Origin: Acidobacteriota bacterium
GTDB taxonomy: Bacteria; Acidobacteriota; Vicinamibacteria; Vicinamibacterales; CAVVIG01
Direction: 5' to 3'
Assembly: GCA_003222395.1 (NCBI GenBank)
Contig: QHWB01000072.1
Span: 1-32,537, forward strand
Length of the DNA: 32,537 bases
The position numbers and the translations under genes are program-made. Below are positions 1-32,537 of this stretch, piece after piece (position 1 is the stretch's first letter; the number at the start of each line of letters is the position of its first letter). Below the pieces are notes generated by a model, which was given only the letters and a program-made list of their open reading frames with translations, was not told where the DNA came from and did not search any database.

Positions 1-192
1 AAATCCAGCAGCCACAAGTTCTGGCGAGGTACAGGACTCCTGCATGAGTACACTCTCGCAGCGTCACCGAATTTTACGCACCGTTCACGCTCACGGTTTG
101 CTCGCAGTGATTGTGTGATACACGTAATCCGTGAGCTCGCGAAGCCGATTGGCCGCCGCATCTGGGCATCCCACCCCGCCCCGCGGCACCGA

Positions 193-263
193 GGGAATTT
201 CAACAGAGTGACTGGCAATCAGCGCGGCCGCGATCGTCGCCTTGGCGGAAATTTCAGCAGAGT
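193..263. repeat. Pair of short direct repeats, possible IS end remnants
   Basis: Two 17-base segments at 193-209 and 247-263 (gggaatttcaacagagt and ggaaatttcagcagagt) match at 15 of 17 positions in the same orientation. They lie just upstream of transposase relics, so they may be remains of IS terminal sequences; that is inference. The rest of 1-314 has no convincing gene. Confidence 0.35.
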
Positions 264-314
264 CCATTCAGCCATTCTACCTGGAAGCCGAATCGCCCGG
301 TTTCCGGTTCTGAG

Positions 315-500
315 AACGCCAAGGTTGAGCGCGTCGGCGCGAGCGCGCGAGGACGCTTCTCAAGGTGCCGCTCCTGGATCTTCTAGTGATTCTGAACGCG
401 CGGCACCTCGAACGCGTGCTCCATCAGTTCGTTGATCATCACAACCAGCACCGACCGCATCGGCGCCTGAAGCTGACGCGGCCGATGGCCACACGTGTCG
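315..500 (+). pseudogene. IS transposase, C-terminal relic (integrase core)
   Basis: From 366 the frame reads LLVILNARHLERVLHQFVDH followed by HNQHRPHRRLKLTRP, which is the typical C-terminal end of the DDE/integrase-core transposases of the IS481/IS3 type (pattern LxxNxRHLExVLxxFVxHYNxxRPHRxL). Just upstream, another frame at 315 reads NAKVER, matching the 'NAxAER' segment that normally precedes it by about 20 residues, so at least one frameshift separates the parts. No catalytic DDE core or start codon is left. It is a non-functional remnant. Its N-terminal counterpart appears downstream on the opposite strand, so the element was rearranged or two copies decayed here. Confidence 0.7.
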
Positions 501-532
501 GAATCTCGCCGACAGGTGCAGTCGCAGGCATG

Positions 533-720
533 TCGCGATGCCACCGCACGACGGTATCCGGCTGCACGAGCACCACCGCCGTGCGCCAGTGCCGCCAGAT
601 TCGGGCCAAGGCGATCGAAAACAGTTGATCGCACGTCAGGACGTGCGGGCGGTTGATCCTGCGTCTCATCGCCGCTGCCGCAGCGCCCGGGTTTCCAAGA
701 TCAATGGCCGATCGCCGCGG
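533..720 (-). pseudogene. IS transposase, N-terminal relic (inverted)
   Basis: On the minus strand one frame reads LTCDQLFSIALARIWRHWRT then AVVLVQPDTVVRWHRD. This matches the region just before the integrase core in the same transposase family (W..A..V.PETVLRWHR). After WHRD the frame loses similarity. The fragment points towards the C-terminal relic on the plus strand, so the two pieces converge and cannot belong to one continuous gene without an inversion. 721-930 between this relic and the next gene shows nothing I can assign. Confidence 0.65.
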
Positions 721-930
721 AGCGCCAACGCCGGCGCGCGGCCGACGATGAGCAACTCCAGCATGCGTCGATCGTGGCCGCGTCGGCGCGAAAATCAACG
801 CGGACGAGTTCCGGCGAGGTCAAGGTGTCTCGCGTCGGCCTCGTTGGTTGACTTCGAGCTGTCACGCGTGGGCGAACGACCGGACCTGCCGCCTGGCCGG
901 GCGCCCACGCAACCCGAACGTGCAGCGCGG

Positions 931-1776
931 CTACCGATTTTCGCTCGGCGTCGCGGTGCGGAACGTCAGCTCAGGCACCACGCGGACGACCGTCCGCTCG
1001 ACGTGCGCCACAACGCCCGCAAGCTTCTTCTGAATCGCTGCCGCGCGCTCGGCGCCATATGCCAGTCTCGTTGCTGGACCCTTGTCCAACTCGGCGAAGT
1101 CGTGCGCCAGCGTCGCGACGATGAACTCGCTGCCGTCGCCGCCGAAGAGACCTTGGTAAACCGCTACACCGCCGGTCGCCAGCTGCTTGTGAGCCGGGAT
1201 CAGATCTGTTTTGATGTAGTTTTCAAAATCGGCCGCGCGCCCCACAGCGATGGAGTACGCGCTGACGACGACCATCGGCAGCTGCGCGTTGGGCTCAGGA
1301 AGGTACGTCAGATCGGTGCGCAGGCGAACGACGGAGGTCCGCTGGCTCGCGATGAACCGACGGCTCTTCTGCGCGTAAGATCGCGCTCCGTCCTGTCCGA
1401 GCGCTTTGACGATCGGGTTGTCTCGATCGCGTTCGGCCAGGTTCGCGGCGGGTGTCAGGAACGCGTATTCAAATGACGGTCCAATCGCCGTCACAAAAGC
1501 GTTGCGTTGCGTGACGCCGCCCTTCTTCAAGGTCGGAATGGTTTCGTTCTTCTGGAACTCCAGCCATTCGTTCGCCAACTCGGGTTTGATTTGCACGATC
1601 GTGACGCTCACGAGCGGCATCTTGGATACGTCAGCTACCGCCGGCCCCGTGGCCTGTGCCACGGCAACGCTCTGAAGAACTGGGGGTTGGCGTCCAGACA
1701 CGATTTCGGGCCGTAGAACGAACGCGACGGTTAATGCGATCCCTGTTAAAACCAGCGCGGCTTTATATTTGACCAT
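931..1776 (-). CDS. Secreted protein with two NIPSNAP/ABM-like halves
   Basis: The 281-residue product starts at the ATG at 1776, preceded by a clear AAAGGAG ribosome site; the frame stays open further upstream but without coding character. Residues 1-28 form a signal peptide or membrane anchor (MVKYKAALVLTGIALTVAFV). The mature part contains two similar alpha+beta halves: the first begins VSVTIVQIKPELANEWLEFQ, the second VVVSAYSIAVGRAADFENYI. Each is followed by a short helix and a strand ending in similar F.VAT/YAFLT motifs. This resembles the dimeric alpha-beta barrel folds of NIPSNAP and antibiotic-biosynthesis monooxygenase-like domains. No catalytic residues are recognisable, so the function is unknown. 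It stands alone between transposon relics and the chaperonin region. Confidence 0.8.
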   Translation of the reverse strand: MVKYKAALVLTGIALTVAFVLRPEIVSGRQPPVLQSVAVAQATGPAVADVSKMPLVSVTIVQIKPELANEWLEFQKNETIPTLKKGGVTQRNAFVTAIGPSFEYAFLTPAANLAERDRDNPIVKALGQDGARSYAQKSRRFIASQRTSVVRLRTDLTYLPEPNAQLPMVVVSAYSIAVGRAADFENYIKTDLIPAHKQLATGGVAVYQGLFGGDGSEFIVATLAHDFAELDKGPATRLAYGAERAAAIQKKLAGVVAHVERTVVRVVPELTFRTATPSENR

Positions 1777-2137
1777 TCGATTCTCCTTTGTCCTCACCAC
1801 GGTTGTGTAGACGCAAACACTGGCCGATCCACCGGGATTCTGGCTGTTCCCATTTGCACACCACATCAACAACACTGCCGACGTTGTAAATCGAGCCATA
1901 GGCGATCGTCTTTCGTCGCCGTCGCGTCGTCTCATTGAACCAACCACCTGCATCTTGGCTGCGATCGCAGCTCGACGGGAATCGTGGCCGAATTGTTCGC
2001 ATTCTAATCCGGTCACCCACCTGACAACGATCCCCCGGACCAGATAAAACGCATCGGCAGCGTAGTCGGCACCACCTAAGCTGTCTGTCCCGTTTCGCAC
2101 ACTTGAAAGAGAACCGACTCTCAGCGACTGTGCGGTG
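1777..2137. other. Intergenic stretch without identifiable gene
   Basis: Apart from the ribosome-binding site of the minus-strand gene at its left edge, I see no supported gene, RNA or strong hairpin here. Open frames on the minus strand are low-complexity read-throughs of the upstream region of that gene. Confidence 0.5.
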
Positions 2138-2260
2138 TTCAATCCGAGACATCGCGAAGCCGAGCCATCGCGAGAGACTGTCGGGTATCCAGAATATGTT
2201 CAACCTGACTTTCACTATGAGGCGCGGTTCGGCGACCGATGTCGTCGCCCAATTGGGCTC
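2138..2260 (+). repeat. Diverged direct repeat, copy A (small-ORF leader)
   Basis: Starts with caatccgagacatcgc at 2140 and includes an ATG at 2196 in ccagaatatgttca, then atgaggcgcggttcggcgac. The same order of blocks recurs at 2948-3055, about 810 bases downstream, with small insertions and deletions. The repeat covers about 55 bases of leader and the first 15 codons of a small ORF. Confidence 0.75.
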
Positions 2261-2315
2261 GTTACCCGTGAGCCACGTCGGAGCATTGGTTGAACGACGG
2301 GTCGAAGAGCAGTGA
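2196..2315 (+). pseudogene. Decayed copy of the small ORF that precedes groES
   Basis: The 39-codon frame begins MFNLTFTMRRGSATDV and is the counterpart of the intact 62-residue ORF at 3006 (MFRLIATMRRGSATGV). After residue 16 the two differ completely and this copy stops early. Its TGA overlaps the GTG of the next frame (GTGA at 2312-2315), an arrangement that would allow coupled translation. The loss of the conserved C-terminal part suggests a truncated or chimeric copy. Confidence 0.55.
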
Positions 2316-2602
2316 ACATCGAGCTGGAGATCGAAGGCGTGCCCGATTCCGTCATCGCCGGTGCGATACGGAAGAGAGCTCGAACGCTGGGTCAACACAT
2401 CAATCGATCTGGGAACTACCGGGTGACGCTCGGCCCGTCCGAAACGCGAGGAGAGTGGGATCTCGGAATCCGCGCCGCGGCCGGATGGCACGTCGTCTCG
2501 TTTACTGCGCCTGTGGAACAACTGCCGGACATCGTCGACCGAACGTTGCGCGAGCGCCTCGTGCTTCTGGTGTCCGACGCGTCGGCGGCAGGTTGGTGGT
2601 GA
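2312..2602 (+). CDS. Hypothetical protein, 96 codons, 3' end altered
   Basis: GTG start overlapping the preceding stop codon. The product starts MNIELEIEGVPDSVIAGAIR and has a regular alternation of helix and strand (residues 33-70 include GNYRVTLGPSETRGEWDLGI and WHVVSFTAPVEQLPDIVDRT). That looks like real coding sequence: no low-complexity runs, balanced composition. I do not recognise the family. The last 4-5 codons run into a groEL fragment in another frame, so the original C-terminus was probably lost and replaced. It sits in the decayed copy of the chaperonin locus, so it may be a remnant or an inserted gene. Confidence 0.45.
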   Translation: MNIELEIEGVPDSVIAGAIRKRARTLGQHINRSGNYRVTLGPSETRGEWDLGIRAAAGWHVVSFTAPVEQLPDIVDRTLRERLVLLVSDASAAGWW

Positions 2603-2695
2603 TGAACAAATCGGCGTTGCCATCATCATCCGAGCGATTGAAGAGCCGATGCGATGGATTGCGATGAACGCGGGCCATGAGGTTCGATTCGTTTT
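2589..2695 (+). pseudogene. groEL fragment (relic of a second copy)
   Basis: The segment 2591-2682 aligns without gaps to 4951-5042 of the intact groEL. Its frame reads [20 protein letters not shown] then AMNAGHE, corresponding to residues about 431-458 of the intact protein ([20 protein letters not shown]). Many differences are at third codon positions (gat/gac, gaa/gag, att/atc, cat/cac), so the fragment diverged under protein-level constraint before it decayed and is not a recent duplication. No other part of groEL is recognisable around it. 2696-2947 holds only a 24-codon arginine-rich frame at 2795-2869 that I cannot support as a gene. Confidence 0.85.
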
Positions 2696-2947
2696 CGGAT
2701 GCGGCAGGCCGCAACGTCAGGTATTTTTCAGCTGTTTACGTGATCGATTATCGGAAACGAAAATGGCCGCGCATCACTGGTTGGCGGTGTTCTGATGGTG
2801 ACTCGCTCGAAACATGTTCCACGCTCGAACCGCCGTGGACGCCCCGCGATTCGTCGTCGCACGAAATAACCTCACGTTACGCCGGTGGCTTTCGCATGTC
2901 GGAGTACTTCGCCGAGAAGCTCGTCACAGCTGATCGATCCGTGCTGT

Positions 2948-3055
2948 GCAATCCGAGACATCGCCGGCTGTCGCGTCTGAACGATACTGTCTCGGTAGCC
3001 AGAACATGTTCAGACTGATAGCTACGATGAGACGCGGATCGGCGACGGGAGTCCC
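2948..3055 (+). repeat. Diverged direct repeat, copy B (small-ORF leader)
   Basis: Counterpart of 2138-2260. Shared blocks are caatccgagacatcgc at 2949, ccagaacatgttca around 3000 and atgagacgcggatcggcgac at 3027. The two copies share the leader and the ORF start but not the ORF 3' part. Confidence 0.75.
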
Positions 3056-3194
3056 TGCGGCGTGGGGGCGTTACACGACCATTGAGGCCGCCCGACTGGC
3101 CACCGTGATCCTCCTTCACGACGATCGCATCTTGCGCGTGATGATCGTGCGCAACGAAATTCCGCCCGCGTTCGTCGAGTGGGCGGAACGGTGA
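3006..3194 (+). CDS. Small conserved-looking protein upstream of groES (62 aa)
   Basis: ATG at 3006 inside the repeated leader; the product begins MFRLIATMRRGSATGVPAAW and ends IVRNEIPPAFVEWAER. The centre, YTTIEAARLATVILLHDDRI, forms a helix followed by a strand. It is basic at the start and has no signal peptide or membrane segment, so it is probably cytosolic. The leader duplication keeps the same start codon and first 15 residues, which supports translation from this ATG. It ends 111 bases before the groES start and could be co-transcribed with it. No ribosome site of the usual type is seen. Function unknown; the position suggests a link to the heat-shock operon, but that is inference. 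Confidence 0.6.
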   Translation: MFRLIATMRRGSATGVPAAWGRYTTIEAARLATVILLHDDRILRVMIVRNEIPPAFVEWAER

Positions 3195-3244
3195 ATTTCC
3201 AAATTCCGCATCGCTGCAGAAATCACGGCCGCGATTCTTTCAAG

Positions 3245-3262
3245 AGGCGGCACACGCCGCCT
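3245..3262 (+). promoter_or_regulatory. Perfect 7-bp hairpin before groES
   Basis: aggcggc-acac-gccgcct forms a perfect stem with a four-base loop 43 bases before the groES ATG. There is no T-run, so it is not a standard terminator. No CIRCE element (TTAGCACTC-N9-GAGTGCTAA) is seen upstream. It could be a leader structure or an attenuation element. Confidence 0.4.
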
Positions 3263-3305
3263 TGCCGGGAATGACGCTTCCCGAGGAAAGGTGACCAAGA
3301 ACGTC

Positions 3306-3617
3306 ATGGATATCAGACCGCTCCACGATCGGATCATCGTTCGGCGCCTCGAAGAAGGCGAGCAGAAAAGCGGTGCGATCATCATCCCGGACACGGCGAA
3401 AGAGAAGCCGCAACGGGGCGAGGTGATCGCCGCCGGTAGTGGCAAGGTGAAAGACGACGGCAAGCGCGTCCCGCTCGATGTGAAACCGGGCGATCAGATC
3501 CTCTTTGGCAAGTACACGAGCCAGGAAGTCAAGCTCGATGGCAAGGAGTATCTCATCCTGCGAGAAGACGAAGTGCTGGCGGTCATTGATGGCGGCGGGA
3601 CGACACACAGAAAGTAA
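3306..3617 (+). CDS. groES: Co-chaperonin GroES
   Basis: The 103-residue protein is the heptameric lid of the GroEL chamber. It begins [20 protein letters not shown], carries the mobile-loop segment [20 protein letters not shown] (residues about 20-40), and then [20 protein letters not shown] and REDEVLAVI, all family hallmarks. Length is normal for the family (about 95-105). I chose the ATG at 3306 from family length. A GTG at 3291, four bases after a GAGG, would add five residues and has the better-placed ribosome site, so it remains possible. It is followed after 50 bases by groEL, the usual order. Confidence 0.95.
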
Positions 3618-3667
3618 CAAGCCGGCTTGGCGCGGGCAGTAGAACGCGGGGCCGCAGGAGATCCGTT

Positions 3668-5284
<1,617 letters not shown>

Positions 5285-5606
5285 TGATCATGTGCCGACC
5301 GTAATTGCGGTTGTGCCTACTAAAAACTCCGTCGGCCGGCACGGTGGTGTCCTATCGCGCCTTTCTGGTGAACGTCTGAGCGTTGGGAGGATGTTCTTTG
5401 TGGCCGAACGCTCGGGCGACTCTGGCTGAGAACGGCGATGACGAACACGTCGAAGGTGAGGTCACGCGTTATCGTTCTTCGGCAGCTGGCTGGAACGAAC
5501 TCGAGGCTCGCACATTCGCGGACCGCGCGTTCTAGTCAGTTGCGCCCGCAGCAACCGCTCGGGTGGCACCGACGGACGTCTTCGCCACCCAGACAAGGAA
5601 AACACG
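5285..5606. other. groEL downstream region and structured leader of the next gene
   Basis: No gene is supported in these 322 bases. Two structures can be drawn on the plus strand: gagaacg at 5428-5434 with cgttctt at 5473-5479 (inner gcgatgac/gtcacgc stem), and gggtggc at 5561-5567 with gccaccc at 5584-5590, a 7-bp stem ending 16 bases before the next ATG. The second could affect translation of the downstream small membrane protein. A further weak pair gagcgtt/aacgctc surrounds 5381-5412. Confidence 0.4.
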
Positions 5607-5831
5607 ATGCTGAAAGATGTAACTCGTTCGAGATTGATCCAGATCTGGTTTGCGGCCGTTGCGCTGGTCGTCGTCGCCGGCATTGCGCTCGGCGTGAGCG
5701 TAACCGGCGGGACGGGGGCCATGCTGCTCGCGCTGTCCCTGGTCCCGGCACTTCTGATCCTGATGTTGTGGCCTGGCCACCCGGCGCCCACGATCGCAGA
5801 AGTGCTCCATAACGGTAAGCGACGACGTTGA
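5607..5831 (+). CDS. Small two-helix membrane protein (74 aa)
   Basis: ATG at 5607 with AAGGAAAA ribosome site. After a short basic N-terminus (MLKDVTRSRLIQI) there are two hydrophobic helices, roughly residues 12-32 (WFAAVALVVVAGIALGVSV) and 36-55 (AMLLALSLVPALLILMLW), then a short polar tail ending GKRRR. It should be an inner-membrane hairpin protein with basic ends. No catalytic or binding motif is seen and the function is unknown. The 5' leader contains a stable hairpin. The next gene starts 56 bases downstream on the same strand, so the two may be co-transcribed. Confidence 0.75.
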   Translation: MLKDVTRSRLIQIWFAAVALVVVAGIALGVSVTGGTGAMLLALSLVPALLILMLWPGHPAPTIAEVLHNGKRRR

Positions 5832-5887
5832 CAGCACAACGCCCGCTCGCGGTGTGCGATTGGCGACGATAGAAAAGAAGGCCCCAT

Positions 5888-6586
5888 ATGTTGAATGTGC
5901 GTACGGTGGGGATCTGCGCGTTCGGGATCGTGTTTGCGACACACGGGCTCGACGGTCAAGGTCTCTCGCAATATCGGAACTTCGCGTTGGGAAGCGACGT
6001 GGCCTCGATCTCCATTCTCACAGGCGGCACAGCCTCTGAGGCAAAAACGATCCACAAGCGCCCGGCGCTGCTGCAGGATCTCGAGTGGAGGCCCTCGCGC
6101 TGGATCCTCGGATCGGTCTCGCCGTCGACGGATGCGGTCAGACAGATCGTGTTCAGCTTCTATGACGATCGACTATTCCGAATCGTCGTCGACTACGACC
6201 ACGAACGGACCGAAGGGCTGACCGACGCCGACATGATCGACGCGATCTCCGCGGTATATGGGACACGCCTCACGCGCACCTCGGGGCGAGCCGCGCGAGT
6301 CGTATCGCGCGTCGAAATTGAATCCGGTTCGTCGGTGGCGAAGTGGGGAGATGCCGGGCACGTCGTGGCGCTCTACCGAACGGCGTCGTACGGCGACGCA
6401 TTCCGGCTGATCGTGACCGATTCGGCGCTCGCTGCCCTCGCACGGAAAGCAGAGGTTCGGGCCGCACGTCTCGACGCGCAAGAAGCGCCGAGCCGCGAAA
6501 TCGCCCGGCAGAAGAAGGAACGAGACGATGGTCGTGCGGCCGCCGAAAAAGCACGCGTCGCGAACAAAGGCGCGTTCCGGCCATGA
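5888..6586 (+). CDS. Secreted hypothetical protein (232 aa)
   Basis: ATG at 5888 with AGAAGG about 8 bases upstream. The first 23 residues look like a signal peptide (MLNVRTVGICAFGIVFATHG). The mature part has a globular region (VRQIVFSFYDDRLFRIVVDY, then DADMIDAISAVYGT) and a C-terminal charged helix, residues about 185-230, rich in Arg, Lys, Glu and Ala (EIARQKKERDDGRAAAEKAR). The pattern of a strand pair followed by YDDRLFRIVVDYDxxxTEGLT is repeated in many secreted acidobacterial proteins, but I cannot assign a family. Probably periplasmic, function unknown. Confidence 0.75.
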   Translation: MLNVRTVGICAFGIVFATHGLDGQGLSQYRNFALGSDVASISILTGGTASEAKTIHKRPALLQDLEWRPSRWILGSVSPSTDAVRQIVFSFYDDRLFRIVVDYDHERTEGLTDADMIDAISAVYGTRLTRTSGRAARVVSRVEIESGSSVAKWGDAGHVVALYRTASYGDAFRLIVTDSALAALARKAEVRAARLDAQEAPSREIARQKKERDDGRAAAEKARVANKGAFRP

Positions 6587-6606
6587 ACACATGAACACTA
6601 GACCGG

Positions 6607-6761
6607 CAAGGAGGCAGTCGTCGCGATACTCAGGCCGGGCGAGTTTTTCGGCGAAGGGTGTCTGGCGGGCCAGCCGGTCCGCATGGCAAGCGCCATGGGC
6701 GATGACGCCGAGCACGATCCTCATCAACAGCTCCCTGCTGCGCGTGGTTCTACAGGACTGA
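6607..6761 (+). pseudogene. Crp/Fnr regulator relic with internal deletion
   Basis: The frame from 6607 reads GKEAVVAILRPGEFFGEGCL then AGQPVRMA, the conserved end of the cyclic-nucleotide-binding barrel of Crp/Fnr regulators. The neighbouring frame continues AMTPSTIL, the next conserved segment, and then jumps directly to INSSLLRVVLQD and a stop. That last stretch matches the extreme C-terminus (HSSLLxVVLHD) of the same family. So about 100 codons covering the dimer helix and helix-turn-helix were deleted and a frameshift is present. Not functional. Confidence 0.8.
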
Positions 6762-6824
6762 ACCGTGTTCACGAATGCGCGCATCCACACAGAAATCTCG
6801 GGATCGGGGAAATGACTGTTCGGG

Positions 6825-6914
6825 ATGCTGCCGAAGACCAAGCGGGCGTTCGACGCGCAGGCGTTTCTCAACTCGCCCGGCCGGCGAGAAGAGGGGTCAA
6901 CTGTTGACATTTAG
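6825..6914 (+). pseudogene. Crp/Fnr regulator relic, N-terminal piece
   Basis: The 29-residue frame MLPKTKRAFDAQAFLNSPGR ends after ten more residues at a TAG. It matches the N-terminal start of the same Crp/Fnr subfamily as the preceding relic (PK.KxAFDAxxFLxSxG). It lies downstream of the C-terminal piece, so it belongs to a second, tandem copy or a rearranged one. Confidence 0.55.
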
Positions 6915-6948
6915 GACGGGAGCTGCGGCTGTCGGTGCTCAGTCAGCG

Positions 6949-7290
6949 TCAGGATGCGCGATCGAACACGACTGTGAGGGCCCGCAGGTTCGGCGTGACC
7001 GTCCTGCTGGCCAGCGTCCAGGCATCTGAGTAACTGGGCCGAGCAGTGGCTGGTTCTGGGTTCGTCCACCACTCCTCGCGCACGCGTGCTTGGTCTCGAA
7101 GTGTAAATCCGAGGAGGTCTTCGATTTCCGCGAACGTCAAAACCACGGTGTTCGCGTATCTGTTCTCCAGGTACTTGTAAAGCGACAAATAGGCGCCGGA
7201 CATAACGGACGGTTCCTGCTTGGACGCGTCGATCCGTGGTTCAACCTCCGTGTACGCGGTCGAACGTCGCCTTTTCATCCACGCCAGCAT
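6949..7290 (-). CDS. DUF7662-like small protein
   Basis: The C-terminal 85 residues (from MSGAYLSLYKYLENRYANTV) show the DUF7662 pattern: Y..L..YL, then VVLTFAEIEDLLGFTL, an aromatic WW pair (REEWWTNPE), and a final strand TPNLRALTVVFDRAS. The family is often a stand-alone or C-terminal domain of unknown role in nuclease- or antirestriction-like contexts. The start is uncertain: the ATG at 7290 has AGGA 6 bases upstream, the ATG at 7302 overlaps a short upstream frame as ATGA, and the ATG at 7203 would give only the conserved domain. I chose 7290. The gene is isolated, opposite to its neighbours. Confidence 0.7.
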   Translation of the reverse strand: MLAWMKRRRSTAYTEVEPRIDASKQEPSVMSGAYLSLYKYLENRYANTVVLTFAEIEDLLGFTLRDQARVREEWWTNPEPATARPSYSDAWTLASRTVTPNLRALTVVFDRAS

Positions 7291-7302
7291 CGCGGTCCTC
7301 AT

Positions 7303-7700
7303 CCTTTCGCGACAGTCGCTCGCGGTTGTGCAACTCTGTGGCTGATACTCTCGAACATCGCTCTCCTAACGCTCGGGAAGAGTTCGAAGCCATGGACTTC
7401 CATAGTGTCGTACTACTGCCAAGTGAGTCCACTCTCGTCATGCGCCATGTATCACTCGTGACAGTTTATTGGCATTACGGTTCTGGAGCACTGTGAAAAA
7501 TAGAGGAGCTGCATCGGGTATCGAACCAACCCACGGCGAATCTATGTCCGCAACCCGCCGCAACGAGATGCGTCTTTTATTGTTGACCCGCGTGCCTCTT
7601 GGGTCCCGCCGCGCGCCTGATGCGCACAAAAGTTCTGTAAGGATGCGATGCCATCGTGAGAAAGTAATACAAGCGTCGTTCGTTGGGCGGAGGAGGCGTG
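7303..7700. other. Intergenic region between DUF7662 gene and kinase
   Basis: Contains a 19-codon minus-strand frame (MFESISHRVAQPRATVAKG) with an AGGAG site, ending in an ATGA overlap with an upstream ATG of the DUF7662 gene, and a tRNA 3'-end-like segment. Otherwise nothing identifiable; the right end holds the GGAGGAGG ribosome site of the kinase. Confidence 0.4.
7504..7531 (-). other. tRNA 3'-end-like segment
   Basis: The minus strand reads ggttcgatacccgatgcagc followed by tcc, with a TTCGATA T-loop, a partly paired T-stem and an acceptor-like tail, but no CCA and no complete cloverleaf upstream (a possible 5-bp stem gcgga/ttcgc encloses only six bases). It could be a relic left by integration at a tRNA gene. 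Confidence 0.25.
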
Positions 7701-8798
7701 ATGTTACACGAGTTCATCGGCTTCAATCGGGATGTGATCATTTCGCGTACGAAAGAACGGGTGCGCGCGCGTGCGTGGCCGTTTGTGTCCACAGACGAAC
7801 TCGAGTACGGCGTGCCTCGATTCCTGACGGAGCTGTCGGAAACGTTGCGGTTAGCGACCACTGCCACGCCATTTGACGCGGGCGCGATCCGCGCCTCCGC
7901 CGCGCGGCACGGCGAGGAGCTCCTGGCGTCCGGCTTCAATGTCTCTCAGGTAGTAAACGACTACGGCGACATTTGCCAAACGGTCACCGAGCTCGCCGTT
8001 GAGCAGAGCGCGCCGATCACTGTTGAGGAGTTCAAGACGCTGAATCGCTGTCTTGACATCGCAATTGCCGAAGCGGTCACCGTGCATACGCGCGTGTCAG
8101 CACACACACGTTCAACCGAAGAAGTCGAACGTCTCGGGCAAGCCGCTCACGAACTTCGAGACATTCTCAATAGTGCGCTCCTTGCCTTCCAGGCGCTGAA
8201 GCGAGGAAACGTCGCGATAAACGGCAGCACCGGGGCAGTCCTCGGCCGCAGCCTCACAGGCCTGAGGGACGTCGTCGACCGCACATTGTCCGAAGTTCGC
8301 CTTGAGGCTGGCAAACAGCGGCGCGAGCGACTGCCAGTGATCACGCTCCTCGACGAAATAGCTGCCGCGGCGTTGCTGCATGCCGAGTACCGCGACATCG
8401 CGTTCACCGTCGACTCGATCGATCCCGCCCTGGCTGTCGACGGGGATCCGCAGCTGCTTACGTCTGCGGTGATGAATCTGTTGCAGAACGCGTTCAAGCA
8501 CACGCCGTCGGGCGGCAACGTCGTGCTGAGGGCGCGCGCAGACGGCGTCCGGGTGGTCATCGAGATTGAAGACGAATGCGGAGGTGTTCCGGACGGTACG
8601 GGCGACCCGTTCCAACCGTTCGGCGAGCGGCGCGGGCAGGACCGGTCCGGCCTCGGCCTCGGGCTCTCGATCGCGCGAAAGGCCGTCAGAGCTCATCGCG
8701 GTGACATCCTGATCCGCAACATGCCGGGCAAAGGATGCATCTTCATCATCGATCTGCCGGTGGCGGCGGACGTGCGCTGTCCGCAAACCGTCGGGTAG
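7701..8798 (+). CDS. Soluble sensor histidine kinase with RsbRD-like N-terminus
   Basis: The 365-residue protein starts at the ATG at 7701 behind a strong GGAGGAGG. No membrane segment is present, so it acts in the cytosol. Residues 1-130 are helical and match the RsbRD/'RNA-polymerase regulator' type sensory domain (FLTELSETLR, SGFNVSQVVNDYGDICQTVT, LNRCLDIAIAEAV). The phosphoacceptor segment is AAHELRDILNSALL with His150; the common consensus is HELRNPL, so Asn-Pro is replaced by Asp-Ile. The ATPase domain has the N-box NLLQNAFKHT, G1 EDECGGVP and G2 GLGLGLSIARKAV. No response regulator is adjacent, making it an orphan kinase. Confidence 0.9.
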   Translation: MLHEFIGFNRDVIISRTKERVRARAWPFVSTDELEYGVPRFLTELSETLRLATTATPFDAGAIRASAARHGEELLASGFNVSQVVNDYGDICQTVTELAVEQSAPITVEEFKTLNRCLDIAIAEAVTVHTRVSAHTRSTEEVERLGQAAHELRDILNSALLAFQALKRGNVAINGSTGAVLGRSLTGLRDVVDRTLSEVRLEAGKQRRERLPVITLLDEIAAAALLHAEYRDIAFTVDSIDPALAVDGDPQLLTSAVMNLLQNAFKHTPSGGNVVLRARADGVRVVIEIEDECGGVPDGTGDPFQPFGERRGQDRSGLGLGLSIARKAVRAHRGDILIRNMPGKGCIFIIDLPVAADVRCPQTVG

Positions 8799-9157
8799 CG
8801 TCACCGGCGTCGCATCCCAGGTGGGGCGATCCGCGCTTGACGTCTTCTATAACACACTGGCTTTTCAGTTTGAGGTCTTGTCGGGCGGCCGAGGTCGTCG
8901 ACGGCAAACCGTCGACATCCCTGTGATCCGCAAATATTCCGTCCCACCGCTGTCTGCACCCGACGAAACGATCCGAGTTCGACAGACAACCAGTCGGTTC
9001 TCTTGAAGCCGCGAGCCAAGCGATACGGCTCGGGCCGTCTCCAACATGATGTCCAAGACTCGGATCGATTCAGGCGAACTCACGAGAACACAAGAGACGA
9101 TGCGAATGTGGATTAACTGCCCTGCGATCAAACGCTTGGACCAAACGCCGCGCGCCA
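8799..9157. other. Intergenic region downstream of the kinase
   Basis: No gene supported. Two hairpins are visible: the perfect one at 8897-8916 listed separately and a 6-bp cgagcc/ggctcg pair at 9012-9032. Confidence 0.4.
8897..8916 (+). terminator. Perfect 8-bp hairpin, possible terminator
   Basis: gtcgacgg-caaa-ccgtcgac forms an uninterrupted stem about 100 bases after the kinase stop codon. No T-run follows, so a Rho-independent terminator is only a possibility. Confidence 0.35.
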
Positions 9158-9404
9158 TCACCAGTTTAGAAAAACGCGTTCCGCACGGTTCGAGTCCCGT
9201 CGACACCGCCATTCTCCCGTTCCGTTGCCGCGCACGAGCAGGTCAAATGGCTTAGCGTAAGTGGCACAAAGACTTCCGCGATCGAACGTGCAGTTCGATA
9301 GCACCGTTTCGAGCAATCGGCGCTGTTCGGCCGAATTCTGCGATTTGTAGAGTTTCGGCCTGTTTTGCCAGTTCTAGAATTTTTTCGGCCGTGACCATCA
9401 TCGC
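9158..9404 (-). pseudogene. Large serine recombinase, C-terminal relic
   Basis: On the minus strand 9404-9353 reads MMVTAEKILELAKQAE and, after a frameshift of about two bases, 9352-9158 reads LYKSQNSAEQRRLLETVLSN then CTFDRGSLCATYAKPFDLLV, RGNGTGEWRCRRDSN and a stop. This is the coiled-coil/C-terminal end of site-specific serine recombinases of the resolvase superfamily (typical: NSAEQRRLLETVLSNCTF.RGSL.P.Y.KPFDLL..GN). The end of the frame runs into the complement of a tRNA 3' end, as often seen when such a gene lies at an attachment site. The catalytic domain is absent: upstream of 9404 the sequence switches abruptly to a di-heme oxidoreductase fragment. Confidence 0.85.
9184..9211 (+). 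tRNA. tRNA 3'-end fragment (probable attachment-site relic)
   Basis: The segment cacggttcgagtcccgtcga followed by caccgcca has a TTCGAGT T-loop, an acgg/ccgt stem that lacks one G of the normal cggg/cccg pairing, and an acceptor end with CCA. No complementary 5' acceptor (ggtgtcg) or cloverleaf lies upstream, so only the 3' part is left. It overlaps the 3' end of the recombinase relic on the other strand. Confidence 0.6.
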
Positions 9405-9410
9405 CGGTCG

Positions 9411-9710
9411 TGGCTGCGGACTGCCCGGTGATCCGAATATCGAGCCGCTCGACATGAACCAGCCGGCCGGATCGGCAAGCTTTTTTGCCGACAACCGCAA
9501 GTTCCTCACGCGCAAACTCTGGGGCACGGCGAACGAACCGCCGAAGCACTTTTGCCGAGACTGGCGTTCGAGACGCTCTCGGAGTACGACCAGGGATCAG
9601 TGATCGAGTTCCTCGAGACCCTGCAGGTTCTTCCGCCCGGCACAACGTTCCTCGTCGTCGATGAGCACGGCGAGAAGAAGCGCTGGCCGCCCCAGCATCA
9701 CATCGAGTGA
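9411..9710 (+). pseudogene. Di-heme oxidoreductase (DHOR-like) relic
   Basis: Frame one reads DPNIEPLDMNQPAGSASFFA then DNRKFLTRKLWGTANEPP, and after a frameshift near 9545 the frame ending at 9710 reads LPRLAFETLSEYDQGSVIEF then LETLQVLPPG. Both match the C-terminal half of periplasmic di-heme cytochrome c oxidoreductases (FLTRKLWGxANEPPxxHHG...ALSxxDxxxVIEFLKTLQVLPPG). The segment with the haem-side HHG motif between them is deleted. No CxxCH motif remains. It is flanked directly by the recombinase relic on the left. Confidence 0.75.
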
Positions 9711-9756
9711 AGAACTGGTCCGCGTCTGATGTGCAGTCCCAGCGGGGCGAGCAAGG

Positions 9757-9894
9757 TTATCCGTTGGATTCACTACCAGCGCCCAGCAGCGTTTGTCCGC
9801 CGGCCTGAATGAACGCTGCCCGTGCTTCCTGGTGACGCTGTTCCGCCTTCAGCAGAATCTCCCGGAATTCCTGACCGCGATACGAGATCTGCAT
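9757..9894 (-). pseudogene. Possible C-terminal gene remnant (45 codons)
   Basis: The minus-strand frame MQISYRGQEFREILLKAEQR followed by HQEARAAFIQAGGQTLLGAG and a TAA has the look of a real helical C-terminus (regular hydrophobic spacing, Glu/Arg/Gln-rich). A TGA closes the frame just upstream, at about 9915, and no ribosome site is seen. Family not recognised. 9895-10160 otherwise holds only the leader of the next gene. Confidence 0.35.
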
Positions 9895-10160
9895 CGCCGC
9901 ATACCGTCAGAGCGACAGATCCATCCGAGGGAACCCGAAGCAATCGATGGTCAGAGTGTTCTCCCCACTGCCCCTGGTCCGTTGCTTCGCTGTTTCTCGA
10001 GCCACCGCGGAGTGCGCCTCTGTAGGACCGATGACCCCTGATCGCAGCAAAGCGGGAAAGGAGCCGTGATGAAAGACTTGGCCGTAGTCGGGGTCCATCA
10101 GTGTAGGATTGGGCCCGTTCAGGCGTCAAAATGCAATCCATCGAAGAGGAGGATGAGCAA

Positions 10161-10652
10161 ATGGAGCACATCATCGGCAAGCTGCTTCAGGACTACGAAC
10201 GTGGAAAGATGACTCGCCGCCAGCTCATTCAGACCCTGGCGCTCACAGCGACGGCGGCGTCCACGGTGGGTACCGCGGAGGCGGCTCCCCCAGCTAATGC
10301 CGTCTACATTAACCACGTTTCGATGCAGGTCGCCGATTACACGAAGACGCGCGATTTCTATTCGGGTCTCTTCGGGATGAAGGTGACGGAAGACGATGGA
10401 AAAACACAGTGCCGTCTGACGTTTGGCGACAACATTCTCATTGCTCGGAATGCCAGCAGCCGGCCTGGCGGCAAAGTAGGGGTTGATCACATTGCGTACA
10501 CGCTGGCCAATTGGGACACAGATAAGACCGTCAAGCCGGCGGTTGAAGCGGAGCTGAAGCGTCGCGGGTTGAAGATACGAACGACTGAACGCAGCTTCCA
10601 CGTCCAGGATCCGGACGGCTTTGAAGCGCAGATGGGCGGCAAAACGCAATAA
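10161..10652 (+). CDS. Exported VOC (glyoxalase-fold) protein
   Basis: ATG at 10161 behind AGAGGAGGA; an in-frame GTG or ATG further upstream lacks a site. The 163-residue protein begins with a 30-residue helical N-terminus (MEHIIGKLLQDYERGKM), followed by TRRQLIQTLALTATAAST, which has the twin-arginine/hydrophobic pattern of a Tat signal. The rest is one VOC module pair: YINHVSMQVADYTKTRDFYS, GLFGMKVTEDDGKTQCRLTF, then VGVDHIAYTLANW and FHVQDPDGFEAQMGG. The metal ligands expected of the fold are the His of INHVS, the His of VDHIAY and a Glu in the last strand. Substrate unknown; likely a small periplasmic dioxygenase- or lyase-like enzyme. Confidence 0.85.
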   Translation: MEHIIGKLLQDYERGKMTRRQLIQTLALTATAASTVGTAEAAPPANAVYINHVSMQVADYTKTRDFYSGLFGMKVTEDDGKTQCRLTFGDNILIARNASSRPGGKVGVDHIAYTLANWDTDKTVKPAVEAELKRRGLKIRTTERSFHVQDPDGFEAQMGGKTQ

Positions 10653-10673
10653 AGGCCTGACCGGTGTTGAAGA

Positions 10674-10691
10674 CGCCGCTTTCTTTCGGCG
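10674..10691 (+). terminator. Weak hairpin followed by T-rich tract
   Basis: cgccg-ctttcttt-cggcg stem shortly after the VOC stop, followed by cgcttgtttctt. The stem is short and the T-run interrupted. Confidence 0.3.
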
Positions 10692-10788
10692 CGCTTGTTT
10701 CTTGGCCGCAGCTGCAGGTCTTAAATACTGTCTCGCCTCCGATACGCCACGCGCTCGCAACGGTGACGCTCGAGCCACGAGAACGGGC

Positions 10789-10794
10789 TATAGT
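10789..10794 (+). promoter_or_regulatory. Probable -10 box (TATAGT) of the cupin gene
   Basis: TATAGT lies 35 bases before the GTG start and leaves room for a short leader with an AAAGGAG site. The -35 region (around 10763-10771) is not a clear match. Confidence 0.35.
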
Positions 10795-10828
10795 GGCGCG
10801 CATTGCGAATACGGAAAGGAGACCTCCC

Positions 10829-11305
10829 GTGAAAAAGGTGAAACACGTCGTCGGATTTGCCGTACTCGTCGTCACAGCGGTCGTTGGTGCCGCAGCGCAA
10901 CAGCCGGCGCGTGGCACTCCTCCGCCGCCGCAACCTTTGACCACTAGCAAATATCTCAGCCATGACACGGTCGCCGGCTGTTCGAAAGCCGGGACGTTCG
11001 TCAACACGCCCGAGTACATCGTTCAATGCAGCAACCGCACCGGCCCGGGCGTGGTCGAAGTCCACACAAAAGAAACCGATGTGATCTACGTGATTGATGG
11101 CAGCGCGACGTTCGTCACCGGCGGCAAGGCGCAGAACGTGACGGCCACCAATCCGCTGCAGCCTCGTGGCACCGATATCCAGGGCGGCGAGGCTCATCAT
11201 CTCACCAAGGGCGATGTGATCGTGGTTCCCGCGGGACAGCCGCATTGGTTCAAGGAAGTGGCCGGTTCGGTCAGCTATTACGTGGTAAAAGTGCTCAAAC
11301 AATGA
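10829..11305 (+). CDS. Secreted cupin-domain protein
   Basis: GTG start at 10829 with AAAGGAG 8 bases upstream; a longer open frame upstream has no site and no signal peptide. Residues 1-24 are a signal peptide (MKKVKHVVGFAVLVVTAVVG). The cupin barrel covers about residues 60-155: motif 1 GVVEVHTKETDVIYVIDGSA followed by TFVTGG, and motif 2 GDVIVVPAGQPHWFKEV. The first-motif His and Glu and the second-motif His are present, enough for metal binding. Length (158) is typical of single-domain cupins. Substrate unknown; periplasmic. It follows the VOC gene on the same strand after 176 bases with its own probable promoter. Confidence 0.85.
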   Translation: MKKVKHVVGFAVLVVTAVVGAAAQQPARGTPPPPQPLTTSKYLSHDTVAGCSKAGTFVNTPEYIVQCSNRTGPGVVEVHTKETDVIYVIDGSATFVTGGKAQNVTATNPLQPRGTDIQGGEAHHLTKGDVIVVPAGQPHWFKEVAGSVSYYVVKVLKQ

Positions 11306-11418
11306 GCGGATTCGTGGCCGCTCCCGGTTCCAGGCTATCGCGCGCCAAAACGTCATCGGATCGCGCCGCTGGCAAAATTCCATTCCGCCAGCACTCTCCG
11401 TGAGGGCTTAGAGGGGAA

Positions 11419-11604
11419 CGAAATTGCCGATTTGGGGTCCGCGACTCGCTGCTCGTCGTGCAGATTGCGATCTGCGCCGTGCTGGTCACCTCGTCGATCG
11501 TCGCGGTCCGCGGTCCGATCCGTTCGCAGCACCTGGATTTCGGTTTCCAGCCGAACAACGCCCTGCTCGTCGAAACCGATCTGACGATGGGCGAAATCGT
11601 TTGA
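11419..11604 (+). pseudogene. Orphan MacB-type ABC permease (FtsX-like) relic
   Basis: The frame reads RFGVRDSLLVVQIAICAVLV then TSSIVAVRGPIRSQHLDFGF and QPNNALLVETDLTM, ending at a TGA at 11602. This matches the membrane segment and following periplasmic start in the middle of the large duplicated permeases abundant in Acidobacteria (RDxLLVVQIAxCAVLVTSSLVAVRGLxRS...FGFxPxNAxLVETDL). The parts before and after, normally hundreds of residues, are missing. Confidence 0.8.
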
Positions 11605-11611
11605 CGCCGGC

Positions 11612-11854
11612 TCACCCGCTCCAAATCATCCATTCGCCACACGACTCGATTGAGCATGTGTGTCCAAAACTCCTTCGGACGAGATCGTCGGCCGCCGCCT
11701 TCGCCGCCTCGAGTCGCGTGAACGCCTTCCGCCCACGCTGCACGGCACCAGACGGCTCGTGTGACACGGCGATCTCATATGACCCGGCCGGCAGGACGAT
11801 GACATTCGCCGTCAGGTCATGACCGTGATGGCGTCGCCAGGTGTGAATGGCCAT
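11612..11854 (-). CDS. Small hypothetical protein (80 aa)
   Basis: The frame beginning MAIHTWRRHHGHDLTANVIV runs to 11612. It contains strand-like LPAGSYEIAVSHEPSG, a helix FTRLEAAKAAADDLVRRSFG and a C-terminal CSIESCGEWMIW with a CxxxxC pair. The periodicity and composition suggest a genuine small protein, cytosolic, possibly metal- or disulfide-stabilised. No strong ribosome site is seen before the ATG at 11854; a further ATG at 11902 would add 16 residues. Upstream on the same strand another frame ends FEASVSLMNAPLSLVGEIVK right before this start, so this gene sits at the end of the CzcA relic and may be chance survival. Confidence 0.5.
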   Translation of the reverse strand: MAIHTWRRHHGHDLTANVIVLPAGSYEIAVSHEPSGAVQRGRKAFTRLEAAKAAADDLVRRSFGHTCSIESCGEWMIWSG

Positions 11855-11889
11855 GTCACAAGGACGTCTTGACGATTTCGCCGACGAGC

Positions 11890-12245
11890 GACAGGGGAGC
11901 ATTCATCAACGAGACCGACGCTTCAAAGCGCTGCCTTGCGTCAGCGACAACCCACCTTGATCGCGACCGCGGATGTTCGTCCGAACCGTGATCTGTCGTT
12001 GGCTCTCTCTGCGCGCGACGATCGTCGCGCCCTTCATTACGTTGCTCGGCGCACCGAGCGGCTGAGCGCCAGTTCGATCAGTCGCTGAATATCGTCGACA
12101 CTCAGACCGCATCGGGCGAGCTGCTGACGATTGAGAGAAATCCGAAGCTGTGCTTGATCGGGCTTCCTGTTCAATTGCTGAATCGGCCGCGCCAGGTACC
12201 TGTCTGATCACGTCCAGCGAACGGGTGGCGAGGCTCCGCAGGCTC
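11890..12245 (-). pseudogene. CzcA-type heavy-metal RND pump relic
   Basis: Three minus-strand pieces in consecutive but shifted frames match CzcA/CnrA-type inner-membrane pumps: SLDVIRQVPGAADSAIEQEA at about 12230-12165, DQAQLRISLNRQQLARCGLS then VDDIQRLIELAL at 12165-12060, and NVMKGATIVARRESQRQITV then RTNIRGRDQGG and ADARQRFEASV at 12040-11895. These are the periplasmic porter segments in their correct order. About 40 codons are missing between the second and third. The intact CusA-like pump at 20905 belongs to another subgroup, so this is not its duplicate. Confidence 0.8.
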
Positions 12246-12546
12246 GCCGACGAGAGAGCGAGCGCTGCACAACGACGGACGGCCTTGACCGCGGCCACTA
12301 CTGCAGGCGGTGTGCCGCTCGGTGCGCCGCCGAAAAGCGCGACGCGCCTGTATATGTCAACGATCTGTCCGGGCGTTCTGCAGGGGGCGTCGAGGGAACT
12401 TCCTGCATTTTGCATGGACATCACATCGCGACTGGCCCCGACACGTCATCCGTGCAACGCGATAGGATCGAGTTCTTCGGCGGCATCTATTTCAGAGGCG
12501 CCAGAGACCGGCGAGGTGCCAGCGTGTCAAGACTCTTGCAAGTTGG
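12246..12546. other. Region upstream of the two-component operon
   Basis: No gene supported. The minus-strand open frame here continues from the CzcA relic without recognisable similarity. No clear -35/-10 pair or sigma-54 site (TGGCAC-N5-TTGC) is visible before the regulator gene. Confidence 0.4.
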
Positions 12547-13941
12547 ATGGGCCCGATGACTGGACGTGCGACGGCGTGCCACGCCCCGTGGGCCGCACTG
12601 GTCGTCGACGATGACGCCGGCGTCCGGCAATCATTGCGACTGTGCCTCGAGGCCACTGGCGCGCGTGTGCTCGGTGTTGCCACCGGCAAGGCCGCGTTGG
12701 AGGCGCTCGATCGTGGACACTTCGATGTGGTGTTTCTCGATCTCTGGCTCGGACCGGAGGCTGGGATGGATCTCCTCCCAGAGCTGCTGCAACGTCAGAC
12801 CGACTTGGGGGTGATCGTCGTGACGGCCTTCGCGTCCATCGAAAGCGCCGTCGATGCCGTCAAACGTGGCGCGGTCGACTACATTCCGAAACCCTTCACG
12901 CCCGATCAGATTCGGCTGACCGCAAATCGTGTGCTGGAAGCGCAGCGGCTGAAGCGCCGCCTCGCGGAGCTCGAAGAAGAGCTCGACCAGAGCGGCGAGC
13001 CGTCGTTGTTCGAAACGCACAGCCAGACGTTTCGCCAATTCCTGCAGATGGCCGGACGGGCCGCCGCGTCGGACGCCGTCGTGTTGCTTCGTGGCGAGAG
13101 TGGCACTGGCAAGAACGTGCTCGCACGTTGGCTCCGCGCGAATAGCTCACGCGCCGCGGGACCTTTTGCGACGGCGAACTGTCCGGCCCTGTCGGGCGAC
13201 TTGATGACGAGCGCTCTATTTGGACATCGACGGGGCGCGTTTACAGGAGCGATCGCCGACGTCGCCGGCAAAGTCCAGGAGGCCGAAGGCGGCACGCTCT
13301 TCCTCGACGAAGTTGGCGAACTCACGGCCGATGCTCAAGGCCGGCTTCTGCGTTTTCTCAACGATCGCACGTACGAGCGTCTTGGAGAAGCGCGCGAGCG
13401 CCAAGCCGACGTGCGCGTGTTGGCGGCCACCAATCGCGTGCTCGAAGACGAAGTGCGCAGCGGGCGCTTTCGAGAGGATCTTTTCTATCGTCTGAACGTG
13501 ATCACCCTGACACTCCCACCCCTTCGAGATCGTGGGGAGGACGTAGCGCTATTGGCCGACCATTACCTCGCGATGTTCAGTCGGAAGCAACGGCGTCCAG
13601 CATTGACGTTCTCGAACGAAACGAAAGCGGCGCTGTTGACGCATGCATGGCCGGGCAATCTTCGCGAATTACGAAACGCCGTCGAGCGCGCGGTAATTTT
13701 GGCGCCCGCGAACGTGCTGACCCCGATCGACCTCGGTCTAGGTTCGCAGACGGCGTTCCTTTCGGACGGGCAAGTGGAACCCTTGGCGCGCGTCGGCGCA
13801 CCGATTTCGCTGGAAGCGCTGGAACGCGAGCACATTGCCCGCGTCGTCGCGCAATCGCCTTCGCTCGAGGCGGCGGCGCGAACGCTGGAGATCGACGCCA
13901 CAACGCTCCAACGCAAACGCAAACGGTTTGGGTTGTCGTAA
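12547..13941 (+). CDS. AlgB/NtrC-type sigma-54 response regulator
   Basis: The 464-residue protein has three modules. The receiver (about 16-125) carries the acidic pair Asp21-Asp23 (LVVDDDAG), phosphoacceptor Asp65 (VVFLDLWLG), Thr93 and Lys115 (YIPKPF). The AAA+ domain (about 155-385) has Walker A GESGTGK (183-189), the sigma-54 contact loop GAFTGA (230-235) and Walker B GGTLFLDEVGE. The C-terminus is a Fis-type helix-turn-helix ending TLQRKRKRFGLS. It should activate sigma-54 promoters after phosphorylation, most like AlgB. The start is either the ATG at 12547 or the one at 12556; neither has a strong site. The next gene, a kinase, overlaps it by one base. Confidence 0.95.
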   Translation: MGPMTGRATACHAPWAALVVDDDAGVRQSLRLCLEATGARVLGVATGKAALEALDRGHFDVVFLDLWLGPEAGMDLLPELLQRQTDLGVIVVTAFASIESAVDAVKRGAVDYIPKPFTPDQIRLTANRVLEAQRLKRRLAELEEELDQSGEPSLFETHSQTFRQFLQMAGRAAASDAVVLLRGESGTGKNVLARWLRANSSRAAGPFATANCPALSGDLMTSALFGHRRGAFTGAIADVAGKVQEAEGGTLFLDEVGELTADAQGRLLRFLNDRTYERLGEARERQADVRVLAATNRVLEDEVRSGRFREDLFYRLNVITLTLPPLRDRGEDVALLADHYLAMFSRKQRRPALTFSNETKAALLTHAWPGNLRELRNAVERAVILAPANVLTPIDLGLGSQTAFLSDGQVEPLARVGAPISLEALEREHIARVVAQSPSLEAAARTLEIDATTLQRKRKRFGLS

Positions 13942-15908
13942 TGAGCGAAGCGCGAGCGACGGAATCCCGGATGGGCGCTGATCGGGGGACGGGAGCCAAT
14001 TCGATGATGCGCATGGGTCTGCGGCTCCGGTTCGGCGTGGCGGCAGTCCTGCTGGTCTGCACGACTGTGATTGCGAGCGTCTGGACCCTGGCGGCTTTGT
14101 CCAAGCTCAGTGGTCTCGTGACGGACACGGTCCGAGAGAGTGAGTCGGTCACGGCCGTCACATCGAAACTCTCGGGTGCCCTCGAGCGGGAAGACGACGC
14201 CGTTCTGCTCGTCCTCGCCGGCGACGCGCGCGGCATGACGGTGCTCTCGCAGGAACGCACGGTGGTCGACAAAGCGGTGGCAGACCTCTTTGACGTGCTC
14301 GGACCGGCGGACGAACAAGAGTTGGCCAAACCTTTGGAGTCCGCGCTCCAGGCGTACCGCCGGGCAGCCGATGCGCTCGCTGCTGTTGCGCCCGAACGTG
14401 AAGCGCTCGTTCACTATCATCAGAAGGCGAATCCGCTGTTGCGGCGCGCCGTTGCCCTCACAACGGTCATTCGCGATCGGCACTTCGAGCTCGCACGAAG
14501 GACCGTGACTGGTGCAAAAGACGAGGCGACCGCGTCGCGGAGCGCGGTGCTCGTGATCACCCTCGCCGCGCTCACGTTCGCAGTGGTGGTCGCGTGGCAC
14601 TTGACGAGCCGGGTCGTTGGTCCGCTCCGCCGGCTCACGCGCGGCGCCAACGCAATCCGAGAAGGCCGCTTCGATGAGCGGTTCGAAATCTCGTCACGTG
14701 ACGAGCTCGGTGAGTTGGCCTCGGTGTTCAACCAGATGACGGCGGACCTCGCTGAGTTCCGCCGTACGAATGTCGGCGAAGTCGTCCGCGCGAAGAACAC
14801 ACTCGAGTCCACGCTCGAGGCGCTGCCAGATGCTGTGGTGCTCCTCGACGCAGACTGTCGGATCTTGTCGATGAACCGTGCTGCACTGAGGGCATTCGAC
14901 GCCGCCGGTGTGCGCAATCCGACCGGTCTCGAAGACTTGCAGGTCGACGGCCTCGATCGGGTGACGATCGCCGAGGCAATCAGGACCGGCGCGAACGCGG
15001 CACCGGTCACCGACCTCGCTCGCACCATCGCCGTCGAGCGCGATGGAACCATGCAACGTCTGCTGCCGCGCGTCGTGCCGGTGCCAGGTCTGACGCCGCA
15101 ACAGAGCGGGGCCATTCTCCTGCTGTATGACGTGACCGACCTCGTGCGGCTCGACGAGATGCGCTCGGAGCTCGTCGCGGTCGCGTCGCACGAATTGCAA
15201 ACGCCGCTGACGACGCTGCGGATGACGCTGCTCATGCTGAAAGAAGCGGCTGGCGCGCTGCCGGCTCGTGAACGGGAGCTGGTGGACACGTCGTTGATTG
15301 GGGTCGAACAACTGAGTGAGACTGTTCACGAATTTCTCGATTTGACGCGGATCGAAGCGGGTGAGCTTCGCCTGAACGTCGAACCGGTGCATCTGTCGGC
15401 ACTCTTCACCGAAGTGGCGCGACGGGCCGAGCCTCAGGCGAACGCCCAGGGCGTGCACATCCGGTCGATGGTCGACGCTGGACTCCCTTCGGTGTGGGGC
15501 GACCAGCGGCGGCTCCGCGTGGTCCTGGACAACATCGTGTCCAATGCCCTCAAGTACACACCCACGGAAGGTACTGTGACGCTCGAAGCGCATCGCGCGG
15601 TTCGACATGAAAGCGGCCCGTCAGATCGAGTGACCATCAGCGTCTCGGACACGGGTCCTGGCGTACCGTCGGCATTTCGCGATCGCGTCTTCGAGAAGTT
15701 CTTCCGGTTGGAGCGTCAGCAACCGGAGGATCGATCACACGCCCGTGGGGCCGGCATTGGTCTCTACATGTGCCGGCAGATCGTCGAATTGCATGGCGGG
15801 CACATCGAGTGCAGGGCCGCGAGCGACGAACGCGGCGCGCGCTTCACGGTGGAGTTACCGGTTGACGGCTCGGTTGCGATTCCCGTTGTCAGCGAATATA
15901 TCGGGTGA
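13941..15908 (+). CDS. KinB-like membrane sensor histidine kinase
   Basis: Starts at the ATG at 13941, which shares its first base with the TAA of the regulator (TAATG), so translation is probably coupled; the longer open frame upstream is a shadow of the regulator. 655 residues: transmembrane helix 1 about 30-52 (VAAVLLVCTTVIASVWTLAA), a periplasmic four-helix sensor region, transmembrane helix 2 about 195-215 (VLVITLAALTFAVVVAWHL), HAMP (RVVGPLRRLTRGANAI...FDERFE), a PAS domain beginning LESTLEALPDAVVLLDADC, HisKA with SELVAVASHELQTPLTTLRM, and an ATPase domain with N-box NIVSNALKYTP, SDTGPGVP and GAGIGLYMCRQIVELHGG. It should phosphorylate the upstream regulator. The ligand is unknown. Confidence 0.95.
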   Translation: MSEARATESRMGADRGTGANSMMRMGLRLRFGVAAVLLVCTTVIASVWTLAALSKLSGLVTDTVRESESVTAVTSKLSGALEREDDAVLLVLAGDARGMTVLSQERTVVDKAVADLFDVLGPADEQELAKPLESALQAYRRAADALAAVAPEREALVHYHQKANPLLRRAVALTTVIRDRHFELARRTVTGAKDEATASRSAVLVITLAALTFAVVVAWHLTSRVVGPLRRLTRGANAIREGRFDERFEISSRDELGELASVFNQMTADLAEFRRTNVGEVVRAKNTLESTLEALPDAVVLLDADCRILSMNRAALRAFDAAGVRNPTGLEDLQVDGLDRVTIAEAIRTGANAAPVTDLARTIAVERDGTMQRLLPRVVPVPGLTPQQSGAILLLYDVTDLVRLDEMRSELVAVASHELQTPLTTLRMTLLMLKEAAGALPARERELVDTSLIGVEQLSETVHEFLDLTRIEAGELRLNVEPVHLSALFTEVARRAEPQANAQGVHIRSMVDAGLPSVWGDQRRLRVVLDNIVSNALKYTPTEGTVTLEAHRAVRHESGPSDRVTISVSDTGPGVPSAFRDRVFEKFFRLERQQPEDRSHARGAGIGLYMCRQIVELHGGHIECRAASDERGARFTVELPVDGSVAIPVVSEYIG

Positions 15909-15930
15909 ACATGTCAAGAGGTGACCGACG

Positions 15931-16005
15931 ATGCGGCGCGGCTGGACGATCGGCCTCATGCTGACGGCAATCATCGGTCTCGTGCGCCGCACCTCCAACC
16001 GATGA
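15931..16005 (+). other. Possible 24-residue hydrophobic ORF
   Basis: MRRGWTIGLMLTAIIGLVRR then TSNR and a stop, with GAGGTGA 9 bases upstream. It has one short hydrophobic segment between positive ends and lies between the kinase and the Nramp gene. It may be a small membrane peptide or a remnant; nothing else supports it. Confidence 0.3.
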
Positions 16006-16021
16006 GACAGCCAGTCACATC

Positions 16022-17317
16022 ATGAGCCTGGCTTCGGACACGCCACAGGAGGAGCCAGCGCGGCGCCAGCCATTCCGACGATTCTTCGGCAGCCTCGGTC
16101 CCGGCTTAATCACCGGTGCGGCAGATGACGATCCGTCGGGCATCTCCACGTACTCGGTGGCTGGCGCTAGCTTCGGGTACGCGACGCTGTGGACAGCATT
16201 CTTCTCGTTTCCTTTGATGGCCGCGATCCAACTGATGTGTGCCCGACTCGGCCTCGTTACGGGACTGGGAGTCGCCGGCGTCATTCGCCGCCGGTATCCG
16301 CTATGGGTCACCTGGTTCGCGTGCGCTCTGCTGGGAATCGCCAATACGATCAACATCGCCGCCGACCTGGACGGGATGGCGGAGACGACCGCGCTCGTGA
16401 CCCACGTACGCACGGCAGTTTGGGTCCCCGTGTACGCCGGCGTCATCGTGGCGGCCCTGATCTGGACGTCGTATCGGACGATCGCGCGGATCTTCAAATG
16501 GTTGACCCTCGTTCTTGGTGCCTACGTGATCACGGCCTTTCTGACGGCAGTCGACTGGCGGACGGCGTTGCACGCCACGTTCGTGCCTCAGATCGGCTGG
16601 ACCCGCGACTACTTCGGCGTTTTGGTGGCGATCTTCGGCACAACGATTTCTCCGTATCTGTTCTTCTGGCAGGCCGCCCAGGAAGTCGAAGAGGAACGGG
16701 CGATGGGCCGCAACCACTTGAGTCAGCGGCGCGGCGCCACGTCTGACGAACTTCGGGACTGTCGGACAGATGTCATGACGGGCATGTTCGCTTCGAATCT
16801 GATCATGTACTTCATCATTCTCACGACCGGCGCGACGTTGCATGCGAGCGGCGGAACGAACATCACGAGCGCGCGGGAAGCGGCCGAAGCGCTCCGCCCC
16901 TTGGCGGGCGATGCGGCGTACTGGCTGTTCACTCTCGGGATCATCGGCACCGGGATGCTTGCCGTGCCAGTGCTGGCAGGTTCCTGCGCATATGCCATCG
17001 CGGAAGCCGCGGCGTGGCGGCAGAGATCTTTGTCGGCGCGCCCACGGCGCGCTCGAAAGTTCTACGCCGTGATGGCGGCGGCGATGGCGATGGGGTGGGC
17101 GCTCACGTCTGTCGGCTTCAATGCCATTCGCCTGCTCTTCGTGACGGCGATCATCAACGGCGTGTTGGCACCGCCACTCGTGTTGATCATCGTGTTGCTC
17201 ACGTCCGATCGAACGGTGATGGGCGACTCGGTGAATCCGCGCGTTCTTACCTGGCTAGGCTGGGCGACGTTTGGCACCATGATCACGGCCGCACTCGGAT
17301 TGCTCTTCGGCCGTTGA
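16022..17317 (+). CDS. Nramp-family metal transporter with atypical binding motifs
   Basis: A 431-residue integral membrane protein with about 11 hydrophobic helices. It begins with a polar tail, then GPGLITGAADDDPSGISTYS, the Nramp helix-1 signature, where the canonical DPGN is DPSG. Helix 6 reads FGTTISPYLFFWQAAQEVEE, so the canonical MPHN with its metal-binding Met is replaced by ISPY. The closing half (AYWLFTLGIIGTGMLAVPVL and GSCAYAIAEAAAW) is normal for the family. Canonical MntH proteins import Mn2+ or Fe2+ with protons; loss of the Met is known from Nramp-related Mg2+ transporters and Al/other-substrate branches, so the substrate here may differ. ATG at 16022 without strong ribosome site. 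Confidence 0.9.
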   Translation: MSLASDTPQEEPARRQPFRRFFGSLGPGLITGAADDDPSGISTYSVAGASFGYATLWTAFFSFPLMAAIQLMCARLGLVTGLGVAGVIRRRYPLWVTWFACALLGIANTINIAADLDGMAETTALVTHVRTAVWVPVYAGVIVAALIWTSYRTIARIFKWLTLVLGAYVITAFLTAVDWRTALHATFVPQIGWTRDYFGVLVAIFGTTISPYLFFWQAAQEVEEERAMGRNHLSQRRGATSDELRDCRTDVMTGMFASNLIMYFIILTTGATLHASGGTNITSAREAAEALRPLAGDAAYWLFTLGIIGTGMLAVPVLAGSCAYAIAEAAAWRQRSLSARPRRARKFYAVMAAAMAMGWALTSVGFNAIRLLFVTAIINGVLAPPLVLIIVLLTSDRTVMGDSVNPRVLTWLGWATFGTMITAALGLLFGR

Positions 17318-17376
17318 TGAGTCGATAACGTCCGCCGGCGACGCCTGCGCGACCCTCCTAGAATCACTCTCATCAA

Positions 17377-17393
17377 CCCGACGAACCGTCGGG
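17377..17393. terminator. Perfect 7-bp hairpin between Nramp and Cus operon
   Basis: cccgacg-aac-cgtcggg, an uninterrupted stem with a three-base loop 60 bases after the Nramp stop. No T-run. It could end Nramp transcription or lie in the efflux operon leader. A TTGACA at 17419-17424 follows, without a good -10 at the right spacing. Confidence 0.4.
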
Positions 17394-17454
17394 GCCGGAC
17401 CGCCAATCGGCTACGGAATTGACATTTGCGTCGCAGCACTAGCAGAATCAGTCG

Positions 17455-17829
17455 ATGCGCTCACTGACCGTCGGCTTCGTGCTGATGCTGGTCACCTCGC
17501 TGACGACGTCGGCGTGGGCCAGCTGCATCGCCGACGCTGCCATGCCGGCGAAGGCGCAAATGGCCTGCTGTAAAGCGGGCCACGACAAGTGCCCGATGCA
17601 TGGGAGTGCAAAGGACTGTTGCAAGACCGAGGGCCAGAAACAGCAGCAACTGAGCGCTGCGACTCACGAAATTGCCCGATCGCCTGTGAACACGCCGGCT
17701 CTGACCGCGACAATCAGTCCTATCGCATTGCCGTCGGCCGTCGTCGCTCGGAACTTCGCTCCTCAGCACGATGTCCTCAAAGGTCCGTCGGCTCCGGCGT
17801 ACCTCCTCATTTCCGCGCTCCTGATCTAG
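17455..17829 (+). CDS. Small Cys-rich secreted protein heading the Cus operon
   Basis: The 124-residue protein has a signal peptide (MRSLTVGFVLMLVTSLTTSA, cleavage likely after WA-S). The mature start holds six cysteines in SCIADAAMP...MACCKAGHDKCPMHGSAKDC and the CCK that follows, with nearby His and Met residues. The rest is a low-complexity Ala/Ser/Pro/Thr tail ending in a hydrophobic stretch (AYLLISALLI). The CC and HxxC/MH spacing suggests metal binding, probably Cu or Ag in the periplasm given the downstream genes; this is inference. No family recognised. ATG at 17455 has a weak site. The CusC-like gene starts 134 bases downstream. Confidence 0.75.
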   Translation: MRSLTVGFVLMLVTSLTTSAWASCIADAAMPAKAQMACCKAGHDKCPMHGSAKDCCKTEGQKQQQLSAATHEIARSPVNTPALTATISPIALPSAVVARNFAPQHDVLKGPSAPAYLLISALLI

Positions 17830-17963
17830 TCGCCCGCCTGTACGCCTAACGGACGCAGCGACCTGCGCCACCTTGCGTAGTCGCGCGTCAGTGCGGCAGC
17901 GATCGGGCCCTCGCATCGCCGGGACCTGTTTCGCATACGTGCATTCAGCAACAAGGCGGAGTT

Positions 17964-19322
17964 ATGCGACGACCAGCAGCCTTCAGTCTTTTCGTCGTTT
18001 CGACGGTTCTGATCGGAATTGCGTCCGCGGCGTCGTCCGGTGCCGCGTCCGGTGTCGAGCCGCTCCAGCGCGACTTCCAACCCTCGAGCGCGCCTCGCTT
18101 GTACGACGGCCCGCCGCTGACACTCGCCGGCGCGATTGAAGAGGCGCTGGCTAAGAACCCTGAGCTGCTGGCCGTTCGCCAGCAGACCGAGGTCGCGCGA
18201 CAGCGGCCGGCTCAGGAGCGTTTCCTGAATGCGCCGATGGCCGACGCGCAGATCTGGCAGTGGCCGCTGAACTCGGTAAATCCCGCGGACACGAACATGT
18301 ACATGTTCATGGTCACGCAGGAGCTGCCTGGTCGTGGCAAACGGCAGCTTCGCGCGACGATTGCCGAAAAGGAGGTCGCACTTGCCGAAAGTGACGTCGC
18401 GATTCGCGCGCGCGACGTCGTGAACCACGTGAAGCAGGCGTACGCGTCGCTGTTCATCGCGCGCAAGGCGGTCGACGTCACTCTGACGAGCGTCGAACTG
18501 CTGCGTGAGATAACAGACGTCTCGCAGACCAAGTACGCGATCGGCCGCATCTCCCAACAAGACGTTCTCAAACCTGTCCTCGAGCTGTCGAGGCTCCACG
18601 GCGACATCCTCACATTCGACGAGCAGGCGAGCGTCGCGGCTGCCAGGCTGAACACCCTGCTCGACCGCGCTCCTGAAACGCCAATTGGGCCACTCGTCGA
18701 GCCGCATGAGGCGGCGCTGCTCCCGGCCTCTTCCGACATGCAGCGCCTCGCCATCGAACGACAACCAGAATTGCAACGCGGACGCATCGAGATTGAGCGT
18801 GCAGAAGCCGAGCTCGTGTCGGTGAAACGGGAACACCAACCCGATTTCACGGTGCAGGGCGGCTACATGCTGATGCCGCATATGACCGACGCGTGGATGG
18901 GGCGGATCGGCGTCACGTGGCCGGACGCCCCGTGGTCGCGCGGCAAGATCGACGCGCGCGTCGCGGAGCGGACCGCGGTTCTGGAGGCAGCGAAGGCGCG
19001 CCAGCGCGGCACCGAAAACGTCGTTCGGCTGAGCGTCCAGGAAGCCTACGCTCGCGCGAAGGGAGCGCTCGACCGCGCCACGTTGCTGAGGACGACGATT
19101 CTGCCGCAGTCACGCCAGACGCTCGACGTCTCGCGCGCGGCCTATCAAACCGATCGCGTTGATTTTCAGGCGCTCATCGACAACGAACGCATCCTCCTCG
19201 ATTCCGAACTGAACTACTACCGCGCATTGAGCGACTTCGAGCAGGCGATGGCCGATCTGGAGCGCGCGGTGGGGATGGATCTCACGGCAGCCAACGCGGT
19301 CGTGACGCGCGAGGTGCAATGA
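17964..19322 (+). CDS. cusC-like: CusC/TolC-type outer-membrane efflux protein
   Basis: The 452-residue outer-membrane exit duct of a tripartite efflux pump. A GGCGGAG lies just before the ATG at 17964. Signal peptide residues 1-22 (RRPAAFSLFVVSTVLIGIAS). Two OEP repeats follow: the first from LTLAGAIEEALAKNPELLAV to about 250, with the barrel turn MYMFMVTQELPGRGKRQLRA; the second with LAIERQPELQRGRIEIERAE and LSVQEAYARAKGALDRATLL. No N-terminal lipobox cysteine is seen, unlike E. coli CusC. Its stop overlaps the next start as ATGA at 19319-19322. Confidence 0.9.
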   Translation: MRRPAAFSLFVVSTVLIGIASAASSGAASGVEPLQRDFQPSSAPRLYDGPPLTLAGAIEEALAKNPELLAVRQQTEVARQRPAQERFLNAPMADAQIWQWPLNSVNPADTNMYMFMVTQELPGRGKRQLRATIAEKEVALAESDVAIRARDVVNHVKQAYASLFIARKAVDVTLTSVELLREITDVSQTKYAIGRISQQDVLKPVLELSRLHGDILTFDEQASVAAARLNTLLDRAPETPIGPLVEPHEAALLPASSDMQRLAIERQPELQRGRIEIERAEAELVSVKREHQPDFTVQGGYMLMPHMTDAWMGRIGVTWPDAPWSRGKIDARVAERTAVLEAAKARQRGTENVVRLSVQEAYARAKGALDRATLLRTTILPQSRQTLDVSRAAYQTDRVDFQALIDNERILLDSELNYYRALSDFEQAMADLERAVGMDLTAANAVVTREVQ

Positions 19323-20818
19323 AGATGCGGCGCATACTTGTGACGTTTCTCGTCGTCGCGGCGGTGCTGACAGCCGCACTCGCGGTCGTCTATGGGCTGC
19401 GCTGGCGCGCCGCGAGGGCGCGGACGACGTCGTCCGAGCCCGCGCAGGCGGCACCGGCACAAGCGCGTGGCGAGGTGACGATCGATCCTCGACGCCAACA
19501 ACTCATCGGCGTCAGAACTGTGCGCGTAGCTCGGATCAGCACGACGCCGCGCCTGCGCACGGTCGGCGTCGTGCGGTACGACGAAACGCGGCTGACCGAC
19601 GTGAATCTGAAGCTCGAAGGGTGGATTCACGATCTCTACGTGAACTACACGGGTCAGTCTGTCAGAAGAGGCCAGCCGCTGTTCACGATCTACAGCCCCG
19701 ATCTCCTCGGTACCGAGAACGAGTATCTCCTCGCACTGAAAACACGTGACCAACTCCAGCAGTCTCAGATTCCAGAAGCGCGAACGCGCGCCGATCAGCT
19801 CGTGGATGCGGCGCGCGAGCGCCTTCGTCTCTGGGATCTTCCAACGGAACAGATCAGAGCGCTCGAACAGACCCGCCAGGCACAGCCGACCGTGACGTTT
19901 CGGTCTCCGACAGACGGCTTCGTGATCGACAAACAGGCGATCGCGGGCATGCATGTCATGCCTGGCCAGAGCTTGTACAAGCTGGTCGACCTGTCGGTGG
20001 TGTGGATCGAGGCCGATGTATACGAGGCGGAGATCGAGCGGATAGCCCTCGGCTCGCCGGCGACGGTCACGATTGAAGCCTATCCGGCTGACCGGTTTCC
20101 CGCTCGCGTCATCTACGTCTATCCGACGATGGACGAGAGAACGCGAACGGTGAAGGTACGTTTCTCGTTGGCAAACCGCGTCGGCCGGCTGAAGCCCGGC
20201 ATGTTTGCCACCGCGGAATTGCGTGGCACCGGTCGTGCCGGCCTGGTCGTCCCGGTTAACGCGGTGCTCGATTCGGGTCCGGAGCAGATCGTGTTCGTCG
20301 CGCAGGGCGACGGGTACTTTGAACCGCGCAAGGTCAAGCTCGGACACCGGCTCGACGACACGATCGAGATTGTCGAAGGACTGAAGGAGGGCGAAGACGT
20401 CGCAACCGGCGCAACGTTCTTCCTCGATTCCGAGAGCCAGCTGCGCGCTTCACTCCAGGGATACGAGGCACTCCCGAATCAATCGGCGGCGCCATCGCAG
20501 CCTGCGAACGTCGACATCACATTTCGCACCATTCCAGATCCGCCGAAGACGGGCGACAACCGGTTCGAGGTCGTCGTGAACGACGCATCCGGTAAACCGA
20601 TCGACGACGCCGATGTGAGTGTGCAGCTCTTCATGCCTGCGATGCCGACGATGAACATGCCGCCGATGCGGAGCGAGACGAAGCTGAATCGGGCCGGCGG
20701 CGGTGCATATCGAGGATCGGGGCAGGTGATGATGGCCGGCCGGTGGGACGTGACAGTCACGGTCGCGCGCGGTGGTCAGCGGCTTGGCGCCAAGCAACTC
20801 CCGGTGCTGGTGCGCTAG
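19319..20818 (+). CDS. cusB-like: CusB-type membrane-fusion protein with C-terminal YtkA-like domain
   Basis: The 499-residue periplasmic adaptor starts at the ATG overlapping the CusC-like stop. After an N-terminal anchor (ILVTFLVVAAVLTAALAVVY, residues 5-24) comes the beta-barrel/lipoyl/alpha-hairpin set: RLTDVNLKLEGWIHDLYVNY, GQSVRRGQPLFTIYSPDLLG, the hairpin with LLALKTRDQLQQSQ, then FRSPTDGFVIDKQAIAGMHV and LKPGMFATAELRG. Residues about 395-499 form an extra Ig-like module of the FixH/YtkA type (GDNRFEVVVNDASGKPIDDA) with a Met-rich loop FMPAMPTMNMPPM. The N-terminal Met sites of E. coli CusB are not seen, so the Met loop may take over metal binding; that is inference. Confidence 0.9.
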   Translation: MKMRRILVTFLVVAAVLTAALAVVYGLRWRAARARTTSSEPAQAAPAQARGEVTIDPRRQQLIGVRTVRVARISTTPRLRTVGVVRYDETRLTDVNLKLEGWIHDLYVNYTGQSVRRGQPLFTIYSPDLLGTENEYLLALKTRDQLQQSQIPEARTRADQLVDAARERLRLWDLPTEQIRALEQTRQAQPTVTFRSPTDGFVIDKQAIAGMHVMPGQSLYKLVDLSVVWIEADVYEAEIERIALGSPATVTIEAYPADRFPARVIYVYPTMDERTRTVKVRFSLANRVGRLKPGMFATAELRGTGRAGLVVPVNAVLDSGPEQIVFVAQGDGYFEPRKVKLGHRLDDTIEIVEGLKEGEDVATGATFFLDSESQLRASLQGYEALPNQSAAPSQPANVDITFRTIPDPPKTGDNRFEVVVNDASGKPIDDADVSVQLFMPAMPTMNMPPMRSETKLNRAGGGAYRGSGQVMMAGRWDVTVTVARGGQRLGAKQLPVLVR

Positions 20819-20904
20819 CGCCTGCGGCCGGCGCGAGCACAGCGATTCGTAGCGAGCGGCGCAGCGCCATCGAGCGGCGGTGGGGCCCCGCGAGGATGCA
20901 AGTG

Positions 20905-23900
20905 ATGATCAACCGAACCATCGATTGGTGCGCGGCGAATCGTTTCGTGGTGTTCACCGGAACCGTCGTGCTGACGGCGTGGGGCATTTGGGCCATGACG
21001 AAGACGCCGCTCGACGCCGTCCCGGACATTTCGGATGTCCAGGTCATCGTCTCGACCGAGTGGATCGGCCGCAGCCCCGATCTCATCGAGGATCAGATCA
21101 CCTACCCGATCGTCACGGCTCTCATCTCGACCCCGCGCGTCAAAGCGGTCCGCGGCTTCACCGATTTCGGCATTTCGTACGTCTACGTCATCTTCGAGGA
21201 CGGCACCGACATGTACTGGGCGCGGAGCCGCGTCGTCGAGTACCTGCAGGGGATTCGAGGACAACTGCCGGAGGAGGTCAACCCTGCCATCGGTCCGGAT
21301 GCGACCGGTGTGGGCTGGATCTTCGAGTACGCGCTCCTGGACGAAAGCGGTCGGCACACCCTCGCGGAGCTCCGCAGCTTCCAGGACTGGCATCTCCGCT
21401 ACTGGCTCGCAGCCGTGCCTGGCGTCGCAGAGGTCGCAAGCATCGGCGGCTTCGTCAAGCAGTACCAGGTGAACCTCGATCCGAACAAGCTGGCCGCCTA
21501 CAACGTCGGCGTCAAAGACGTCGTCAACGCCATCAAGATGAGCAACAACGACGTCGAAGGGCGGCTCCTGGAGTTTTCCGGGCGCGAGTACATGGTTCGT
21601 GGTCGCGGCTATTTGACCTCTATCGCCGACCTCGAGAAGGTGTCGTTGGGCGCCGACCTGCGTGGCACGCCGATTCGTGTGCGGGACGTTGCGCAGGTCC
21701 GGCTGGGACCGGACATCCGGCGAGGCGTTGCGGACCTCGATGGCAGAGGCGAAGTCGTCGGCGGCATCGTCGTGATGCGTTTTGGCGAGAACGCCTTGAA
21801 TGTCATCGAGCGCGTGAAGGCGAAGCTGAACGAGGTTCGGCAGTCGATGCCTGCGGGTATGAAAGTCGTACCGACCTACGATCGATCCGGGCTCATCGGT
21901 CAATCGATCACCACGTTGCGCCGAACGCTCATCGAAGAGGCGATCGCCGTCTCGATCGTCATCATCATCTTCCTGTTCCACTTCCGCTCGGCGCTGATTC
22001 CAATTCTGGCGCTGCCGATTGCCGTGCTCGCGTCGTTCATCCCGATGCACTACCTCGGCGTGACGTCGAACATCATGTCATTGGGCGGGTTGGCGCTGGC
22101 CATCGGCGTGCTCGTCGACGCATCGATCGTGATGGTGGAAAACGCCTACCGACACGTGTCGGAAGGCGAGCATACGCTGGACGCACCGACAGCGTCTAAC
22201 AGCGCCAGCAGCGAATCGCGCACGGTTCCCCATGACGAGCAGCCACGCCGGATCATCCGAGCCGCGAAGCAAGTCGCGCGCGCGATTTTCTTTTCACTGG
22301 CGATCATCGTCGTCTCGTTCGTGCCGGTTTTTCTGCTGGAGGCACAGGAAGGTCGGATGTTCCGGCCGCTGGCCTTCACCAAAACGTTCGCGATGGTCGC
22401 CGCGTCGATTCTGTCCATCACGCTCGTGCCGGTGCTGATGACGATGTTCATCCGCGGCAAGCGGTTGAAGCCGGAAGCACGGAATCCGGTGTCGCGCTTC
22501 TTCAGCGCAATCTATGCGCCCGTCATTCGACTTGCGCTGCAATGGAAATGGATGGCGCTCCTGCTCAACTTCGCCGTCGTGCCGTTGACGATTCCGCTGC
22601 TGTTCATGATCGGCAGCGAGTTCATGCCGCCGCTCTATGAAGGATCGCAGCTCTACATGCCGACTTCGCCGCCCGGACTGTCGATAACCGAGGCAACCCG
22701 GCTGCTGCAGGTCCAGGACAAGATGCTCCGGACATTTCCCGAAGTGGAAACCGTGTTCGGAACGGTCGGCCGCGGGACGACGCCGACCGACAACACGCCG
22801 ATGGGGATGGTGAACACCACCGTGACGTTGAAACCGCGCGAGCAGTGGCGGGCGGGCATGACGCTCGAGAAGCTTCAGACTGCGATGGACGCCGACCTGC
22901 AGTTTCCAGGGTTTCCGAACGTCTGGACCCAGCCGATTCGCAATCGTCTCGACATGCTGCTCACAGGGATCAAGACGCCTGTCGGCATCAAGATCCTCGG
23001 ATCCGACCTGAATGAGATTCAGCGCATTGGCGGCGACATCGAACGGATTCTTCAGAAGAGTCCAGGCACGCGGAGTGTGTTTGCGGAACGGGTCGCGCAA
23101 GGCTATTTCACCGACATCCGCATCGATCGCGAGGCAATCGCCAGATACGGATTGACGATCGGTGACGTCCAGGACGTAATCGAATCGGCAATCGGCGGGC
23201 AGAACATCACGCGCACGATCGAGGGGCGCGAGCGATATCCGGTGAACGTTCGGTACGCGCGCGGATTCCGTGACAGTCTTCCCGAGCTCGAACGCGTGCT
23301 GGTGAAAACGCCAACGCGTGCGCAGATTCCACTTGGGCAGCTCGCCGCGATCACGTTGACGCCTGGACCGGCGATGATTCGCGACGAAAACGGTCAGCTC
23401 GCCGGATATGTGTACATCGACACCGCCACGAGCGACATCGGCGGGTACGTCGACCAGGCCAAGCGCGCGATCGCGCAGTCGCTGAAGCTGCCAGCCGGTT
23501 ACACGCTGTTCTGGACCGGCCAGTACGAATTCCAGGTTCGCGCGCGCGAGCGGCTGAGACTGCTCATCCCACTCGTGTTCTTCATCATCTTCATGCTGCT
23601 GTACATGACGTTCCACTCGGCGTCCGAGGCAACGGTCGTCATGCTGTCCGTGGTGTACGCAATGACCGGCGGCGTCATCCTGCAATGGCTGCTTGGCTAT
23701 AACTTTTCCGTCGCCGTGTGGGTGGGCTACATCGCGCTGTACGGTGTCGCGGTTCAGACTGGCGTGGTGATGGTGGTCTACCTGCACGAAGCGCTCGATA
23801 GACGCCTTCGGCAGGGCGGCGAGATGACGGAACGCGACGTGCGCGAGGCGACGATTGCCGGGTCTGTGCTTCGGCTCCGCCCGAAGCTGATGACGGTGAG

Positions 23901-24111
23901 CGTCGTCATGGCCGGCCTCGTGCCGATCCTGTGGAGCACAGGCGTCGGTTCCGACATCATGAAGCCAATCGCCGCGCCGATCGTCGGCGGGATGATCACC
24001 TCGACGATTCATGTCCTCGTCATCACGCCGGTGATCTTCTGTCTCATGAAATCGCGCGCGTTACGGCGTGGCACGCTCCGCGCATCGGGGATGCATCTGG
24101 GAGGTGAATGA
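20905..24111 (+). CDS. cusA-like: CusA-type Cu(I)/Ag(I) RND efflux pump
   Basis: The 1068-residue inner-membrane proton-driven pump. The ATG at 20905 (GAGG 9 bases upstream) is preferred over the ATG at 20896; with it the proton-relay aspartate falls at position 405 (GLALAIGVLVDASIVMVENA), as in E. coli CusA. The methionine triad is complete: Met585 (LYMPTSPPG), Met635 (TPMGMVNTTV) and Met684 (NRLDMLLTGIK), equal to CusA Met573/623/672 plus 12. The shift is explained by a short polar insert near residues 425-440 (TASNSASSESRTVP). Twelve membrane helices, and FMPPLYEG as in the family. Substrate is therefore monovalent copper or silver with good confidence. 86 bases separate it from the CusB-like gene. 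Confidence 0.97.
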   Translation: MINRTIDWCAANRFVVFTGTVVLTAWGIWAMTKTPLDAVPDISDVQVIVSTEWIGRSPDLIEDQITYPIVTALISTPRVKAVRGFTDFGISYVYVIFEDGTDMYWARSRVVEYLQGIRGQLPEEVNPAIGPDATGVGWIFEYALLDESGRHTLAELRSFQDWHLRYWLAAVPGVAEVASIGGFVKQYQVNLDPNKLAAYNVGVKDVVNAIKMSNNDVEGRLLEFSGREYMVRGRGYLTSIADLEKVSLGADLRGTPIRVRDVAQVRLGPDIRRGVADLDGRGEVVGGIVVMRFGENALNVIERVKAKLNEVRQSMPAGMKVVPTYDRSGLIGQSITTLRRTLIEEAIAVSIVIIIFLFHFRSALIPILALPIAVLASFIPMHYLGVTSNIMSLGGLALAIGVLVDASIVMVENAYRHVSEGEHTLDAPTASNSASSESRTVPHDEQPRRIIRAAKQVARAIFFSLAIIVVSFVPVFLLEAQEGRMFRPLAFTKTFAMVAASILSITLVPVLMTMFIRGKRLKPEARNPVSRFFSAIYAPVIRLALQWKWMALLLNFAVVPLTIPLLFMIGSEFMPPLYEGSQLYMPTSPPGLSITEATRLLQVQDKMLRTFPEVETVFGTVGRGTTPTDNTPMGMVNTTVTLKPREQWRAGMTLEKLQTAMDADLQFPGFPNVWTQPIRNRLDMLLTGIKTPVGIKILGSDLNEIQRIGGDIERILQKSPGTRSVFAERVAQGYFTDIRIDREAIARYGLTIGDVQDVIESAIGGQNITRTIEGRERYPVNVRYARGFRDSLPELERVLVKTPTRAQIPLGQLAAITLTPGPAMIRDENGQLAGYVYIDTATSDIGGYVDQAKRAIAQSLKLPAGYTLFWTGQYEFQVRARERLRLLIPLVFFIIFMLLYMTFHSASEATVVMLSVVYAMTGGVILQWLLGYNFSVAVWVGYIALYGVAVQTGVVMVVYLHEALDRRLRQGGEMTERDVREATIAGSVLRLRPKLMTVSVVMAGLVPILWSTGVGSDIMKPIAAPIVGGMITSTIHVLVITPVIFCLMKSRALRRGTLRASGMHLGGE

Positions 24112-24224
24112 TGAATTGCGCGATGTGCGGAACCTGGATGGGTCTCGGCACGCTGATCGGCGTGCTCGTGGTCGTGCTCCTCGTCATCGTGATTTGGCGG
24201 CTGCTCAGCCAGTCGCGTCAGTAG
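24111..24224 (+). CDS. Tiny CxxC membrane peptide in the Cus operon (37 aa)
   Basis: ATG at 24111 shares its first base with the TGA of the pump gene, and GGGAGGTGA lies directly upstream; an ATG at 24108 would add one Met. The product is MNCAMCGTWMGLGTLIGVLV then VVLLVIVIWRLLSQSRQ: a short N-terminus with a CxxC and three Met residues, then one membrane helix of about 20 residues and a basic end. Topology would leave the CxxC on one side of the inner membrane next to the pump. It is too short for routine gene callers. A metal-relay or pump-subunit role is inference from position and the Cys/Met residues. Confidence 0.75.
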   Translation: MNCAMCGTWMGLGTLIGVLVVVLLVIVIWRLLSQSRQ

Positions 24225-24229
24225 CGCCC

Positions 24230-25399
24230 GTGTTCCTGATTCACGCGCTCTCGATGGCCTTCGCGATGTTCTGGGAGATCCTCTGGGCGCTCATCCTCGG
24301 CTTTGCGCTTTCCGGCGTCGTGCAAGCGGTCGTCTCGAAGACGGAGATGAGCCGTCTTCTGCCGGACGATTCGCCGCGGACGTTGGCCATCGCGTGCGGC
24401 CTCGGCGCCGCCTCGTCGTCCTGTTCCTACGCCGCGGTGGCACTCGCGCGGTCGATCTTCAGAAAGGGCGCGAGCTTCACCGCCGCGATCGTCTTCGAGC
24501 TCGCGTCGACGAATCTGGTTCTCGAGCTCGGGATCATCATGATCGTCCTGCTCGGCTGGCAGTTCGCGCTCGCTGAATTCATTGGCGCGCCGATCATGGT
24601 CGTGATCCTCGTCTGGTTGTTTGGACGCTTTCTGTCGGAGCGGATGGTTGAAACGGCGCGACAGCAGGCGGAAAAAGGACTCGCCGGATCAATGGAAGGA
24701 CATGCCGAAATGGACATGTCTGTGACCGGCGGGTCGCTGTGGTCGCGGGTCACCTCCGCGAAGGGGTTCACAGCGATCAGTCATTACTTCCTGATGGACT
24801 GGGCGGCAGTGTGGCGCGATGTGGCCGGCGGTCTGCTGATTGCGGGCGCGCTGGCAACTTGGGTCCCCAAGGGATTCTGGCGGTCGTTCTTCTTCACCGG
24901 TCACCCGACCTTCGCGCTGGTCTGGGGACCGCTGGTCGGTCCGCTTGTCGCGGTCATCTCATTTGTCTGCTCGGTCGGGAACGTGCCGCTCGCCGCGGTG
25001 CTGTGGAACAGCGGCATCAGCTTCGGCGGCGTGATTGCGTTCATTTTCGCTGACCTGATTGTCATTCCGATCATCGACATCTATCGACGCTACTACACGG
25101 CGCCGATCGCGTGGTTCCTGACGTGGACGATGTTCGTCGCCATGTCGGTCGCGGGGCTCGCTGTCGAAATGCTGTTCAAAACCGTCGGCTGGGTCCCGAT
25201 CGAGCGTGCCGCAACGATCACGGAAGCGCATGTTGAGTGGAACTACACGACGGTTCTGAACGTTGTGTTTCTCGCTCTCGCGGCGATTCTGGTATGGCGG
25301 GCGGCGACCACTGGCGGCTTCGGAATGCTCCGCATGATGAACATGTCGCCGCAAACGCAGGGAGGTCGCCACCACAATCGTCCGAGGCATATTCACTGA
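24230..25399 (+). CDS. ArsP/DUF318-type permease
   Basis: A 389-residue membrane protein of the permease family (PF03773 type), starting at a GTG five bases after the preceding stop; no own ribosome site, so coupled translation is likely. About 9-10 hydrophobic helices. The first half holds the family hallmark ACGLGAASSSCSYAAVALAR, with Cys in SSSCS; the second half has SFVCSVGNVPLAAVLWNSGI and AFIFADLIVIPIIDIYRRYY. A central polar loop (about 145-165) carries EGHAEMDMS. Members export organoarsenicals or, in SO_0444-like proteins, Cu/Zn. The Cus context favours metal efflux. It ends with a His-rich tail (GGRHHNRPRHIH), a further possible metal site. Confidence 0.85.
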   Translation: MFLIHALSMAFAMFWEILWALILGFALSGVVQAVVSKTEMSRLLPDDSPRTLAIACGLGAASSSCSYAAVALARSIFRKGASFTAAIVFELASTNLVLELGIIMIVLLGWQFALAEFIGAPIMVVILVWLFGRFLSERMVETARQQAEKGLAGSMEGHAEMDMSVTGGSLWSRVTSAKGFTAISHYFLMDWAAVWRDVAGGLLIAGALATWVPKGFWRSFFFTGHPTFALVWGPLVGPLVAVISFVCSVGNVPLAAVLWNSGISFGGVIAFIFADLIVIPIIDIYRRYYTAPIAWFLTWTMFVAMSVAGLAVEMLFKTVGWVPIERAATITEAHVEWNYTTVLNVVFLALAAILVWRAATTGGFGMLRMMNMSPQTQGGRHHNRPRHIH

Positions 25400-25566
25400 T
25401 TGCGGCGTGGGTGGCCCGCTCCTCACCGGCTCATGACGAAGACTTCAGAGTACGTGCTGCCGGCAATATTGTCCTTCGTTGGCGTCGGCTCCGCGGGCCT
25501 CATCACAGTCGTCGCTCTGACCGTTGACGCGCGTTTCAGCGATCAGGCCGGCATCCAGGCTGCGGT

Positions 25567-26173
25567 GACGATGACGTCACTCGAACAGCCACCAGCTTCC
25601 GCGAGACATTCGGCGGGCTCGGCGACACATCGATCATCGGCTGGTATCGATTCCGGCCGATCAGACGGTGGTACGTCGTCGTGAATGTCGGCGCATCATT
25701 GCCGACGGGCAAGACGGAGCCGCCGCGGTTCCGATCACAGCTGCAGGACGGCGATCTCGTTCCGCTCTCGCGGCTTCAACGAGGTTCGGGCACGTTCGAC
25801 CGTTGTTCGGCGCAAGACGCGCGTCGTGCGAGGTATGACCGTGTTCGGCAGTGTGGCGGCACGAACGCCGTGGTACGGGAACGGCACTGGATTGAGGACC
25901 GGCGCCTCTTCCGAGGTGAATGGCGGCGCGGCTCACGAAGTCCGCGCCCATCGGATCACCGCGTTCGGCCGGGTAGGATGGCTGCACCGACCGCAAGACG
26001 CATTTCAGGGCATCCCGGCCGTTCAACGGAAACTGGATCTATGTCACTCCGGGCGTAGATGTGCAGATCGGGAACGGCATGAACATCCAAGCGGAAGTGA
26101 AGCTGCCGGTCCATCGCGCACTCGCGAACCGGCAGCTCGATTCGACCGGTTTGGGATCAGCCGCTCGTTCTGA
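25567..26173 (+). pseudogene. Outer-membrane beta-barrel protein relic, at least three frameshifts
   Basis: The pieces follow in order in three frames: DDVTRTATSFRETFGGLGDT then SIIGWYRFRPIRRWYVVVNV and GASLPTGKTEPPRFRSQLQD (frame 1 up to about 25800), KTRVVRGMTVFGSVAARTPW then YGNGTGLRTGASSEVNGGA (frame 2, about 25800-26010), GNWIYVTPGVDVQIGNGMNI then QAEVKLPVHRALANRQLDS (frame 3, about 26025-26140), and finally FGISRSF and a stop. The alternating aromatic strands and a terminal Phe are typical of barrel proteins of the 'transporter/channel' type. An intact gene would have no such shifts. 25400-25566 before it contains only a hydrophobic frame (MTKTSEYVLPAILSFVGVGS) that I cannot place. Confidence 0.75.
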
Positions 26174-26210
26174 GAGACAGCGGCAAGGCGCTTCGGCGAA
26201 GGAGAATCAG

Positions 26211-26507
26211 ATGCGATTCATGCTCATTGCGCTCACAGTGTTCGTCGTTGGATTGGCCGTTGGTTTGCCTGGCGTCGCGGCGACCGCATTTGCCGGAGCC
26301 CAGGCGGGACAGCCGCGATCTGCAAACGACGTGTTGCCCGGTTTGCTGGCGGAAGTGCACGGACTGCGACTCGCGATGGAGCAATCGGCCGCCGTGACGC
26401 CCCGCCTACAACTCACGCTCGCGCGCCTTACCATCGAGGAGCAGCGCGTGACCCATCTCACCGCGGCGGGTGCGTCTTTTTGGCTGATCGTCGAACGGCG
26501 CCGCTGA
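26211..26507 (+). CDS. Small secreted protein, probably truncated (98 aa)
   Basis: ATG at 26211 behind AAGGAG. Signal peptide residues 1-28 (MRFMLIALTVFVVGLAVGLP), then a helical stretch VLPGLLAEVHGLRLAMEQSA and LQLTLARLTIEEQRVTHL. This matches the start of longer acidobacterial coiled-coil proteins (LLREVR.LR.AMEx...R.QLTLARL..EEQRI), where the helix continues for 100 or more residues. Here it ends after 98 residues in an unrelated tail (ASFWLIVERRR). It follows directly after a barrel-protein relic and likely is a 5' fragment. Function unknown. Confidence 0.6.
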   Translation: MRFMLIALTVFVVGLAVGLPGVAATAFAGAQAGQPRSANDVLPGLLAEVHGLRLAMEQSAAVTPRLQLTLARLTIEEQRVTHLTAAGASFWLIVERRR

Positions 26508-26605
26508 TCACCCGCGATCCGCCGCGCAGCCTCCATCGATACACTTGGTCCGTGAATCAGCTGCGAACGGGTGTATGCTCCGCAAAATAACGGAAAGGAG
26601 TCGCG

Positions 26606-27571
26606 TTGCCTGAATGCCGTCGCCGGTTGATGACGGCCATTGTTGGCCGCGCAGAAAGCGAGGCTGTTGTGCAGACTGTCAAAGCCTTCGTCGTTGGTGC
26701 CCTTGCCGGCAGTGCGCTGATGCTGTCGGCAACCTCCGCGCACGGCGAGGACATCAGTGGGACCATCGTCAGGACGCTGATGCTGTCAGAAAATACCCGT
26801 CTGATCGGCGACGTCACCTGCAACGTCACCGGCGCCCCGTGTATCGCGTTTGGTGCTCCGAACATCGCGCTGAACCTGAACGGCTTCACGATTACCGGTC
26901 CGAACGATGCGGCGACCGGCTGCAAGGGGACGAGCGTCGGAACGGAAACGGGGATCAGCACCAATGGTCAGAGCAACGTCGGCGTCCGCGGTCCTGGAGT
27001 AGTCCAGCGATTCCAAGGCGATGGCATTTTGTTCTTGGGGACTGCCAAGGGCTGGGTGCAAGGCGTCACGACGACGACAAACTGCATGTCTGGCATTCGC
27101 ATCAACCCGACCTCGTCGGGCATCAGCGTAGAAAGCAACGTCTCCGTTCGGAACGGCGCGGCCGCCGCCGCGTGTGGCGGCATATGAATCCAGGGCAACA
27201 ACAACTCGTTCCGGTGGAACGAGACGAGTGGTAACGGCTACGCGACCGGCCCGGCCGTCGATTTCGCCGTCGGGATCATGGGCAACAACAACATCGTTGA
27301 GGCCAACACGGCCATTGGAAACTCAAACGGCATCGTGGTGTTTCCCACGGCCAATAACAACGCCGTTCGTCAAAACCTCGCCGTCGGCAATCCCCCGATT
27401 CAACAATCGAACAGTGTGTCGACCATTCCCGCTGGAGGCGGCGTGGACATCTGGGATCAATCGCCGGCCGGCAACAACAACAGTTTTGCCGGGAACATGT
27501 GTCTCACGGCTCTCAATGCGCCGTGTCCGGCATTTGCCACTAGTGTCGTTCCGCGAAGGCCAGGAATCTAA
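26606..27571 (+). pseudogene. Secreted beta-helix protein broken by one in-frame TGA
   Basis: From a TTG at 26606 (AAGGAG five bases upstream) the frame is open to a TGA at 27185 and continues in the same frame to 27571. Read through, it gives a 321-residue secreted protein: signal VKAFVVGALAGSALMLSATS, then right-handed beta-helix turns rich in Asn/Gly (GAPNIALNLNGFTITGPNDA, GISVESNVSVRNGA, IQGNNNSFRWNETSGNGYAT, IMGNNNIVEANTAIGNSNGI, FPTANNNAVRQNLAVG, AGNNNSFAGNMCLTALN) of the NosD/CASH type. The codon is in ATA-TGA-ATC-CAG; a single C-to-T change from CGA (GGI-R-IQGNN) would explain it. The truncated product of 193 residues would lack half the helix. Confidence 0.8.
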
Positions 27572-27607
27572 CGCGAAGGTCTTCCCACATCCACGTCGGC
27601 GGACGGC

Positions 27608-27613
27608 TATAAT
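27608..27613 (+). promoter_or_regulatory. TATAAT -10 box placed for leaderless transcription
   Basis: A consensus TATAAT ends 7 bases before the ATG at 27621, so transcription would start at or next to the start codon. No ribosome site is present. The -35 region shows no clear consensus (TTCCCA at 27582 with a long spacer). Confidence 0.55.
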
Positions 27614-27620
27614 TCCGCGC

Positions 27621-28160
27621 ATGTTCCAGCGCAGCAGCATCCTGTTCGTCATCGCAGTTCTAGCGATACCAGTCGGTGCGCAGGACCGCGTGTCCAACAC
27701 CGACCGGTTCGGCCCCTTGCGGTTCCTCGCGGGCGCCTGGCGAGGCGATCAAGCCGGTGAGCCCGGGCAAGGTACGGCGGAGCGGACGTATCAGTTCGTT
27801 CTGAACGATCGGTTTCTTCAGGAAACGAATACGTCGACCTACCCGCCGCAGGACAAGAACAAGGCTGGTGAGGTTCACCATCACATGAGCATGATCAGCT
27901 ACGACGGGGCGCGGAAGCGATTCGTGTTCCGTCAATTTCACACCGAGGGCTTCGTCAACACCTACGTGCAAGAACAGACGACCGACGCGAAGACGATCGT
28001 GTTCGTGACAGAGGCCATTGAGAACATTCCGGCCGGTTATCGCGCTCGTGAAACGTACACGATTCTGAGCAACGATGAATTCAGGGAGCGATTCGAGATC
28101 GCGGAACCTGGACGAGAGTTCGAGTTGTACTCAGAGGCGCATCTCAAGCGAATCCGTTAA
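27621..28160 (+). CDS. Secreted DUF1579-like / lipocalin-type protein (179 aa)
   Basis: ATG at 27621. Signal peptide residues 1-20 (MFQRSSILFVIAVLAIPVGA). The mature part is a beta-barrel: FGPLRFLAGAWRGDQAGEPG (the G.W.G motif typical of DUF1579/THAP4-like barrels), ERTYQFVLNDRFLQETNTST, MSMISYDGARKRFVFRQFHT, then EAIENIPAGYRARETYTILS and EFELYSEAHLKRI. Such barrels bind small hydrophobic ligands or heme; no clear heme ligand is seen, so the ligand is open. The gene lacks a ribosome site and appears leaderless. Its stop is 35 bases from the converging RCC1 gene. Confidence 0.8.
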   Translation: MFQRSSILFVIAVLAIPVGAQDRVSNTDRFGPLRFLAGAWRGDQAGEPGQGTAERTYQFVLNDRFLQETNTSTYPPQDKNKAGEVHHHMSMISYDGARKRFVFRQFHTEGFVNTYVQEQTTDAKTIVFVTEAIENIPAGYRARETYTILSNDEFRERFEIAEPGREFELYSEAHLKRIR

Positions 28161-28195
28161 TGCCTGCGAGCCTCGCGCAACTGAGCGACCGCCTC

Positions 28196-29389
28196 TCAGG
28201 GATTCGAGATTGATGTGGGCGTCAGCGCTCTGTCCGTGGAACCGTTGCCAAGTGCCCCATGACGGTTGTCACCCCAGCATAGGACCGTGCCGTCGTCGAC
28301 AGTTACGGCGCACGTAAAACCCCACGTACTGACATCGCCGGACTTCGCGATGAACGCATTCCCGCCGGCAGCGATCGATACGAACCGGCGAGTCGTCGCG
28401 ACTTTTTGAGGAACTGCCGTGTCGCGCGTTGTTCCGTCACCGAGTTCGCCGTCGGTGTTCGCGCCCCAGCAGTAGGCGACGCCGTCACCCGTGAGCGTGC
28501 AATCGTGGAAAGGGCCCGTTGCGACAGTGCTGAACTCGCTATCCGTGGTCACACGCTTGGGAATTAGCTCTATTTGCAACATGTTGCCTCCCCAACAGAA
28601 CAGAGCGCGTGTCGACGACAGCCCGCACGTATGCCATGCGCGTGGGATGACCGTCGCAAAGATCACGTCTCCGGAGACCGCGGTCGGAACCGCCTTGTCT
28701 CCCCATTTGATCGCGGCATCGGCCGCACCGGTTCCGAGCCGGCCCTCTTGCGGAGATCCCCAGCAGTACGCCTTGCCGTCCACCGCAACGCCGCACGAAC
28801 TGATGCCAGCCGCGACCACTGTACGGAAACGCAGATCGGTGTGAATGCGCGTCGGTCGTCGATAGCAACAGGGTGCAGCCGGGTCGCCATCCCGATTGCC
28901 GACACCCAGCTGACCGTGCCAATTACCTCCCCAACAGTAGCCAATTCCCTCGACGCTCACGGCGCACGTGTGCCCGCCGCCAGGCCCGATCATCTGGAAT
29001 CTGATGTCAGTGGCTACATGCATCGGAATGAAGCTCGGTTTGACGGTGCCGTCACCAAGTTGGGCCGAGTCGTTCGCTCCCCAACAAAGTGCTGCGCCGT
29101 CGCACGCGATCCCACACGTATGCGTAAAGCCGGCAACGACATTCGTGAATTTCACATCGCCACTCACTCGGACTGGTCTCACATGCGGGACAGAATCCGA
29201 AGATCCATTTCCGAGTTGGCCGAACTCATTCGATCCCCAACAGTACGCCTCGCCCTGATTCGTCAGCGCGCATGCGTGATCGGCGCCAGCGGTTACGGAG
29301 ACGAAATGCAGCGGTTCGGCAGCAGTGACCGCGATGCGAACCGCTGATGCACTCCAGAGGATCAACGCTAATCCGACGAGAGATCTCAT
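28196..29389 (-). CDS. Secreted RCC1-repeat protein (7 Cys-type blades)
   Basis: The 397-residue product starts at the ATG at 29389 (GAGG 9 bases upstream). Signal peptide residues 1-24 (MRSLVGLALILWSASAVRIA). The rest is a beta-propeller with seven RCC1-type repeats of about 50 residues, each with a C..T..G.AYCWG.N..GQLG.G core, for example CALTNQGEAYCWGSNEFGQL, GYCWGGNWHGQLGVGN, AYCWGANTDGELGDGT and VLCWGDNRHGALGNGS. The fifth has degenerate CWGGNMLQIELIP. Cys pairs in each blade probably form disulfides, fitting an extracytoplasmic location. Partners unknown. The reading frame is open upstream into a monooxygenase-like piece with a perfect ribosome site, so a longer start at 29524 is possible. 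Confidence 0.8.
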   Translation of the reverse strand: MRSLVGLALILWSASAVRIAVTAAEPLHFVSVTAGADHACALTNQGEAYCWGSNEFGQLGNGSSDSVPHVRPVRVSGDVKFTNVVAGFTHTCGIACDGAALCWGANDSAQLGDGTVKPSFIPMHVATDIRFQMIGPGGGHTCAVSVEGIGYCWGGNWHGQLGVGNRDGDPAAPCCYRRPTRIHTDLRFRTVVAAGISSCGVAVDGKAYCWGSPQEGRLGTGAADAAIKWGDKAVPTAVSGDVIFATVIPRAWHTCGLSSTRALFCWGGNMLQIELIPKRVTTDSEFSTVATGPFHDCTLTGDGVAYCWGANTDGELGDGTTRDTAVPQKVATTRRFVSIAAGGNAFIAKSGDVSTWGFTCAVTVDDGTVLCWGDNRHGALGNGSTDRALTPTSISNP

Positions 29390-29524
29390 ATCGCTTCGCC
29401 TCGACGTTCGCCGCGCTCTGCGCCAAATTCGTACGCTGATTCGTGCGAGGAGCTGCTGGTGCAGCTGTTCAGATTCCGCTGTCTTGCCGGGCAGGACGTG
29501 GAACGTGACGAAGGTGTCGATCAT
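29390..29524 (-). pseudogene. Antibiotic-biosynthesis monooxygenase (ABM) N-terminal remnant
   Basis: MIDTFVTFHVLPGKTAESEQ then LHQQLLARISVRIW begins at 29524 behind a perfect GGAGGT. This matches the first strand and helix of small ABM/YgiN-type quinol monooxygenases (about 95-100 residues), but after LLARIS the family sequence ends and RRARRTSRRSD leads in frame into the RCC1 protein. The remnant overlaps the 3' end of the MFS gene by 56 bases on the same strand. Translation from here would give a fusion with an internal signal peptide. Confidence 0.6.
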
Positions 29525-30785
29525 CTGTGACCTCCGCAAATCGCGTTGCACGCATCGACACGGCGGCGACGACGCCCGAGACGAATGTCAGAAACCCTGC
29601 GAGGTATATGGCCCACACGAGGCCAAACGCCGCGCTGACGACGCCGGCGAGCAGCGCGCCTGAGGGATATCCAAGGTCGCGCCAGAAGCGATACCACCCC
29701 AGCGTCGTGGCGCGCTTTGCAGCTGGCGAGATGTCGGCGGCGGTGGCCAAGAGCGCCGGATAGACCATCGCGGTCCCGAGGCCTAGCAAGAGCGCGCCTG
29801 CCACTCCGCTCGCGTACGGCGATGGCGCGCCGAATCCAATCATGCCGAGCGCGAGCGCCTGGACGATCATGCCCCACATAATCAACGGTCGCCGTCCCGC
29901 GCGATCGGCGAATGCCCCCGTTCCGAGCTGCCCGAGGCTCCACGTGAGCGGGTAGATCGCTTTGATGATGCCGATGTCGTTAACGGCGAGACCGTGCGCC
30001 GCAAAGAGCAATGGCAGCACTCCCCAGGATATGCCGTCGTTCAGGTTGTTCACCAAGCCCGCCTGACAGACGCCGAACATCGTTCGCTTAGTCGATTGCG
30101 GATCCAACTGTGGCGCCAGATGCCGCGTCGTTGTATCTGGCATCCGTGATTCCGTTGCCGGTGTGGCGTGCCGAAGGAATCCGGTCGTATCCCGAACCGC
30201 GACGATCGACAGGCCAAGTCCGAGGACGGCGTACACGATACCGATGTAGAACGGTTCGGGCCGCAGCCCTGTGCGCGCGGCGATGAACCCGGTCAGCAGC
30301 GCCGTGATTCCGAGCCCGCCATATCCGGCGAACTCGTTGAGGCCCATCGCGAGTCCGCGTTGCCGGGTCCCTACGAGATCGTTCTTCATCGCGACGGTCA
30401 TCGACCACGTGAAGCCCTGGCTGGCACCTAACAGGACATTCGCCACGAGGATCCACGTCCACGACGGTCCCCACGCCAGCATGAACGGCACCGGCAGGCC
30501 GATCAGCCACCCGCTGACGAGCATCGCTTTACGCGTGAATCGATCTGCGAGCACCCCCGACGCGACGTTCGACAGCGCTTTGACCAGGCCGAACGCGAGG
30601 ATGAACGAGAAGATGAGCGTGTCGGACGTGAGATGAAATTCTTGTGTGGCGACGAGCGGCACGACCGTGCGTTCGAGCCCGACCATGCCGCCGACGCACG
30701 CGTTGATCAGGACGAGCAGCGAGAACTGCGGCCAGTTCTCACGAATGCCCAAGCGGCGCTCGCGGTGGATCGGCGACCGACTCAT
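29469..30785 (-). CDS. MFS transporter (438 aa)
   Basis: Inner-membrane transporter with 12 predicted helices in two halves, separated by a loop around residues 205-230. It begins with FSLLVLINACVGGMVGLERT and has the MFS loop motif GVLADRFTRKAMLVSG after helix 2 and GAFADRAGRRPLIMWG in the second half. The final 20 residues (EVTDDRHLRHVPRPARQDSG) are polar and run over an ABM start in another frame. Start ATG at 30785, weak ribosome site. Substrate unknown. It lies downstream of a LysR gene on the same strand, and an 18-bp site identical to one in the LysR/hydrolase intergenic region sits 27-44 bases before its start. Confidence 0.9.
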   Translation of the reverse strand: MSRSPIHRERRLGIRENWPQFSLLVLINACVGGMVGLERTVVPLVATQEFHLTSDTLIFSFILAFGLVKALSNVASGVLADRFTRKAMLVSGWLIGLPVPFMLAWGPSWTWILVANVLLGASQGFTWSMTVAMKNDLVGTRQRGLAMGLNEFAGYGGLGITALLTGFIAARTGLRPEPFYIGIVYAVLGLGLSIVAVRDTTGFLRHATPATESRMPDTTTRHLAPQLDPQSTKRTMFGVCQAGLVNNLNDGISWGVLPLLFAAHGLAVNDIGIIKAIYPLTWSLGQLGTGAFADRAGRRPLIMWGMIVQALALGMIGFGAPSPYASGVAGALLLGLGTAMVYPALLATAADISPAAKRATTLGWYRFWRDLGYPSGALLAGVVSAAFGLVWAIYLAGFLTFVSGVVAAVSMRATRFAEVTDDRHLRHVPRPARQDSGI

Positions 30786-30811
30786 TCACCGAGCGTACGC
30801 GGCGCGACTCT

Positions 30812-30829
30812 ATTCGTCCAATGAAACGA
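30812..30829 (-). promoter_or_regulatory. 18-bp operator-like site upstream of the MFS gene
   Basis: Read towards the MFS gene: tcgtttcattggacgaat. It contains TTC-N7-GAA, i.e. a T-N11-A LysR box, and a TTGGAC that could be a -35. Exact copy at 31810-31827 in the same orientation relative to the hydrolase gene. Confidence 0.7.
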
Positions 30830-30859
30830 CCAAATCGCGACGATAAATCTGCTGAATCG

Positions 30860-31783
30860 CTAGTCGGCGCCTTTGCGAGACCGTGAAGATACGGCGCGCA
30901 GAGGAAATGTTCCTTCGAGGAGCTCCAGCATCGCACGGCACGCGGCGCCGTGATGCTTCTGCGGATGATCGATCACGAGGAACTCTCGGGCGGGGAGGCC
31001 AGTCTTGACGGGAACCACGGCCACTCGGCGGCTCGCGAGATCCTCGGCGATAGTGAGCCGCGACACCATCGCCACGCCGAGGCCGGCCATGACGGCACGT
31101 TTGACCGCATCAGGATTGTCGAACGTCATCGTACGTGTCGGCGCCACTCGGTGGCGATGCCACCACATGACGGTCTGTCGCCTCGTATCGGATCCCTCCT
31201 CGCGCAGCAGCCACGCTTCGGCATCCAGTTGATTCGGTTTCAGCGCTCTAGCCCGCGTCAGCGGTGAGTTCGGAGGCGCTATGATGACAAGTTCGTCCTG
31301 CGACAGACTCCGCGCCTGCAGCTCCCCCGATGGCAGCACGCCGGCAACGATTGCCATGTCGAGATCATTGCGGGCGACGCGTTCCGCAATCGCGTGAATC
31401 GGCCCGATCTCGAATCGGAGATCGTAGCTCTCGTGTTCGCTCCGATAGCTGGCGAGCAGCGGCGGAAGCAGGTAGAGACCCGGTGTCGGCGTCGCGCCCA
31501 GGCGAATCCGGCCGACCGCGCCACGAGCGACTTCCTGCATCCGTTCGTGCGCCCGGTCGACGGCGCCGAGAATGCGTCGCGCTTCTTCGAGGAGTACTTC
31601 ACCCGCCACGGTCAAGGAGACGCGGCGAGCGGCACGATTCAGGAGCTTTGCTCCGACCTCTCCCTCGAGCAGCGCGATCTGGTGCGACACGGCTGGTTGG
31701 GACAGGTTGCAGAGACTGGCGGCGCGCGCAAAGTGCCGCAGTTCGGCGACGGCCACAAAGGTCCGCAGCTGGCGCAACTCCAT
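30860..31783 (-). CDS. LysR-type transcriptional regulator
   Basis: The 307-residue DNA-binding regulator. The winged helix-turn-helix covers residues 1-60 (MELRQLRTFVAVAELRHFAR, then SLCNLSQPAVSHQIALLEGE); the linker helix follows, and the effector domain starts at GRIRLGATPTPGLYLLPPLL. Length is normal for the family. It is encoded divergently from the metallo-hydrolase gene (starts 108 bases apart) and upstream of the MFS gene. The shared 18-bp T-N11-A site in the divergent region and before the MFS gene makes both likely targets. Effector not known; LysR proteins of this pattern control sulfur, aromatic or oxidative-stress genes. Confidence 0.93.
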   Translation of the reverse strand: MELRQLRTFVAVAELRHFARAASLCNLSQPAVSHQIALLEGEVGAKLLNRAARRVSLTVAGEVLLEEARRILGAVDRAHERMQEVARGAVGRIRLGATPTPGLYLLPPLLASYRSEHESYDLRFEIGPIHAIAERVARNDLDMAIVAGVLPSGELQARSLSQDELVIIAPPNSPLTRARALKPNQLDAEAWLLREEGSDTRRQTVMWWHRHRVAPTRTMTFDNPDAVKRAVMAGLGVAMVSRLTIAEDLASRRVAVVPVKTGLPAREFLVIDHPQKHHGAACRAMLELLEGTFPLRAVSSRSRKGAD

Positions 31784-31809
31784 TCGTGCAGTCTATCAGA
31801 CGGATTCAA

Positions 31810-31827
31810 TCGTTTCATTGGACGAAT
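31810..31827 (+). promoter_or_regulatory. 18-bp operator-like site between LysR and hydrolase genes
   Basis: tcgtttcattggacgaat, identical to the site before the MFS gene. The surroundings add a GATTC...GAATC dyad (31803-31828). TTGGAC at 31818-31823 with TACATT at 31842-31847 (spacing 18) could form the hydrolase promoter, with the LysR box overlapping the -35. Confidence 0.7.
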
Positions 31828-31890
31828 CAGAAGGAATCCCGTACATTCGGGTCGTGTCGGCGCGCGCTCTGAAACGCATGTGAGGTCCAC

Positions 31891-32537
31891 ATGATCTTTC
31901 GCCAATTCCTCCACACGGCGCCGATCGGTGCCTCGTACCTCTTCGGCTGCGGTGGCCAAGGGCAGTGCATCGTCGTCGATCCCGTGGAAGACATCGGTCC
32001 CTACCAGCAGGCCAGTCGGGAGACCGGCATGCGCATCATGCATGTCATCGACACGCACGTCCATGCGGATCATCGTTCCGGCGGCCGATCTCTTGCTGAT
32101 GCGGTTGGTGCGAGCTACCTCGTACACGAGTCGATTGATCCGCCAGATGGTTCTCGTCTCGCCCACGATCAGGAGTTGTCCGTCGGCAATGTGACACTTC
32201 GCGTGTTGCACACACCTGGGCACACGCCGGAGCACATCTCGTTGCTCGTTGCCGATCGCACGCGGGGACCGGAACCGTGGTTCGTGCTGACGGGGCACAC
32301 GCTCATGGTCGGCGATATGGGACGGACCGAGCTCGCCACGAGTGCCGAGAGCGGAGCGCTTGCGCTCTTCGAGAGTGCGGCTCGGCTCCGGACGTTATCG
32401 GATCACGTGGAAGTCTGGCCGGGCGCCTTTGCAGGATCGGTGTGCGGACGGCGGCTCAATGGGAAGCCTGCATCCACGATTGGATTCGAGCGACGATTCA
32501 ACCGCGCCTTTGCCACCGAGGATCGGGATGCCTTCGT
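31891..32537 (+). CDS. Metallo-beta-lactamase-fold hydrolase, persulfide-dioxygenase-like (3' end beyond window)
   Basis: ATG at 31891 behind GAGG. The visible 215 codons have no signal peptide. The metal-binding motif THVHADHRSGG gives His56, His58, Asp60 and His61; HTPGH supplies His111; GHTLMVGDMGRTE supplies Asp142. These are the MBL ligands. The sequence FAGSVCGRRLNGKPASTIGF near residue 190 is typical of persulfide dioxygenase/rhodanese-linked MBL proteins of the ETHE1 group, which oxidise glutathione persulfide or related sulfane sulfur. The rest lies outside the window. Divergent LysR gene and shared operator suggest induction by the LysR effector. The reading is by motif; substrate is inference. 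Confidence 0.88.
   Translation, partial: MIFRQFLHTAPIGASYLFGCGGQGQCIVVDPVEDIGPYQQASRETGMRIMHVIDTHVHADHRSGGRSLADAVGASYLVHESIDPPDGSRLAHDQELSVGNVTLRVLHTPGHTPEHISLLVADRTRGPEPWFVLTGHTLMVGDMGRTELATSAESGALALFESAARLRTLSDHVEVWPGAFAGSVCGRRLNGKPASTIGFERRFNRAFATEDRDAF

Follow-up and report, generated by a model that had tools for sequence, protein, structure and literature searches.

What is the short reading frame between a heavy-metal RND pump gene and a permease gene in this Acidobacteriota contig, and what could a membrane peptide of 37 residues do there? In the window, that is, the whole stretch of 32,537 nucleotides that was analysed, the gene order is cusC-cusB-cusA-peptide-permease (Table 1), and the frame translates as MNCAMCGTWMGLGTLIGVLVVVLLVIVIWRLLSQSRQ.

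Table 1. Positions of the peptide, its start signals and the neighbouring genes in the window.
Feature	Position	Strand	Remarks
Outer-membrane efflux protein, CusC position	17964..19322	+	PF02321
CusB-type adaptor with C-terminal YtkA domain	19319..20818	+	Pfam/NCBIfam matches
CusA/CzcA-type heavy-metal RND pump	20896..24111	+	TIGR00914, 1120 bits; PF00873
GGAGG Shine-Dalgarno of the peptide	24100..24104	+	Within the cusA 3' end; read from the sequence
cusA TGA stop, overlapping the ATGATG start of the peptide	24109..24111	+	Base 24111 common to both
37-aa single-helix Met/Cys membrane peptide	24111..24224	+	Alternative in-frame start ATG 24108
ArsP_1 permease	24230..25399	+	PF03773, 218 bits; GTG start

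The preliminary description of the locus had pointed to a good ribosome site, to a base shared with the stop codon of the pump gene and to a single membrane helix, and our analysis bore out all three, together with the frame and its length. The GGAGG lies 6 nt ahead of ATG 24111 and 3 nt ahead of the in-frame ATG 24108; because of this spacing, 24111 is the likelier start. The predicted structure is one helix from residue 5 to 36, with pLDDT of at least 90 over 19 of 38 residues and of about 60 over the first ten. The frame of the pump opens at 20743, and its probable start is the one given in the table. On the other side, 5 nt separate the peptide stop from the permease GTG. Since no Shine-Dalgarno was seen on inspection of that start region, translation of the permease is probably coupled to that of the peptide. 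The permease itself scored 57 bits against the SO_0444 Cu/Zn model, whose cut-off is 300, and was far under the SaoE cut-off as well.

Two further frames lie upstream of the cus cluster of the window. One encodes an Nramp-family transporter (PF01566, 16022-17317). The other, before cusC (17455-17829), is a frame of 124 residues, Cys/Met-rich, with a hydrophobic start and without a Pfam match, which may be a candidate nascent copper sensor of the CutF type. A similar-looking frame stands ahead of the outer-membrane protein gene in another locus (L158, 1484-1834).

Relatives of the peptide were sought beside the permease and by sequence (below, G numbers denote genomes and L numbers loci). We collected 80 permease relatives from genome contigs and scanned 61 of them over 350 bases upstream (5 had less than 350). 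A Met-rich hydrophobic short frame stood upstream of the permease at two of these 61 loci: in Verrucomicrobiota the order was cusB-cusA-MMMCPMWMMWIWGIFGILLIVLLIVVIVKLLKK-permease (L023), and in Acidobacteriota the frame begins MQGMQGMMGGMMAHMWIW (L017). When 297 genomes of the phylum were searched with the single peptide, 11 matched at E ≤ 0.1, the window being one of them. Among the other ten, L003 and L007 are members; it was this search that led to G254 and, in G042, to a second copy beside a truncated permease. With a five-member profile, 112 of 396 genomes of the window's phylum matched at E ≤ 1, but the count fell to 7 genomes, with 8 loci, at E ≤ 1e-5. Four of the eight had supplied rows of the profile, and the new ones were G029, G296, G026 and G153. 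Further profiles matched 3 of the 18 genomes of the permease loci at E ≤ 0.01, 7 of 240 genomes in a sample of the phylum of G516 at E ≤ 1e-3 (4 of these at E ≤ 1e-5), and 12 of 213 in the order of G516 at E ≤ 0.01. Three of those 12 had supplied profile rows (G516, G521, and G526), and the best among the other nine was G938 (6.8e-15). The window's own order gave 3 of 162 genomes, the window counted in. Altogether, 24 loci in 22 genomes of Acidobacteriota and Verrucomicrobiota reached E ≤ 1e-5, one of them doubtful (G663, whose frame is without a good start).

Several controls bear on these matches. The reversed profile, run over the order of G516, matched 2 of 210 genomes, with a best E of 0.0066. 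A profile built from just the two members found by position ranked the window 14th (E = 0.0017) among 24,819 frames, a background that comes from loci already collected, many of them via profile matches, and not from whole genomes. The 13 frames above the window were other members, two being the training sequences, and the best sixteen of the 24,819 frames were all members or copies of members, the 15th being a shortened copy (L065). With a profile of all members minus the window, the window was recovered at E = 1.2e-5 and rank 17. In the same type of test, a frame that lies 2.5 kb ahead of a permease in an alphaproteobacterial locus (L022) scored 7.8e-6, and with it the family may reach into a third phylum. 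The permease is present in 114 plasmid records; tblastn of two peptides against the plasmid collection gave no match, which is uninformative since low-complexity filtering was on.

Neither the window peptide nor the three relatives scanned with it reached a Pfam or NCBIfam cut-off, and the 38-residue form matched no Pfam family at E ≤ 0.01. The best NCBIfam match of the window, PA2779_fam (E = 0.0068), scored 16.5 bits where the cut-off is 40. Membership of a known family was rejected, as these four sequences gave only matches below the cut-offs. Against PDB sequences, the profile gave three matches with E from 0.47 to 0.98 (TatA, LmrP). The family looks like a group of one-helix membrane proteins that has no database name and spans at least two bacterial phyla. 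Since short hydrophobic sequences can come to resemble one another by convergence, its members need not share one origin.

Is the frame a gene or a product of chance? Under a first-order Markov null derived from positions 24108-24229, the chance of an open frame of this length was 0.45. Frames that were open and equally hydrophobic came up in 1 of 100,000 trials, and in none of 100,000 when at least five Met/Cys in the first 11 residues were added. The G+C contents at the three codon positions resemble each other, with 0.59/0.41/0.86 in the peptide, 0.61/0.43/0.81 in cusA and 0.58/0.47/0.80 in the permease. Among relatives, synonymous changes are, per site, more frequent than amino-acid changes: pS/pN was 0.38/0.07, 0.34/0.06 and 0.23/0.05 in three Verrucomicrobiota pairs (one trio, hence not independent), 0.12/0.03 between the two G042 copies, and 0.76/0.21 and 0.58/0.16 in two wider pairs. 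The ratio is thus 3.6-5.5 in the four close pairs and 3.6 in the two wider ones, from small counts of 6 to 30 changes per pair. Ribosome sites such as AAAGGAG or GGAGG can be read before many members of the family, and not clearly before L155 and L129. A chance frame was rejected on the Markov null, the excess of pS over pN and the reversed-profile control, and we regard 24111-24224 as almost certainly a real gene, judging from these sequence statistics.

The build of the peptide is well kept across the family. At least three Met/Cys residues (the start Met counted) precede the helix at 21 of the 24 loci, the window included, the others being G917 (25 residues, 1 Met), G897 (start unclear) and G663. 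The net charge of the N-terminus lies between -1 and +1 at 23 loci, G663 being the exception with +2, and the tail is net positive (+1 to +3) at all 24. By the positive-inside rule, a basic tail is cytoplasmic and the N-terminus periplasmic. Because the N-terminus is near-neutral and the tail basic, we infer an N-out/C-in topology.

The CxxC of the window fared differently. The preliminary description had given its loss in relatives as a finding that would count against its reading, and it is indeed absent from them: among the 24 loci, an N-terminal CxxC occurs in the window alone. The 23 others have C-x-M or a Met-only N-terminus in its place, with few Met in G663, G897, and G917. Six sequences carry C-x-M (the window, G516, both loci of G526, G520, and G938), whose associated genes encode CusA, the permease or a CDF exporter. 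An N-terminal Cys without C-x-M is found in G933, and the remaining loci are without N-terminal Cys. A redox or metallothiol role of the CxxC was rejected, the motif being private to the window, and on the sequences compared it is a local variant of the Met/Cys cluster. At G930, near a contig end, the frame runs past the basic tail into CGDC. At L157, the ATPase next to the peptide carries CPM too, within its HMBD heavy-metal domain (YTCPMHP).

Where do the relatives sit? The preliminary description had proposed to look for the same short frame after cusA in related genomes, and there it was: in five genomes, namely the window, G526, G908, G917, and G516, no other frame comes between cusA and the peptide. 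Three of them (the window, G526, and G908) share the ATGA overlap, in which the cusA TGA runs into the ATGATG of the peptide; the distance from the cusA stop is 22 nt in G917 and 87 nt in G516. A sixth case, G897, is less clean, with an open frame that begins 67 nt past the cusA stop. Here cusA and the peptide are separated by a further short hydrophobic frame (L200:2853-3019), which carries a ribosome site of its own and overlaps the peptide. In G938, a Met-rich protein of 134 residues separates cusA from the peptide; it has a C-terminal helix and no convincing Pfam family (L195:5058-5462). At G914, cusA is 1.55 kb upstream of the peptide, and at G026 the peptide lies between a divergent CsoR-type repressor and a cluster of outer-membrane protein, cusB and cusA genes.

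Other exporters accompany the peptide elsewhere. It adjoins a P-type ATPase in G296 and G695. In G452, the upstream side has a YHS frame at 63 nt and an ATPase at 2.0 kb. The second G938 copy directly follows a CDF exporter (PF01545). In G933, the peptide comes right after a frame of 238 residues, by eye similar to that exporter, and a P-type ATPase lies about 0.7 kb upstream. The permease is adjacent in the window, G516, and G042 (two copies, one with the permease truncated), and the peptide comes just after a permease in G521, G520, and the second G526 locus. The G042 peptide precedes the permease in a region that carries CsoR, zf_CopZ and HMA proteins. At the first G526 locus, the long frames that follow are on the other strand. 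Of the weaker members that are not among the 24, G002 has a YHS protein close by and G095 has merA/merC.

A gene for metal export or handling is adjacent or within about 2.1 kb at 16 of the 24 loci, with 3 weak cases and 5 without one. The 16 clear loci are the window (G000), the first G042 copy, G296, G026, G452, G695, G516, G521, G526, both G938 copies, G933, G914, G908, G897, and G917. The weak ones are the second G042 copy (a permease stub by eye), G153 (YHS, 4e-7) and G725 (a short ATPase piece, 8e-8). No metal neighbour was identified at G254, G029, G663, G849, and G930, of which G029 and G930 are at contig ends; a distant RND operon lies 1 kb downstream of the G849 peptide. In a marker test over 1.5 kb that left self markers out of account, a marker was present for 8 of 14 members and for 4 of 25 decoys, where the members took in G002 and G095 and the decoys took in L170, which is G663, one of the 24. 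Three of these decoys scored via distant or short RND matches and L170 via an oxidoreductase.

Some observations on these clusters stand apart. In G520 and the second G526 locus (L020:1181, L065:6152), the frame is lost after the helix, which suggests decaying genes or assembly errors. Two Verrucomicrobiota cus clusters have a CCC-rich frame of 66-67 residues and one of 82 residues after the peptide (L195:5683-6165, L201:3434-3915); the latter is Thioredoxin_3 in L195, and its L201 counterpart is similar by eye. In the window, the YtkA domain closes CusB (residues 396-480), while in G938 it is CusA that ends with it (L195:4508-4993; PF13115, 5e-14); different pump subunits thus carry one and the same domain.

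The peptide is rare among genomes with such pumps. The CusA C-terminus had a match at E ≤ 1e-20 in 261 of 297 phylum genomes, distant RND pumps counted. The peptide was found at E ≤ 1e-5 in 7 of 396, and of the 8 loci solely that of the window directly follows cusA. No peptide match at E ≤ 1e-5 was obtained in genomes with close CusA relatives in the phylum (for example G088, G116, and G028), and absence from CusA genomes rests on the whole-genome profile search. Because most genomes with such pumps are without it, the peptide is, by this count, dispensable. A permease at E ≤ 1e-50 is present in 2 of 162 genomes of the window's order, one of them a fragment. Given this rarity, the peptide-permease pair looks like an acquired module in the lineage of the window. 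One locus has cusA and the permease without the peptide (L048). In G404, from the same order, cusA is followed by permease residues 216-364 only (L164:5700-6330); this remnant is without the peptide and about the first 215 permease residues, and is silent on selection.

We suggest, with a probability of about 0.5, that the peptide is a tethered periplasmic ligand for soft metals that serves the adjoining exporters. It would be a tiny N-out/C-in protein of the inner membrane, with the Met/Cys N-terminus on the periplasmic face, one helix across the membrane and an Arg/Lys tail in the cytoplasm. It would bind Cu(I), and perhaps Ag(I) or Hg(II), keep the metal at the periplasmic membrane surface, concentrating it there, and pass it to the exporter that is produced along with the peptide, which in the window would be CusA, the ArsP_1 permease or both. 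Residue type and context point to metal binding, and context and the variable partner are consistent with a hand-off. As the partner varies while the plan of the peptide stays, its interaction would be with the metal and not with one pump. CusA is reported to transport metal by means of methionines. Fitness data on SO_0444 link the permease family to Cu/Zn efflux, as far as the excerpted text of PMC3219624 goes. Tentatively, and at somewhat less than even odds, the whole family might be a membrane metal ferry independent of its partner: one family of N-out peptides of 25-45 residues with Met or C-x-M ligands, which works for no fewer than four unrelated kinds of exporter (RND, P-type ATPase, ArsP_1 permease, and CDF) and travels, as a compact module, from the metal-resistance operons of one phylum to those of another.

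The preliminary description had left the choice between a pump partner and a metal relay. A relay or accessory role fits the data better; a dedicated subunit of the AcrZ type, whose helix would pack on CusA and tune the pump with the N-terminal Met/Cys mattering little, has become weaker, because the partners differ (permease, P-type ATPase, and CDF). Such a subunit would suit the direct succession of cusA and peptide in five genomes, six with G897, three of them with the ATGA overlap, and a commentary allows, in the portion cited, that further factors may act on CusBCA as AcrZ does (PMC8262934). However, relatives stand by unrelated exporters, that is, by P-type ATPases (G296, G695), the permease (G042, G521) and a CDF exporter (second G938 copy), no Pfam family matched at E ≤ 0.01, and no AcrZ chain was among the three PDB sequence matches up to E = 1; we consider this explanation unlikely. 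The adjacencies in the window, G516, and G042, and the position directly after the permease in G521, G520, and the second G526 locus, would also suit a protein needed for the assembly or stability of the permease, or of whatever multi-helix exporter stands beside it, and not for metal binding. Most permease loci are nevertheless without the peptide (a Met-rich frame upstream in 2 of 61, and none in L048), and no permease was identified beside the ATPase-linked peptides of G296 and G695, so that we hold such a partner for distinctly improbable.

Could the act of translation matter more than its product? The frame might be a coupler or leader that loads ribosomes onto the permease gene, perhaps a nascent-chain copper sensor like CutF, and the missing Shine-Dalgarno before GTG 24230, with the peptide stop 5 nt off, is what such a leader would show. 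CutF is a precedent for copper-dependent control via a nascent exported protein, according to the part of PMC9973294 consulted. Against this, pS is well over pN among relatives, the long frames after the peptide at the first G526 locus are on the opposite strand, proline is absent from the 37 residues, and the RNA of 24105-24275 has an ordinary fold (z = 0.55); we give the coupler little credence. On the same fold energy, an attenuator or structured RNA was rejected. Small membrane toxins are typically short and have a single helix. The peptide shares this length and build, and a toxin or a chance hydrophobic frame unrelated to metal would thus be conceivable, except that the recurrent metal-exporter context, the ribosome sites and the reversed-profile control speak against it and make it very improbable.

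Taking up again the membrane-tethered metal ligand, we compared it with small proteins that are already known. No description of the peptide was found in the titles and abstract starts of open-licence PMC literature. A weak profile match (L146, E 0.03-0.05) has an N-terminal Met/aromatic helix and is presumably a SHOCT-type small protein; proteins of that type are longer with a Met-rich helix, whereas the peptide family ends right after the helix. Small membrane partners exist for drug RND pumps, and none was found described for metal pumps in the open-licence PMC literature. An AcrZ model exists in Pfam-A.

CutF is a DUF2946-like nascent copper sensor whose translation is needed for the next gene, in the passages seen of PMC9973294, and it resembles the peptide as a short Cys-containing exported product ahead of copper genes. 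The window differs in having neither an unusual fold, such as a stem-loop over the next ribosome site, nor a proline-rich C-terminus, and the first G526 locus is without a long same-strand frame after the peptide. CusF and CusD are also alike in part, being Met-containing copper ligands encoded with CusCBA (PMC10304878, as excerpted). CusF, however, is periplasmic and CusD is a membrane-attached TAT lipoprotein with longer metal motifs, according to the same excerpt, whereas the window peptide is 37 residues and mostly one helix.

AcrZ, the small membrane partner of the AcrB RND pump, with 49 residues in E. coli (PMC8262934 and PMC10903887, both in part), is the nearest in kind, as a small membrane protein tied to an RND pump, yet the peptide lacks the features of AcrZ membership that were tested. 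It has no Pfam match, and its neighbour is of the CusA/CzcA type (TIGR00914) and not an AcrB-type drug pump. Besides, the peptide has a Met/Cys N-terminus, a gene that overlaps the pump gene, a heavy-metal pump beside it and relatives by exporters other than RND pumps. If these frames are absent from annotations, gene catalogues miss a recurrent component of metal-export operons. For the extra factors of CusA considered possible in the cited portion of PMC8262934, the family offers concrete candidates in 22 genomes, and the question becomes testable.
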